Below, in pieces: positions 1 to 32,639 of a stretch of 32,639 nucleotides of DNA (positions are counted from its first letter, which is position 1; each line of letters starts with the position of its first letter). The notes under the pieces are model-generated. The model ran no database searches. It was given only the letters and a program-made list of their open reading frames with translations, and was not told the DNA's origin. Source of the DNA: Frankia alni (GTDB taxonomy: Bacteria; Actinomycetota; Actinomycetes; Frankiales; Frankiaceae). Location: NCBI GenBank assembly GCA_026225295.1, contig JAMFSN010000305.1, positions 1 to 32,639 of the forward strand. Reading direction: 5' to 3'. A program made the translations under genes and the position numbers.

Positions 1-663
1 ATGCGGATCGACGGTCGACCGTTCACCGGGCGGGTGGTCGGCTGGTACCGCGAAACCGAGGACAGCGGCGACATCGTCGCCCTGCGCCTGGCCGACCTGC
101 GCATGCTCGAGCCGGGCGCCGTACCCGACGCCTACCGGGTGACCACCGCGGCGGGCGTGACCGCGGTCGCGGGGGTGGCTGACCTGCGCACGCGACTGGC
201 CTCCGTCGCCGACGTCGAGGCGATCGACGACCATCCGGCCGGCGGGGTCTCGGTGGTCCGGGTGTCGATCGGGCTGATCGTCGGTCTGCTGGGCATCGTC
301 GCGCTGGCCAACCTCATGGCCGCGCTGCTGACCGCCAACGCGGAACAGACCCGGGTCACCGGGGTCGAGCAGGCCCTGGGCTTCACACCCCGGCAGTTGG
401 TCGGGCAGGGGGTGGTGGCCGCGGCCGGGACCGGTTTCGCGGCGGCGGTGGTCGGGCTGCCCCTCGGGCTGGTCGCGTTCCGCGCGCTGTCGAACGCGGT
501 GACCAGCGGTATCGGTGCTGGTCCGGACTTCGCGGCGTTGCCGGGCGGCGGTCCGCTGGTGGTCATCGCGCTGGCCGCTCCGCTGCTGTGCGGGCTGCTG
601 GGTGCCGAGGCCGCGCGCCGGGCGGTCCGCCGACCACCGGCCGAATCGTTGCGCTGGGAGTGA
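1..663 (+). CDS. ABC transporter permease, FtsX/MacB type, C-terminal part (5' end cut by window)
   Basis: The visible 220 residues match the last part of an FtsX-type permease. An extracytoplasmic stretch of about 80 residues is followed by three hydrophobic segments near residues 88-112, 136-160 and 182-202, and a short basic tail ending in an ESLRWE motif, as is usual in this family. The loop after the first visible segment contains a family-like phrase (VEQALGFTPRQLVGQG) that resembles the cytoplasmic coupling region. The window begins on an ATG, but family members are usually far longer, so the real start is probably upstream. Such permeases pair with an LolD/MacB-like ATPase, which should lie to the left. 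Substrate unknown. The permease call is solid; whether base 1 is the true start is not. Confidence 0.8.
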   Translation: MRIDGRPFTGRVVGWYRETEDSGDIVALRLADLRMLEPGAVPDAYRVTTAAGVTAVAGVADLRTRLASVADVEAIDDHPAGGVSVVRVSIGLIVGLLGIVALANLMAALLTANAEQTRVTGVEQALGFTPRQLVGQGVVAAAGTGFAAAVVGLPLGLVAFRALSNAVTSGIGAGPDFAALPGGGPLVVIALAAPLLCGLLGAEAARRAVRRPPAESLRWE

Positions 664-822
664 CGCCCGCGGTTCTCACGCGCCCTGAACGGTCGCTCGC
701 CGCTTGAACGCTCTGAACGGATCTGTGCCCGGCCGTGGCACCCGAATGCGCAATGTCGGTGCGGCCAGGCCCTCATTCGATACGTGGCGGGAATCCTTAC
801 CGTGGAGACCGCCGGGGCCGCC

Positions 823-1180
823 ATGGTCTTCGTCGAGAAGTCCACCCACCCGACCATCGACTTGCCCCCGGTGCGGCAACGAGATCCAGGCCGGGGAACG
901 GATCCGGCTCGACGGTGGCCGCCATCACGCCGACCGCTGCCCGCCGCCCGGCTCCTCGGCGGGGCGCTGGTCGTAGACGTGTCCGATCTCGTCGAAGTCC
1001 CCGGCCTGGCCGGCCTCGCCGTCGCGGCCTTTTTTGGTCGCCGCCGCGCTGGGCTGGCTGGCGCTGGGGATCGAGCTGGTCCTCGTCGCCCAGGGCCTCG
1101 ACGGCATCCCGCTGGGCGGGCTGGTCCGGTCGTGGGTGGAGCGGATCCCGCGCCGACCCAGACGGCCCGAGCCGGTCTGA
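823..1180 (+). pseudogene. Small zinc-ribbon plus membrane-segment protein, reading frame broken
   Basis: No single frame is open, but protein-like pieces follow one another. From ATG 823 one frame gives MVFVEKSTHPTID. At a run of five C (about 864-868) the next frame gives a zinc-ribbon-like CPRCGNEI followed by HHADRC (cysteines at 863 and 872, His/Cys near 923-937), stopping at 974-976. The first frame then reads LVVDVSDLVEVPG to about 1030. After a run of six T (1030-1035) the second frame gives a hydrophobic segment of about 20 residues and a basic tail ending at TGA 1178-1180. A TACCGT hexamer at 798-803 could be a -10 box. Either the gene is decayed or the assembly has homopolymer errors. 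A chance mosaic is possible but less likely given the C-x2-C...H...C spacing and the clean membrane helix. Confidence 0.4.
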
Positions 1181-1284
1181 CTCAGTCGGGGCCGGTCGTG
1201 GCTCGTTTCCCGAAACCACCGCCACGCTCCCCGTGATCTCGCTACCGTGCCCGACGCGGCAACGGGCCGACCACGGGGAGCGAC

Positions 1285-1434
1285 ATGGCGAACGGGCAGA
1301 CCGATCACGCACGCACGACCGACACTCGGAACGAGGGGACTGAGCGTCGGAGGTGGCGACCGTGGATCGACGGATCTTCATCCTTGCCGCGGCGTCCGTC
1401 CCCGGCCTGCTCGTCGTTCGTGGTTCCCGCGTGA
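1285..1434 (+). CDS. Possible small ORF (49 aa) ahead of the TPR regulator
   Basis: ATG 1285 is preceded by a GGGGAG ribosome-binding site 4-5 nt upstream, and a TACCGT hexamer at about 1243-1248 could be its -10 box. The peptide is hydrophilic and basic (MANGQTDHARTTDTRNEG at the start) with no recognisable domain. It overlaps the start of the next gene by about 70 nt in another frame. It could be a leader peptide, the remnant of a lost N-terminal domain of the neighbouring regulator, or non-coding. Promoter and ribosome-binding site are the only support. Confidence 0.25.
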   Translation: MANGQTDHARTTDTRNEGTERRRWRPWIDGSSSLPRRPSPACSSFVVPA

Positions 1435-2363
1435 ACATCGCCCCCGAAGTCGTCGATGAGTTCGAGCGGATCACCCGCCGGTTGACCGACAGCTACGCCC
1501 GGGCGCCGATCCCGGCGACCGCGCAGGCGGTCCGCCGGGAGCTGCCGACCGCGCACGCGATCCTGTCCGAGGGCACCCTCACCGCCCAGTCCCAGCGCCG
1601 GATGCACGCCGTCACGGGCCGGTTGGGTGCCCTGCTGGGCAACACGTCGTTGGACTCCGGATTCCCGGGCCCGGCCGCGCGGCGGCTGGCCCAGGCGTCG
1701 GTGCATTCCCGGCTCGGTGAGGACCCCACCAACGAGGCGTGGATCAGGCTCCTGCAGTCATCCATCGAACTGCACGATGACCGGCCCAAGGAGGCGCTCG
1801 CGTACGCCCGGGACGGCCACCGCCGGGCGCCGGGCGGGTCGCCGGTGGCCGCCCGGTTGGCCGCTGAGGGCATCGGATGGTCGCTGGCCAAGCTCGGCGA
1901 CCGCCGGGGCGCCGCCGAAGCGCTCGACGCCGCCTGGCGGACGGTGGACGCCTTCACCCCGACCCAGCGCGGCGTACCCGGCTGGCACCCCGACCACCTG
2001 AACCCGGCCGAGCTCGACTCCATCACCGCCGCCGTCTACCTCGACGCCGGCAACCCCCACGCCGCCCTGCTGCACACCGAGACCGGGATTTCCCGGCTCG
2101 ACAGCTCGCCGGCCACCGGGCACCGGGCCTACGTCCGCGTAGACGCGGCGATCGCCATGTTCGAGCGCGATGAGATCGAACCCGCGTTCACCTACGCCCA
2201 CGAGGCGCTCCGGGTTTCGCGGGACCGCAAGCTCACCGAGGTGGGGGACTGCATCGCCCGGTTCATCACCCGGGCCACCGATCGCGGTGCGCCCCGGGGC
2301 CTGGTCGACGACCTCGACGTCCACCTGCGGGAGTGGCAGGCCCCACCTGATGCCGAACTCTGA
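1362..2363 (+). CDS. TPR-repeat protein resembling the C-terminal sensor half of an XRE-family regulator
   Basis: This 333-residue helical protein opens with a short hydrophobic stretch (IFILAAASVPGLLVV). Helix-turn-helix repeats of TPR type follow (for example EAWIRLLQSSIELHDDRPKE, then GWSLAKLGDRRGAAEALDAAW and ALLHTETGISRLD). The composition and order match the C-terminal half of actinobacterial XRE regulators, which normally carry an N-terminal HTH of about 70 residues. No HTH is visible here or just upstream. GTG 1362 was chosen because GGAGG at 1349-1353 sits 8 nt before it; GTG 1353 overlaps that site. The protein may act by protein or peptide binding rather than on DNA, or it may be a truncated regulator. 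Exact role unknown. Confidence 0.7.
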   Translation: MDRRIFILAAASVPGLLVVRGSRVNIAPEVVDEFERITRRLTDSYARAPIPATAQAVRRELPTAHAILSEGTLTAQSQRRMHAVTGRLGALLGNTSLDSGFPGPAARRLAQASVHSRLGEDPTNEAWIRLLQSSIELHDDRPKEALAYARDGHRRAPGGSPVAARLAAEGIGWSLAKLGDRRGAAEALDAAWRTVDAFTPTQRGVPGWHPDHLNPAELDSITAAVYLDAGNPHAALLHTETGISRLDSSPATGHRAYVRVDAAIAMFERDEIEPAFTYAHEALRVSRDRKLTEVGDCIARFITRATDRGAPRGLVDDLDVHLREWQAPPDAEL

Positions 2364-2445
2364 GGACCGCACCCGCAAGGCGCTCGACGACGCCTGGAAG
2401 ATTGTTACTCCTGCGGGCCCGGTGCGGACTGAGGGTCGGCTATAG
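2350..2445 (+). CDS. Possible 31-aa ORF overlapping the end of the TPR protein
   Basis: ATG 2350 lies 14 nt before the end of the preceding gene and opens a 31-codon frame (MPNSEDRTRKALDDAWKIV at its start) ending at 2445. The overlap would allow translational coupling. The peptide has a short amphipathic helix-like stretch and nothing else recognisable. It ends 28 nt before the convergent coaX stop. It may simply be a readable tail, so support is weak. Confidence 0.2.
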   Translation: MPNSEDRTRKALDDAWKIVTPAGPVRTEGRL

Positions 2446-2473
2446 GTCTGTGACCTGGCCCGGAGCAGGGAAA

Positions 2474-3226
2474 CTACGTGTTTTTGTCGAAGACGAGGCG
2501 GAGGCCGATCAGGGTGAGGTGCGGTTCGTAGTACTCGAGGGTCTCGCTCTCGGCCAGGACCAGCGACGCGAGCCCGCCGGTGGCGATCACGGTGGTCGGG
2601 GTACCCAGTTCGGCGGTGATGCGGCGAACGAGCCCGTCGACCTGCCCGGCCACGCCGTAGATCATCCCCGATTGCAGGGCCTCGACGGTGCCCTTGCCGA
2701 TCACCGAGCGGGGCGGTACCAGCTCCACCTTGCGCAGGGCCGCCGCCCGGCTGGCCAGCGCGTCCAGGGCAATTTCGATGCCGGGCGCGAACGCGCCCCC
2801 GAGGAACTCACCCCGGGCGGAGACGACGTCGATGTTTGTCGAGGTACCGAAGTCGACGACGATGGACGGCCCGCCGTACAGGTGATGGGCCGCGAGGGTG
2901 TTCATAATGCGGTCCGCTCCGGCCTCCTTCGGGTTGTCGATGAGGATGGGAACGCCGGTCTTGATTCCTGGCTCGACGATCACCGTGGGGACACCGGGAA
3001 ACGCCTTGACGGCCATCCGCCGGATTTCGCGCAGCATGGCCGGTACCGTCGAGCTGACGGAGAGACCGTCGACTTCTATGCCATCGAGCAGCCCTCGGTA
3101 GATAAGGGCGAGTTCGTCAGCGGTCGCGGCGGCCTGGGTCCGAATGCGCCATGACTGGGTCATCTTGTCGCCCTTGAAGACACCCAGGACGGTGTTGGTG
3201 TTGCCGACGTCGACGGCGAGCAGCAT
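2474..3226 (-). CDS. coaX: Type III pantothenate kinase
   Basis: CoaX phosphorylates pantothenate with ATP, the first committed step from pantothenate to coenzyme A, in the cytosol. The 250-residue length is typical. The N-terminal phosphate-binding motif DVGNTNTVLGVF (residues 5-16), the GADRIMNTLAAHHLYG segment (about 103-118), the VVDFGTSTNID motif and the GGAFAPGIEIALDAL substrate region are all present, as in the ASKHA-fold type III (Baf-like) enzymes. GGAGA lies 8 nt before ATG 3226. It is the last gene of the panC-panD-nadB-nadC-coaX run, 57 nt after nadC, so the operon makes pantothenate and also its kinase. No hairpin terminator was seen after its stop. Confidence 0.96.
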   Translation of the reverse strand: MLLAVDVGNTNTVLGVFKGDKMTQSWRIRTQAAATADELALIYRGLLDGIEVDGLSVSSTVPAMLREIRRMAVKAFPGVPTVIVEPGIKTGVPILIDNPKEAGADRIMNTLAAHHLYGGPSIVVDFGTSTNIDVVSARGEFLGGAFAPGIEIALDALASRAAALRKVELVPPRSVIGKGTVEALQSGMIYGVAGQVDGLVRRITAELGTPTTVIATGGLASLVLAESETLEYYEPHLTLIGLRLVFDKNT

Positions 3227-3283
3227 CGCGATCTTCTCCTGGGCGTTCCTGGAGCGGACGGGCGGACGGGTGGACAGGTGCGA

Positions 3284-4186
3284 CTACGGCGTGCCGGGGG
3301 AGCCGGAGCTGAGATCGAGGCCGAGGTCGAGGGCGGGCACCGAGTGGGTGAGCGCGCCGACCGAGAGGTAGTCGACGCCGGTGGCAGCCACGCTCCGGGC
3401 CTGGCCGAGGGTCAGTCCGCCGCTCGCTTCGAGTCGTACCCCCGCGGGGCGGGCGATTGCGACCGAGGCCCGCAGATCAGGGTTGGTCATGTTGTCACAC
3501 AGGATGAGGTCCGCCCCGGCGACGACCGCCTCCTTGACCTGCTCGACGGTGTCGCATTCGACCTCCACCGGCAGGTCGGGGAACATGTCGCGCACCGCCG
3601 CGAAGGCGGCGGCGACCCCACCCGCCGCGACCACGTGGTTGTCCTTGACGAGCGCGGCGTCCGACAGGGACATGCGGTGGTTTTCGCCGCCGCCCTGGCG
3701 CACGGCGTACTTCTCCAGCGAGCGGAGGCCCGGCATGGTCTTGCGGGTGTCCCGGATCGCCGCGCCGGTGCCGGCGATCGCGTCGACCCACGCACGGGTC
3801 AAGGTCGCGACGCCGGACAGGTGGCACAGCAGGTTCAGCGCGGTGCGCTCGGCGGTCAAGAGTCCCCGGACCCGCCCATCGGCCTGAAGGACGGCCGTTC
3901 CGGGGGTCACCCGGTCGCCGTCCGCGGCCGGGAAGGTGAGCCGGACGTCGGATCCCAGGACGGTTTCGAAGACGGCGGCCGCGACGGGCAGCCCGGCGAC
4001 GACCCCTGGGGCCCGCGCCACCACCGCGGCGCGGCCCTGCAACGCGGACGGCACCGTCGCGGTGGTGGTCGCGTCGACCCCGCCGGCGAGATCTTCGTCG
4101 ATCGCGGCGAGCACCAGCGTCTGAACGGCGCCCGGGTCGAGACCGGCCGCTCGGAGCGCGGCCATCGTCGTGGTGGACAGGCTCAC
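3284..4186 (-). CDS. nadC: Nicotinate-nucleotide pyrophosphorylase (carboxylating)
   Basis: NadC converts quinolinate and PRPP to nicotinate mononucleotide with loss of CO2, the step after NadA in de novo NAD synthesis. The 300-residue protein carries the substrate-binding stretch RDTRKTMPGLRSLEKYAV, then GGGENHRMSLSDAALVKDNH, the ECDTVEQ strand and the EASGGL phosphate loop, in the order expected for the alpha/beta-barrel enzyme. The start is GTG 4186, because this codon overlaps the nadB stop as GTGA, giving translational coupling, and the reading begins [14 protein letters not shown] 4165 is an alternative. The frame stays open further upstream, but that part is the antisense side of nadB and is not coding. 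Confidence 0.95.
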   Translation of the reverse strand: MSLSTTTMAALRAAGLDPGAVQTLVLAAIDEDLAGGVDATTTATVPSALQGRAAVVARAPGVVAGLPVAAAVFETVLGSDVRLTFPAADGDRVTPGTAVLQADGRVRGLLTAERTALNLLCHLSGVATLTRAWVDAIAGTGAAIRDTRKTMPGLRSLEKYAVRQGGGENHRMSLSDAALVKDNHVVAAGGVAAAFAAVRDMFPDLPVEVECDTVEQVKEAVVAGADLILCDNMTNPDLRASVAIARPAGVRLEASGGLTLGQARSVAATGVDYLSVGALTHSVPALDLGLDLSSGSPGTP

Positions 4187-5907
4187 GGGCAGCTCGCCGC
4201 CTCGGGAGTGGTCGCCGGGGCGCCCGCTGGGCCGGCCGACCCGGACCGGGTCGACGCGGCCGGCTCGAAGGTCACCGACAGCTCTCCTTCGACGTCGAGT
4301 CTGGTCAGGACATGCCCCTGCCAGCGATCGTCGGTGTTCGGGAAGTCCTCCCGCCAGTGCGACCCGCGGGTTTCCTCGCGGGCGGTGGCCGCGGCGACCA
4401 GCACCGTCGACACGGTCCGCAGGTTCGTGGCCTCCCACGCCTCGGGACCGGCGGTGACGGCTCCCCGCTCGGTGGGAATGTCGCCGAAGGTGGCGAGCGC
4501 CTTCGCCGTGGCCGAGAGGCTTTCCGCGCTGCGCAGCACCCCGGCCCCGTCGGTCATGGCGCGCCCGAGATCGCCCCGCGTGGCCGGGTCGGTGAGCCCG
4601 GCCGATCCGCGGCCCACCACCGGTTCGGCCGGTATCGCCTGGACGGGCAGCTGGCGGGCCAGATCGTCGGCGATCCGGGCGGCGAACACCAGTCCCTCCA
4701 GCAGGCTGTTGGAAGCGAGCCGGTTCGCGCCGTGCACTCCGGTGCAGGCCACTTCGCCGCACGCGTAGAGACCCGGCACGCTGGTGCGCCCCCACAGATC
4801 GGTGCGCACGCCGCCGCTGGCGTAGTGCGCGGCCGGGGCGACCGGGATCGGCTCGGTCACCGGGTCGATGCCGGCCTGCCGACAGCGCGCCGTGATGGTG
4901 GGGAACCGGCCCAGCAGCATGTCCGGGCCGAGGCCCCGGGCGTCGAGGAACAGGTGGTCGGTGCCCTGGGCGGCCATGGTCCGGGACATCTGCTTGGCCA
5001 CGACGTCGCGGGGCGCGAGGTCGGCGAGCGGGTGGGCGCCGAGCATCACCCGGCGGCCGGCGGCGTCGATGAGGATCGCGCCTTCGCCGCGCATCGCCTC
5101 GCTGACCAGTGGCTGTTGCCCGGCGGCCCCGCCCCCGAGCCAGAGGGAGGTGGGGTGGAACTGCACGAACTCCAGGTCCGTGACGACGGCCCCGGCGCGG
5201 AGCGCCAGGGCGACGCCGTCGCCGGTCGAGACGGCCGGGTTGGTGGTGGCGGCGTAGATCTGGCCCATCCCGCCGGTGGCCAGGACGACCGCTCGGGCCA
5301 GAACCGCGCCGACCCCGTCCCGGGTGCCCTCCCCGAGCACGTGCAGGGTCACCCCGGCGGCGCGGCCGGCGGCACCGAGCAACAGATCGAGGACGAGGGC
5401 GTGCTCGATCACTTCGATGCGTTCGTCGGCGCGTAGCGCGGCGATGAGGGCCCGTTCGACCTCCAGGCCGGTGGCGTCCCCGCCGGCGTGCACGATCCGG
5501 TTACGGAGATGACCGCCTTCCCGGGTTAACGCGAAGGTCCCGTCCGGTCCGGTGTCGAACGCCGCGCCCCGGGCCGCGAGGTCGCGGACCCGGTCCGGCC
5601 CCTCGGCGACCAGGACCCGGACGGCGGCCGCGTCACACAGCCCGACGCCGGCGACGAGCGTGTCGGTCAGATGCTCCTCGGGGGTGTCATCGGGGTCGAG
5701 GGCGGCGGCGATGCCACCCTGGGCCCAGCGGGTCGACCCTTCGTCCAGCACGGTTTTGGTGACCAGGAGCACCCGGGTGTCGGGCATCGAGGCCCGGGCG
5801 TGCAGAGCGGCGGTCAGGCCGGCCACCCCGGAGCCGATGACGACGATGTCGGTGTCGCGCCGCCAGCCCGCGTTCGGGGCACCGAGCCGGCAGGGCAGGA
5901 ACGTCAT
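4183..5907 (-). CDS. nadB: L-aspartate oxidase
   Basis: NadB oxidises L-aspartate to iminoaspartate with FAD; NadA then makes quinolinate. The 574-residue protein has the Rossmann FAD motif [13 protein letters not shown] (about 26-38), the [13 protein letters not shown] segment near residues 58-70, the active-site strand [10 protein letters not shown], the [13 protein letters not shown] motif, and the second FAD contact ending in [17 protein letters not shown]. These separate NadB from plain succinate dehydrogenase flavoproteins. ATG 5907 overlaps the panD stop (ATGA) and the nadC GTG overlaps the nadB stop (GTGA), so the three are translated together. nadA, the essential partner, is not in the window. 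Confidence 0.95.
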
Positions 5908-6362
5908 GGGGTGGTGCTCCGGATCGCGTCGCCGCCGGGCGCACCGGCCGGGATCGAATCCCCGCGCAGGCTGGACAGGTCATCGGGGATGGCGGCGGCC
6001 GGGTCGCTGCCCAGCCGCGAGATCCGGTTGGCGGCGTCCACAAAGACGACCCGAGGTTTCAGGGCCCGGGCCTCGGCGTCCGTGACCATCGCATAGGAGA
6101 TGAGGATGACCAGGTCACCCGGGTGAACCAGCCGGGCGGCGGCCCCGTTGACGCCGATCACGCCCGACCCGCGGGGTCCCTCGATGACGTAGGTCTCGAG
6201 CCGGGCGCCATTGTCGATGTCGACGATCGTGACCTGCTCCCCGGGTAGGAGGTCGGCCGCATCCATGAGGTCCGCGTCGACGGTCACCGATCCGACGTAG
6301 TGGAGATCCGCCTGGGTGACGGTGGCTCGGTGGATCTTCGACTTGAGCATGGTTCGGAACAC
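5904..6362 (-). CDS. panD: Aspartate 1-decarboxylase (pyruvoyl-dependent proenzyme)
   Basis: PanD makes beta-alanine from L-aspartate for pantothenate synthesis. The N-terminus [19 protein letters not shown] and the self-cleavage site HYVGSVTVD are diagnostic: cleavage between Gly24 and Ser25 creates the pyruvoyl group. The [22 protein letters not shown] core follows. At 152 residues it is longer than usual because of a Gly/Pro/Asp-rich tail after about residue 118. GTG 6362 is chosen because it gives the standard N-terminus and has GGAAAGG about 10 nt upstream. It starts 18 nt after panC and overlaps nadB by ATGA, so a single aspartate pool feeds both NAD and CoA branches from one transcript. 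Confidence 0.96.
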
Positions 6363-6380
6363 GGTGGAGTGACCTTTCCT

Positions 6381-7367
6381 TCAGCGCTGGCGCGCGTCGG
6401 CCGACGGAACGGTGACGGCGTCGGTCCCGGTGCTCCCGCGGGCGGATTCCCGGTTGGCTGATCCGGTGCCGGGCGCGGCGAGGGTGACGGACCGGTTGTC
6501 GATGAGGCGGGTGGCGCCGACCCGGGCCGCGACGAGCAGCAGGGCCGTACCGGCCGAGGCCGGACCCAGGGTCGTGGGGTCGGCCAGCTCGAGATAGTCG
6601 ACGACGACCTCCGGCTCGGCATCGAGAACGGTCCGGCCGGCCCGCAGGACGTCTCCCCCGCTCCCGTGCCGCCGGGCCACCGCGTCGCCGGCGGCCAGAG
6701 CCCGAGGCAGAGCGAGCGCCGCCTGCCGCTCGGCCACGCTGAGGTAGGCATTGCGGCTCGATCGGGCCAGACCGTCCGGGTCGCGCACCGTCGGGACACC
6801 CACGATCGTCGTCGGGAAGGCCAGGTCCGCCACCATCCGACGGATCAGGGCCAGCTGCTGGGCGTCCTTCTCGCCGAAGAACGCCAGGTCCGGGCGGACC
6901 AGGTGCAGCAGGCTGGCGACGATTGTGAGGACCCCGTCGAAATGGCCCGGCCGGGAGGCACCTTCGAGGATCTCGCCGAGGGAACCCGCCGAGACCCGCA
7001 CCAGTGGTGGCGTCCCGTGGACCGCGACCGGCGCGAAGACGACATCGACCTGTTCGCGCGCGCACAACTCCAGGTCGGCGTCGAGGGTGCGTGGGTAGCG
7101 GTCAAGATCCTCGCCCGGCCCGAACTGCAGCGGATTGACGAAGATCGTGGCCACGAGCTGATCGCAGCGCGCCCGGGCGGCCCGCAGCAGGGTCGCGTGC
7201 CCGTCGTGCAGGGCGCCCATGGTCATGACGACGGCCCGGACGGCGGGTGGTTGGCCGGGGGCCGGATCCGCGGTCTTCAGGAGCGCCGCGAGCTCGGCGC
7301 GGTCGCGCGCGACGGCGGGCGCAGCGGTGCGGGGTACGGCCACGGCGGTGGCCAGCTGAGTGGTCAT
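6381..7367 (-). CDS. panC: Pantothenate synthetase (pantoate--beta-alanine ligase)
   Basis: PanC joins pantoate and beta-alanine using ATP. The 328-residue protein has the nucleotide-binding [18 protein letters not shown] (HIGH-like), [34 protein letters not shown] and the [13 protein letters not shown] loop, all in the family order. ATG 7367 is chosen over an in-frame start 60 nt upstream because the N-terminus before it is not family-like and AGAGGACTGGAACGGAA lies just ahead. A TACGCT hexamer (minus strand, 7415 to 7410) could be the -10 of the operon, giving a leader of about 35 nt. First gene of panC-panD-nadB-nadC-coaX. panB is not in the window. A low-complexity tail follows about residue 295. 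Confidence 0.95.
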
Positions 7368-7451
7368 TTCCGTTCCAGTCCTCTTGAGGGGTACCGGACG
7401 ATGACGACCAGCGTAACCCGGCCGCAATGTTGCCCGCCGGCCGCGGCGACC

Positions 7452-9776
7452 CTATGTGAGCTGCTTGGCTCCGATCTCGGGCCTCGGGTCGACCGTCACG
7501 GGGGCCGGCCCGGGGAAGGCCCGGTCCTCCAGGTCCCGCCGCCACGCCCGCTCTCCGACCAGGGTGAGCACGGCCGGCAGGAGAATTACCCGGACGACGG
7601 TCGCGTCCAGCAGGACCGCCGCGGCCAGGCCCACGCCCAGCTGCTTCATGCTCACCTGAGACAGCGTCGCGAAGATCGAGAAGACCGCGACCATGATCGT
7701 GGCGGCGCTCGTCACCACGCCGGCGCTGCGCCGCACCCCGTGGACCACCGCGTCGTGGGGACTCAAGCCGTCCCGGATGCCTTCCCGGATCCGGCTCAGC
7801 ACGAACACCTGGTAGTCCATCGAGAGCCCGAACAGGACGACGAACAGGAAGAGCGGCAACCAGCTCGCGATCATCCCGGTCGAGGTGTAGCCGAGCAGGC
7901 CGTCGGCCCAGTGATGCTGGAACACCAGCGCCAGCAGGCCGTAGGCCGCCCCTACCGACAACAGGTTGAGGCCCACCGCGATGGTGGCCACCACCGGACC
8001 TCGGAAGGCCGCCATGAGCAGGATGAACGCGAGGGCCAGGACGAACCCGGCCACGATCGGGACCCGGTGCCGCAGCTGGGTACCGAAGTCGACCGACGCC
8101 GCCGTCATGCCGGTGACGTCCGCGTGCAGGCCGGTGCTCCCGGCCGGGGCCAGCGCCGCCGGGATGACCTGACTACGGAGGATCTTGACGGCCTGGGTGG
8201 ACGCCGGGTCCGTTCCTGAGCCCGCCAGCGGGACCGAGATGCGGGCCACGGTGTGCGCCGGGTTCACATCGACCGTGATCGGGTTGTACATCCGGCCGGT
8301 GGCCAGTGCCCGGCGGCGCAGGTCGGCCAGCGCAGCCTTCGCGCTCGGTGACGTTACGTCGGCACCCGACACCACGACGACGGCCGGCGTCTGCCCGCCG
8401 GGGAACGCGGTGTGCATCCGGGCGTAGGTCCGCATGATCGGCACATTGCGCGGAATGTCGTCGATGCCGGGCGCGGCGGTCTTCAGGCCGAGGGCCGGCA
8501 GCGCCAGTAGGACGAGGAGCCCGCCGACGATCCCGGTCACCAGCGCCGGTCGCCGGAGCAGGACCCCGAACATCCCGCGTCGGGGGTCGGCTTCGACGTG
8601 CCGGCGCCGCGCGGCCCGACGCCCGATCGGGTGGTCGGCCCGCGCTGATCGGCTCAGGAACGGCAAGCGGAGGCGCACGACGTTGTCACCCAGGGCCGAC
8701 AGCACCGCGGGAAGAACGGTGAGCGAGCCGAGGACGGCGATCAGTACCACGGCGGTGGTTCCGACCGCGACGCCGGTGAAGGTCCCGAGCCCGGTGAATC
8801 CGAGCCCCACCATGGCCGCCGCGACGGTCAGACCGGAGGTCAGGACCGCCCGACCGGAGGTGTCGGCGGCGATGGCCAGGGCGTCGGGGGCACTGACCCC
8901 CTTCGCGCGCTCCTCCCGCTCCCGCCGCAGGTAAAACAAGGCGTAGTCAACACCGACGGCGAGCCCGATGAGCAGCATGACCGACGTCGCGGTCTGGTCC
9001 ACAGGCCAGATGCGGCTGGCGAACGCCAGCAGCCCGAGCGCGGCGGCGAACGCCGACAGAGCCAGGACCACCGGCACCAGCGCGGCCACCACGGCTCCGA
9101 ACACGACCAGCAGGATGCCCAGGGAGATCGGCACCGCCATCAGTTCGGCCCGCTGGAAGTCGTTTCCGGAGGTGTCGTTGAGGGCTTTTTCCGCGCTGGC
9201 CTGCCCGAACTCCTCGATCCGCAGGCCCGGGTGGGCTTTCGCGGCCGTCGAGACGGCATCGAGCACCGGGGCGACCCGGTCGGTCGCTTTGTCCGGATCA
9301 CCCGGCAGGGTGAAGGTCACCAACGCCGAACGTCCGTCCCGCGAGAGCTGCGAATCCTCTCGGGCCGCTCCGGCGACGCCGTAGGGAGCGCGCAGTTCAC
9401 CGGCCCGTCCGGTGGCCCGGACCCGCGTGACAACGTCGGCGACCGCGCTCCGGAGTCGGGCGTCGCGGGCCAACGGCGGCGCGGACGCGGTCGTCGGTCG
9501 CTGGACCAGGACGCTTTCCGCGGCCGGGTCGACGAAGCCGGCGGTCTGGAGGACCTGCTGGGCACGCTTGTCTCCGCCCGCGCTGTTCTGGGCGTCGGTC
9601 AGCTGGTGGGTCCCGAGCGCGGAGCCCAGCAGGACGACGATGACCACGCCGACCAGCCAGCCGATGATGGCCAGCCGACGGTGCCGCACGCTCCAGGCGG
9701 CGGCCCGGGCCGCGAGGTGGCGGGCCGGTGGTCGCCCTCCGGTCGGGTCGGTTTGACGATTGCGGGAGGTCTTCAT
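7452..9776 (-). CDS. MMPL-family (RND superfamily) membrane transporter
   Basis: A 774-residue protein with the MmpL two-halves layout: one N-terminal helix (about 28-50), a large extracytoplasmic domain, five helices, a cytoplasmic loop rich in Arg/His, then a second helix, a second extracytoplasmic domain and five more helices. Typical features are the ADGLLGYTSTGMIASWLP stretch, GLSMDYQVFVLSRIREG with its conserved Asp, and LDATVVRVILLPAVLTL near the C-terminus. These proteins export lipids or hydrophobic compounds using the proton gradient; the substrate here cannot be read from sequence. ATG 9776 was chosen because the in-frame extension upstream overlaps the divergent kinase start and looks non-coding. 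Its ribosome-binding site is weak. It precedes panC by 84 nt and is probably a separate unit. Confidence 0.9.
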   Translation of the reverse strand: MKTSRNRQTDPTGGRPPARHLAARAAAWSVRHRRLAIIGWLVGVVIVVLLGSALGTHQLTDAQNSAGGDKRAQQVLQTAGFVDPAAESVLVQRPTTASAPPLARDARLRSAVADVVTRVRATGRAGELRAPYGVAGAAREDSQLSRDGRSALVTFTLPGDPDKATDRVAPVLDAVSTAAKAHPGLRIEEFGQASAEKALNDTSGNDFQRAELMAVPISLGILLVVFGAVVAALVPVVLALSAFAAALGLLAFASRIWPVDQTATSVMLLIGLAVGVDYALFYLRREREERAKGVSAPDALAIAADTSGRAVLTSGLTVAAAMVGLGFTGLGTFTGVAVGTTAVVLIAVLGSLTVLPAVLSALGDNVVRLRLPFLSRSARADHPIGRRAARRRHVEADPRRGMFGVLLRRPALVTGIVGGLLVLLALPALGLKTAAPGIDDIPRNVPIMRTYARMHTAFPGGQTPAVVVVSGADVTSPSAKAALADLRRRALATGRMYNPITVDVNPAHTVARISVPLAGSGTDPASTQAVKILRSQVIPAALAPAGSTGLHADVTGMTAASVDFGTQLRHRVPIVAGFVLALAFILLMAAFRGPVVATIAVGLNLLSVGAAYGLLALVFQHHWADGLLGYTSTGMIASWLPLFLFVVLFGLSMDYQVFVLSRIREGIRDGLSPHDAVVHGVRRSAGVVTSAATIMVAVFSIFATLSQVSMKQLGVGLAAAVLLDATVVRVILLPAVLTLVGERAWRRDLEDRAFPGPAPVTVDPRPEIGAKQLT

Positions 9777-9896
9777 GCCCAGAACGATCTGGGTTGGGGC
9801 CGCCTTCGTCAGCGGTGTGTTCCCCCCTCTTCGTGGTGGGGCCAACCCCACCCCGAGACGGCCGCTACCCGCATGGTCGGGCACCGACCGGGCCCG

Positions 9897-9902
9897 TAGC
9901 GT
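9897..9902 (+). promoter_or_regulatory. -10 box for a leaderless histidine kinase transcript
   Basis: TAGCGT (TAnnnT) ends 7 nt before ATG 9910, so transcription should start at or next to the start codon. There is no Shine-Dalgarno sequence before this ATG. No convincing -35 was found. The divergent exporter gene starts 134 nt away, so this short region must hold both promoters. Confidence 0.55.
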
Positions 9903-9909
9903 GATCGCC

Positions 9910-11184
9910 ATGAATGCAGCCCCCGCTGGACACCGTCGCCCGGGGCCACTGCGCGCCCTGGTGTCCGGCCGGACCTGGGCGGCCGCCTTCTACGTCGTCA
10001 CGGGCTTTCCACTGGCGGTGCCGGCGTTCGTGGCGGCGGCGGTGCTGCTGGCCCTCGGTGTCAGCCTCGCGCCGCTCGCCGGGGCTGGGTTCCTGCTCCT
10101 GCTCGCCTTGTTGCACGGTGCCGAGTACGCCGGGCGGTTCGAACGCGGCCGCCTGACCGTGTACCTGAACGAGGTCGTCCCGCCGGCCGACTACGCCGGT
10201 GACCAGCACCGCCGCTTCCTGATGCGGACGCTGCGCAACGCCGCGCGCTGGCGGGCCGTTGCCTACCTCTTGCTCCTGCTACCGACATCCACCATCGGGC
10301 TCGTCTTCGTCGTCACCTTCTGGTCGGCCGGTCTGGTGGGGACGACCCTTCCCCTCTGGGTCCACCGGCTTCCGAACGGTCCGGCGGAGATCTTCGGCAA
10401 CCTGTCCGCGGCGTCGCACCTGGCTCCGGCCGTCGTGATCGGGCTGGTTGCGCTGCTTCTGGCCCCGTGGGTCACCCGGGGCAGCGCCGCCCTGTCCACG
10501 TCGCTGGTTCGTAGCTTCCTTGGTCCGAGCCGCCGGGAGGTGTTGACCGGGCGGGTCGCCGAGCTCCGTACGACCCGTACCAAGGTGGTCGACGCGGCCG
10601 ACGCCGAACGTCGCCGGATTGAACGGGATCTTCATGACGGAGCTCAACAGCGGCTGGTAGCGCTGGCGGTCACGCTCGGACGGGCCCGCGTGAAGTTGGA
10701 GGGCAACGTCGCCAGCCCGAACGAAGTGACCGCGCTGGTCTCCGCCGCGCACGACGAAGCCAAGCAAACGCTTGCTGAGCTGCGGGACCTGGTGAGAGGC
10801 ATCCACCCGGCCGTGCTGTCCGACCGCGGTCTGGACGCGGCGCTGTCGGCGCTCGCGGCCCGGTGCCCGGTCCCGGTCACGGTGGCGACGCACGGATCCG
10901 GCGAGTGTTCGCCGAGCACCGAAGCGGTTGCCTACTTCTTTGTCGCCGAGACGCTGACCAACATCGCCAAGCATGCCGAGGCGACGCACGCGTCGGTCAC
11001 CGCCGTCCGGGAGGCCGATCAGTTGCTCGTCACGGTCACCGACGACGGTCGCGGCGGGGCTGACGCGGACGGCGCGGGACTACGGGGCCTGGCCGATCGG
11101 GCCCGGGCCCTGGACGGCTCCCTACTGGTGGACAGCCCGGTGGGCGGTCCCACAACCGTGACGGTGAGGCTTCCATGCGCGTGA
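9910..11184 (+). CDS. NarL/DesK-type sensor histidine kinase
   Basis: A 424-residue membrane kinase. Hydrophobic segments near residues 22-75, 115-150 and 170-192 form the sensor membrane domain, with no large extracytoplasmic loop, so it probably senses within the membrane. A HisKA_3 helix follows with the phospho-acceptor His242 in ERDLHDGAQQRL. The ATP-binding domain shows the N box (Asn351 in ETLTNIAKHAEA) and the G box DDGRGG (378-383). ATG 9910 is chosen for its -10 box 7 nt upstream and lack of ribosome-binding site (leaderless); the in-frame extension to 9760 overlaps the divergent exporter and is not family-like. It overlaps the response regulator by 10 nt. Signal unknown; the cell envelope is likely given the neighbours. 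Confidence 0.93.
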   Translation: MNAAPAGHRRPGPLRALVSGRTWAAAFYVVTGFPLAVPAFVAAAVLLALGVSLAPLAGAGFLLLLALLHGAEYAGRFERGRLTVYLNEVVPPADYAGDQHRRFLMRTLRNAARWRAVAYLLLLLPTSTIGLVFVVTFWSAGLVGTTLPLWVHRLPNGPAEIFGNLSAASHLAPAVVIGLVALLLAPWVTRGSAALSTSLVRSFLGPSRREVLTGRVAELRTTRTKVVDAADAERRRIERDLHDGAQQRLVALAVTLGRARVKLEGNVASPNEVTALVSAAHDEAKQTLAELRDLVRGIHPAVLSDRGLDAALSALAARCPVPVTVATHGSGECSPSTEAVAYFFVAETLTNIAKHAEATHASVTAVREADQLLVTVTDDGRGGADADGAGLRGLADRARALDGSLLVDSPVGGPTTVTVRLPCA

Positions 11185-11852
11185 TCGTGGCGGAGGACTC
11201 GGTGCTTCTGCGCGCCGGGCTGGGACGCCTGCTCGAGGACGACGGCATCGAGGTCGTCGATGCGGTCGGCGACGCGGAAACGCTGCTCCGGCACGCCGAC
11301 GAGCTGGGCGAACGCGGTGAACTGCCGGACCTCGCGATCGTCGATGTCCGGATGCCCCCCACGCACTCCGACGAAGGGCTGCGGGCGGCTCTCGTGCTGC
11401 GGCGGCGCTGGCCCGACCTGCGGATCCTGGTTCTCAGTCAATACGTCGAAGAACGGTACGCGACCGAGCTCATCGCCAATGAAACCCGGGGCGTGGGCTA
11501 CCTGTTGAAAGACCGGGTCGCTGACGTCGGCACCTTCCTCGAAGCGCTCCGTCGGGTGGCCGACGGTGGCACTGCGCTCGACCCGGAGGTCGTCTCCCAA
11601 CTTCTGGCCCGGTCCCGGCGAGCCGACCCGATAGCCGCGCTCACCGGTCGCGAACGGGAGGTCCTCGCGTTGATGGCCCAGGGCCGATCGAATGCCGGCA
11701 TCGCCACCGCGCTGGTCGTGTCCGGCGGAGCGGTCGAGAAGCACATCGCGAACATCTTCGCCAAGCTCGGGCTGGAATCGGTCGCCAACGACCACCGCCG
11801 CGTCCTTGCCGTTCTGCGCTACATCGACGCCGGTCCGGAGGCAGCCTCATGA
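11175..11852 (+). CDS. NarL/LuxR-type response regulator
   Basis: 225 residues: receiver domain 1-120 with the acidic pair Glu7-Asp8, phospho-acceptor Asp57 (AIVDVRMPP) and Lys112 (GYLLKDR), then a GerE/LuxR helix-turn-helix at about 153-205 (LTGREREVLALMAQG to AVEKHIANIFAKLGL). It is the cognate partner of the kinase, whose coding end it overlaps by 10 nt, and it shares an ATGA with the next gene. Targets are not visible directly, but the membrane protein in the same operon and the ABC exporter next to it are reasonable candidates. Confidence 0.95.
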   Translation: MRVIVAEDSVLLRAGLGRLLEDDGIEVVDAVGDAETLLRHADELGERGELPDLAIVDVRMPPTHSDEGLRAALVLRRRWPDLRILVLSQYVEERYATELIANETRGVGYLLKDRVADVGTFLEALRRVADGGTALDPEVVSQLLARSRRADPIAALTGREREVLALMAQGRSNAGIATALVVSGGAVEKHIANIFAKLGLESVANDHRRVLAVLRYIDAGPEAAS

Positions 11853-12673
11853 CCGATCAGCCGCACCGCGCCACAGCGCTGTCCATCCCGGTAGCGGCGG
11901 ATGCGGACCGGGCGGCCGCTGCCGACCGGCGGCCGCAGCTGCCCGGGTCCGGGCCGAGAAAGATCGCCCTGTTCATCGGCGTTCTGCTGACGATTGCTTT
12001 TGTCGGATACGGATCTCTGGCGCTGGTCACCTTGCTGCGGCTCGGGCATCACAACGGGCAGCGTCAATTCAGCACCGCCAACGTGCGAGCCCTCGACATT
12101 TCCACCGACGGCCTCGGAGTCTCGATCACGGGTGGCGTTAGTCCCGGCGCGCCGGGCGTCATCAGCTATCGCCTTCTGGTGGCCTGGGGAGACCCGCGTC
12201 CCAGCGTGACCATGACCGGAAACGGCACCCTCCGGGTCAGGCTGAGCTGCTCGAACTGGGCGCCCATCGGGTGTTCCGGCCACCTGAGCATCACGGTGCC
12301 GGCCGGCTTCCCGGTTTCGGCCCGGAGCTCCGGCGGCGGGATCAACGCCACCGGGCTGGCCGGCGATCTTCGGCTGGAGTCCGCCGGGGGCGGAGTGCAC
12401 GCCGTGAACCTGCGCGCGAACCGGGTGGACGTCGACAGTTCCGGGGGTGGGGTCCGGCTGAGCTTCGCGGCCGTACCGTCCACCGTCCACGCGCGTAGTG
12501 GCGGAGCCGGAGTCACCGTGGAGGTGCCCGACCGGTCCGGCCCCTACGCGGTCAGCGCCAGTGCCGGGGGCGGTGGAACCGACGTGGAGGTCCGGCAGGA
12601 TCCGCGCAGCGCCCGCACGATCACGGTTTCCAGCGGAGGGGGAGGAATTCACGTCCGCTATCCGGGCGACTGA
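11849..12673 (+). CDS. Membrane-anchored DUF4097-like beta-repeat protein
   Basis: 274 residues: a cytoplasmic N-terminal tail of about 35 residues, one transmembrane helix (about 39-62), then an outside domain built from repeated short beta units. A Ser-Gly-Gly-Gly-hydrophobic turn recurs about six times between residues 155 and 270 (SSGGGINAT, SAGGGVHAV, SSGGGVRLS, SGGAGVTVE, AGGGGTDVE, SGGGGIHV), as in DUF4097-type domains. Two cysteines (in RLSCSNWAPIGCSGH) may form a disulfide. The start overlaps the response regulator stop as ATGA, placing it in the two-component operon, so it could be an envelope-stress output or an accessory sensor. No enzymatic motif is visible and the molecular role is unknown. 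Confidence 0.75.
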   Translation: MTDQPHRATALSIPVAADADRAAAADRRPQLPGSGPRKIALFIGVLLTIAFVGYGSLALVTLLRLGHHNGQRQFSTANVRALDISTDGLGVSITGGVSPGAPGVISYRLLVAWGDPRPSVTMTGNGTLRVRLSCSNWAPIGCSGHLSITVPAGFPVSARSSGGGINATGLAGDLRLESAGGGVHAVNLRANRVDVDSSGGGVRLSFAAVPSTVHARSGGAGVTVEVPDRSGPYAVSASAGGGGTDVEVRQDPRSARTITVSSGGGGIHVRYPGD

Positions 12674-12827
12674 TGGTCAACCGTGGATATCCACCCTGCC
12701 GGTCATCCGGGCGATTGAGGACGCGGTCGTCCCCGTCCCCTACGGTTGGCGACGCAGCTCGTCGGGTGCAGCGGTCGCGGATGCCGTCTTTGATCAGACG
12801 GACGTCGGCGCGTAGGGGAGGCTGAAC

Positions 12828-13784
12828 GTGCCAGTCACTGGTGGGGCCGGGAAACCGGGAACGGCGATACGGGTCAGCGGGCTCCGTAAGACCTACGGGG
12901 CTGTTGAGGCGGTGCGGGGAATCGACTTCGCCGTCGGTGAAGGGGAGATCTTCGCCCTGCTGGGGCCGAACGGCGCCGGCAAGACTTCAACCCTGGAAAT
13001 CCTCGAGGGCTACCGGCCGGCCAGCGCCGGTGACGTTCGCGTGCTCGGGTTCGACCCGGGCGACCGGTCCACCGACCTCGCGCTTCGGCGGGAGATCGGG
13101 ATCGTGCTGCAGGACATCGCCGTCGACAGCTTCCTCACCGCCCGCGAGACGCTGGCCCAGCGACGTTCGTACTACGTCGATGGTCGGGGCGTCGACGAAA
13201 CTCTCGAGCTGGTCGGGCTGTCGGCCAAGGCCGATGCCCGGGTCTCGAAACTGTCCGGCGGGCAGCAGCGGCGGCTCGACCTGGCGCTCGGGATCATCGG
13301 AAAGCCGCGCCTGCTGTTTCTGGACGAGCCGACCACAGGGTTCGATCCGTCCGCGCGACGCGAGGCGTGGGACCTGGTGCGCTCATTGCGCGACCTGGGC
13401 ACGACCATTCTGCTGACCACGCACTACATGGAAGAAGCCCAGGAACTCGCCGACCGGGTGGCCATCATCAACGCCGGCCGCATCGTGGCGGAAGACAGCC
13501 CCGACGCACTCGGCGGCCGCGACAAGGCCGCGGTTCACATCACCTTCACGATGCCGTCGGGCGCCCGGGTCGAGGACCTTCCGGTGGACGGCCGGGCGTT
13601 GGACGGGAACAGCGTGCGGATCGAAACCGACGATCCGACGCGCGCGCTGCACGCCCTCACCGGCTGGGCCCTCGACCGGGGTGACCGGCTGGACGGTCTG
13701 GCCGTCACCCGGCCGAGCCTGGAGGACGTCTATCTGAACCTCACCGCGAACGACGCGACGCGAACGGAGACGTGGGTATCATGA
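12828..13784 (+). CDS. ABC-2 type exporter, ATP-binding subunit
   Basis: 318 residues of a DrrA/CcmA-like ATPase: Walker A GPNGAGKTS (46-54), Q loop near Gln95, signature LSGGQ (142-146), Walker B LLFLDEP (162-168) and switch His199 in TTHYMEEA. A C-terminal domain of about 90 residues ends in RPSLEDVYLNLT, typical of drug- or lipid-export ATPases. GTG 12828 has GGGGAGG 6-8 nt upstream. It pairs with the permease that begins on its ATGA. The 154-nt gap after the DUF4097 gene may hold a separate promoter, so co-regulation with the two-component system is possible but unproven. Confidence 0.94.
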   Translation: MPVTGGAGKPGTAIRVSGLRKTYGAVEAVRGIDFAVGEGEIFALLGPNGAGKTSTLEILEGYRPASAGDVRVLGFDPGDRSTDLALRREIGIVLQDIAVDSFLTARETLAQRRSYYVDGRGVDETLELVGLSAKADARVSKLSGGQQRRLDLALGIIGKPRLLFLDEPTTGFDPSARREAWDLVRSLRDLGTTILLTTHYMEEAQELADRVAIINAGRIVAEDSPDALGGRDKAAVHITFTMPSGARVEDLPVDGRALDGNSVRIETDDPTRALHALTGWALDRGDRLDGLAVTRPSLEDVYLNLTANDATRTETWVS

Positions 13785-14656
13785 GCGCCCTTCACCCGCC
13801 GACGGAAAGCCCCGGCAGCACGGCGTTGACCGGGACGGCCGGCACACCGGGTCCGCGCGGGCCGGGGTCGGCCGCCCGCGGGGTGCCGGAGCCGAAACTG
13901 ATCGCCATCCAGACCCGGTACGAACTGAAGTCGTTCTGGCGCAATCCCGCGTCGGCATTCTTCACCTTCGCGTTTCCGTTGATGTTTCTGGTGATCTTCG
14001 CGTCCCTGAACAACAACGATCACATCGACTTTCTCGGTGGCCTCAAATACAACCAGTACTACATCCCCGCGATCATCGGTTACGGGGTGATCTCCAGCTG
14101 CTATGCCAGCATCGCCATCTCGCTGTCGATCCGGCGCGACTCAGGCCTCCTGAAGCGGCTGCGGGGCACACCGTTGCGGGTCCGGGACTTCATCGGCGGC
14201 CTGCTCGTGGCACAGGTTGTCATCGCGGCTCTGCTCGTGGCAATCTCCACGGTCTTCGGCATCGTTGTCTACGGCGTGACCTTCCCGGGGCACTACCTCG
14301 CCCTCATCGCCGCCCTGGTGGTCGGGGCGGCGACGTTCTGCGCGATCGGGATCGCGGTCGCCGCGATAGTTCCGAACGGGAACGCCGCGCCGGCGATCGT
14401 CAACTTCGTCTATTTTCCCGTCCTGTTCATCTCCGGGGTCTTCTTCCCGGTGAAGTCAGATACCACCCTGTCGCACATCGCTGGGATATTTCCCGTCCGA
14501 CCGCTGGTCCAGGCCATCTTCGCCGCGTTCGACCCGCGGCTCGCGCACGGTCCCACCCACGGGTGGGCCTGGTCGCAGATCGGGGTGATGGCGATCTGGC
14601 TGGTGGCGGCGTCCATCTTCGCGGTCCGCCACTTCAGTCTCGAGCCCCGTCGCTGA
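13781..14656 (+). CDS. ABC-2 type exporter, membrane subunit
   Basis: 291 residues with a Pro/Gly-rich cytoplasmic N-terminus (1-40), then six predicted helices: near 57-75, 97-120, 142-168, 172-200, 206-225 and 262-282. This is the ABC2_membrane layout. The loop SIRRDSGLLKRLRGTPLR between helices 2 and 3 is characteristic. ATG 13781 overlaps the ATPase stop (ATGA) and has GGAGA 10 nt upstream; an in-frame GTG 9 nt earlier is too close to that site. With the ATPase it forms a half-transporter pair that would dimerise. Substrate unknown. It ends 16 nt from convergent purC. Confidence 0.92.
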   Translation: MSALHPPTESPGSTALTGTAGTPGPRGPGSAARGVPEPKLIAIQTRYELKSFWRNPASAFFTFAFPLMFLVIFASLNNNDHIDFLGGLKYNQYYIPAIIGYGVISSCYASIAISLSIRRDSGLLKRLRGTPLRVRDFIGGLLVAQVVIAALLVAISTVFGIVVYGVTFPGHYLALIAALVVGAATFCAIGIAVAAIVPNGNAAPAIVNFVYFPVLFISGVFFPVKSDTTLSHIAGIFPVRPLVQAIFAAFDPRLAHGPTHGWAWSQIGVMAIWLVAASIFAVRHFSLEPRR

Positions 14657-14672
14657 CGGGCGACCGGGCCGG

Positions 14673-15584
14673 TCAGGCGGTGGCGAGGTAGTCGGCGAAC
14701 GAGATCCCCGTCAGCCGCTCGTACGCCTCCACGTAGCGGGCGCGGGTGGCGGCCACGATCTCCTCGGGAAGCGCCGGCCCGGGTTCGGTCTTGTCCCAAC
14801 CGGCGGCCTCGAGGTAGTCGCGGACGTACTGCTTGTCGAACGATGGCTGAGCCTGCCCCGGCTTCCACTGGTCCGCCGGCCAGAAACGGGACGAATCCGG
14901 GGTCAGCACTTCGTCGGCGAGCCGCAGCACCCCGTCGCCGTCGTGCCCGAACTCGAACTTGGTGTCCGCGAGCAGAAGTCCACGCTCGGCCGCCAGTTCG
15001 CTGGCCCGGCCGAAGATCTGGAGGGTCAGCTTCTCGACCTCGCCGGCCACCTCGGGCCCGACCCGGTCGGCGGCGTCGGCCCGGCTGATGTTCTCGTCGT
15101 GTTCGCCGATCGGGGCCTTCGTCGACGGGGTGTAAATGACCCGCGGAAGCTCGCTGCCGTCGACCAGGCCGGCGGGCAGCGTATGGCCGCTCACCGCACC
15201 CGTCCGCCGGTAGTCCTTCAGGCCGCTGCCGGTGAGATAACCCCGCGCGACCGCCTCCACGGGCACCATCGCGAGCCGTCGGCACAGCATCGACCGACCC
15301 CGCAACTGCTCGGTGTAGGGCGCCAGCTCGGCCGGGTACTCGTCCACGTTCGCACTGATGACGTGCGACGGAACGAGATCGGCGAGCTCGTCGAACCACC
15401 ACAGCGACAGCGCGGTGAGCACCGCGCCCTTGTCGGGGATCTCGGTGGGCAGGACGACGTCGAAGGCGGAGATCCGGTCGCTCGCGACGAGCAGCACGGC
15501 ATCGTCTCCGACAGCGAACAGTTCCCGCACCTTGCCCGACCCCAGATGGGTCAGGCCGGCAAACTCCTCATGCGTCAGCGGCAT
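14673..15584 (-). CDS. purC: Phosphoribosylaminoimidazole-succinocarboxamide synthase
   Basis: SAICAR synthase joins aspartate to CAIR using ATP in purine synthesis. The 303-residue protein has GSGKVRELF at the N-terminus, LVASDRISAFDVVLP, VEAVARGYLTGSGLKDY, STKAPIGEHDENIS and LLADTKFEFG, the usual order for the long bacterial form. ATG 15584 is chosen because the protein then begins as family members do and a TACGGT -10 hexamer sits 6 nt before it; an in-frame start 33 nt earlier lies across that promoter. It is read alone, in the direction opposite to the exporter. Confidence 0.96.
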   Translation of the reverse strand: MPLTHEEFAGLTHLGSGKVRELFAVGDDAVLLVASDRISAFDVVLPTEIPDKGAVLTALSLWWFDELADLVPSHVISANVDEYPAELAPYTEQLRGRSMLCRRLAMVPVEAVARGYLTGSGLKDYRRTGAVSGHTLPAGLVDGSELPRVIYTPSTKAPIGEHDENISRADAADRVGPEVAGEVEKLTLQIFGRASELAAERGLLLADTKFEFGHDGDGVLRLADEVLTPDSSRFWPADQWKPGQAQPSFDKQYVRDYLEAAGWDKTEPGPALPEEIVAATRARYVEAYERLTGISFADYLATA

Positions 15585-15590
15585 GCTCTG

Positions 15591-15596
15591 ACCGTA
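15591..15596 (-). promoter_or_regulatory. -10 box for leaderless purC
   Basis: On the minus strand TACGGT is followed by CAGAGC and then the purC ATG at 15584. The 6-nt spacing and absence of a Shine-Dalgarno sequence fit a leaderless transcript. No clear -35 is visible. Confidence 0.55.
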
Positions 15597-15638
15597 TCGG
15601 CTTCTGCGCCCGGCCATCTCGTCGGCGGTGCCGCGCGG

Positions 15639-16187
15639 TCAGGGATCCCGGCCGTCGGCCCCGTCCGCGCCCCCGGCGCACGGATCCAGCGCCTGGCACG
15701 CCGGGCCGAAGTCGCCGTCCGCCGCCTGCAAGGCGCACACGACCTGCTGCAGGGCGCTGGTCAAGGCCACCCCACGGTCCGCCAGCGGGGCCAGCAGGTG
15801 GGCTTCGACCTGGGCCAGCTGCTCGTTCGTCTCGGCCAGCCGCTGGCGCCCGAGCGGGGTCGGAGCCAGCAGCCGGGCCCGCCGGTCAGTTGGGTCCGGG
15901 CACCGCGCGACCAGGCCGGACCGCTCCAGCTCATCGACGATCCGCACCATCACCGACCGGTCGACGCCGAGCAGATTGGCGATCTCCAGCTGGTTGCGGG
16001 CCTGACCATCGGCGGCCCGCAGGACGTGGACGCCCCGCAGCCCGGCCGGGAATTCGCTCGACACCTGCTCGCACAGGGTCAGGAAGCCATGTAACGCCTG
16101 GCCGAGCAGCCAGGCCAGGTCGGCACCGACCTCCCCCGGCAGGTCGTGCGGGACGGGCACGCTGGTGGCGGCGACCGTCTCACTCAC
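15639..16187 (-). CDS. MarR-family transcriptional regulator
   Basis: 182 residues with the MarR winged-helix layout: dimerisation helices at both ends and a central DNA-binding unit of about 65 residues (LEIANLLGVDRSVMVRIVDELERSGLVARC, then DPTDRRARLLAPTPLG for the wing). GTG 16187 is chosen because a TACGAT -10 hexamer lies 6 nt before it and the protein starts as a MarR should; the frame stays open far upstream only as antisense of purB. It is divergent from azoR, and the shared 126-nt gap contains two copies of an AGATWATCT palindrome, so it most likely represses azoR and itself. The ligand may be a quinone, azo compound or oxidant. Confidence 0.9.
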   Translation of the reverse strand: MSETVAATSVPVPHDLPGEVGADLAWLLGQALHGFLTLCEQVSSEFPAGLRGVHVLRAADGQARNQLEIANLLGVDRSVMVRIVDELERSGLVARCPDPTDRRARLLAPTPLGRQRLAETNEQLAQVEAHLLAPLADRGVALTSALQQVVCALQAADGDFGPACQALDPCAGGADGADGRDP

Positions 16188-16193
16188 ACCGCA

Positions 16194-16199
16194 ATCGTA
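16194..16199 (-). promoter_or_regulatory. -10 box for leaderless marR
   Basis: Minus-strand TACGAT is followed by TGCGGT and the GTG start of the MarR gene. The -35 position, 17 nt further upstream, falls inside operator 1 (16215-16223), so binding there would block this promoter. Confidence 0.5.
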
Positions 16200-16214
16200 C
16201 CTGGTTGTCCGGCG

Positions 16215-16223
16215 AGATAATCT
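16215..16223. promoter_or_regulatory. Operator 1, AGATAATCT palindrome
   Basis: A 9-nt palindrome around a central A. The same core, AGATWATCT, recurs in operator 2 with its centre 32 bp away, close to three helical turns. It overlaps the -35 position of the marR promoter. Proposed MarR binding site, inferred from position and symmetry. Confidence 0.55.
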
Positions 16224-16239
16224 GCGTCTAGGATAGGTG

Positions 16240-16267
16240 TTGACAGAGATTATCTCTCGATTAACTT
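16240..16267 (+). promoter_or_regulatory. azoR promoter
   Basis: TTGACA (16240-16245) matches the consensus -35. TAACTT (16262-16267) fits the TAnnnT -10 with a 16-nt spacer. The spacer is almost filled by the operator 2 palindrome, so repressor and polymerase cannot bind together. The leader before ATG 16314 is about 40 nt. Confidence 0.6.
16245..16257. promoter_or_regulatory. Operator 2, AGAGATTATCTCT palindrome
   Basis: A 13-nt palindrome with six perfect base pairs per arm around one central base, between the -35 and -10 of the azoR promoter. It shares the AGATWATCT core with operator 1. This is the expected site for the adjacent MarR repressor. Confidence 0.65.
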
Positions 16268-16313
16268 GAATGAGACCGGGCGCCGGCCCGGCCGTGCCCA
16301 CCCGGAGGACCGC

Positions 16314-16955
16314 ATGACGAATCTCCTGCACATCGACTCCAGCCTCCGTCAGGACGGATCGCACTCCCGCGATCTCGCCCGCCGGTACGTGGAAACCTGG
16401 CTGGCCAGCGGGGCCGACCGCACCGTGACCTACCGCGATCTGGCCGCCACCCCGCCGCCGTTGCTGACCTGGGACGGCTTCACGGCCGCCAGCAGCCCGG
16501 CCGACGCGCACACGCCGGCCCAGGCCGCGGCCTGGGCCGAGCGGCTCGAGCTGGTCACCGAACTGGAAGCCGCCGACGCCCTCCTGGTCTCCGCGCCGAT
16601 GTACAACTGGGGCGTTCCCGCGCAGCTCAAGGCCTGGCTCGACAACGTCATCGTGGTTGGCCGCACCGTCCAGCCGGAGGGTGGCGTGCTCGCCGGCCGG
16701 CCGGTCACCGTCCTGCTCGCCAAGGGCGGCGGCTACAGTCCCGGTTCGCCCCGTGAGACCTGGGACCACCTTGAGCCGTACCTGCGCCTCGTCTTCGAGG
16801 CCCTCGGCGGCGAGCCGCACATCATCACCACCCAGCTCACGCTGGCCGGTGTGAACCCGGCGCTGGACGCCTTCATCGAGATGGGCGCCCAGTCCCGCGC
16901 GGACGCCGACCGGGCCGTCGAGGAGCACGCCAAGCGCGAACCCGCCGTAGCCTGA
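16314..16955 (+). CDS. azoR: FMN-dependent NADH-azoreductase / quinone reductase
   Basis: A 213-residue flavodoxin-fold enzyme of the AzoR (AcpD) family, which uses FMN and NADH for two-electron reduction of quinones and azo compounds. The N-terminal strand and FMN loop HIDSSLRQDGSHSRDLA (6-22), the PMYNWGVPAQLKAWLDNVI segment (about 99-117) and the AKGGGY motif near residue 143 are characteristic. ATG 16314 has GGAGG 5-6 nt upstream; the TTG at 16266 lies inside the promoter and is rejected. It is divergent from a MarR regulator and probably induced by its ligand. Faces purB across a hairpin terminator. Confidence 0.93.
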   Translation: MTNLLHIDSSLRQDGSHSRDLARRYVETWLASGADRTVTYRDLAATPPPLLTWDGFTAASSPADAHTPAQAAAWAERLELVTELEAADALLVSAPMYNWGVPAQLKAWLDNVIVVGRTVQPEGGVLAGRPVTVLLAKGGGYSPGSPRETWDHLEPYLRLVFEALGGEPHIITTQLTLAGVNPALDAFIEMGAQSRADADRAVEEHAKREPAVA

Positions 16956-16956
16956 G

Positions 16957-16975
16957 CCGGCGCCCACCGCGCCGG
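16957..16975. terminator. Hairpin between convergent azoR and purB
   Basis: CCGGCGC, loop CCACC, GCGCCGG: a perfect 7-bp GC stem starting 2 nt after the azoR stop and lying 19 nt after the purB stop on the other strand. There is no T run, as is common in high-GC actinobacteria. It could serve both genes. Confidence 0.5.
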
Positions 16976-16993
16976 ACCGGCCCGCACCGCGGC

Positions 16994-18301
16994 TCAGCGC
17001 AGGGCGGCCAGGCGATCGAAGACCGGGCCGAGGCGTTCCACGTACCGCTCCGGCCGGCACGCCTCGGCCAGCCGGGGTTCGTCGAGCTTCTGGCCGGCCG
17101 CGTCGGCGTGCCGGCGCAGGGTGACCAGGAACGGTTCGCCGGACTTCCAGGTCTCCATCGCCGCGGCCTGGGTGAGCGCGTAGGCGTCCTCCCGGGACAG
17201 CCCCGATTCGACCAGTTCCAGCAGGACCGCCGAGGTGTAGACGAGCCCGCCGGTGGCGTTGAGGTTGGTGAGCATCCGGTCGGCGTCGACGACCAGCCCC
17301 GACACCAGGCGGGTGGTCAGGTTCAGCAGATAGTCGGTGCCGGCCGCCGCGTCCGGCAGGGCGATCCGCTCCGTGGAGGAGTGGGAGATGTCGCGCTCGT
17401 GCCACAGCGGCACGCCTTCGAGCACCGGCACGTACTGGGCGCGCACGATCCGGGCCAGGCCGGCGATCCGTTCCGACATGATCGGGTTCTTCTTGTGCGG
17501 CATCGCCGACGAACCCTTCTGCCCGGACCCGAACGGCTCGGACAGTTCCCGGACCTCGGTGCGTTGCCCGTGGCGGACCTCGAGCGCCACCGCCTCGCAG
17601 ACCGTCGCGAGCCCGGCCAGCGCCGCCACCCAGGACGCGACCCCGTCGCGCAGCACCACCTGCGTGGCCACCGGGGCCGGGGTCAGCCCCAGCCGCCCGG
17701 CCACGTGGACCTCGACGTCGGGGGCGATGTTCGAGTAGGTCCCGACCGCGCCGGAGATCTTCGCGACGGCCACGTCGGCCCGGGCCGCCCGCAGCCGGTC
17801 GCGGCAGCGGGCCATCCCGAACGCCAGGTCGGCGACCCGGTGCCCGAACACATCGGGCTCCGCGTGGATGCCGTGGGTGCGGCCGACCTTGAGCGTCGAG
17901 CGGTGCTCGAGCCCCAGGTCCCGCAGCGCCGCGACCAGCCGGTCGGCCTTGGCCAGCAGCAGGTCGGTGGACTCGACGAGCTGCAGGGCGAGCGCGGTGT
18001 CGAGCAGGTCCGACGAGGTCATGCCGAAGTGGACGTAGGCGGCCGCGTCGCGCGGCGTCGTGTTGTCCGCCCACGCGGTCAGGAACGCGATGACGTCGTG
18101 CTGGGTGACCGCCTCGATCTCGGCGACCGCCTCCGGGGTGGGCGCCGCGGCGGTCCGGACCGGCGCCACCGAATCGGCCGGGATCCGGCCCGCCTCGGCG
18201 TGCGCCTCCATGACCAGCACTTCGACCGCGCACCACAGCTCGTACTTGTGCGCCTCGGACCAGACGCGGCCCATCTCGGGCAGCGTGTAACGCCCGATCA
18301 T
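16994..18301 (-). CDS. purB: Adenylosuccinate lyase
   Basis: PurB releases fumarate from SAICAR and from adenylosuccinate, serving two steps of purine synthesis. The 435-residue protein has [14 protein letters not shown], the [10 protein letters not shown] region with its catalytic His, and the fumarase-superfamily signature [11 protein letters not shown], whose first Ser is the catalytic base on a mobile loop. Length and N-terminus ([15 protein letters not shown]) match the short bacterial form. ATG 18301 overlaps the purE stop as ATGA. Last gene of the run: unknown gene, purD, purE, purB. Confidence 0.97.
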
Positions 18302-18816
18302 CTGTTTTTGAGGTTGTCCCGGGCCGCCTCTTCGAAGTCGTTCTTGAACTGCTCGAGCCGCTCGCGCAGCGCCCGGTCGTGCAGGGCCAGGATCTGGGTG
18401 GCCAGCACCGCCGCGTTGGTCGAGTTGTTCAGCCCGACCGTCGCCACCGGCACCCCGGGCGGCAGCTGGGCGATGGCGAACAGCGAGTCCATCCCGTCCA
18501 GCGCGCCGCCCGAGATCGGCACCCCGATGACCGGCAACGTCGTCAGTGCGGCGACCGATCCCGGCAGCGCCGCGGCCAGCCCGGCCCCGGCGATGACGAC
18601 CTGGATGCCCCGCGCCTCCAGGTCCTCGACATAGGTGGCGAGCGTGCGGGGGGCCCGGTGGGCGGAGATCGACACCTCCTCGTAGCCGACCCCGAACCGC
18701 TCGAGGGTCGCCCCGGCCTTGCTCATCGTCTGCTTGTCCGACGGTGATCCGTAGACGACCGCGACCCGCGGCCCCTCGGTCACCAGGTCCGTTGCGCTCT
18801 GGGGGGCGAGACTCAT
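18298..18816 (-). CDS. purE: N5-carboxyaminoimidazole ribonucleotide mutase, class I PurE
   Basis: PurE moves the carboxyl of N5-CAIR to C4. The 172-residue protein has the phosphate-binding VVYGSPSDKQTM, the SISAHRAPRTL motif with the catalytic His, IAGAGLAAALPG, and GVPISGGALDGMDSLFAIAQLPPGVPVATVGL, all as in class I enzymes. Class I PurE needs N5-CAIR from PurK, and purK is not in the window. ATG 18816 overlaps the purD stop (ATGA) and the end overlaps purB, so the three are translationally coupled. Confidence 0.96.
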   Translation of the reverse strand: MSLAPQSATDLVTEGPRVAVVYGSPSDKQTMSKAGATLERFGVGYEEVSISAHRAPRTLATYVEDLEARGIQVVIAGAGLAAALPGSVAALTTLPVIGVPISGGALDGMDSLFAIAQLPPGVPVATVGLNNSTNAAVLATQILALHDRALRERLEQFKNDFEEAARDNLKNR

Positions 18817-20060
18817 GACGCCTTACTCTCTTTTCCTCGTCCGATGTCGGTCCGGTAGTGGGAGCCGGCCAGCTGGATCCGGCCGATCGCCTCGTACGCC
18901 GATCCTCTCGCGGAACCCAGGTCCGGGCCGGTGGCGGTGACCGACAGCACCCGGCCGCCGGCCGAGCGGACGGTACCGTCCGCGTCCTGGACGGTACCGG
19001 CGTGCAGCACGTCGACCCCGGGCCCGGCCGCCGCGGCGGCCAGTCCGCCGATCGGATCGCCCAGGCGCGGGTTCTCCGGGTAGCCGGCCGCGGCCAGCAC
19101 CACGGTGACCGCCGCGCCCGGGCGCCACACCGGCGCCGTGGCCGCGGTGAGCACCTGGGTCAACGGCGTTTCCAGCAGGGCCAGGATGGCCTGCACCTCC
19201 GGATCGCCGAACCGGACGTTGAACTCGACCACCCGGAGCCCCCGGGACGTCAGCGCCAGCCCGGTGTAGAGCAGGCCGGTGAACGGGGTGCCGCGCCAGG
19301 CCATCTCGGCGACGGTGGGCGCGACCACGGTCCGCACGATCTCGTCCGTGAGACGGTCGGGGGCCCAGGTCAGCGGCGTGTAGGCACCCATCCCGCCGGT
19401 GTTCGGGCCGGTGTCGCCGTCACCGACCCGCTTGTGGTCCTGGGCCGGTAGCAACGGCACGATCGCCCCGGCCGCGGTGACCACGGTGAACAGCGACACC
19501 TCGGGGCCGTCGAGGAACTCCTCGATGACCACCCGGTCGCCGGGGGAGCTCAGGCTGGCCCGGACGGCGGCGACGGCCGCGTCCCGGTCGTCGGTCACGG
19601 TCACGCCCTTGCCGCCGGCCAGGCCGTCGTACTTCACGACGTACGGCGGGCCGAACTCGTCGAGGTCGGCCAGCGCCGACTCGACCACGGTGTGGTCGCG
19701 GCCGGCGGCGGTCGGGACGTCGGCCGCCCGCATGACCTCCTTGGCGAACGCCTTGCTGCCCTCGAGGCGGGCCGCGGCCGCGTCCGGGCCGAACGCCGGC
19801 AGGTCGCGCAGCCGCAGTTCGTCCACCACGCCGGCCACCAACGGGGCCTCCGGGCCGACCACGGTCAGGTCCGCCCCGGTGGCCGCCGCGAGGCGGGCTA
19901 CCGCGTCCGGATCGCCCAGGTCAACCCGCGGCGACGCGGCCAGCTCGGCCGTTCCCGCGTTGCCGGGCGCGCAGACCAGGGCGTCGACGGCCGGGTCGCG
20001 GGCGAAGGCCCGGCACAGCGCGTGCTCGCGCCCACCCGACCCCAGGACGAGAACCTTCAC
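18813..20060 (-). CDS. purD: Phosphoribosylamine--glycine ligase
   Basis: GAR synthetase joins glycine to phosphoribosylamine using ATP. The 415-residue ATP-grasp enzyme starts MKVLVLGSGGREHALCRAF, has VVGPEAPLVAGVVDELR, the ATP-grasp segment YVVKYDGLAGGKGVTV, GPNTGGMGAYTP, and the metal-binding VVEFNVRFGDPEVQAIL. The start is GTG 20060. It begins 39 nt after the preceding unrecognised gene; a TAGGCT hexamer in that gap (minus strand, about 20080) could add an internal promoter. Translationally coupled to purE. Confidence 0.96.
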   Translation of the reverse strand: MKVLVLGSGGREHALCRAFARDPAVDALVCAPGNAGTAELAASPRVDLGDPDAVARLAAATGADLTVVGPEAPLVAGVVDELRLRDLPAFGPDAAAARLEGSKAFAKEVMRAADVPTAAGRDHTVVESALADLDEFGPPYVVKYDGLAGGKGVTVTDDRDAAVAAVRASLSSPGDRVVIEEFLDGPEVSLFTVVTAAGAIVPLLPAQDHKRVGDGDTGPNTGGMGAYTPLTWAPDRLTDEIVRTVVAPTVAEMAWRGTPFTGLLYTGLALTSRGLRVVEFNVRFGDPEVQAILALLETPLTQVLTAATAPVWRPGAAVTVVLAAAGYPENPRLGDPIGGLAAAAAGPGVDVLHAGTVQDADGTVRSAGGRVLSVTATGPDLGSARGSAYEAIGRIQLAGSHYRTDIGRGKESKAS

Positions 20061-20099
20061 GGAGCACCCACGACCAGCGAGCCTATCGGGCCGGGTGGG

Positions 20100-20924
20100 T
20101 TACAGGCCGACGCCGGCCTGCCACAGCAGGACGGCCAGGCCCTGGACGAGCTGGTGGGCGCACCGGCGGGCGTCGACCTCGGCCATCGACTGCAGGACGT
20201 CGCGGACCCCCACCGGCCAGGCCCGGACCTGCCGGCCCATCACCCGCAGCGGACCCGGGTCGTCGAGCCCCTCGAACGCGTTGCCGTCCTTGTCGATGAA
20301 CAGGTGCAGGGACCGCCCGGCCGAGGGGAACCCCTCGCTGCGCCAGTACAGCACCGGCCAGACCCGGACCGCGCCGCGCCGCCGTCCGGCGTAGCGGTGC
20401 ACCGCCCAGCCCCGGGGCGGCGGGACGGTGAGGATGGCCCGGTCGCGCCGCCCCCGGTGCAGCCGGGGCCGGCCGCCGTGAACCCGGACGGTCAACCCGG
20501 AGTCGAGGTCCTCGGCGGCGCAGATCGACAGGAACTCGGAGATCTGGCGCTCGACGTGGTCGGCCACCGCGGTGGCCCGCTCGCGCCGCTCGGCCTCGGC
20601 CCGCTGGGTGCTGCGGACGGCGTGGCTGCCCCGCGTCAACACGTCGGTCAGCGTGTCCGGCAGCACCTCGCCGGAGGGTGAGAAACCGACCCGCCAGGCC
20701 TGTCCGTCGTCGAGGCCGGGACCCCGGAAGTGCGACCGGACGGTGGGCGCCCACGGCACGGGCAGGCGGCCGGCGCGCCGGCGGTCCGGGCCGCCGGCCG
20801 CCGGAACCAGCGCGGCGGGGGAAAGCGGTGCGGGGTCCGCATCCTCGTCGGCCGTGGCTACGCCACCATCCTCGGCGGTGGCTACGCCACCCTCGTCCGC
20901 GGGACGGCCCGTTGCTGACGTCAC
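20100..20924 (-). CDS. Unrecognised actinobacterial protein upstream of purD
   Basis: I do not recognise this 274-residue protein. The N-terminal 45 residues are low-complexity and acidic, with a repeated GGVATA unit encoded by an imperfect direct repeat at about 20855-20890. The rest looks globular: an Arg/Glu-rich helix (about 100-135, THAVRST-like to RQISEFLSI), an Arg-rich stretch around PRLHRGRRDRAILTVPPPRGWAVHRY, then strand-like LHLFIDKDGNAFEGL and a C-terminal helix. No signal peptide, membrane helix or catalytic motif is seen. GTG 20924 has GAGGGGG 7-8 nt upstream. It is the first gene of the purD-purE-purB unit, which suggests a role linked to nucleotide metabolism or only shared control. 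Confidence 0.7.
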   Translation of the reverse strand: MTSATGRPADEGGVATAEDGGVATADEDADPAPLSPAALVPAAGGPDRRRAGRLPVPWAPTVRSHFRGPGLDDGQAWRVGFSPSGEVLPDTLTDVLTRGSHAVRSTQRAEAERRERATAVADHVERQISEFLSICAAEDLDSGLTVRVHGGRPRLHRGRRDRAILTVPPPRGWAVHRYAGRRRGAVRVWPVLYWRSEGFPSAGRSLHLFIDKDGNAFEGLDDPGPLRVMGRQVRAWPVGVRDVLQSMAEVDARRCAHQLVQGLAVLLWQAGVGL

Positions 20925-21036
20925 CGGGTACCCCCTCGTCCTGCCGCTGAGTGACGAGTCCAGCCTCTCTAGTAACGCTCAGTAGCGCAAGCGGTGGGCG
21001 GGGTCGGCCGAGCCGGTTTCGGGGCAGGGCGGCCGG

Positions 21037-21064
21037 GTTAGCGGACCACCACCGGTCCGCTAAC
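21037..21064 (-). terminator. Hairpin after purA
   Basis: GTTAGCGGACC, 6-nt loop, GGTCCGCTAAC: a perfect 11-bp inverted repeat starting 26 nt after the purA stop on the minus strand. No T run follows. The likely purA terminator, separating it from the next gene at 20924. Confidence 0.6.
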
Positions 21065-21090
21065 GCCTACCGACCTCCGGGGGGCGCGGC

Positions 21091-22386
<1,296 letters not shown>

Positions 22387-22441
22387 CCTATCTTTCGACC
22401 GAGGGCGTCACGAGCATGATTTTCGCGGTCCGCCGGGCCAG

Positions 22442-22870
22442 CTAGACGAAGCCGAGGACCTGGGCCGCTTCGGGGTCGGAGTCGGCCAGGAAGGCCCGGA
22501 TGCGGTCGGCCTCGTCCTTCTCGTCGATGGCCTGGGCGGCCTGCCCGAGGGCGGCCAGGGCCCGCAGGAAGCCGCGGTTCGGCTCGTGCGACCAGGGGAT
22601 CGGGCCGTGGCCCTTCCAGCCGGACCGGCGCAGCGCGTCGAGGCCGCGGTGGTAGCCGGTGCGGGCGTAGGCGTACGACTCGACCGGGTGGTCGGCGGCG
22701 GCGGCCTGCTCCGCGAGAACCGCCCAGCCCAGGCTGGCCTTGGGGAAGCGGGCCGCCACGGTGTGCGGGTCGTCGCCGGCGGCCAGCGCGGCGACGGGCT
22801 CCGGGTCGGCCGCGAGCAGGGTGGGGGGCGGACCGCCGAACAGGTCCGGTCGTCCGGAGGGGATGGTCAT
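22442..22870 (-). CDS. DUF3151 family protein
   Basis: 142 residues matching the actinobacterial DUF3151 family, which often sits next to purA or fba, as here. Hallmarks are the LLAADPEPVAAL start, a conserved ARFPKASLGWAVLAEQA helix, YAYARTGYHRGLDALRRSGWKG, and PNRGFLRALAALG near residues 95-110. It looks all-helical and cytosolic. Function is not established for the family, and no catalytic motif stands out. Upstream of purA on the same strand, separated from it by a gap with its own -10 box. Confidence 0.8.
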   Translation of the reverse strand: MTIPSGRPDLFGGPPPTLLAADPEPVAALAAGDDPHTVAARFPKASLGWAVLAEQAAAADHPVESYAYARTGYHRGLDALRRSGWKGHGPIPWSHEPNRGFLRALAALGQAAQAIDEKDEADRIRAFLADSDPEAAQVLGFV

Positions 22871-22887
22871 GACCCCATCCTGCCCGA

Positions 22888-22934
22888 TGCCAGCGGGCCG
22901 GCGACATCCTCCCCGCTGCCAGCGGGCCGGCGAC
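22888..22934. repeat. Direct repeat of an 18-mer, two copies
   Basis: TGCCAGCGGGCCGGCGAC occurs exactly at 22888-22905 and 22917-22934, 29 nt apart start to start, in the short gap between the DUF3151 gene and the first Rpf-like gene. It could be a duplication or paired protein sites. No function is assigned. Confidence 0.6.
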
Positions 22935-22961
22935 GTGGGGTCGACCGGGTCGGAACGCGGC

Positions 22962-23732
22962 TCAGACCGCGTCGCCGACGGTGATGTTCCACAGGTTCGC
23001 GCCGACCACGCCGGGCTGGCCGTCGGTGGTCCGGCTCAGGTACGAGTACAACGAGGCGACGCCCTGCGACTGCGCGCCGAACTTGCCGTCCACCGTGAGC
23101 AGGAAGCTCTTCTTGCGCATCTCGGCCTGCCAGACGAGCGCGTCCGGCCGGACCTCGCCCGCGTCCTCGGTCGACAGCACGCCGTGGAACTTCGAGGTCT
23201 TCAACTGGGCCATCGCGGCCTCGACCGTGAGCGGCGGCTTGGCCGGCGTGGCCGGGGCGGGCGTGGCCGTGGTCGAGTCCTGGCTCACGTCCGGCGCGGC
23301 CGGGGCGGAGCCGGAGTTGCTCAGGCCGAGCGAGGCCGAGCAGGACGGCCACGGCGCCCAGCCGCGGGAGTTGTAGAGCTTGTAGGCGGCCTGGTCCTGC
23401 AGCGCGGCCGGGGCGTTGCTCGGCAGCCCGCTGTAGCCGAGGCCGTTCCAGGTGCCCTGGTCGAACTGGTAGGCGCCGTAGAAGCCGTTGCCGGTGTTGA
23501 TCGCGTAGTTGCCGCCCGACTCGCACTGCCGCAGGCGCGCGAAATCGTTGGCGGTGGCCGCTCCGGCCGGCATGGCCGTCGCGACGAGCCCGCCCCCCAC
23601 GAGCGCGGTGACCGCGCCGGTGGTGATGACGCGCCGGGCCTGCGAGGGCTCAGGGGCCGCGCGGTGACGTCCGGGCGCCGATCGCTCGGCGCGTCGGGAC
23701 GCCCGAGGGGATCCGCCACGTGGGTCGGGCAT
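22962..23732 (-). CDS. Secreted Rpf-like transglycosylase, copy 1
   Basis: 256 residues. A basic N-terminus (1-34) and a hydrophobic stretch (36-58, ending around AGA-AT) form a signal peptide. The transglycosylase-like (resuscitation-promoting factor) domain runs from about 62 to 132: LRQCESGGNY with catalytic Glu71, NTGNGFYGAYQFDQGTW, and Cys70/Cys131 that would form the family disulfide. A Thr/Pro/Ala linker follows, then a peptidoglycan-binding-like domain (about 195-250) in degenerate form. These enzymes cut peptidoglycan during growth and wake-up from dormancy. ATG 23732 follows GGGAAGGA by 8 nt. A c-di-AMP riboswitch ends about 15 nt before the start. Its core is almost identical to copy 2 just upstream. 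Confidence 0.92.
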   Translation of the reverse strand: MPDPRGGSPRASRRAERSAPGRHRAAPEPSQARRVITTGAVTALVGGGLVATAMPAGAATANDFARLRQCESGGNYAINTGNGFYGAYQFDQGTWNGLGYSGLPSNAPAALQDQAAYKLYNSRGWAPWPSCSASLGLSNSGSAPAAPDVSQDSTTATPAPATPAKPPLTVEAAMAQLKTSKFHGVLSTEDAGEVRPDALVWQAEMRKKSFLLTVDGKFGAQSQGVASLYSYLSRTTDGQPGVVGANLWNITVGDAV

Positions 23733-23746
23733 GCCGCCGATCCTTC

Positions 23747-23880
23747 CCGGAGCCTGCGAGGTGAGCTGTCGGGTGCGGGCTGGGATTGCCCGGTCGGTCC
23801 GGCGGCACTGCCGGACCGGCTTTACCCCTAGGGCGCTGGTGCGCCCACTTGGTGCCGGTGGTTCCCCCGCTCCCGCCCTA
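23747..23880 (-). promoter_or_regulatory. c-di-AMP (ydaO/yuaA) riboswitch, copy 1
   Basis: On the minus strand the conserved blocks of the ydaO class appear in order: GGCGGGAGCGGGGGAACC, then GGGGTAAAGCC, a variable GC-rich hairpin, GGGCAATCCCAGCCCG, and ACCCGACAGCTCACCTCG ending just before the ribosome-binding site. This class binds c-di-AMP and is known upstream of rpf genes in actinobacteria. The aptamer ends about 15 nt before the start codon, so control may act on the ribosome-binding site or on transcription near the gene start. Exact boundaries are approximate. Confidence 0.9.
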
Positions 23881-23967
23881 CTCGTTCGTTTCGTTGTGCC
23901 GTCCGGTCGAGGGCGGGATTGGGCTTTCGACCGGGCGACCTCACCTGTCAAGGTCAGTAGCGCCGGA

Positions 23968-23997
23968 CTGTAGCGGGTATGGCCCGATGATGGCAAA
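23968..23997 (-). promoter_or_regulatory. Candidate promoter for Rpf-like copy 1
   Basis: Minus strand: TTGCCA (23997 to 23992), an 18-nt spacer, and TACAGT (23973 to 23968). This places the start about 80 nt ahead of the riboswitch. A TTGACA at 23951-23946 lacks a good -10. Copy 2 has a similar TTGCCT/TATGGT pair before its riboswitch. Confidence 0.35.
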
Positions 23998-24132
23998 TCC
24001 GGGTGGTGCTCACGGCCTGCCCGGGTCAGGGCACCGGTGCCCCACTGACTATCGACTGCCGAAAAAGTCAGTTTAGTCGCTTTGGTGCCCCGGTCGGTGC
24101 TGGGGCCTGGGAACCGGGTCCGTTCAGACCTC

Positions 24133-24175
24133 GGGCCGGCTTCCTCCCCGCTGATGGCGGGGAGGAAGCCGGCCC
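24133..24175 (-). terminator. Long perfect hairpin after Rpf-like copy 2
   Basis: Two 19-nt arms (24133-24151 and 24157-24175) are exact reverse complements around a 5-nt loop. The hairpin starts about 70 nt after the stop of Rpf-like copy 2 on the minus strand and lies ahead of the copy 1 promoter, so it should insulate the two genes. No T run follows. Confidence 0.7.
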
Positions 24176-24244
24176 GATGACCGGCGGGACGGACGGGACC
24201 GGCGGACGGACGGGTCAGCCGTCCGGCCGGTCGCCGCGGCGGAC

Positions 24245-24964
24245 TCAGCCGAAGGTCGCGCGCCAGGTCTCCGGGCCGACGACGCCGTCGACGACCAGAC
24301 CCCTGGCCTGCTGCAGCGCGCGGGCCGCGCCCGCGGACCTCGGACCGTACTGACCGTCCACCACCAGGTGGTAGCCGATCTTGTTCATCCGCGTCTGCCA
24401 GGCGCGGACGTCACTGCGGACCTGGCCGACCAACGACGTCGTGAACAACGGCGACGTGCTCAGCGAGGCGGGACGGTAGACCGTCGCGGCCGAGGAGGTC
24501 CCGGCCGCGTTCTGCGTGAGGCTCGCCCGGGCGTAGCTCCGGTTGGCCCGGGTTGCGGGGGCCGGGGTCGGCACCGCGGCAACGGCGGGGGCCGCTACCG
24601 CGGACGACGGGGCGCCGCCCTGGAGACCCTGGCCGCAGGACGGCCACGGTGACGAACCGCGCTCGGCGAAGAGTTTCTGCGCGGCGGCGTCCTGGGTCGC
24701 CGGTGCCGCGTCGCTCGGGAGCCCGGCGTAGCCGAGGCCGTTCCAGGTGCCCTGGTCGAACTGGTATGCCCCGTAGAAGCCGTTACCGGTGTTGGTCGAG
24801 TAGTTGCCGCCGGACTCGCACTGGCGGAGCCCGGCCCAGGTGGTAGCGGCGTCGGCGGGTTGCGAGAGAGCGACCGTGCCCCCGACCGCCGCGGCGGCCA
24901 GAGCGGTGCTGAGAACGGCCCTACGGCCGAATCGATCTCGGATGCGCATTGACGCGTGGGACAT
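24245..24964 (-). CDS. Secreted Rpf-like transglycosylase with peptidoglycan-binding domain, copy 2
   Basis: 239 residues: a signal peptide (basic start, hydrophobic 17-34, cut near ADA-A, residue 39), an Rpf transglycosylase domain (about 41-115) with catalytic Glu50 in LRQCESGGNY, an Ala/Pro/Thr linker, and a C-terminal PG_binding_1 domain (about 180-238: WQTRMNKIGYHLVVDGQYG, then VDGVVGPETWRA). ATG 24964 is chosen because GGGGAAGGA lies about 6 nt upstream; an ATG five codons later and a GTG six codons earlier are possible. A second c-di-AMP riboswitch precedes it. The expected role is cell-wall remodelling at growth restart. It is followed by a 19-bp hairpin. Confidence 0.93.
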   Translation of the reverse strand: MSHASMRIRDRFGRRAVLSTALAAAAVGGTVALSQPADAATTWAGLRQCESGGNYSTNTGNGFYGAYQFDQGTWNGLGYAGLPSDAAPATQDAAAQKLFAERGSSPWPSCGQGLQGGAPSSAVAAPAVAAVPTPAPATRANRSYARASLTQNAAGTSSAATVYRPASLSTSPLFTTSLVGQVRSDVRAWQTRMNKIGYHLVVDGQYGPRSAGAARALQQARGLVVDGVVGPETWRATFG

Positions 24965-24979
24965 GGATGTCCTTCCCCA

Positions 24980-25101
24980 CACCTACGAGGTGAGCTGTCG
25001 GGTTCGGGCTGGGAATGCCCGGCCGCAATGGATGCGACTTCACCCCAAGGGCTGCGATCAACGCGATCGAAGTCCGGTAGTTGGTTCCCCCGCTCCCGCC
25101 T
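24980..25101 (-). promoter_or_regulatory. c-di-AMP (ydaO/yuaA) riboswitch, copy 2
   Basis: The minus strand repeats the same ordered blocks as copy 1: GGCGGGAGCGGGGGAACC, CTTGGGGTGAAGTCGC, CCGGGCATTCCCAGCCCG and ACCCGACAGCTCACCTCG. The 3' boundary lies about 15 nt before ATG 24964. The variable hairpins differ from copy 1 while the binding-core blocks match, as expected for a functional aptamer under selection. Confidence 0.9.
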
Positions 25102-25177
25102 GAGGTTTCTACATCGGATGAGGGCGGGACTCGGCGTGCCATCCAATGTGTGCCCACCCGGCGTGGGCACGGCGATG

Positions 25178-25208
25178 ACCATAGACACGGTCCCGGGCGA
25201 TCAGGCAA
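25178..25208 (-). promoter_or_regulatory. Candidate promoter for Rpf-like copy 2
   Basis: Minus strand: TTGCCT (25208 to 25203), a 19-nt spacer and TATGGT (25183 to 25178), about 75 nt ahead of the riboswitch. The layout mirrors the candidate for copy 1. The -35 abuts one arm of an AAGTAATGA inverted pair (25207-25215 and 25298-25306). Confidence 0.4.
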
Positions 25209-25560
25209 GTAATGAAACCGCCGAGTGAATAAGCACACACCATAGTTGCGATGCTTGCCATCTTGATTTCCGGCAGGTAACGCGCGGGCGCGCCCGCTCA
25301 TTACTTACTATTTGGCCGGGCGAATTGCCTTAGTGTAATCGTGTAGACGTCAGCGAAATCGGTTTATCGCGGAGGTTCCCTACCGATTGGGTGACGACGC
25401 CGTTACGACGTTTTCGGGCGTGTCGCGCCGAGCGTGGTGGAAGCGCGCAGGCGGTCCGGACCGGCCGTGAATCAAGAGAAGTGTGTCTTTTGTGTGGCCG
25501 GTCTCACTTGGTTGCCGCCAGCATACGTCACGTGACAGGCAGTTGGGGAGCCCCTTTTTC
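25207..25560. other. Non-coding control region upstream of Rpf-like copy 2
   Basis: No gene is supported here, and the stretch is less GC-rich than its surroundings. It contains AAGTAATGA (25207-25215) with its exact reverse complement at 25298-25306; a 14-bp perfect palindrome GCGGGCGCGCCCGC (25284-25297); a GTGAC-6-GTTAC direct repeat with 11-bp period (25391-25406), spaced like OmpR-family (for example MtrA) sites; and a 10-bp palindrome GTCACGTGAC (25527-25536). Together they look like a multi-input control region for the muralytic gene downstream. Which proteins bind is unknown. Confidence 0.45.
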
Positions 25561-25632
25561 GCGCCGGTGATCATGGATTTTCTGCCGTCCGGAGGTACAT
25601 CCGGACCACCCGGACTCCATGATCGCCGGTGC
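25561..25632. repeat. Nested palindromic element
   Basis: The outer arms 25561-25577 and 25616-25632 pair over 17 bp, with two G-U wobbles in the plus-strand RNA (two mismatches on the other strand). An inner perfect pair GTCCGGA/TCCGGAC (25587-25593, 25600-25606) sits inside. It resembles a REP- or MITE-like intergenic element, or a structured RNA. It begins 4 nt after the fba terminator arm on the minus strand. Confidence 0.5.
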
Positions 25633-25636
25633 GGCG

Positions 25637-25672
25637 GGGTCGGCCCCGGTGACCCGCGACCGGGGCCGACCC
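25637..25672 (-). terminator. Hairpin after fba
   Basis: Two perfect 14-nt arms (25637-25650 and 25659-25672) around an 8-nt loop, starting 36 nt after the aldolase stop on the minus strand. No T run follows. The likely fba terminator. Confidence 0.65.
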
Positions 25673-25707
25673 GACCGGCGGCCGGTTAGCCACGAGCAAG
25701 CGGCCAG

Positions 25708-26742
25708 CTAGCGGCCGAGCGAGTGGCCGGCCGACCGCAGATCCTCGCAGGCGGTCTGGACCCGCTGGGCCATCCCCGTCTCGGCCGACTTGCCCCACGT
25801 CCGCGGGTCGTACAGCTTCTTCGTGCCGACCTCACCGTCGATCTTCAGGACGCCGTTGTAGTTGCGGAACATGTGGTCCACGACGGGCCGGGTGAAGGCG
25901 TACTGGGTGTCGGTGTCGACGTTCATCTTCACGACGCCGTAGTCGAGCGTTTCGCGAATTTCACTCAGGTCGGAACCGCTGCCGCCGTGGAAGACCAGAT
26001 CGAATGGCTTGGCGTCGGGGGCGTCGCCGAGCTGCTCGGCAACATACGTCTGGCCATCCTTGAGGATGGACGGCCGCAGCTTGACGTTTCCCGGCTTATA
26101 GACGCCGTGCACGTTGCCGAACGTCGCGGCGAGCAGGTAGCGGCCCTTGTCTCCGACGCCGAGCACCTCCGCCGTGCGCCACATGTCGCCGGGGGTGGTG
26201 TAGAGCTTTTCGTCGATCGCGCCGACCACGCCGTCCTCTTCGCCGCCGACCACGCCGATCTCGACCTCGAGCACGATTTTGGCCTCGTGACAGGCGGCCA
26301 GGAGCTCATCGGCGATCTTGAGATTCTCTTCCAGTTCGACCGCCGAGCCGTCCCACATGTGGGACTGGAACAGGGGCTCACGGCCGGCCGCGACCCGCTC
26401 GGCCGAGATCGCCACCAGCGGGCGCAGATAGTGGTCCAGCTTGTCCGCCGGGCAGTGGTCGGTATGTAGCGCAATATTCACCGGAAAAGCCTTCGCCACG
26501 TGATGGGCGAATTCGGCCAGCGCCTCGGCCCCGAGCACCATGTCCTTTATCGTGGTCCCGGACAGGAACTCCGCGCCGCCGGTCGAGACCTGGACGATCC
26601 CGTCGCTACCGGCCTCGGCGAACCCGCGCAGGGCGGCGTTCAGGGTCTGCGAGGACGTCACGTTGATCGCCGGATAGGCGAAGGCACCGGCCTTCGCCCG
26701 ATCGAGCATCTGGGCGTAGACGTCCGGGGTGGCGATGGGCAT
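25708..26742 (-). CDS. fba: Class II fructose-bisphosphate aldolase
   Basis: A zinc-dependent aldolase of glycolysis and gluconeogenesis. The 344-residue protein has INVTSSQTLNAAL, the zinc-binding HTDHCPADKLDHYL, SHMWDGSAVELEENL, the EVEIGVVGGEEDGV segment with the catalytic/metal Glu, FGNVHGVYKPGN, FHGGSGS (phosphate loop) and NVDTDTQYAFTRPV, matching the class IIA E. coli/mycobacterial type. ATG 26742 follows GGAGGAG by 6 nt. It is transcribed alone from a 331-nt divergent gap shared with dedA, with a hairpin after the stop. Downstream on the same strand is the control region of an Rpf-like gene. Confidence 0.97.
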   Translation of the reverse strand: MPIATPDVYAQMLDRAKAGAFAYPAINVTSSQTLNAALRGFAEAGSDGIVQVSTGGAEFLSGTTIKDMVLGAEALAEFAHHVAKAFPVNIALHTDHCPADKLDHYLRPLVAISAERVAAGREPLFQSHMWDGSAVELEENLKIADELLAACHEAKIVLEVEIGVVGGEEDGVVGAIDEKLYTTPGDMWRTAEVLGVGDKGRYLLAATFGNVHGVYKPGNVKLRPSILKDGQTYVAEQLGDAPDAKPFDLVFHGGSGSDLSEIRETLDYGVVKMNVDTDTQYAFTRPVVDHMFRNYNGVLKIDGEVGTKKLYDPRTWGKSAETGMAQRVQTACEDLRSAGHSLGR

Positions 26743-27060
26743 CGCTGCTCCTCCTCATTACTGGTCGGTCAGGCTGGTGCTCGGTGGGCTGGACCTGTGC
26801 GGCTGGAACCTGGGCGGGTGAACACGGCCGGGTCGGGTGGGCGTTGATGGAGCCGTCGCGGCTCGGGGTCGGTGAGACCGTAGGCAGTGGTACCGCTCCA
26901 GCCTGCCGCGCCGGGCCGCGTGGCGCGGCCGTTCCCGGCCACTTCCACGTGATCTCACCTTCGGCCGGGGTCAGCGGCCCCCGGGGACGCCCGGTCCGGC
27001 GGGCCGGGTCCCCGCTTCCGCTCGGCGGGACGCGCTCAGGGAATTCGTAGCCGGCTTGGG
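26743..27060. other. Divergent gap between fba and dedA
   Basis: No gene is supported. Frames that stay open here on both strands are Gly/Arg/Pro-rich and lack ribosome-binding sites. A minus-strand TACGGT (26882 to 26877) could be the -10 of fba with a leader of about 130 nt, but no good -35 accompanies it. The dedA -10 lies at the right end. Confidence 0.4.
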
Positions 27061-27066
27061 TAGCCT
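27061..27066 (+). promoter_or_regulatory. -10 box for leaderless dedA
   Basis: TAGCCT, then GCCGCCT (7 nt), then the GTG at 27074. There is no Shine-Dalgarno sequence. This also sets the start codon of the DedA gene. Confidence 0.5.
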
Positions 27067-27073
27067 GCCGCCT

Positions 27074-27892
27074 GTGGACCACACCCTCGCCGTGAACATC
27101 CTGTCGGCCAAGGACCTGATCTCGACGTTCGGCGTCGCCGGACTGATCGCGATCATCTTTGCCGAGACGGGCCTGCTCATCGGCTTCTTCCTGCCGGGTG
27201 ACTCGCTGCTGTTCCTGGCCGGCGCGTTCTGCGCGACCGATGCGACCTCCGGCGACCCGCACCTGTCGCTCGGTCCGGTGCTGGCCGGGGTCGCCGCCGC
27301 CGCCCTGATCGGGGCCCAGACCGGCTACCTGATCGGTCGGCGGGGCGGTCCGCTGCTGTTCGATCGGCCGAACTCCCGTCTGTTCAAGCGGGAGAACGTG
27401 GACCGGGCCCACGAGGTGCTCGAGCGCTACGGCGCCGGCAAGGCGATCGTCCTGGCCCGCTTCATCCCGGTGGTCCGGACCTTCATGAACCCGGTGGTCG
27501 GCGCGGTCGGCGTGGCCCCCCGGACGTTCACGTTCTGGAACGTCGTCGGCGGGCTGCCGTGGTCGATCGGCGTCACGCTGCTGGGCTACTGGCTCGGCCA
27601 GGCCGTGCACATCGACAAATACATCATTCCGGTCACCCTCGTGATCATCCTGCTCTCGGCCATCCCGGTTCTCCTCGAGGTGCGCAAGCAGCGCCGCGCG
27701 GGCGGGTCCGGCGGTCCGGCGACTCCCGACGGTCCGGCCGGGGCGCCCGGTCGCCGCGGCGGCCTGGACCATTCGGACGTGGCCAACGGTTCACCGGCTC
27801 ACGGCAACGAGGCGCCGCGGGGTCCGGCGTCGCGCGGCGGGGAGTCCGGCGGCCGGCATCGGGCCGCCACGACCACCGACCGGGACCTCTGA
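27074..27892 (+). CDS. DedA-family membrane protein
   Basis: 272 residues. The DedA/SNARE-associated domain covers about 1-200: a re-entrant entry with FAETGLLIGFFLPGDSLLF and its conserved acidic residue, then ARFIPVVRTFMNPVVGAVG with the conserved Arg residues, and helices near 17-45, 72-90, 132-165 and 178-200. The tail (205-272) is Gly/Pro/Arg-rich and disordered, without homology I can name. DedA proteins are proposed lipid-carrier flippases (undecaprenyl phosphate or phospholipid); the substrate here is unknown. GTG 27074 is chosen because a -10 box sits 7 nt upstream; the TTG at 27056 lies before that promoter. Confidence 0.92.
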   Translation: MDHTLAVNILSAKDLISTFGVAGLIAIIFAETGLLIGFFLPGDSLLFLAGAFCATDATSGDPHLSLGPVLAGVAAAALIGAQTGYLIGRRGGPLLFDRPNSRLFKRENVDRAHEVLERYGAGKAIVLARFIPVVRTFMNPVVGAVGVAPRTFTFWNVVGGLPWSIGVTLLGYWLGQAVHIDKYIIPVTLVIILLSAIPVLLEVRKQRRAGGSGGPATPDGPAGAPGRRGGLDHSDVANGSPAHGNEAPRGPASRGGESGGRHRAATTTDRDL

Positions 27893-27924
27893 CCTTTGAC
27901 CTTTGATCCACGGGACCTCTGACC
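27881..27924. repeat. Short direct repeat at the end of dedA
   Basis: CGGGACCTCTGACC occurs exactly at 27881-27894 (across the dedA stop) and 27911-27924, with two TGACCTT-like units between. It is a small local duplication with no obvious function. Confidence 0.5.
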
Positions 27925-28105
27925 CACGGGCCGGCCGACTCGTCTGTGTCTTCCTGTCGCAGCCGCCTGACCTGGGCCGGTCATCCGCGGCGGCGGCCCG
28001 GGTGGTCGGCTTATGCGCAAAAAGGGCCGGTCCGGGGTAGTCACAGGTGGCTAGTTACCGATACGGTTCGAACTGCCACGAGGGGGGATCGCCTCGGAAG
28101 GTCCC

Positions 28106-28960
28106 ATGCCGGGTTACCGCAAGTCGCAGCATTCCTCGCACCGCGCGCCACGTCGCCGGTCACCGGGCGGTCGCCGCACCGGTCGACCGGTCATGGTGTT
28201 CGCCGTGGTCGGGCTGTTCATAGCGATCACCGCCCTGGTCGTCGCCCGGGTGTCCGAGACCGGATCGACCTCCCTGGACCCGGCCAGCTCGGCCGCGGCG
28301 GTGGGCATGGTCGCCCGGGACCCGGCCACCGGGACCACGAGCCCGCCCACCGGGCCGCGCGGGCCGATGGCGCCCGGTCCGACCCGGGCGGCCGGCCTGG
28401 CCGGTCACGCCGCGACCCGGTCGACGACACCACCCGCGCACCGGGCGGCCGCGCCGTCGACCGCCCCGGCGGGCCGCCCGGTCGCCGGAACCCCGAGTTC
28501 CGGCCCGACCCGGGTGGTCCGCAACGCCCCCGCAACGCCCCCGCCGGCCGTGCCGGTCGGCGGGGGGAGCGCCGCCCTGACCGCCGCCGCCCAGGTCGTG
28601 ACCCTCACCAACGCTCAACGCGCGCTGGTCGGGTGTCCGGCCCTGACCGTCGACGGCCGACTGACGGCGGCGGCGCAGGGCCACAGCGTCGACATGGCCG
28701 TCCACAACTACTTCGACCACAACAGCCAGGCCGGCACCACGCCGTTCCAGCGGATGGTCGCGGCCGGCTACAACTTCACGGTCGCCGCCGAGAATATTGC
28801 CGCCGGCCAGCCGACCCCGGTCGCCGTCATGGCGGCCTGGATGGCCAGTCCCGGCCACCGGGCCAACATCCTCAACTGCGCGCTGCGCCAGATCGGCGTC
28901 GGATACTCCACCGGTGGTACGTACGGGAGCTACTGGACCCAGGACTTCGGGACCCCCTGA
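28106..28960 (+). CDS. CAP/SCP-domain (YkwD-like) secreted or anchored protein
   Basis: 284 residues: a basic N-terminus, one hydrophobic helix (about 29-48) acting as signal or anchor, a Pro/Thr/Ala-rich linker (50-150) likely to span the wall, and a CAP domain (about 158-284). The domain shows LTNAQRALVGCPALTVDGRL, HSVDMAVHNYFDHN with the cavity His, ENIAAG, and WMASPGHRANILNCALRQIGVGY, the hallmark order, ending in YWTQDFG. Function in bacteria is not settled; roles in wall binding or lipid binding are proposed. ATG 28106 has GGAAGG 4-5 nt upstream. A TACGGT at 28062-28067 is a plausible -10. Two cysteines fit the family disulfide. Confidence 0.93.
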   Translation: MPGYRKSQHSSHRAPRRRSPGGRRTGRPVMVFAVVGLFIAITALVVARVSETGSTSLDPASSAAAVGMVARDPATGTTSPPTGPRGPMAPGPTRAAGLAGHAATRSTTPPAHRAAAPSTAPAGRPVAGTPSSGPTRVVRNAPATPPPAVPVGGGSAALTAAAQVVTLTNAQRALVGCPALTVDGRLTAAAQGHSVDMAVHNYFDHNSQAGTTPFQRMVAAGYNFTVAAENIAAGQPTPVAVMAAWMASPGHRANILNCALRQIGVGYSTGGTYGSYWTQDFGTP

Positions 28961-29109
28961 CCGCCGGTCGGCCCACATCGCGGCCCGGGTCGTCCCGGTG
29001 GGCGGTGGTCAGGCTCGGGGTGTGCGTCAGAGCGTCGGGAACACCACGTACTGTCGTTTCCGTCGATGTTGACGGGAGAACCGGTCGTCGATCGGGAAGA
29101 GGTGCGACG

Positions 29110-30210
29110 GTGACGCGGGCGGTGGTGACGGGCGCGTCCGGCTTCCTCGGAGGCTCGGTGGTCCATGCCCTGCGGTCCCGGGGTGACGATGTCGTCGGGC
29201 TCGACCGGCGGCGCGGCCCCGGCGTGGTGCTCGCCGACACGTCCCGGCCGGGCGACTGGGAGCGGCATCTGTCCGGCGCCGACCTGCTGGTCCATGCGGC
29301 GGCGATCGGTACCGGAGGGTTCGCCGATCCCTCCCCGGTGGCCGGCCCGGCGGCGGTCGGGCGGGACAGCGCGGCGCTGCTGGATCCGGACGAGATCTGG
29401 CGGAACAACGTGGACGGCACGGCCGCGGTGCTGGCCGCCGCACGGCGGGCCGACATCGCCCGCGTCGTGCATCTGTCCAGCATCAGCGCCCTGGCCGGCG
29501 CCGGGACCACGGCGTCGGCCGCTCCGTTGACCGAGGACACCGAGCCGGCCCACACCGGCGACGTGCTGACCGACGCGCTGGCGGCCGCCGAACGCGAAGC
29601 GCGGATCGACAGCCGCGCGCCCTGGGTGGTGGTCGTCCGGGTCGGTGACGCCTACGGGCCCCGCGCGGGCCGCTGGACGTTGCGCCCCGTCGCCCTGATG
29701 CGCGCCGGCCGGTTCGCGCTGGTCGACGGCGGCCGGGGCCTGTTGTCGCCGATCCATATCGACGATGTCGCCGATGGCGTGCTGGCCCTGGCCGAGACGA
29801 AGGCGGCCCTCGGTCGGGTCGTCCATCTGTCGGCCGCGACGCCCGTCCCGGCGTCGGCCTTCTTCGGGCGGTACGCCCGGATGCTCGAACTCGACGACCT
29901 GCCCTCGGTGTCGGCCACGGTGGCCCGCGGACTGTCCGGTCTGGCCGGCCGGTCGTTCCTCCCGGCCGCCGGCCGGCGGGGCGGACTGACCGGGCGGCTG
30001 GTCTCGCGGGCCGACCCGCGGGTCCGCTTCGACACCGGCGCCGCCTCGCTCGCCGAGCTGACCCGCCGCTCGACGTTCTCGATCGCCCGGATCGACGAGC
30101 TCGCCGGCTGGCAGCCCCGCTACGACCTGGACGCCGGGATGGTCCGGACCGAGGAGCGGCTGCGGGAGCGGGGCCTGCTGGGAGTCCGGGAACCGACGCG
30201 CCGTGGCTGA
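29110..30210 (+). CDS. NAD(P)-dependent epimerase/dehydratase-like protein (extended SDR), atypical active site
   Basis: 366 residues. The Rossmann motif TGASGFLG (7-14) binds NAD(P); the LVHAAA and NNVDGTAAVLAAARRA stretches and the VVHLSSISAL strand (SSxS serine) are typical of extended SDRs, as is VVRVGDAYGP. The usual YxxxK pair is absent: the matching segment GDVLTDALAAAE places Leu153 and Leu157 where Tyr and Lys are expected. It may bind a nucleotide-sugar or steroid-like ligand without the standard catalysis, or use other residues. GTG 29110 has GGAAGAGG about 9 nt upstream; the frame upstream belongs to the antisense of other genes. The GNAT gene follows 23 nt after its stop. Confidence 0.88.
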   Translation: MTRAVVTGASGFLGGSVVHALRSRGDDVVGLDRRRGPGVVLADTSRPGDWERHLSGADLLVHAAAIGTGGFADPSPVAGPAAVGRDSAALLDPDEIWRNNVDGTAAVLAAARRADIARVVHLSSISALAGAGTTASAAPLTEDTEPAHTGDVLTDALAAAEREARIDSRAPWVVVVRVGDAYGPRAGRWTLRPVALMRAGRFALVDGGRGLLSPIHIDDVADGVLALAETKAALGRVVHLSAATPVPASAFFGRYARMLELDDLPSVSATVARGLSGLAGRSFLPAAGRRGGLTGRLVSRADPRVRFDTGAASLAELTRRSTFSIARIDELAGWQPRYDLDAGMVRTEERLRERGLLGVREPTRRG

Positions 30211-30233
30211 GCCGGCCGTCGGCCAGCCCGACC

Positions 30234-30818
30234 GTGACCAGCGCGGTGGGTGAGGGGCCGAGCCTCGCCACCCCGCGCCTGATCGCGGTTCCCCTCACGA
30301 TGTGGAACGCCAGCTTCATCGCGGACGAGGTGGCGGCCGCGCTCGACCGCCCGGCCTTTGCCGAGGCCCCGCGCGATGGCCGGCCCGGCAACGCTCGATC
30401 CACCGACGGTCGGGCCGGGGGTGACGCGGGTGGCGGCCGCTCCGCTCCGGCCGCGAACGGCCCGTCCCCGCTCCGCAACGATCTGCGGCGCCGGGCGACC
30501 GCCGGACCGGACGTCCTGACCTGGGTGATCCGCGGGGAAGGCGGCACGGCGGTCGGCATGCTGTCGGCCGACACCGAAAACCGCCGGACGGTCGTGACCG
30601 TGTCGATCGCGCCGGCCTACCGCCGGCGGGGGTACGCCACGGAGGCGCTGCGGGCGGTGGCCGGCTGGATCGAGTCGGGTCGGTCGGCCCTGGTCGAAGC
30701 GCGGGTCCGCCTCGACGACGTCCCCAGCGAACGGTTGGTGCTGGCCACCGCGTTCGTCCCGACCGAGGTGTTCCTCCAGCGGCACTGGCGGGTCTGGCTG
30801 CGCCCGCTGCCGACCTGA
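30234..30818 (+). CDS. GNAT-family N-acetyltransferase
   Basis: 194 residues. The C-terminal half has the GNAT acetyl-CoA loop in AYRRRGYATEALRAV (R/QxxGxG/A form) preceded by a VTVSIAP beta strand, as in RimJ/RimL-like enzymes. The N-terminal half has a LATPRLIAVPLT strand and a helix (MWNASFIADEVAAALDR), then a low-complexity Gly/Arg/Ala-rich insert of about 45 residues (50-95) where the family normally continues folding. GTG 30234 is 23 nt after the SDR stop, so the two probably form an operon. There is no clear ribosome-binding site. Substrate unknown. Confidence 0.82.
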   Translation: MTSAVGEGPSLATPRLIAVPLTMWNASFIADEVAAALDRPAFAEAPRDGRPGNARSTDGRAGGDAGGGRSAPAANGPSPLRNDLRRRATAGPDVLTWVIRGEGGTAVGMLSADTENRRTVVTVSIAPAYRRRGYATEALRAVAGWIESGRSALVEARVRLDDVPSERLVLATAFVPTEVFLQRHWRVWLRPLPT

Positions 30819-30821
30819 CCC

Positions 30822-30837
30822 CCGCTCGGGCGAGCGG
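30822..30837. terminator. Hairpin between convergent GNAT gene and pyrE
   Basis: CCGCTCG, loop GG, CGAGCGG: a perfect 7-bp stem in the 29-nt gap between the two stop codons, with no T run. A plausible two-way terminator. Confidence 0.45.
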
Positions 30838-30847
30838 CGGTCGGGGC

Positions 30848-31390
30848 TCAGCCGGGAAGGAGGTCCGCGGCGCTGAAGGCGTACCGGTAGTCCAGACCCT
30901 CGGCCCGGATCCGCTCGGCGGCGCCGGTCGACCGGTCAGCGATCACGGCGACGGCGATCACGGTCGCGCCGGCCGCGCGCAGCGCCTCGACGGCGGTCAG
31001 GACGGATCCACCGGTCGTCGAGGTGTCCTCGACGGCCAGCACCCGGCGGCCGGCCACGTCCGGGCCCTCGACCCGCCGCTGCAGACCGTGCGCCTTCTCC
31101 GCCTTCCGTACGACGCAGGCGTCGAGCACCCGACCCCGGGCGGCCGCCGTGTGCAGCATCGCGGCCGCGACCGGGTCGGCGCCCATCGTCAGGCCGCCGA
31201 CCGAGTCGAACTCCAGGTCGGCGGTCAGGTCGAGCATGACCTGACCGACCAGCGGCGCGGCGACCCCGGACAAAGTGGTCCGCCGGAGGTCCAGGTAGTA
31301 GTCCGCTTCCCGGCCGGAGGAGAGGGTCACCCGGCCCGGTACCACGGCTTCGGTCCGAATCAACGCACGCAGGTGCTCCCAGTGGTCCAC
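30848..31390 (-). CDS. pyrE: Orotate phosphoribosyltransferase
   Basis: PyrE adds PRPP to orotate to form OMP in pyrimidine synthesis. The 180-residue protein has the YYLDLRRTTL segment, the catalytic-loop RKAEKAHG (about 95-102) and the PRPP-binding VLAVEDTSTTGGSVL (117-131) with Glu121-Asp122, matching the short actinobacterial type. The start is GTG 31390. A TATTGT hexamer (minus strand, 31405 to 31400) lies 9 nt before it, so the transcript has almost no leader. It stands alone, convergent to the GNAT gene and divergent from the nucleotidyltransferase. Confidence 0.95.
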   Translation of the reverse strand: MDHWEHLRALIRTEAVVPGRVTLSSGREADYYLDLRRTTLSGVAAPLVGQVMLDLTADLEFDSVGGLTMGADPVAAAMLHTAAARGRVLDACVVRKAEKAHGLQRRVEGPDVAGRRVLAVEDTSTTGGSVLTAVEALRAAGATVIAVAVIADRSTGAAERIRAEGLDYRYAFSAADLLPG

Positions 31391-31626
31391 AAGTCCTGAA
31401 CAATATTCCGGCTGGTCGGAGTCCCGGCGGGTGGACCGGCGGCTCGGCGGGGAAGACCGGGATTACCCGTCGGGGACCGACCCGGTTACGGAGCCTTAAC
31501 CGACCTGCTCTATCCAGGCCGACCTCGGTCGGGCACGATGGAGCTGCGCCCGGAAACACCGCGGACCGCGGCGCGTACTGGGGAGGGGGCGGTTCGACCG
31601 GCGCGCACGCGCCAAGGAGGACGGAC

Positions 31627-32639
31627 ATGAGCCTGGACACGCAGACGCGTTCCCCACTCGCCTGGCCCGGCCCGGCGACCGGGCCGATCCCGCCCCATCC
31701 GTCGTTCGAGCCCGACCCGTACGCGGCCCCCGACCCGCTCGGGGTCTACACCGAGCCCACCCCGACCGGGCCGTTCACCGATCCGGACACCGGCGAGTTC
31801 ACCGGGCCCGGAAGCGGCCCGCAGACCGGTCCGCTGGCCGTCGGGACCACCGCCGGGGCCTTCTCGGTGCTCGACGCGCAGATCCGCCTGCAGGACGTCG
31901 ACCACCAGACGATCGCCGCCCGCCGTGACCAGGTCGAAACCGTCCTACGTTCCCTGTTCCGTCCCCAGTCGGCGTTGCCCCTGGTCGGCGTGGCCACGAT
32001 CGGCTCGGCCGGTCGCGACACGATGATCCGCCCGCTCGACGAGGTCGACGTCTTCGCCGTGTTCAGCGCGGCCACCGGCGCCTGGAAGCGCTTCCGGTTC
32101 GATTCCACCGGGCTGCTGTCGGCGGTGCGGGAGGCGATCGGGGGTGAGCACGTCGAGGTGATCGGCAGTCGGGGCAAGGCCCTGCGGCTGGTCTACGACG
32201 CCGCGCCCGACGTCCACCTCATCCCGGCCTTCGACCACCCGCGGGCCGGCTACGTCATGGCCGACGGCGTGGGCGGTTGGTTGCCGACCCGGCCGGAGCG
32301 CCACTCGAGCTGGATGGGGGGTTTCGGCGCGGCCGTCACCTCGACCGTTCGGCTGCTGAAGTTCTGGAACCGGGTCTACGGCAGCCACCTGCGTTCGTTC
32401 CATCTCGAAGCGCTGACCGGCGCGGCGGTCGGCGCCCGGGGCCTGGACACCCGGCAGTCCCTGCTCGAGGTCTTCGCGACCGGCGAGCGGGGGCTGGCCG
32501 CCTTCGACCCGGCCGGGGTCGGCGGTGACCTGTCGTCCTATCTGACCGAGGCCGATGTGGCCGCCCTGACCGAGGCGTTCGCGTTCGCCCGCACCCACGC
32601 GGCCCAGGCCGTCTCGGCCGAAGCGGTCGGCGACCACGA
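31627..32639 (+). CDS. CD-NTase/SMODS-like nucleotidyltransferase (3' end beyond window)
   Basis: 337 residues are visible with no stop before the window ends. ATG 31627 has an AAGGAGG site 6 nt upstream. Residues 1-78 are Pro/Thr/Gly/Asp-rich, with repeated TGP units, and look disordered. The Pol-beta-like core follows: GSAGRDTMIRPLDEVDVF, giving the Gly126-Ser127 motif, Thr132 and the acidic pair Glu139/Asp141. Then come a VIGSRGKALRLVY strand, DVHLIPAF where family members usually read VDVVPAF (His197 at the expected third carboxylate), and the VRLLKFWNRVYGSHLRSFHLEAL helices typical of CD-NTase/SMODS proteins. Such enzymes make cyclic oligonucleotide signals for CBASS defence; a stand-alone nucleotidyltransferase is the alternative. 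Effector genes would be to the right. Confidence 0.75.
   Translation, partial: MSLDTQTRSPLAWPGPATGPIPPHPSFEPDPYAAPDPLGVYTEPTPTGPFTDPDTGEFTGPGSGPQTGPLAVGTTAGAFSVLDAQIRLQDVDHQTIAARRDQVETVLRSLFRPQSALPLVGVATIGSAGRDTMIRPLDEVDVFAVFSAATGAWKRFRFDSTGLLSAVREAIGGEHVEVIGSRGKALRLVYDAAPDVHLIPAFDHPRAGYVMADGVGGWLPTRPERHSSWMGGFGAAVTSTVRLLKFWNRVYGSHLRSFHLEALTGAAVGARGLDTRQSLLEVFATGERGLAAFDPAGVGGDLSSYLTEADVAALTEAFAFARTHAAQAVSAEAVGDH

Follow-up and report, generated by a model that had tools for sequence, protein, structure and literature searches.

Between fba and purA, the genome analysed here carries two adjoining Rpf-type genes, each behind its own c-di-AMP riboswitch. We consider it very probable that these genes are old paralogues which have been kept together by vertical descent and whose Rpf cores look alike through conservation. 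In Actinobacteria, c-di-AMP riboswitches are established ahead of Rpf and other wall hydrolase genes. Our results extend this link to the family of the nitrogen-fixing Frankia, where a conserved locus has two genes and two switches. The new element is a conserved Rpf pair with a switch at both neighbours.

Two riboswitch-Rpf units on the minus strand

The window, that is the whole stretch of 32,639 nucleotides that was analysed, carries both genes on the minus strand at positions 22962-25146, where a sequence-only reading of this DNA had placed two tandem Rpf-like genes. Gene B (24245-24964) comes first and gene A (22962-23732) follows, and both units are built alike, with a riboswitch leader and then an Rpf gene. 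Upstream of the pair lies fba; a gene for a small conserved protein (DUF) and purA lie downstream.

Both proteins pass the cut-off of 27 bits for the Rpf domain PF06737, with 78.4 bits for A (domain at 23340-23561, minus strand) and 73.6 bits for B (transglycosylase-like domain at 24635-24850, minus strand). Protein B has 239 residues and consists of a signal peptide-like N-terminus, the Rpf domain, an Ala/Pro/Thr linker and a peptidoglycan-binding domain (PG_binding_1, PF01471, 48.2 bits; residues 183-236, positions 24257-24418, minus strand). We assign it as the B orthologue by synteny and tree. Protein A (256 residues), with orthologues in all sampled Frankia-clade genomes, follows the same domain order, as the reading had noticed, but its last domain has diverged. 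PF01471 finds no match at the C-terminus of A, nor in any of the 17 A proteins scanned. The 58 C-terminal residues of A (residues 195-252, positions 22977-23150, minus strand) are conserved and, by profile-profile comparison, related to the B-type peptidoglycan-binding domains (hhalign 98.3%, E 2.1e-14). An AlphaFold model of protein A, with a pLDDT under 50 at the C-terminus, was set aside.

The catalytic-type Glu of the CESGG motif is present in both proteins, and from their domains A and B are predicted to be secreted muralytic enzymes of the Rpf type. Neither reaches the cut-offs of the NCBIfam Rpf and RpfC equivalogs (best scores 81.3 against 180 and 78 against 200); we accordingly class them, by these profile scores, as Rpf-domain proteins and not as the named equivalogs.

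The two units are separated by a perfect, GC-rich 21-bp hairpin without a U-tail (24131-24177, minus strand, between gene B and leader A); the surrounding region (24120-24190) has a minimum free energy of -58 kcal/mol and a z of -7.7. This hairpin is a probable actinobacterial-type terminator of gene B. Together with a possible promoter of gene A (TTGCCA-18-TACAGT, 23967-23996, minus strand), which matches the consensus weakly, the U-run-less hairpin suggests that gene A is transcribed apart from B. Rfam miRNA-like matches at 24120-24184 were dismissed as chance hits to the long hairpin, with scores far below their cut-offs.

Further genes were seen in passing. Near the pair, positions 28106-28960 of the window encode a secreted CAP/YkwD-like protein (TIGR02909, 117 bits, below the cut-off of 171), homologues of which occupy the same locus in some Protofrankia-type genomes. 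Elsewhere in the same genome (G000), at least two more Rpf genes lie behind riboswitches (C177:36599-37082, L002; C290:1-600, L012; C256:1-398, L006). In these, the residue ahead of the catalytic-type Glu is Lys (KESGGNW) and not the usual Cys. The Rpf gene on contig C177 runs off the contig end and resumes in C290 (127-nt overlap), and C256 starts within another Rpf core.

Leader A is a diverged c-di-AMP riboswitch

Leader B (24974-25144, minus strand) is a c-di-AMP (ydaO) riboswitch that scores 73 bits with RF00379 at 24967-25146, above the gathering score of 38. Leader A (23745-23933, minus strand) stays below that cut-off with 31.6 bits, from a partial match (30-114) at 23756-23870. The match has an E-value of 3.5e-5 for the whole genome and is one of eight RF00379-like sites there. 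The RF00379 scan that the sequence-only reading had proposed thus bears out one of its two switches, and the second is recovered with a model built for the family.

This covariance model, R1, was made from 15 Frankiaceae/Frankiales leaders of other genomes, with the window excluded from training. Its helices contain 10 pairs that are changed on both sides, a count reached in 0 of 500 shuffles, and 97% of the cells in its alignment are paired compared to 40-51% when the alignment is slid. R1 finds both window leaders at full length, B with 132.8 bits (E 7e-32) and A with 105.6 bits (E 3.6e-25, model positions 1-187). The closing helix of leader A reads AGCC/GGCU in place of CGCC/GGCG, of which the outer pair is C-G in all 15 training leaders. 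Given the full-length match and the maintained closing helix, leader A is, by sequence and predicted fold, a real though diverged c-di-AMP riboswitch, and the possibility that it is no valid riboswitch was discarded on the family-model match. By score it is a relative of RF00379 and not an Rfam-threshold member.

The core of leader A also deviates from the consensus, with UAAA for UGAA and GCAC for GAAC. These altered positions, which are otherwise conserved, and the RF00379 score of 31.6 against 38 bits would be expected if leader A were decaying and non-functional, with gene B alone still under c-di-AMP control. We regard such decay as unlikely. It sits poorly with a full-length match to R1 and with a closing helix that is maintained through a two-sided change. 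In addition, UAAA with GCAC is common to A leaders of genus g3 and of L050, which argues that the variant is old and retained, and U-N-AA variants are present in other leaders of these genomes as well.

Those A leaders of the Frankia clade that were read by eye combine UAAA always with GCAC, UGAA always with GAAC and UUAA with both, while the B leaders have UGAA with GAAC or GAAU. These combinations may possibly reflect a correlated tertiary contact. Since UNAA variants are found in other leaders too, we do not claim a correlated change.

The Rpf pair is older than the lineage of the window

The order fba-B-A-DUF-purA is found in about 30 Frankia-clade genomes, and every complete contig examined agrees. 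Whole-genome searches within the same family place two Rpf genes 1.3-2.3 kb apart in nearly all genomes of g2, g3, g5 and g6; the exceptions are G013, with the pair spread over two contigs, G003, which is 63% complete, and G006, which is without the pair. About 20 more named Frankia, Parafrankia, Pseudofrankia and Protofrankia genomes have the same pair, a count in which some species are entered under two handles. RF00379 lies upstream of both members in the scored genomes, with some A leaders again below the cut-off. The pair was not found in the one deeper family member checked, and a wider sample of the class gave no close Rpf pairs outside the family among the matches listed.

Outside the Frankia clade, five other Frankiales MAGs (L087-L090 and L092) have one Rpf gene between fba and the DUF gene, the contig of L092 stopping before DUF. 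Three of these (L088, L089 and L092) have RF00379 above its cut-off. No Rpf gene is found at the fba-purA site in G006 and in the class outgroups G019, G024, G025 and G029. In these genomes (L211 and L213-L216) fba and purA are near neighbours, and the DUF gene stands between them in all except G025, so the locus is a stable one which the Rpf genes have either entered or left. In G027, RF00379 is found directly after fba, at the contig end.

Trees of the proteins agree with a deep split. In the full-protein tree all A proteins form one clade (93/100) and the B proteins another, and B joins the Rpf genes of G006 and G024 (L062/L022; 97/92), apart from A, G024 being from another family than the window. 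The tree of the C-terminal part puts window A among all other A proteins (99) and window B on the B side. These trees comprise 72-192 columns and contain long branches, and for that reason we claim no exact root for the A/B split. With A and B in separate clades, and B nearer to the genes of G006 and G024, the trees date the A/B split before the Frankia clade.

Two species trees conflict on the place of the window lineage within the Frankia clade. With fba, purA and DUF, the window is nested and the Pseudofrankia group is the first branch (98/94); with rpoB and dnaN added and with class outgroups, the window itself branches first (98/98). The pair predates the window's lineage under either topology. 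A tree that included partial outgroup loci misplaced those loci and was excluded.

The sequence-only reading had taken the pair for a recent tandem duplication of the entire riboswitch-gene unit and had proposed a tree of Rpf domains as a check. The genes are indeed adjacent, in the same orientation and of the same architecture, with similar cores. Nonetheless, a pair of the same synteny exists across the Frankia clade, A and B are each monophyletic across genomes with one window copy in each, and the C-terminal halves, linkers and leaders have strongly diverged. In both the C-terminal and the full-protein trees, window A and window B are not each other's closest relatives, as recent tandem duplicates would be; they diverged long before the lineage arose, a result that the reading itself had named as refuting its view. 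Synteny and trees therefore lead us to reject a recent duplication, which we hold to be extremely improbable.

Conservation suffices to explain the near-identical core block

The similarity that had suggested recent duplication is real. As reported from the sequence (about 65 nt), the core blocks of A (23433-23498, minus strand) and B (24728-24793, minus strand) are the same at 63 of 66 nt, and 39 nt form one mismatch-free run, the longest among the 35 loci compared (near-duplicate entries included). The sequence-only reading offered gene conversion or strong selection as the cause. Of these, selection is the better account.

In its conversion form, the explanation would be that the paralogues are old and that a short, lineage-specific A-to-B tract gave this genus its similar cores. 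We favoured conversion at first, on the core-only tree, in which window B groups with A, and on a run test of the window pair (p = 0.0013). The 39-nt run points the same way, and so do the shared codons across QFDQGTWNGLGY-G, of which 13 of 13 are identical against an expectation of 8.5. Other genomes and outgroups then made it unneeded. The A block is as close to the Rpf genes of other Frankiales (63/66 with L088 and L089) as it is to B, so by this comparison the block is simply conserved and not specific to the A/B pair. Third-position identity of A and B has the same value, 0.56, whether the two genes come from one genome or from different ones, which speaks against concerted evolution; for the window pair it is 0.67, not above the values of up to 0.71 between window B and the A genes of other genomes. 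The A-like residues of the window B core (F20, D27, G33, R59 and P63, 0-based) are those of most single-copy outgroups, and for this reason they are probably ancestral and were later replaced in other B genes. Given the amino acids, the run of identical codons has a weaker p of 0.017, on a block that was chosen because it is alike. We thus think a conversion tract very unlikely. On these comparisons, a strongly conserved Rpf active-site region and GC-rich codon bias suffice for the core likeness. More generally, near identity of DNA in an Rpf core argues only weakly for a recent duplication.

A model for joint control by c-di-AMP

For an old Rpf pair with two conserved switches, we propose the following working. 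Each unit would comprise a c-di-AMP riboswitch, a short ribosome-binding segment and the gene. The genome has one gene with a DAC domain (DisA-type). At high levels of DisA-made c-di-AMP, each leader would bind the ligand and fold into the aptamer, the closing helix of which adjoins the ribosome-binding site, and both enzymes would be expressed less. A drop in c-di-AMP, perhaps at germination, outgrowth or osmotic change, would allow A and B to be made together and to cleave peptidoglycan. Control of muralytic activity by c-di-AMP, which the sequence-only reading had also envisaged, is plausible, and Streptomyces rpfA offers a precedent.

The distance from the end of the aptamer to the start codon is about 20 nt in both window genes and about 17-25 nt in the Frankia-clade leaders measured, too short a stretch to hold a terminator, and no U-tailed one was found. 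In C. glutamicum, nlpC likewise has no canonical terminator, and its repression most likely acts at translation (PMC9960051). By analogy, the short gap and the missing terminator fit repression at the translational level, which we think is probably the mode used here.

Relation to known riboswitch-hydrolase systems

The closest known system is Streptomyces rpfA, where the same RNA family lies ahead of a gene for a secreted muralytic enzyme with an Rpf domain. Streptomyces rpfA is repressed by c-di-AMP, with the effect reported on transcription, and it too lacks a canonical terminator (PMC10117811, PMC9960051). The transcriptional effect there counts against the translational mode proposed here. 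Such riboswitch-linked hydrolase genes number 7 in S. coelicolor and 6 in S. venezuelae (PMC10117811). The locus described here differs in having two adjoining Rpf genes with one switch each. The nlpC and rpf1 (RF00379) genes of C. glutamicum are likewise actinobacterial wall hydrolase genes behind ydaO-type switches, but no adjacent pair is described there, and nlpC encodes an NlpC/P60 peptidase. The 77 reported tandem c-di-AMP riboswitch doublets (PMC9481103) also bring two aptamers near each other. While those aptamers stand in series, the two in this locus precede one gene each, and a strong hairpin lies between the units.

Our literature search found no paper on Frankia Rpf riboswitches. 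In a Streptomyces-like large-genome genus (G033, G051, G065 and G077), tandem Rpf genes have RF00379 at the second gene only. The double-switch pair is for this reason best seen as a known system in a modestly altered, lineage-specific form.

Finally, the two switches may not respond alike. Most A leaders have a changed core (UAAA with GCAC, or UUAA), whereas B leaders keep the canonical one (UGAA with GAAC or GAAU), and one could read this as a divergence in c-di-AMP sensitivity by which falling c-di-AMP would release first one enzyme and then the other. This staggered release is doubtful. If the A and B switches do differ in affinity, the locus would offer a simple natural test of why parallel switches of the same class persist.
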